Below are positions 1-10,443 of a stretch of DNA of 10,443 nucleotides, piece by piece. Each line of letters begins with the position of its first letter. Position 1 is the stretch's first letter. Source of the DNA: Candidatus Sumerlaeota bacterium (GTDB lineage: Bacteria; CG03; SLGR01). The notes beneath the pieces were generated by a model. That model did not search any database, was not told the origin of the DNA, and was given only the letters and a program-made list of their open reading frames with translations. The stretch is taken from contig SLGR01000049.1 in the NCBI GenBank assembly GCA_007136585.1, forward strand, positions 1 through 10,443, read 5' to 3'. A program made the position numbers and the translations under genes.

Positions 1-11
1 AAAATTATTCT

Positions 12-1040
12 ATGAAGAGGGAAAATAAAATACGGCTGATGATTTATCCGGTGCTCCTGGCAACCCTTGCAGCGGCAGGAGCGATTTATCTCAGGCATAC
101 CCGGGATACCATACCTACACCTGAAGGGGGGAAAACCGTCTCTTTCTCCTGGAAGCACAATAATACGCCCCTCTCCTTCTCGATCCCCCTTTACCAATCT
201 TACTACGACTGGTATAAAAAACAAAAACCCGCTCTGTACATAGGAAGGGAATCAGAATCCATAAGAGAAATTATAACCCCTGTATGCGACCCCTCCCTTC
301 CGGGAAGGCTTGCTTCTAAGATAAGGTCCCTAGCCCGGCAGGAGGGTATGACCCGAGACCGGGAAGCGGAAATTGCGGTCTCATTTGTGCAGGCGATTGA
401 TTATGATTTTACAGTCTCTCCTTCCAGGATTCAAAGGTACTCTTACCCTTACGAGGTGCTTTACAAACAGAAAGGAAACTGCGCCGAAAAAGCCTTCCTT
501 CTTGTAATGCTTCTCAATGAACTGGGGTTTGAGACGGCGGTCTTTCATTTCAGTGAAGAACGTCATATAGGAGCCGGGATAGGCGTTCCGGAAGAATATT
601 CAAATTACGACTCCGGATTCGCCTATATTGAGACCTCAGACAATTTCCGGATAGGGTCCGTTCCCGTAGAATTTCCTTCAATAAGCGGTCCTGAGAGGGC
701 GGGGTACTCTTCTCCGGTTATTGAAAAACCGGTTCTCTACCCGGTAAGCGGCGGAGAGCCATACCTCGGGATAATAGGAAAAACCGAGACCCGGAAAGCC
801 CTTTCCAGGCTCAAATCCGATATCACCTCTTTACAGGGGGAGATAAATAAAAAAACCGCTGAACTTAAGTCCTTAAGAGAAAGAATAAATGAACTACGGA
901 ACTTCGGACACACCCAGCGTCACGCAGAAAGACTCAGTTCCTTAACTGAAGAATACAACCTGAAAGTAGAGGACCTGAATCGCCTGAAATCCAGGCATAA
1001 CAGCGCCGTTGATACCTACAACCACCTGGCCAGGAAATAA
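12..1040 (+). CDS. Membrane-anchored transglutaminase-like protein with C-terminal coiled coil
   Basis: A 342-residue protein. Residues 1-8 are basic and residues 9-27 form one hydrophobic segment, so it is probably an N-terminally anchored envelope protein with the rest outside the cytoplasm. Residues about 110-210 resemble the transglutaminase/cysteine-protease-like fold: GNCAEKA carries the candidate nucleophile Cys157, RHIGAG carries His185, and the acidic third residue may be Glu207 in AYIET. The Cys sits at the start of a helix after a glycine, as in that family. Residues about 258-335 are charged with leucine spacing and read as a coiled coil, which could mediate oligomerisation or hold a partner. 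The substrate is unknown; peptidase, amidase or cross-linking activity are all possible. The start is uncertain: the 11 bases upstream hold no Shine-Dalgarno site and no in-frame stop, so the real start could lie before the window. A terminator-like hairpin follows the stop, suggesting separate transcription from the next gene. Confidence 0.75.
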   Translation: MKRENKIRLMIYPVLLATLAAAGAIYLRHTRDTIPTPEGGKTVSFSWKHNNTPLSFSIPLYQSYYDWYKKQKPALYIGRESESIREIITPVCDPSLPGRLASKIRSLARQEGMTRDREAEIAVSFVQAIDYDFTVSPSRIQRYSYPYEVLYKQKGNCAEKAFLLVMLLNELGFETAVFHFSEERHIGAGIGVPEEYSNYDSGFAYIETSDNFRIGSVPVEFPSISGPERAGYSSPVIEKPVLYPVSGGEPYLGIIGKTETRKALSRLKSDITSLQGEINKKTAELKSLRERINELRNFGHTQRHAERLSSLTEEYNLKVEDLNRLKSRHNSAVDTYNHLARK

Positions 1041-1051
1041 AGCCTTCTAAC

Positions 1052-1087
1052 TTCCGGGTAACCCTGCCCGGAACTTCTTTGATTTTT
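1052..1087 (+). terminator. Candidate intrinsic terminator after the transglutaminase-like gene
   Basis: TTCCGGG (1052-1058) and CCCGGAA (1067-1073) form a perfect 7-bp stem with an 8-nt loop. A T-rich run, CTTCTTTGATTTTT, follows at 1074-1087. It starts 12 nt after the stop codon at 1038-1040. The T tract is interrupted, so termination may be only partial. Confidence 0.55.
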
Positions 1088-1108
1088 AACCGGATATTAT
1101 TTAAAATC
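1081..1108. promoter_or_regulatory. AT-rich imperfect palindrome upstream of the signalling operon
   Basis: GATTTTTAA (1081-1089) and TTTAAAATC (1100-1108) are inverted arms of 9 bp with one mismatch around a 10-nt centre. It lies 75 nt before the cyclase start, in the only sizeable gap ahead of the operon. It could be an operator, part of a promoter (a TATTAT at 1095-1100 resembles a -10 element, but no well-spaced -35 is evident), or a continuation of the terminator region. No other signal is clear in 1109-1171. Confidence 0.25.
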
Positions 1109-1183
1109 AGGGTGCTTCCATCAGGAAAGCAGTATTGAGACAGTTATGGGCCCGGGGCTCAAATACAAGGTAAAGGAACGCAA

Positions 1184-2197
1184 GTGGACAGAATAAAAGT
1201 GCTTGTCATTGACGATGAGCCGGTATATTCGGATATCATAGAGAAATCTCTCGACACCTCCCGTTATCAGGTGCTGAAGAGTTTCAGCGCCTCAGAAGGG
1301 ATTGCATCATCCTTAAAAAACAAGCCTGATGTAATACTTCTTGACCGCAACCTGCCCGATATGAGCGGGACAGATGTATGCAGGAAACTGAAGCAGACTC
1401 CGGAAACAAAGAACATCCCTGTCCTGATGTTCACCTCGCTTGCCGCGGTTAAAAACAGAGTGGAAGGACTTAACTCCGGGGCTGACGATTACATAACCAA
1501 ACCTTTTGAACCGGAAGAGCTCAAAGCCAGGATAGATGCGGCGGCAAGGCGCCGGGACGTCGCGCGCCAGGAGATCCTTGAGAGTATGAGAACAGTTGAA
1601 CGTTATATATCAGAAAGCCTCTCGGAAAGGCTCAAGTCGGGAAAAGATCAGTTACTTAAATCCGGAAAGGCCGCTATCCTTTTTTGCGACCTCTGCGGAT
1701 TCACGGAAATATCCTCAACACTGCAACCCGGGGATATAAGGAATCTGCTTAACTCCTATTTTGGCATAATATCCGAATCCGTATACTCCCACTGCGGCTC
1801 CATAGACAAGTTCATAGGTGACGCCGCAATGGCTGTATTTGCCTCTGATAAAGGGAACTTCACCGCAAGCGCGGCAGAGGCTGCCATTGAGATACACAGA
1901 AGGGTCCCGGGGGTTAAGGACCCGGAAGGAAAACCCCTCAAGGTGCGCTCCGGGATACATACAGGCGAAGTAATGACCGATTCCGTCGGAACCGAAAAAC
2001 GCTCTGATTACACGGTTATAGGGACAGCGGTAAACCTCGCCTCCAAGCTTCAGCAGGAGGCCGAACCCGGCCAGATACTCATAAGCTCCTCTGCGGCCCG
2101 CGAGGCCGGGATCACCCGGATGACCCGGGTTATTACTTCAGGAGAGTTTAATAAAAGATACGGGATAGAACCATGCGAGGTCATTTATGAGACTTAA
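1184..2197 (+). CDS. Response regulator fused to class III adenylate/guanylate cyclase
   Basis: A 337-residue two-domain protein. Residues 3-120 are a complete receiver: acidic pair Asp10/Asp11, phospho-acceptor Asp54 (LLDRNLPD), Thr84 and Lys106 (TKP). A helical linker with RYISESLSERL (about 140-150) leads to a class III cyclase domain (about 160-330). Visible active-site residues are metal-binding Asp169 (FCDLCGFT) and Asp213 (FIGD), purine-selecting Lys209 and Asp275 (SDYTVIG), and Asn284. The Lys/Asp pair favours ATP, so cAMP is the likely product. The usual transition-state Arg four residues after the Asn is Lys288 here, which could lower or alter activity. The start is GTG at 1184, chosen because AAAGGA (1172-1177) lies at good spacing and the receiver begins at once. 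Phosphorylation by the downstream kinase probably controls the cyclase; the coding regions overlap by 11 nt, implying coupled translation. Confidence 0.9.
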   Translation: MDRIKVLVIDDEPVYSDIIEKSLDTSRYQVLKSFSASEGIASSLKNKPDVILLDRNLPDMSGTDVCRKLKQTPETKNIPVLMFTSLAAVKNRVEGLNSGADDYITKPFEPEELKARIDAAARRRDVARQEILESMRTVERYISESLSERLKSGKDQLLKSGKAAILFCDLCGFTEISSTLQPGDIRNLLNSYFGIISESVYSHCGSIDKFIGDAAMAVFASDKGNFTASAAEAAIEIHRRVPGVKDPEGKPLKVRSGIHTGEVMTDSVGTEKRSDYTVIGTAVNLASKLQQEAEPGQILISSSAAREAGITRMTRVITSGEFNKRYGIEPCEVIYET

Positions 2198-3665
2198 AAC
2201 AAAGTTCAGCGTTTTCACCACATTCTTCGTGGTTACAGTAGCCCTGGGGCTCAGCGCTCTCTTCCTTATATTTGAAGCCAGGTACCTTGTGCGAAGAGGC
2301 AGGGAGGGGCAGCTCTCGCTGGCCCGCGACGCCGCCAAGATATGCCGGGAATCGGTCATAATGGAAGACGAGCTCTTTGCGATGAATTATTTCAACTCCG
2401 CCGTCCAGGCAAGGGGGGTAATATACCTGAGTTTTGCCGACACCTCCGGGGAGATTCAGATACATACCGACACTTCGCTTATCGGCACTCTTATAACCCC
2501 GGAGATGGCCGGGGATTCCGAAGGTTCCGAAGAGGCCCTTCTTCACACCTACCAGGACAGCCTCGGGGAGACCGTCTCCGTAGCCTCTATGCCGGTAATG
2601 GTAAGCGATACGCGCCTGGGAACGGTATTCGTGGGGTTCTCAGAGGGTATTCTCAGGGATTCCATACAGGAGAGCATAGCCGCAACCACCAGACGGATAA
2701 TAGCCGTAACCCTCATAATGCTTATTATAGGAATAATATCCGCTTTAATTTTGGCCTCAAAAATGATAGACCCCATTGACAGGCTTGCCTGGGGCGCGCG
2801 CCGGATAGGGGACGGGTCCCTTGATCACAGGATAGACGTAACCTCAAGAGACGAGCTGGGAGAGCTCTCGGGCGAGTTCAACGCAATGGCGGAACGCCTC
2901 AAGGAGCTGGACGATATGAAGGATAACTTCGTCTACAGCCTTACCCACGACCTCCGCTCGCCTCTAAGCGCGGTAATGGGGTACATATCCCTGATGCTGA
3001 AAGGCGTCTTTGACCCGCTCACCCGGAAACAGGAGAGCACCCTTAAGGATGTAAAATCCATCTGCCACAGGCTCCTGGACCTTATAGGCGATATCCTTGA
3101 TTACGCCAAGGTTAAATCCGGAAGTATAGAGATAGAACCCGAAGAGGCTGATTTCAGGCAGATAATACAGGGGATCATAAAAACACTTGAACCGCTCGGA
3201 AGGGAGAAGAACGTGACCCTTGAAGCGGAGATGCCCCCTGAACCGGTGCCGGCATTTATTGACGCCGGGAAGGTGGAGCGCCTTACCGTAAACCTTGTCT
3301 CAAACGCCCTGAAGTTCACTCCCGAGGGCGGTTCGGTAAAGGTGACCCTTTCCAGGGGGCCCGGGGATATCCAAGTATCCGTCTCGGATACCGGGATAGG
3401 GATACCCCCGGAGCATATAGACACAATATTCGGGGAGTTCACCCAGCTCCGGGAGCACCAGAAACACTCCCGCATAAAAGGGACCGGAATAGGCCTTTCC
3501 ATAGCAAAGGCCATAGTTGAGGCTCACGGAGGAAAGATCTGGGTGGAGAGCGAGATGGAAAAAGGCACCGTCTTTCATTATACCGTACCGGATGGGCGCA
3601 AAAACAGCGGGCCCTTGAACAAGACACCTGATGATAAGAACGGGCAGGAGGAAAAAGGAGAGTAA
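2187..3665 (+). CDS. Transmembrane sensor histidine kinase (Cache-like sensor, HAMP, HisKA, HATPase)
   Basis: A 492-residue inner-membrane kinase. A first membrane segment (about 9-29) and a second (about 171-190) enclose roughly 140 extracytoplasmic residues. Their alternating strands around 77-92 and 128-152 resemble a single Cache/PAS-like ligand sensor. A HAMP domain follows (about 192-244, with DELGELSGEFNAMAERL). The HisKA helix has phospho-acceptor His254 in YSLTHDLRSPL. The ATPase domain shows the N box (VNLVSNALKFTP, Asn369/Asn373), G1 (DTGIGI, 401-406), F box (FGEF, 415-418) and G2 (GTGIGLS, 432-438), so all catalytic motifs are intact. The start ATG at 2187 lies inside the cyclase gene, with GAGG at 2177-2180 as ribosome-binding site. 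The last about 20 residues are hydrophilic and look disordered. Its partners are most simply the receiver proteins on either side; the ligand is unknown. Confidence 0.93.
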   Translation: MRLKTKFSVFTTFFVVTVALGLSALFLIFEARYLVRRGREGQLSLARDAAKICRESVIMEDELFAMNYFNSAVQARGVIYLSFADTSGEIQIHTDTSLIGTLITPEMAGDSEGSEEALLHTYQDSLGETVSVASMPVMVSDTRLGTVFVGFSEGILRDSIQESIAATTRRIIAVTLIMLIIGIISALILASKMIDPIDRLAWGARRIGDGSLDHRIDVTSRDELGELSGEFNAMAERLKELDDMKDNFVYSLTHDLRSPLSAVMGYISLMLKGVFDPLTRKQESTLKDVKSICHRLLDLIGDILDYAKVKSGSIEIEPEEADFRQIIQGIIKTLEPLGREKNVTLEAEMPPEPVPAFIDAGKVERLTVNLVSNALKFTPEGGSVKVTLSRGPGDIQVSVSDTGIGIPPEHIDTIFGEFTQLREHQKHSRIKGTGIGLSIAKAIVEAHGGKIWVESEMEKGTVFHYTVPDGRKNSGPLNKTPDDKNGQEEKGE

Positions 3666-3668
3666 GAA

Positions 3669-4457
3669 ATGGATATGAAAAAAGTTCTTGTGGTTGATGA
3701 CGAGAAACACTGGATGAACCTTTTCAGGTCAATACTCCAGGATTACAACTTTGAGATATTTGAGGCCTTTGACGGAAAGGCGGGGGTTGAGAAGGCAAAA
3801 CAGCTCAAGCCGGAACTTATAATCCTGGATAACAAGATGCCGGGAATGACCGGCCTTGAGGCCGCCAGGGTTTTCAGAAGCGAGCCCTCCCTGAAGAACA
3901 CCCCAATACTTATGGCAACGGCGATGGACTTCTCCGAGAGTATGGTGGATTACGTTAAAATGGATGTCCACGACTTTATAAAGAAACCTTTCGAGGTAAA
4001 GGATCTTATGGAGAAGATAGAGAAACTGACCGGCCCTGTCTCGCACAAGGCCGAGTTCGAGTACTCTTTTTCCGAGAAGAAAAAGCTCCTCTCCTGCTTC
4101 ATAAACGAAGAGAACAGCCTGTATATGAAAAACAGCATCAAAAAAGACAGGTACGAAATAATAAACGCAAAAGACAGCTCCGAGCTGCTTGAAAAGGCCC
4201 TGAAGGAAAACCCTGACGCCATTGTAACCGGGGCGGCAAACGCAGGCTGGAGCAGCTATATGGGTGTAAAACTCCTTCAGAACTCACTCATAAAAGGCAT
4301 ACCCATAATAATGGACCTGGCCGACTCTGATTCGGACGAGCTTACAAGGACCGTGGTAAAGACCGGGAAAAGGTATTTTCTCGTTACCCCGATAGAGGCC
4401 GGGGATATAGAAAAACACCTTCTTAAGAAAAGTTCGGGAGAAATCGGACTGGGTTAG
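3669..4457 (+). CDS. Response regulator with a second, degenerate receiver domain
   Basis: A 262-residue cytoplasmic protein. Residues 4-120 are a canonical receiver: Asp10/Asp11, phospho-acceptor Asp54 (IILDNKMPGM), Thr84 and Lys106 (KKPF). Residues about 135-255 repeat the receiver pattern of strands and helices without its chemistry. The position matching the phospho-acceptor is a glycine (Gly188 in IVTGAANAG), and the conserved Lys before Pro is Thr240 (VTPIE). This half therefore looks like a pseudo-receiver that binds rather than accepts phosphate. There is no DNA-binding or enzymatic output domain, so it may act by protein contact or as a relay intermediate. AAAGGAG (3654-3660) precedes ATG 3669 by 8 nt; an in-frame ATG at 3675 is a possible alternative start. 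It begins 3 nt after the kinase stop and ends with tandem stops TAG TAA. Confidence 0.88.
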   Translation: MDMKKVLVVDDEKHWMNLFRSILQDYNFEIFEAFDGKAGVEKAKQLKPELIILDNKMPGMTGLEAARVFRSEPSLKNTPILMATAMDFSESMVDYVKMDVHDFIKKPFEVKDLMEKIEKLTGPVSHKAEFEYSFSEKKKLLSCFINEENSLYMKNSIKKDRYEIINAKDSSELLEKALKENPDAIVTGAANAGWSSYMGVKLLQNSLIKGIPIIMDLADSDSDELTRTVVKTGKRYFLVTPIEAGDIEKHLLKKSSGEIGLG

Positions 4458-4466
4458 TAAATAAAC

Positions 4467-5363
4467 TTAGAAAAAGGTGCCCAGAGTAAGGCTGTGGGTA
4501 TCCCCGAGGTCGCCGTAGGGGATAAAGGCGTAATCAAAACTGAGACGGTTCCATTCTACTCCGAACCCTGTGTGAACCCCGCTTAAACCGTCCGTATCGG
4601 AGCGGCTCCCGTAACCTGCCCGGAGGGATAAAAGCCCGTGGATACGCCCCTCGGCCCCCAAGTTAAAACTGAAATCCCCGTCCAGGGGCTGGTTTATATC
4701 CGCCGCTACAATAACCGGGTACCCCGGCACATCCCACCCGGCCCCGGCCTTGAAATTCAGGGGAAGCCTTTTTCCTTTTATCGGCGGCCCTATGTTCTGG
4801 ATCCCGGCGCCGAAAGTTATATCTTCCCTGAAGAAATACTTTGCGCCCAGATCTGCTCCGAAACCTCCGGCCTTCGAGTTATCAATACGCTGGTTTATTA
4901 TCTTAACGCTGAGACCCGCGTCAAGCTTCCCGGAGATAATATTTCCGCCCCATCCCAGCATAAACGCGGTCTCCAGGCTGCTGAAGGTATCGGAAGTCTC
5001 AACCAGGTACCCCAGGGAATCCTCCCGGGTCCTATCCACACGGTCGGAGTAAAGGGCCATAGCTCCCGCAGAAAAGACCCCGAGGTTTCCCACAGGCTCG
5101 GCATAGGAGAAGAACGCGCAGTTCAGACCCTCAAAATAAAAGAGATGGGAAAATATAACGCCGCCCTCCTCAAGCCCTCCAAGTCCGGCCGGGTTACTGT
5201 AAAGACTTCCGGCTCCGGATGCCGAAGCCGCGTAAGCTCCACCCATTGCCGCCTCCCGCGCCAAGGGCTCTACCATAAGAAAACGGGCCGCCGAGGAACC
5301 GGCAGGCTCCGCGGAAGACCACCCGGCGGAAAGAACAAAAACGGCTATCAGGATCTTTCTCAC
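4467..5363 (-). CDS. PorV/PorQ-family outer-membrane protein
   Basis: A 298-residue protein with a short signal peptide (MRKILIAVFVLSAGWSSA, cleavage probably near residue 18). The mature N-terminus has the family signature AREAAMGGAYAA followed by SLYSNPAGL (about 35-61). The rest alternates short amphipathic strands and turns rich in Gly and aromatic residues, and it ends in Thr-Phe-Phe, as expected of a beta barrel with a terminal aromatic. In type IX secretion, PorV carries proteins with a C-terminal sorting domain from the translocon to the surface-attachment complex; other members of this broad family have no assigned role. The start is GTG at 5363, overlapping the TGA of the preceding giant surface-protein gene (GTGA), with GGGGTGG just upstream as a possible ribosome-binding site. 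Co-translation with a protein carrying such a domain supports a shuttle or anchoring role, but specificity for that partner is inference. Confidence 0.85.
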   Translation of the reverse strand: MRKILIAVFVLSAGWSSAEPAGSSAARFLMVEPLAREAAMGGAYAASASGAGSLYSNPAGLGGLEEGGVIFSHLFYFEGLNCAFFSYAEPVGNLGVFSAGAMALYSDRVDRTREDSLGYLVETSDTFSSLETAFMLGWGGNIISGKLDAGLSVKIINQRIDNSKAGGFGADLGAKYFFREDITFGAGIQNIGPPIKGKRLPLNFKAGAGWDVPGYPVIVAADINQPLDGDFSFNLGAEGRIHGLLSLRAGYGSRSDTDGLSGVHTGFGVEWNRLSFDYAFIPYGDLGDTHSLTLGTFF

Positions 5364-8300
5364 CTTACCACCCCTATCTTCCCCGAAGAACTGTTCCCGT
5401 CACCGTCTGTTATAAGGTATATGTACATACCCATACCTACCCTTTCGCCGGAGCTGTTGCGCCCGTCCCATTCGGCCCTGCCGCTTAAACCGTCATTTGA
5501 GAGAGTCCCCGGTTTCAAGGCTTTTACCAGGCGTCCCGTAACGTCATAAATCTCTATAAGCGCGTTCTGACTGAGCCCCTGGAACTTGACCGTCCCCCTC
5601 ACCGCCTCGGAGAACCTTACCGGGTTCGGATACACAACAGCCCCCCTGAGGTTATCGCTGTAGGATGAGCCTATAGCAAAAACCGAAAACCTCCTGACCT
5701 GAGCCGTGACAACCCCCCTGGAAATATCAGGGCCGTTATCGCCCCCGTCAGAGACAAGTTCCCAGGCGGAACTCCGCTCGTTCAGTCTGAGTATCCTGAG
5801 CGCCTCCACCGGTATGGAAGTCTCATCCTCCCTGCCGTCACCGTTTGTATCCAGGTAGGGTATCTCTATCCTTATGAACCCCTCAAAATCCCCGTACAAC
5901 TCCTCTCCGGGTCCGTATGCGTCAAACCCCCGGAGGGAATACGCGACCACCCTCCCGTCGGGAAGTTTTCCTGTAGCCGTATCGGCTCTATCCTTCTCGG
6001 CCGCTCCGAGCTCCTCCGGCATCCGTATGGAAATCCTTGAGTTCTCAGAGAGAACTCCCGGGTCTATTATAACCCTGGTCCCGGGATCACCTGTAGCGGC
6101 GACCGTTCCGCCTGTACCCGCATCGACCACAGCCGTGACCGCTAAATCAGCGTATCCGGAGGCCTCCTGCGCCGTGACAAGGACCCTGTTATTTCCGGAA
6201 AACCCTCCCGCTGCCGTAAATACGGAAGAGACCTCCCCGGAAGCATCCGAGATAGCGGTAATCACGCTTAAAGAGCCGCTCCCCGTTATAACCTCAAAGC
6301 GCGCCTCCGCGCCCGATACCGGGTTTCCTTCCGAATCCTTTATGAGGGCTTTTATATCAGAGCTCTCCCCGGAGATTATCTCTGAAGGATGAGCGCTTAC
6401 AAGCACCTCGGAGGGTATCGCCATTACCTCCGGCCCCTGCGAAAGAAGAACCGGGTCCCCGGAGGCGGCGGTCCCGTAGGAGTCATAAGACTCAAAATAA
6501 TACCCGTACTCCGTCCCCGGAAGGCCAAGGCTGACAGAATAAGCGTATACAGCCCCGCTAAGGGGGTCTCCCTTAACGAGCTCCATCTCAAAGGGGCTCC
6601 CCTCTATCGCCTCACCGCCCCTTGTTATATGCACCCTGGGGTACCCCTGGGCCGGAGCCTGCCCGGCGGGGTTCTGAGCTCTCACCCTGTATTCAAAGAC
6701 GGTATCTGTATCGCCTTCCGCGGGGCTTACTCCTGAGGATTCGTACCCGGGCTCTCCTGTCCAGGATAAGAGAGTTGGCGCATAAAGTGTTGCCGTTGTA
6801 ACGACGGTTCCGTACAGGCTCGCGTGCCCGTCACTGTTATAGGCCCTGACCCTGTACGAGTAATCGGTGCCGCTATCAAGTCTCGTATCCGTATAGGATC
6901 TGGCGGTCCATTCCGCGTCCAGGTCCTTAAGCACTTTAACAGCCGTAAGAAAATCAGCGTCCGTTGACCTCTCAATACCCCAAACCGTGCCGTCCGGGTT
7001 CTGGTTCGACTCCCAGGTGAATGTGAGGCTTGAATACCCAACCGAGACGAAAGACGTATCCGCAGGCGGAGCCGCAAGGGTAAATACCTCCACGTCGTCA
7101 GAACGGCCTATTAACCCGAACTCGTTCCCTGAATAAACGTATCTCGTAAACCCGGTATTCGGGGTTAACCCTTCGGTCTCGTACCAGGTAGTGCTCCCCT
7201 GCCCGGAGAGGCTGGCAAGAAATACGTCCCCGGCTGAATCGTATATGTGGTAATAAGTCGCGCCGGCGGCAAGCTCCCACTCCCAGCGTATCGCTCCCGT
7301 TGATAGGGCTGCGCCGCGGAAATCCCCGGGGCTGCCGTATACGACCCCGGTATTGCCACCGTCAGAAAAATTCCAGTTGTATGTGTCTTCTATATGCTCT
7401 TTTCTCTCAGCCGGGAGACCTAGGCTGTGCTGCGCGTTTCCGGCATGAAACGAAGGTCCACTTTGAAGCCCAAGCTCCGACCAGGCGATAAGGAGTCTAT
7501 CGTAATTTTCGTTTGAAAAAGATGTGTTACGTAGAAAATTCGTAAAGTTTGAGCAGTTTACGGGCTCCCATCCTGAGATATCACCGTAAAAACTTGAGGC
7601 CCCGTCAAACATCTCCGCCATATGCACGACGGAAGAAACATCCCAGTTGTTTAGATCCTGGTTAAATGAGGTTGCCCCGCTGAACATATTTCTTATGGAA
7701 GTTACGTTTGAGACATCCCATCCCCCGATATCCCGGTTAAAGGAAGTGGCGTCCTGGAACATATAACGCATATCTCCGACTGAGGATGTGACCCATTCGG
7801 AAATATCGCCATTAAAAGAAATGGCCCCGTCAAACATAGAATCCATCCTCTCAACAGACGAGACATCCCAGCCGTTTAAACTCTGGTTGAACTCAAGGGC
7901 TCCTTCAAACATATTCCTCATATCTGTGACCGTTGAGACATCCCAATCGGAGATATCCTGATTGAACTTAAGGGCATCCTCAAACATACTATCCATTGTC
8001 AGTACGGAGCCGAGGGTCCAGTCCCCTATATCCGAGTTAAACTCTCTTGCGTCAGAGAACATATCTTCCATATTTTCCACCGATGAGAGGACCCAGCCCG
8101 AAAGGTTTCCGTTAAACTCCCTCGCGCCATCAAACATCTGTTCCATATCGATTACTGATGATACATCCCAGTTATTAAGGTCCTGGTTGAAAACGCGGGC
8201 CCTGTAAAACATTCTGTACATATTCTCAACATTGGATACATCCCAGGCGGTATATTGATCACCTGGCCCCTCATTAACAACCATAGTATTCAGGGGTTTG

Positions 8301-10443
8301 TTAAATGCGCTGGCATTACCGAACATCTCATACATATTAGTCACATTTGAAGTATCCCAGGCGTTTATATCGCCGTCAAAGCTTGAAGCACCCCAAAACA
8401 TTTGAAACATGTCAGTAACAGAAGAAACATCCCACCCGTTTAAGTCCTGGTTAAACTTGCTCGCGCCCCGGAACATCTGAGTCATCTCCTGAAGGCTTGA
8501 AGTATCCCACCCCCCTATCGGCTGGTTAAACTCGTCCGCCCCGTAAAACATCCTGGACATATCGGTAACCTGAGAAGTATTCCAGGAGCTTATATCGCTG
8601 TTAAACTCCCTGGCATTATAAAACATCCGGTTCATATCGGTAACCTGAGAAACATTCCAGGAACTAATATCCCCGTTAAAAATTTCGGCAGCATTAAACA
8701 TCTGGCTCATATCGGTAACCTGCGAGGTATTCCAGGTGCTTATATCACCGTCAAAAACATAATTATTATAGAACATACTCCCCATATTCGTGACCTGCGA
8801 GGTATCCCACCCGCTTAAATCACCGTTAAAACCAAATGCTCCATGAAACATATCATACATATCCGTCACATTGGCCGAGGCCTCGTCAAAGAAATCAGCG
8901 GCGGTAAATGATGAGATATTGGTCGCGCCCATAAACATATTCCTAGCGCTTGTTATACCCGTTACTCCCGGAGAGACCGGGGTTAGTATATCCCTCAAAC
9001 GGGCAGGAGTACCTCCGGGGTGAAAACTTATCCGGCTTGCCTCGCCCCGGAGCATTATTGTATATGTTCCCGCCGCGGCGTAGGAATTGGAGGGAAAAAG
9101 TGGGGTCCCGTCAGCTATACTGGTAAAACCCTCTCCGACCCCCCAGTCTATCTCCAAGCCCGAAGCATCGGCAACATGAAAAGAAAAGGACTGGTTTGCT
9201 CCTGTAGTCTGGATTGTGAATATAAACGGGGCGTGAAGCGTAACGGTGGAGACGTTCACGTAATCTGTAAGAACCCCGTCATTATTATAAGCCGCAACCC
9301 TGTAATAATAAGTGGTTGAATACACCAGCCCCGTATCAGGGTAAAATGTATCCTTATGATCATCTTCAATATCAAAGAGCGGTTCCAGGTTCTGAGTAAA
9401 ACTGACAGTAGAGCGCTCAAGCCTCCATCTCGTATATCCGGGGTTATCCCCCGATGTCCAGTTTACTGTAAGGCTGTCAAAAGTAACCTCGGAAACCCAG
9501 GCTGATGTAGACGGAGCCGCGAGAGTATAAAAGGTTGCCGGGGGGGAGAGGGGACCGTAACCTGCTGAGTTATAGGCCCTTATGTACCTGCCGTAGGGGG
9601 TATTAGGGCTTAACCCCGTCTCCTCGTACTCCACTGCGTCACCCGGCTCGGCGACTACGCTGCTGTCAGTAGCCCGGTAGAGCGTATAACCGTCCGACCC
9701 CTCTGCCGGGTCCCATCTCCAGGTAATTGACTCTGCCGTAACCGCTGCCGTTGAAAGATATGCCGACTGCCCCGGATAAGTCCTTACTGAAATCTCAGGA
9801 GAGTAAAACCCGGTATTTATCACGGTATCGTTATTTACCGCGTACACCCTGTAATAGTATGTGCCCCCCGCCAAAAGCCCGGTATCTGTAAATTCTATGC
9901 CGGAAGTGGATACTGCCGTATGATAGGAGGCAAACTCGTCTGTTGACCTTCTAAGTTCGTATAAGTAAGCACCAGAATCGTTCCAGGAAATTTCGGCGGT
10001 GGAAGAACTGAACGCCACTGCGTCAACGGTATCGGGTGGAATAGCGAGAGTATATACCTGCGCAATATCAGAAGGATCGGATAACCCTCCCTCGCCTCCT
10101 GCCCTTACATACCTTGAGTACTCCGTATTGGGGGCAAGCCCGTCGGTCTCATACCAGGTTGTCGTTCCCTGCCCTTCAAGGCCCGCGAGAAACTCATCAT
10201 CCGAAACCCTGTATATGTAATAGTAGGTAGCGTACGAAGTTATATCCCACTCCCATTTTATAGAGTAACTTGACTGGGCAATACCATATAACCCCTCCGG
10301 TTCTAAGGGGGGATACCAAAGCCCGGTATCGCCGCCGTCTGTTATCGTCCACCCGAAGGTATCTTTTATATACTGCCTCCGGTCTGCGGGCAGCCCCAGG
10401 CTGTATGTTGCGTTTCCTGCGTTAAATGAAAGATCGCTGTTTA
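5360..10443 (-). CDS. Giant modular surface protein: FN3 / BspA (DUF285) repeats / Big-1 / FlgD-like C-terminus (5' partial)
   Basis: The frame is open from the stop (5362-5360) to the window edge, giving 1693 residues and no start; the GTG at 10018 is internal to an FN3 domain. Residues counted from 10441 are as follows. 1-40: end of a BspA block. 43-136, 137-223, 224-310 and 311-405: FN3-like domains with the YYYRVYAVNN-type strand. 406-537: PKD-like cap (EIDWG, AAAGTYTI) plus two poor repeats. 538-950: sixteen BspA/DUF285 repeats. 951-1032: terminal cap. 1033-1126 and 1127-1222: FN3. 1223-1339: beta-rich linker beginning WTGEPGY. 1340-1441: Big-1-like Ig domain. 1442-1596: stalk with the acidic loop DTNGDGREDE, which may bind calcium. 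1597-1693: FlgD-Ig/type IX-like C-terminal domain (VYPNP). No cysteine-rich or catalytic motif is evident, so adhesion or surface-layer function is likely. The N-terminus and signal peptide lie outside the window. Confidence 0.9.
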   Translation of the reverse strand, partial: NSDLSFNAGNATYSLGLPADRRQYIKDTFGWTITDGGDTGLWYPPLEPEGLYGIAQSSYSIKWEWDITSYATYYYIYRVSDDEFLAGLEGQGTTTWYETDGLAPNTEYSRYVRAGGEGGLSDPSDIAQVYTLAIPPDTVDAVAFSSSTAEISWNDSGAYLYELRRSTDEFASYHTAVSTSGIEFTDTGLLAGGTYYYRVYAVNNDTVINTGFYSPEISVRTYPGQSAYLSTAAVTAESITWRWDPAEGSDGYTLYRATDSSVVAEPGDAVEYEETGLSPNTPYGRYIRAYNSAGYGPLSPPATFYTLAAPSTSAWVSEVTFDSLTVNWTSGDNPGYTRWRLERSTVSFTQNLEPLFDIEDDHKDTFYPDTGLVYSTTYYYRVAAYNNDGVLTDYVNVSTVTLHAPFIFTIQTTGANQSFSFHVADASGLEIDWGVGEGFTSIADGTPLFPSNSYAAAGTYTIMLRGEASRISFHPGGTPARLRDILTPVSPGVTGITSARNMFMGATNISSFTAADFFDEASANVTDMYDMFHGAFGFNGDLSGWDTSQVTNMGSMFYNNYVFDGDISTWNTSQVTDMSQMFNAAEIFNGDISSWNVSQVTDMNRMFYNAREFNSDISSWNTSQVTDMSRMFYGADEFNQPIGGWDTSSLQEMTQMFRGASKFNQDLNGWDVSSVTDMFQMFWGASSFDGDINAWDTSNVTNMYEMFGNASAFNKPLNTMVVNEGPGDQYTAWDVSNVENMYRMFYRARVFNQDLNNWDVSSVIDMEQMFDGAREFNGNLSGWVLSSVENMEDMFSDAREFNSDIGDWTLGSVLTMDSMFEDALKFNQDISDWDVSTVTDMRNMFEGALEFNQSLNGWDVSSVERMDSMFDGAISFNGDISEWVTSSVGDMRYMFQDATSFNRDIGGWDVSNVTSIRNMFSGATSFNQDLNNWDVSSVVHMAEMFDGASSFYGDISGWEPVNCSNFTNFLRNTSFSNENYDRLLIAWSELGLQSGPSFHAGNAQHSLGLPAERKEHIEDTYNWNFSDGGNTGVVYGSPGDFRGAALSTGAIRWEWELAAGATYYHIYDSAGDVFLASLSGQGSTTWYETEGLTPNTGFTRYVYSGNEFGLIGRSDDVEVFTLAAPPADTSFVSVGYSSLTFTWESNQNPDGTVWGIERSTDADFLTAVKVLKDLDAEWTARSYTDTRLDSGTDYSYRVRAYNSDGHASLYGTVVTTATLYAPTLLSWTGEPGYESSGVSPAEGDTDTVFEYRVRAQNPAGQAPAQGYPRVHITRGGEAIEGSPFEMELVKGDPLSGAVYAYSVSLGLPGTEYGYYFESYDSYGTAASGDPVLLSQGPEVMAIPSEVLVSAHPSEIISGESSDIKALIKDSEGNPVSGAEARFEVITGSGSLSVITAISDASGEVSSVFTAAGGFSGNNRVLVTAQEASGYADLAVTAVVDAGTGGTVAATGDPGTRVIIDPGVLSENSRISIRMPEELGAAEKDRADTATGKLPDGRVVAYSLRGFDAYGPGEELYGDFEGFIRIEIPYLDTNGDGREDETSIPVEALRILRLNERSSAWELVSDGGDNGPDISRGVVTAQVRRFSVFAIGSSYSDNLRGAVVYPNPVRFSEAVRGTVKFQGLSQNALIEIYDVTGRLVKALKPGTLSNDGLSGRAEWDGRNSSGERVGMGMYIYLITDGDGNSSSGKIGVVR
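5363..5653 (-). other. C-terminal FlgD-Ig / type IX-like sorting domain of the surface protein
   Basis: This segment encodes the last 97 residues. They show the hallmarks of this domain: VVYPNPVR at the start, a middle strand IEIYDVTGRLVKAL, the WDGRNSSGERVGMGMYIY segment, and a short final strand ending KIGVVR. In type IX secretion such domains direct export and are cleaved during surface attachment. In several other phyla the same fold closes large secreted proteins without proof of that route. Confidence 0.75.
7064..7450 (-). repeat. Downstream copy of duplicated BspA-tail + FN3 module
   Basis: Encodes FHAGNAQHSLGLPAE onward through DGGNTG and the next FN3 domain with GQGSTTWYETEGL. Its first codon is 2,976 nt (992 codons) from that of the copy at 10034-10426, in the same frame and orientation, so both are parts of one protein. 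Codon-level divergence shows the duplication is not very recent. Confidence 0.85.
7592..8830 (-). repeat. BspA/DUF285 tandem repeat array (16 units of 25 codons)
   Basis: Sixteen consecutive in-frame units follow the pattern FN-x-D-[IL]-x-x-W-[DN]-x-S-x-V-x-x-M-x-x-MF-x-x-A-x-x. Fifteen are exactly 75 nt. The eighth unit in reading order (8192-8305) is 114 nt because of a 13-residue insertion (MVVNEGPGDQYTA region). A poor copy precedes the array and a capping unit (FYGDISGWEP, from 7591) follows. The repeat belongs to the leucine-rich-like BspA surface-protein family, whose members form elongated solenoids used in binding other cells or host proteins. Confidence 0.92.
10034..10426 (-). repeat. 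Upstream copy of duplicated BspA-tail + FN3 module
   Basis: Encodes FNAGNATYSLGLPAD onward through DGGDTG and then an FN3 domain with GQGTTTWYETDGL. It matches the copy at 7064-7450. In the first 35 residues 21 are identical, and in the later GQG...RYV stretch 17 of 23 are identical. Because the tail normally closes a BspA repeat array, another array probably lies just beyond the window edge. Confidence 0.85.

Follow-up and report, generated by a model that had tools for sequence, protein, structure and literature searches.

Gene pair at the locus

The window, i.e., the whole stretch of DNA analysed (10,443 nucleotides), corresponds to contig C124 in its full length, from the draft genome (1.88 Mb, 257 contigs, 88% complete) of a bacterium of the little-known phylum Candidatus Sumerlaeota. 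Two adjoining genes occupy most of its minus strand. The upstream gene (5360..10441, an open ORF of 1693 aa with its N-terminus beyond the contig end) encodes a giant surface protein, hereafter the cargo, made up of fn3 domains, DUF285/PARCEL repeats, a Big_1-like domain and a C-terminal sorting domain (CTD). The downstream gene (4467..5363, minus strand) encodes a 298-aa PorV/PorQ-family outer-membrane barrel. The TGA stop of the cargo lies at 5362-5360 and the GTG start of the barrel at 5363-5361, and the two codons share four bases (GTGA, 5360..5363, minus strand). This overlap had been reported in an earlier note on this DNA, and its coordinates were confirmed here. The arrangement suggests that cargo and barrel are translationally coupled, and a 4-base overlap of the same kind was seen in 10 of the 26 pairs that formed the comparison set from the same genome.

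The passenger part of the cargo contains its best-scoring DUF285/PARCEL stretch at 8288..8641 (minus strand, residues 601-718; PF03382 with 543 bits in total, and TIGR02167). This repeat family is named after surface lipoproteins of Mycoplasma and Listeria; here its 26-residue repeats form a long block (about 7700-8900, minus strand) inside the cargo of an outer-membrane bacterium. Next to the sorting domain lies a juxta-CTD region (5636..6112, minus strand) that, unlike the remaining passenger, is common to the cargo of a related locus in Endomicrobia described below. On the opposite strand a two-component cluster (1184-4457, plus strand), encoding a response regulator-adenylate cyclase, a HAMP histidine kinase and a response regulator, runs convergently with the barrel gene and ends 9 bases from the barrel stop.

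Family and structure of the barrel and the sorting domain

The barrel was assigned by structure model and fold search as well as by sequence family. It passes the cut-off of the NCBIfam PorV family model (NF033709; 125.9 bits, cut-off 90) and its AlphaFold model has 14 strands (pLDDT 85), in line with the family membership given in the earlier note. The closest solved structures are those of PorV in the type 9 translocon (8gl6_F and 6h3i_F, Z 32.4 and 32.3), followed by FadL and TodX at Z 26-30. An N-terminal signal peptide was recognized by eye, and the periplasmic extension seen in some related barrels is absent from the window copy.

The CTD (5375..5635, minus strand; residues 1603-1689 of 1693) matches the model of type A sorting domains of type IX secretion, TIGR04183, with 29.5 bits at a cut-off of 23, which bears out the earlier description of a giant protein with a FlgD/type IX-like C-terminus. 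The same model matches 25 of 28 tails from this genome at E below 0.01. The window tail stays under the Pfam cut-offs of FlgD_ig (21.8, cut-off 27) and Por_Secre_tail (PF18962; 17.1, cut-off 27), the latter of which is reached by some other paralogues, and it has no match to the type B domain TIGR04131, which matches one of the 28 paralogues. A profile built from the tails of the genome matched the CTDs of PorZ (5m11), FlgD, PorU, NucA and gingipain in the PDB. The CTDs nearest to that of the window are those of PorZ and PorU, and among the T9SS equivalogs the window tail scores best on the PorZ model. The model of the 250 C-terminal cargo residues had an overall pLDDT of 58, and its last 75 residues alone were usable.

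Within the barrel family, the window barrel scores higher with the PorQ model (NF033711, 77.7 bits) than with the PorV model (NF033710, 25.1 bits), both values being below the equivalog cut-offs of 220 and 250, respectively. Of the 21 barrels scanned, every one matches the PorQ model, with best E-values of 5e-34 for PorQ and 2e-22 for PorV at scores far under the same cut-offs. Because the barrel scores nearer to PorQ and the tail nearer to PorZ, the PorQ-PorZ pair, a permanent anchor, is a better analogy than the recycling PorV. The earlier likening of the barrel to the PorV shuttle thus held for the family and the type of cargo, while the closer counterpart is PorQ with PorZ.

Pairing of cargo and barrel genes in the genome and the phylum

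The PorV family model has 34 matches in the genome, 31 of which are usable genes. A CTD gene lies directly upstream on the same strand for 28 of these 31, compared with 2 of the 143 other genes that these contigs carry (Fisher p = 1e-26). The window pair is therefore one among about 28 two-gene units in the genome and belongs to a phylum-wide system. The earlier note had proposed that the cargo has a dedicated barrel; this is supported, with the correction that the pair is one of about 28 and that being dedicated is the general rule here. The pairing is not strict, since some eight of the 37 CTDs found in the genome at E below 1e-5 belong to genes without an adjoining barrel. Most of these orphans are isolated (on contigs C101, C83, C46, C152 and C80), while two (C176 and C203) are of a somewhat different class and lie close to contig ends.

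PorV-family genes were found in all 16 phylum genomes examined, with 4-26 in each, and the summed numbers of CTD and PorV genes were 361 and 255. The correlation between the two numbers per genome (0.84) was discarded as support, as genome size, at 0.76 and 0.83, is a confounder. In a sample of higher-scoring PorV-family genes from relatives, a CTD gene lay directly upstream of 41 out of 50 genes from seven further genomes of the order. In the more distant families f5 and f6 this was so for only 10 of 20, and outside the phylum for 9 of 11; the rates for distant genomes may be underestimates because the CTD profile was built from the genome of the window. Several PorV-family genes per genome are also present in Endomicrobia, Hydrogenedentota, Ignavibacteria, WOR-3 and Zixibacteria. 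The adjoining pair accordingly recurs in related genomes, where the earlier note had suggested looking for it, including an ortholog in an uncultured Endomicrobia bacterium (locus L170). The same note had named as a refutation PorV-like genes of relatives standing beside unrelated genes without such C-termini; these genes were found mostly behind CTD genes.

Some barrel genes of relatives have unusual architectures. In genome G003 (L243, G003:C4:15000-23000) the PorV frame at 3801-6689 is open for 1675 codons, and the called ORF lacks the N-terminal end of the barrel. A cargo-barrel fusion of 1675 aa was considered for this frame and rejected, as it is a stop-free frame without upstream start codons. 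Three loci of other phyla (L258, L259 and L260) encode barrels of 810-893 residues, in which several hundred extra residues, inserted between positions 72 and 76 of the profile, split the PorV match in two.

Co-inheritance of barrels and sorting domains

Over 105 pairs, barrel similarity correlated with CTD similarity at 0.36, as against a mean of 0.12 and a maximum of 0.24 when the CTDs were shuffled within genomes in 500 trials. When barrels that were reciprocal-best between genomes were compared (normalised similarity at least 0.35), the adjoining CTDs were also reciprocal-best in 27 of 33 cases (shuffle mean 1.6, maximum 6). With only dissimilar passengers retained, this held for 10 of 15 barrel pairs (shuffle mean 0.8, maximum 5). 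Judged from these comparisons, barrels and tails co-diversify even where the remainder of the cargo is unrelated. The Endomicrobia locus is a case in point: it carries a pair of the window type with a 4-base overlap, its barrel is 48% identical to that of the window and its CTD is the best match of all to the window CTD, while DUF285 repeats are absent from the stretch of its cargo that was read.

Part of this co-inheritance could be due to linkage alone, because the CTD-coding end of the cargo gene touches the barrel gene. Two observations, and only these, speak against linkage as the full account. The first is contig C204, where two tandem cargos are followed by a single barrel and the first CTD lies 2.5 kb away from it. 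The two CTDs are 99% identical in protein, the passengers about 35%. The second is that the isolated orphan CTDs named above fall into classes for which the genome encodes a barrel at another site, with 42-57% identity. In the C204 tandem (CTD-coding ends at 1150-1457 and 3650-3955 of L067), the last 300 bases of the cargo genes are 90-100% identical and 13 of the 15 differing codons are synonymous; these ends look as if they had been homogenised by gene conversion.

Other components of type IX secretion

The earlier note had held that the absence of a type IX translocon from the genome would speak against its proposal. A divergent Sov/SprA-like homologue was found on contig C230, an ORF of 1727 residues that matches the model in three stretches with 182 bits (cut-off 200) and SprA (6h3i) at E 1e-10. 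ORFs of this kind, of about 1700 residues, are present in 15 of the 16 phylum genomes. The porU homologue that the earlier note had also listed did not turn up: a search covering sortases of the C25 type found no Peptidase_C25, the sortase domain of PorU, in any of the eight genomes that represent the order, of which three are at least 94% complete. A match of the PorU model in the genome of the window was set aside, as it runs through the CTD only. The identical search found Peptidase_C25 in 5 of 8 other members of the phylum. Among the copies read, those of family f5 (L085-L088) have weak similarity to PorU, and the complete ones, about 800 residues long, carry a type A CTD of their own. The models for the motor proteins GldL/GldM (PorL/PorM) had no match in the genome, but they had none in any control genome either.

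Barrels with peptidoglycan-binding extensions

Several barrels of the genome have C-terminal extensions, with an OmpA domain on C91, LysM on C151 and TPR on several others, and these extensions are presumably periplasmic. An OmpA domain is also found on six barrels in four relatives (G003, G007, G008 and G009) and in G012. The PorV-family barrels fused to OmpA or LysM are located at L059:4532-6316, L056:3962-5248, L250, L253, L254, L255 and L256, and in some of them FlgD Ig-like domains or CsgG/FlgO-like parts lie in between. Going by their domain content, the OmpA and LysM fusions would fit an anchoring role of the barrels.

Discussion

We consider it somewhat probable that these genes represent a variant of type IX secretion without a sortase, in which every barrel receives its cognate cargo at the channel and retains it. 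In each unit, a cargo with a type A CTD would be made together with its own coupled PorV/PorQ-family barrel. The cargo would be carried into the periplasm by Sec and pass across the outer membrane through a single Sov/SprA-like channel, at the lateral opening of which its own barrel would dock and grip the CTD. The barrel would then retain the cargo on the cell surface, anchoring it non-covalently and one to one, and the OmpA and LysM domains of some barrels would tie the complex to peptidoglycan. With no sortase to release it by removing the CTD, the barrel would keep its cargo, so that each barrel is probably the permanent surface anchor of its own cargo. A barrel that is not recycled would be needed in an amount equal to the cargo, and we propose this as the reason for the coupled genes and for the gene numbers. 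Observed directly are the pairing, the co-inheritance, the channel homologue, the fused domains and the lack of a detected C25 sortase in the order; secretion, binding and anchoring are inferred from the known families. In Porphyromonas gingivalis, substrates build up on PorV in porU mutants, and in a CTD cleavage mutant the ratio is about 1:1 (PMC5562754).

The barrels could instead be dedicated shuttles that hand the cargo to an unknown attachment enzyme and are then recycled, in which case the pairing would reflect recognition specificity only. The PorV of Bacteroidota passes type A proteins to the sortase complex in this manner (PMC10202324), family f5 of this phylum does have a CTD-bearing C25 peptidase and a sortase unrelated to C25 would have been missed by our search. 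This explanation is nevertheless unlikely in view of the lack of Peptidase_C25 in each of the eight genomes searched from the order, the OmpA and LysM fusions, which suit anchors, and the resemblance of barrel and tail to PorQ and PorZ, which form an uncleaved, anchored pair.

Slightly less likely still is that the pairs are a duplicated cassette without recognition specificity, any barrel serving any CTD and the co-divergence resulting from physical linkage. The CTD-coding end adjoins the barrel start and could recombine with it as a block, and orphan CTDs do exist. In P. gingivalis a single PorV has been proposed as the shuttle, despite more than 30 known substrates (PMC5562754), and PorV can take type A CTDs of varied kinds (PMC12618676). 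A common barrel, however, would not require 28 copies to be retained behind CTD genes. The tandem CTDs on C204 are near-identical despite the distance of the first from the barrel, and the five isolated orphans belong to CTD classes that own a barrel elsewhere.

Finally, it is very improbable that the barrels are FadL-like small-molecule transporters that work with surface binding proteins in SusC/SusD-like nutrient capture, the C-terminal domain being for docking and not a secretion signal: the fold scores of FadL and TodX are similar and FlgD Ig-like domains have other roles, but the nearest solved structures are of PorV in a substrate-bound complex, the tail is nearest to type IX CTDs, a Sov/SprA-like ORF is found alongside the barrels throughout the phylum and the passenger in the window is adhesin-like, with its fn3 domains and PARCEL repeats.

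Extending the anchoring reading, we give about even chances to the view that this is a sortase-less branch of type IX secretion outside Bacteroidota, with one non-recycled barrel per type A cargo, some of them bolted to peptidoglycan, in which CTD-barrel recognition is a specific code of many pairs and not a matter of one universal shuttle. The lineage is a natural experiment on whether barrels of the PorV type turn into permanent anchors without a sortase, and it hints at a system that either preceded the gain of the sortase or followed its loss. The some 28 natural pairs of type A CTDs and barrels also form a large data set for finding the residues that decide recognition.

Dedicated shuttle-substrate pairs are already known for type B proteins; no description was found of a lineage that lacks a detectable sortase and has dozens of type A pairs in each genome. 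A search of the open literature for multiple type A/PorV pairs returned no description, which is not proof of absence. Specific shuttle pairs have been described only for type B proteins with PorP/SprF, and a single PorV is described as the shuttle of all type A proteins (PMC12618676). A review has already suggested that CTDs might be shielded from cleavage by cognate PorV-like barrels (PMC10202324).

The system described here shares with PorV and its type A cargo in P. gingivalis and Flavobacterium johnsoniae the family and fold of the barrel, the CTD class and probably a Sov/SprA-type channel. In those bacteria all type A cargo shares a single PorV, which passes it to the PorU sortase, whereas here there are many barrels, each beside its cargo, and PorU was not detected. 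A closer parallel is the attachment complex of P. gingivalis, where PorQ, a PorV-like barrel, keeps PorZ on the cell surface (PMC5562754). There, too, a PorV/PorQ-family barrel is joined with one type A CTD protein, and it is on the PorQ and PorZ models that the barrel and CTD of the window score highest among the T9SS equivalogs. In contrast to the about 28 pairs with diverse passengers found here, P. gingivalis has one such pair per genome, and it serves LPS delivery.

In its organisation, the system resembles type B secretion with PorP/SprF, such as the SprB-SprF pair of F. johnsoniae (PMC12618676, PMC9143113). In both, the shuttle gene lies directly downstream of the substrate gene and there are many pairs per genome. 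The pairs there are specific, with some orphans sharing a shuttle: in F. johnsoniae, orphan substrates of type B use one common shuttle (PMC12618676), and the orphan CTDs here likewise fall into barrel-owning classes. Type B proteins remain on their own PorP/SprF barrels, some of which are tied to peptidoglycan through PorE (PMC9143113), and the barrels of the present system would likewise serve as surface anchors, some of them linked to peptidoglycan. The two differ in that the order studied here has no detected C25 sortase, that its pairs consist of a type A sorting domain and a PorV/PorQ-family barrel, and that peptidoglycan-binding or TPR parts form one polypeptide with the barrel.
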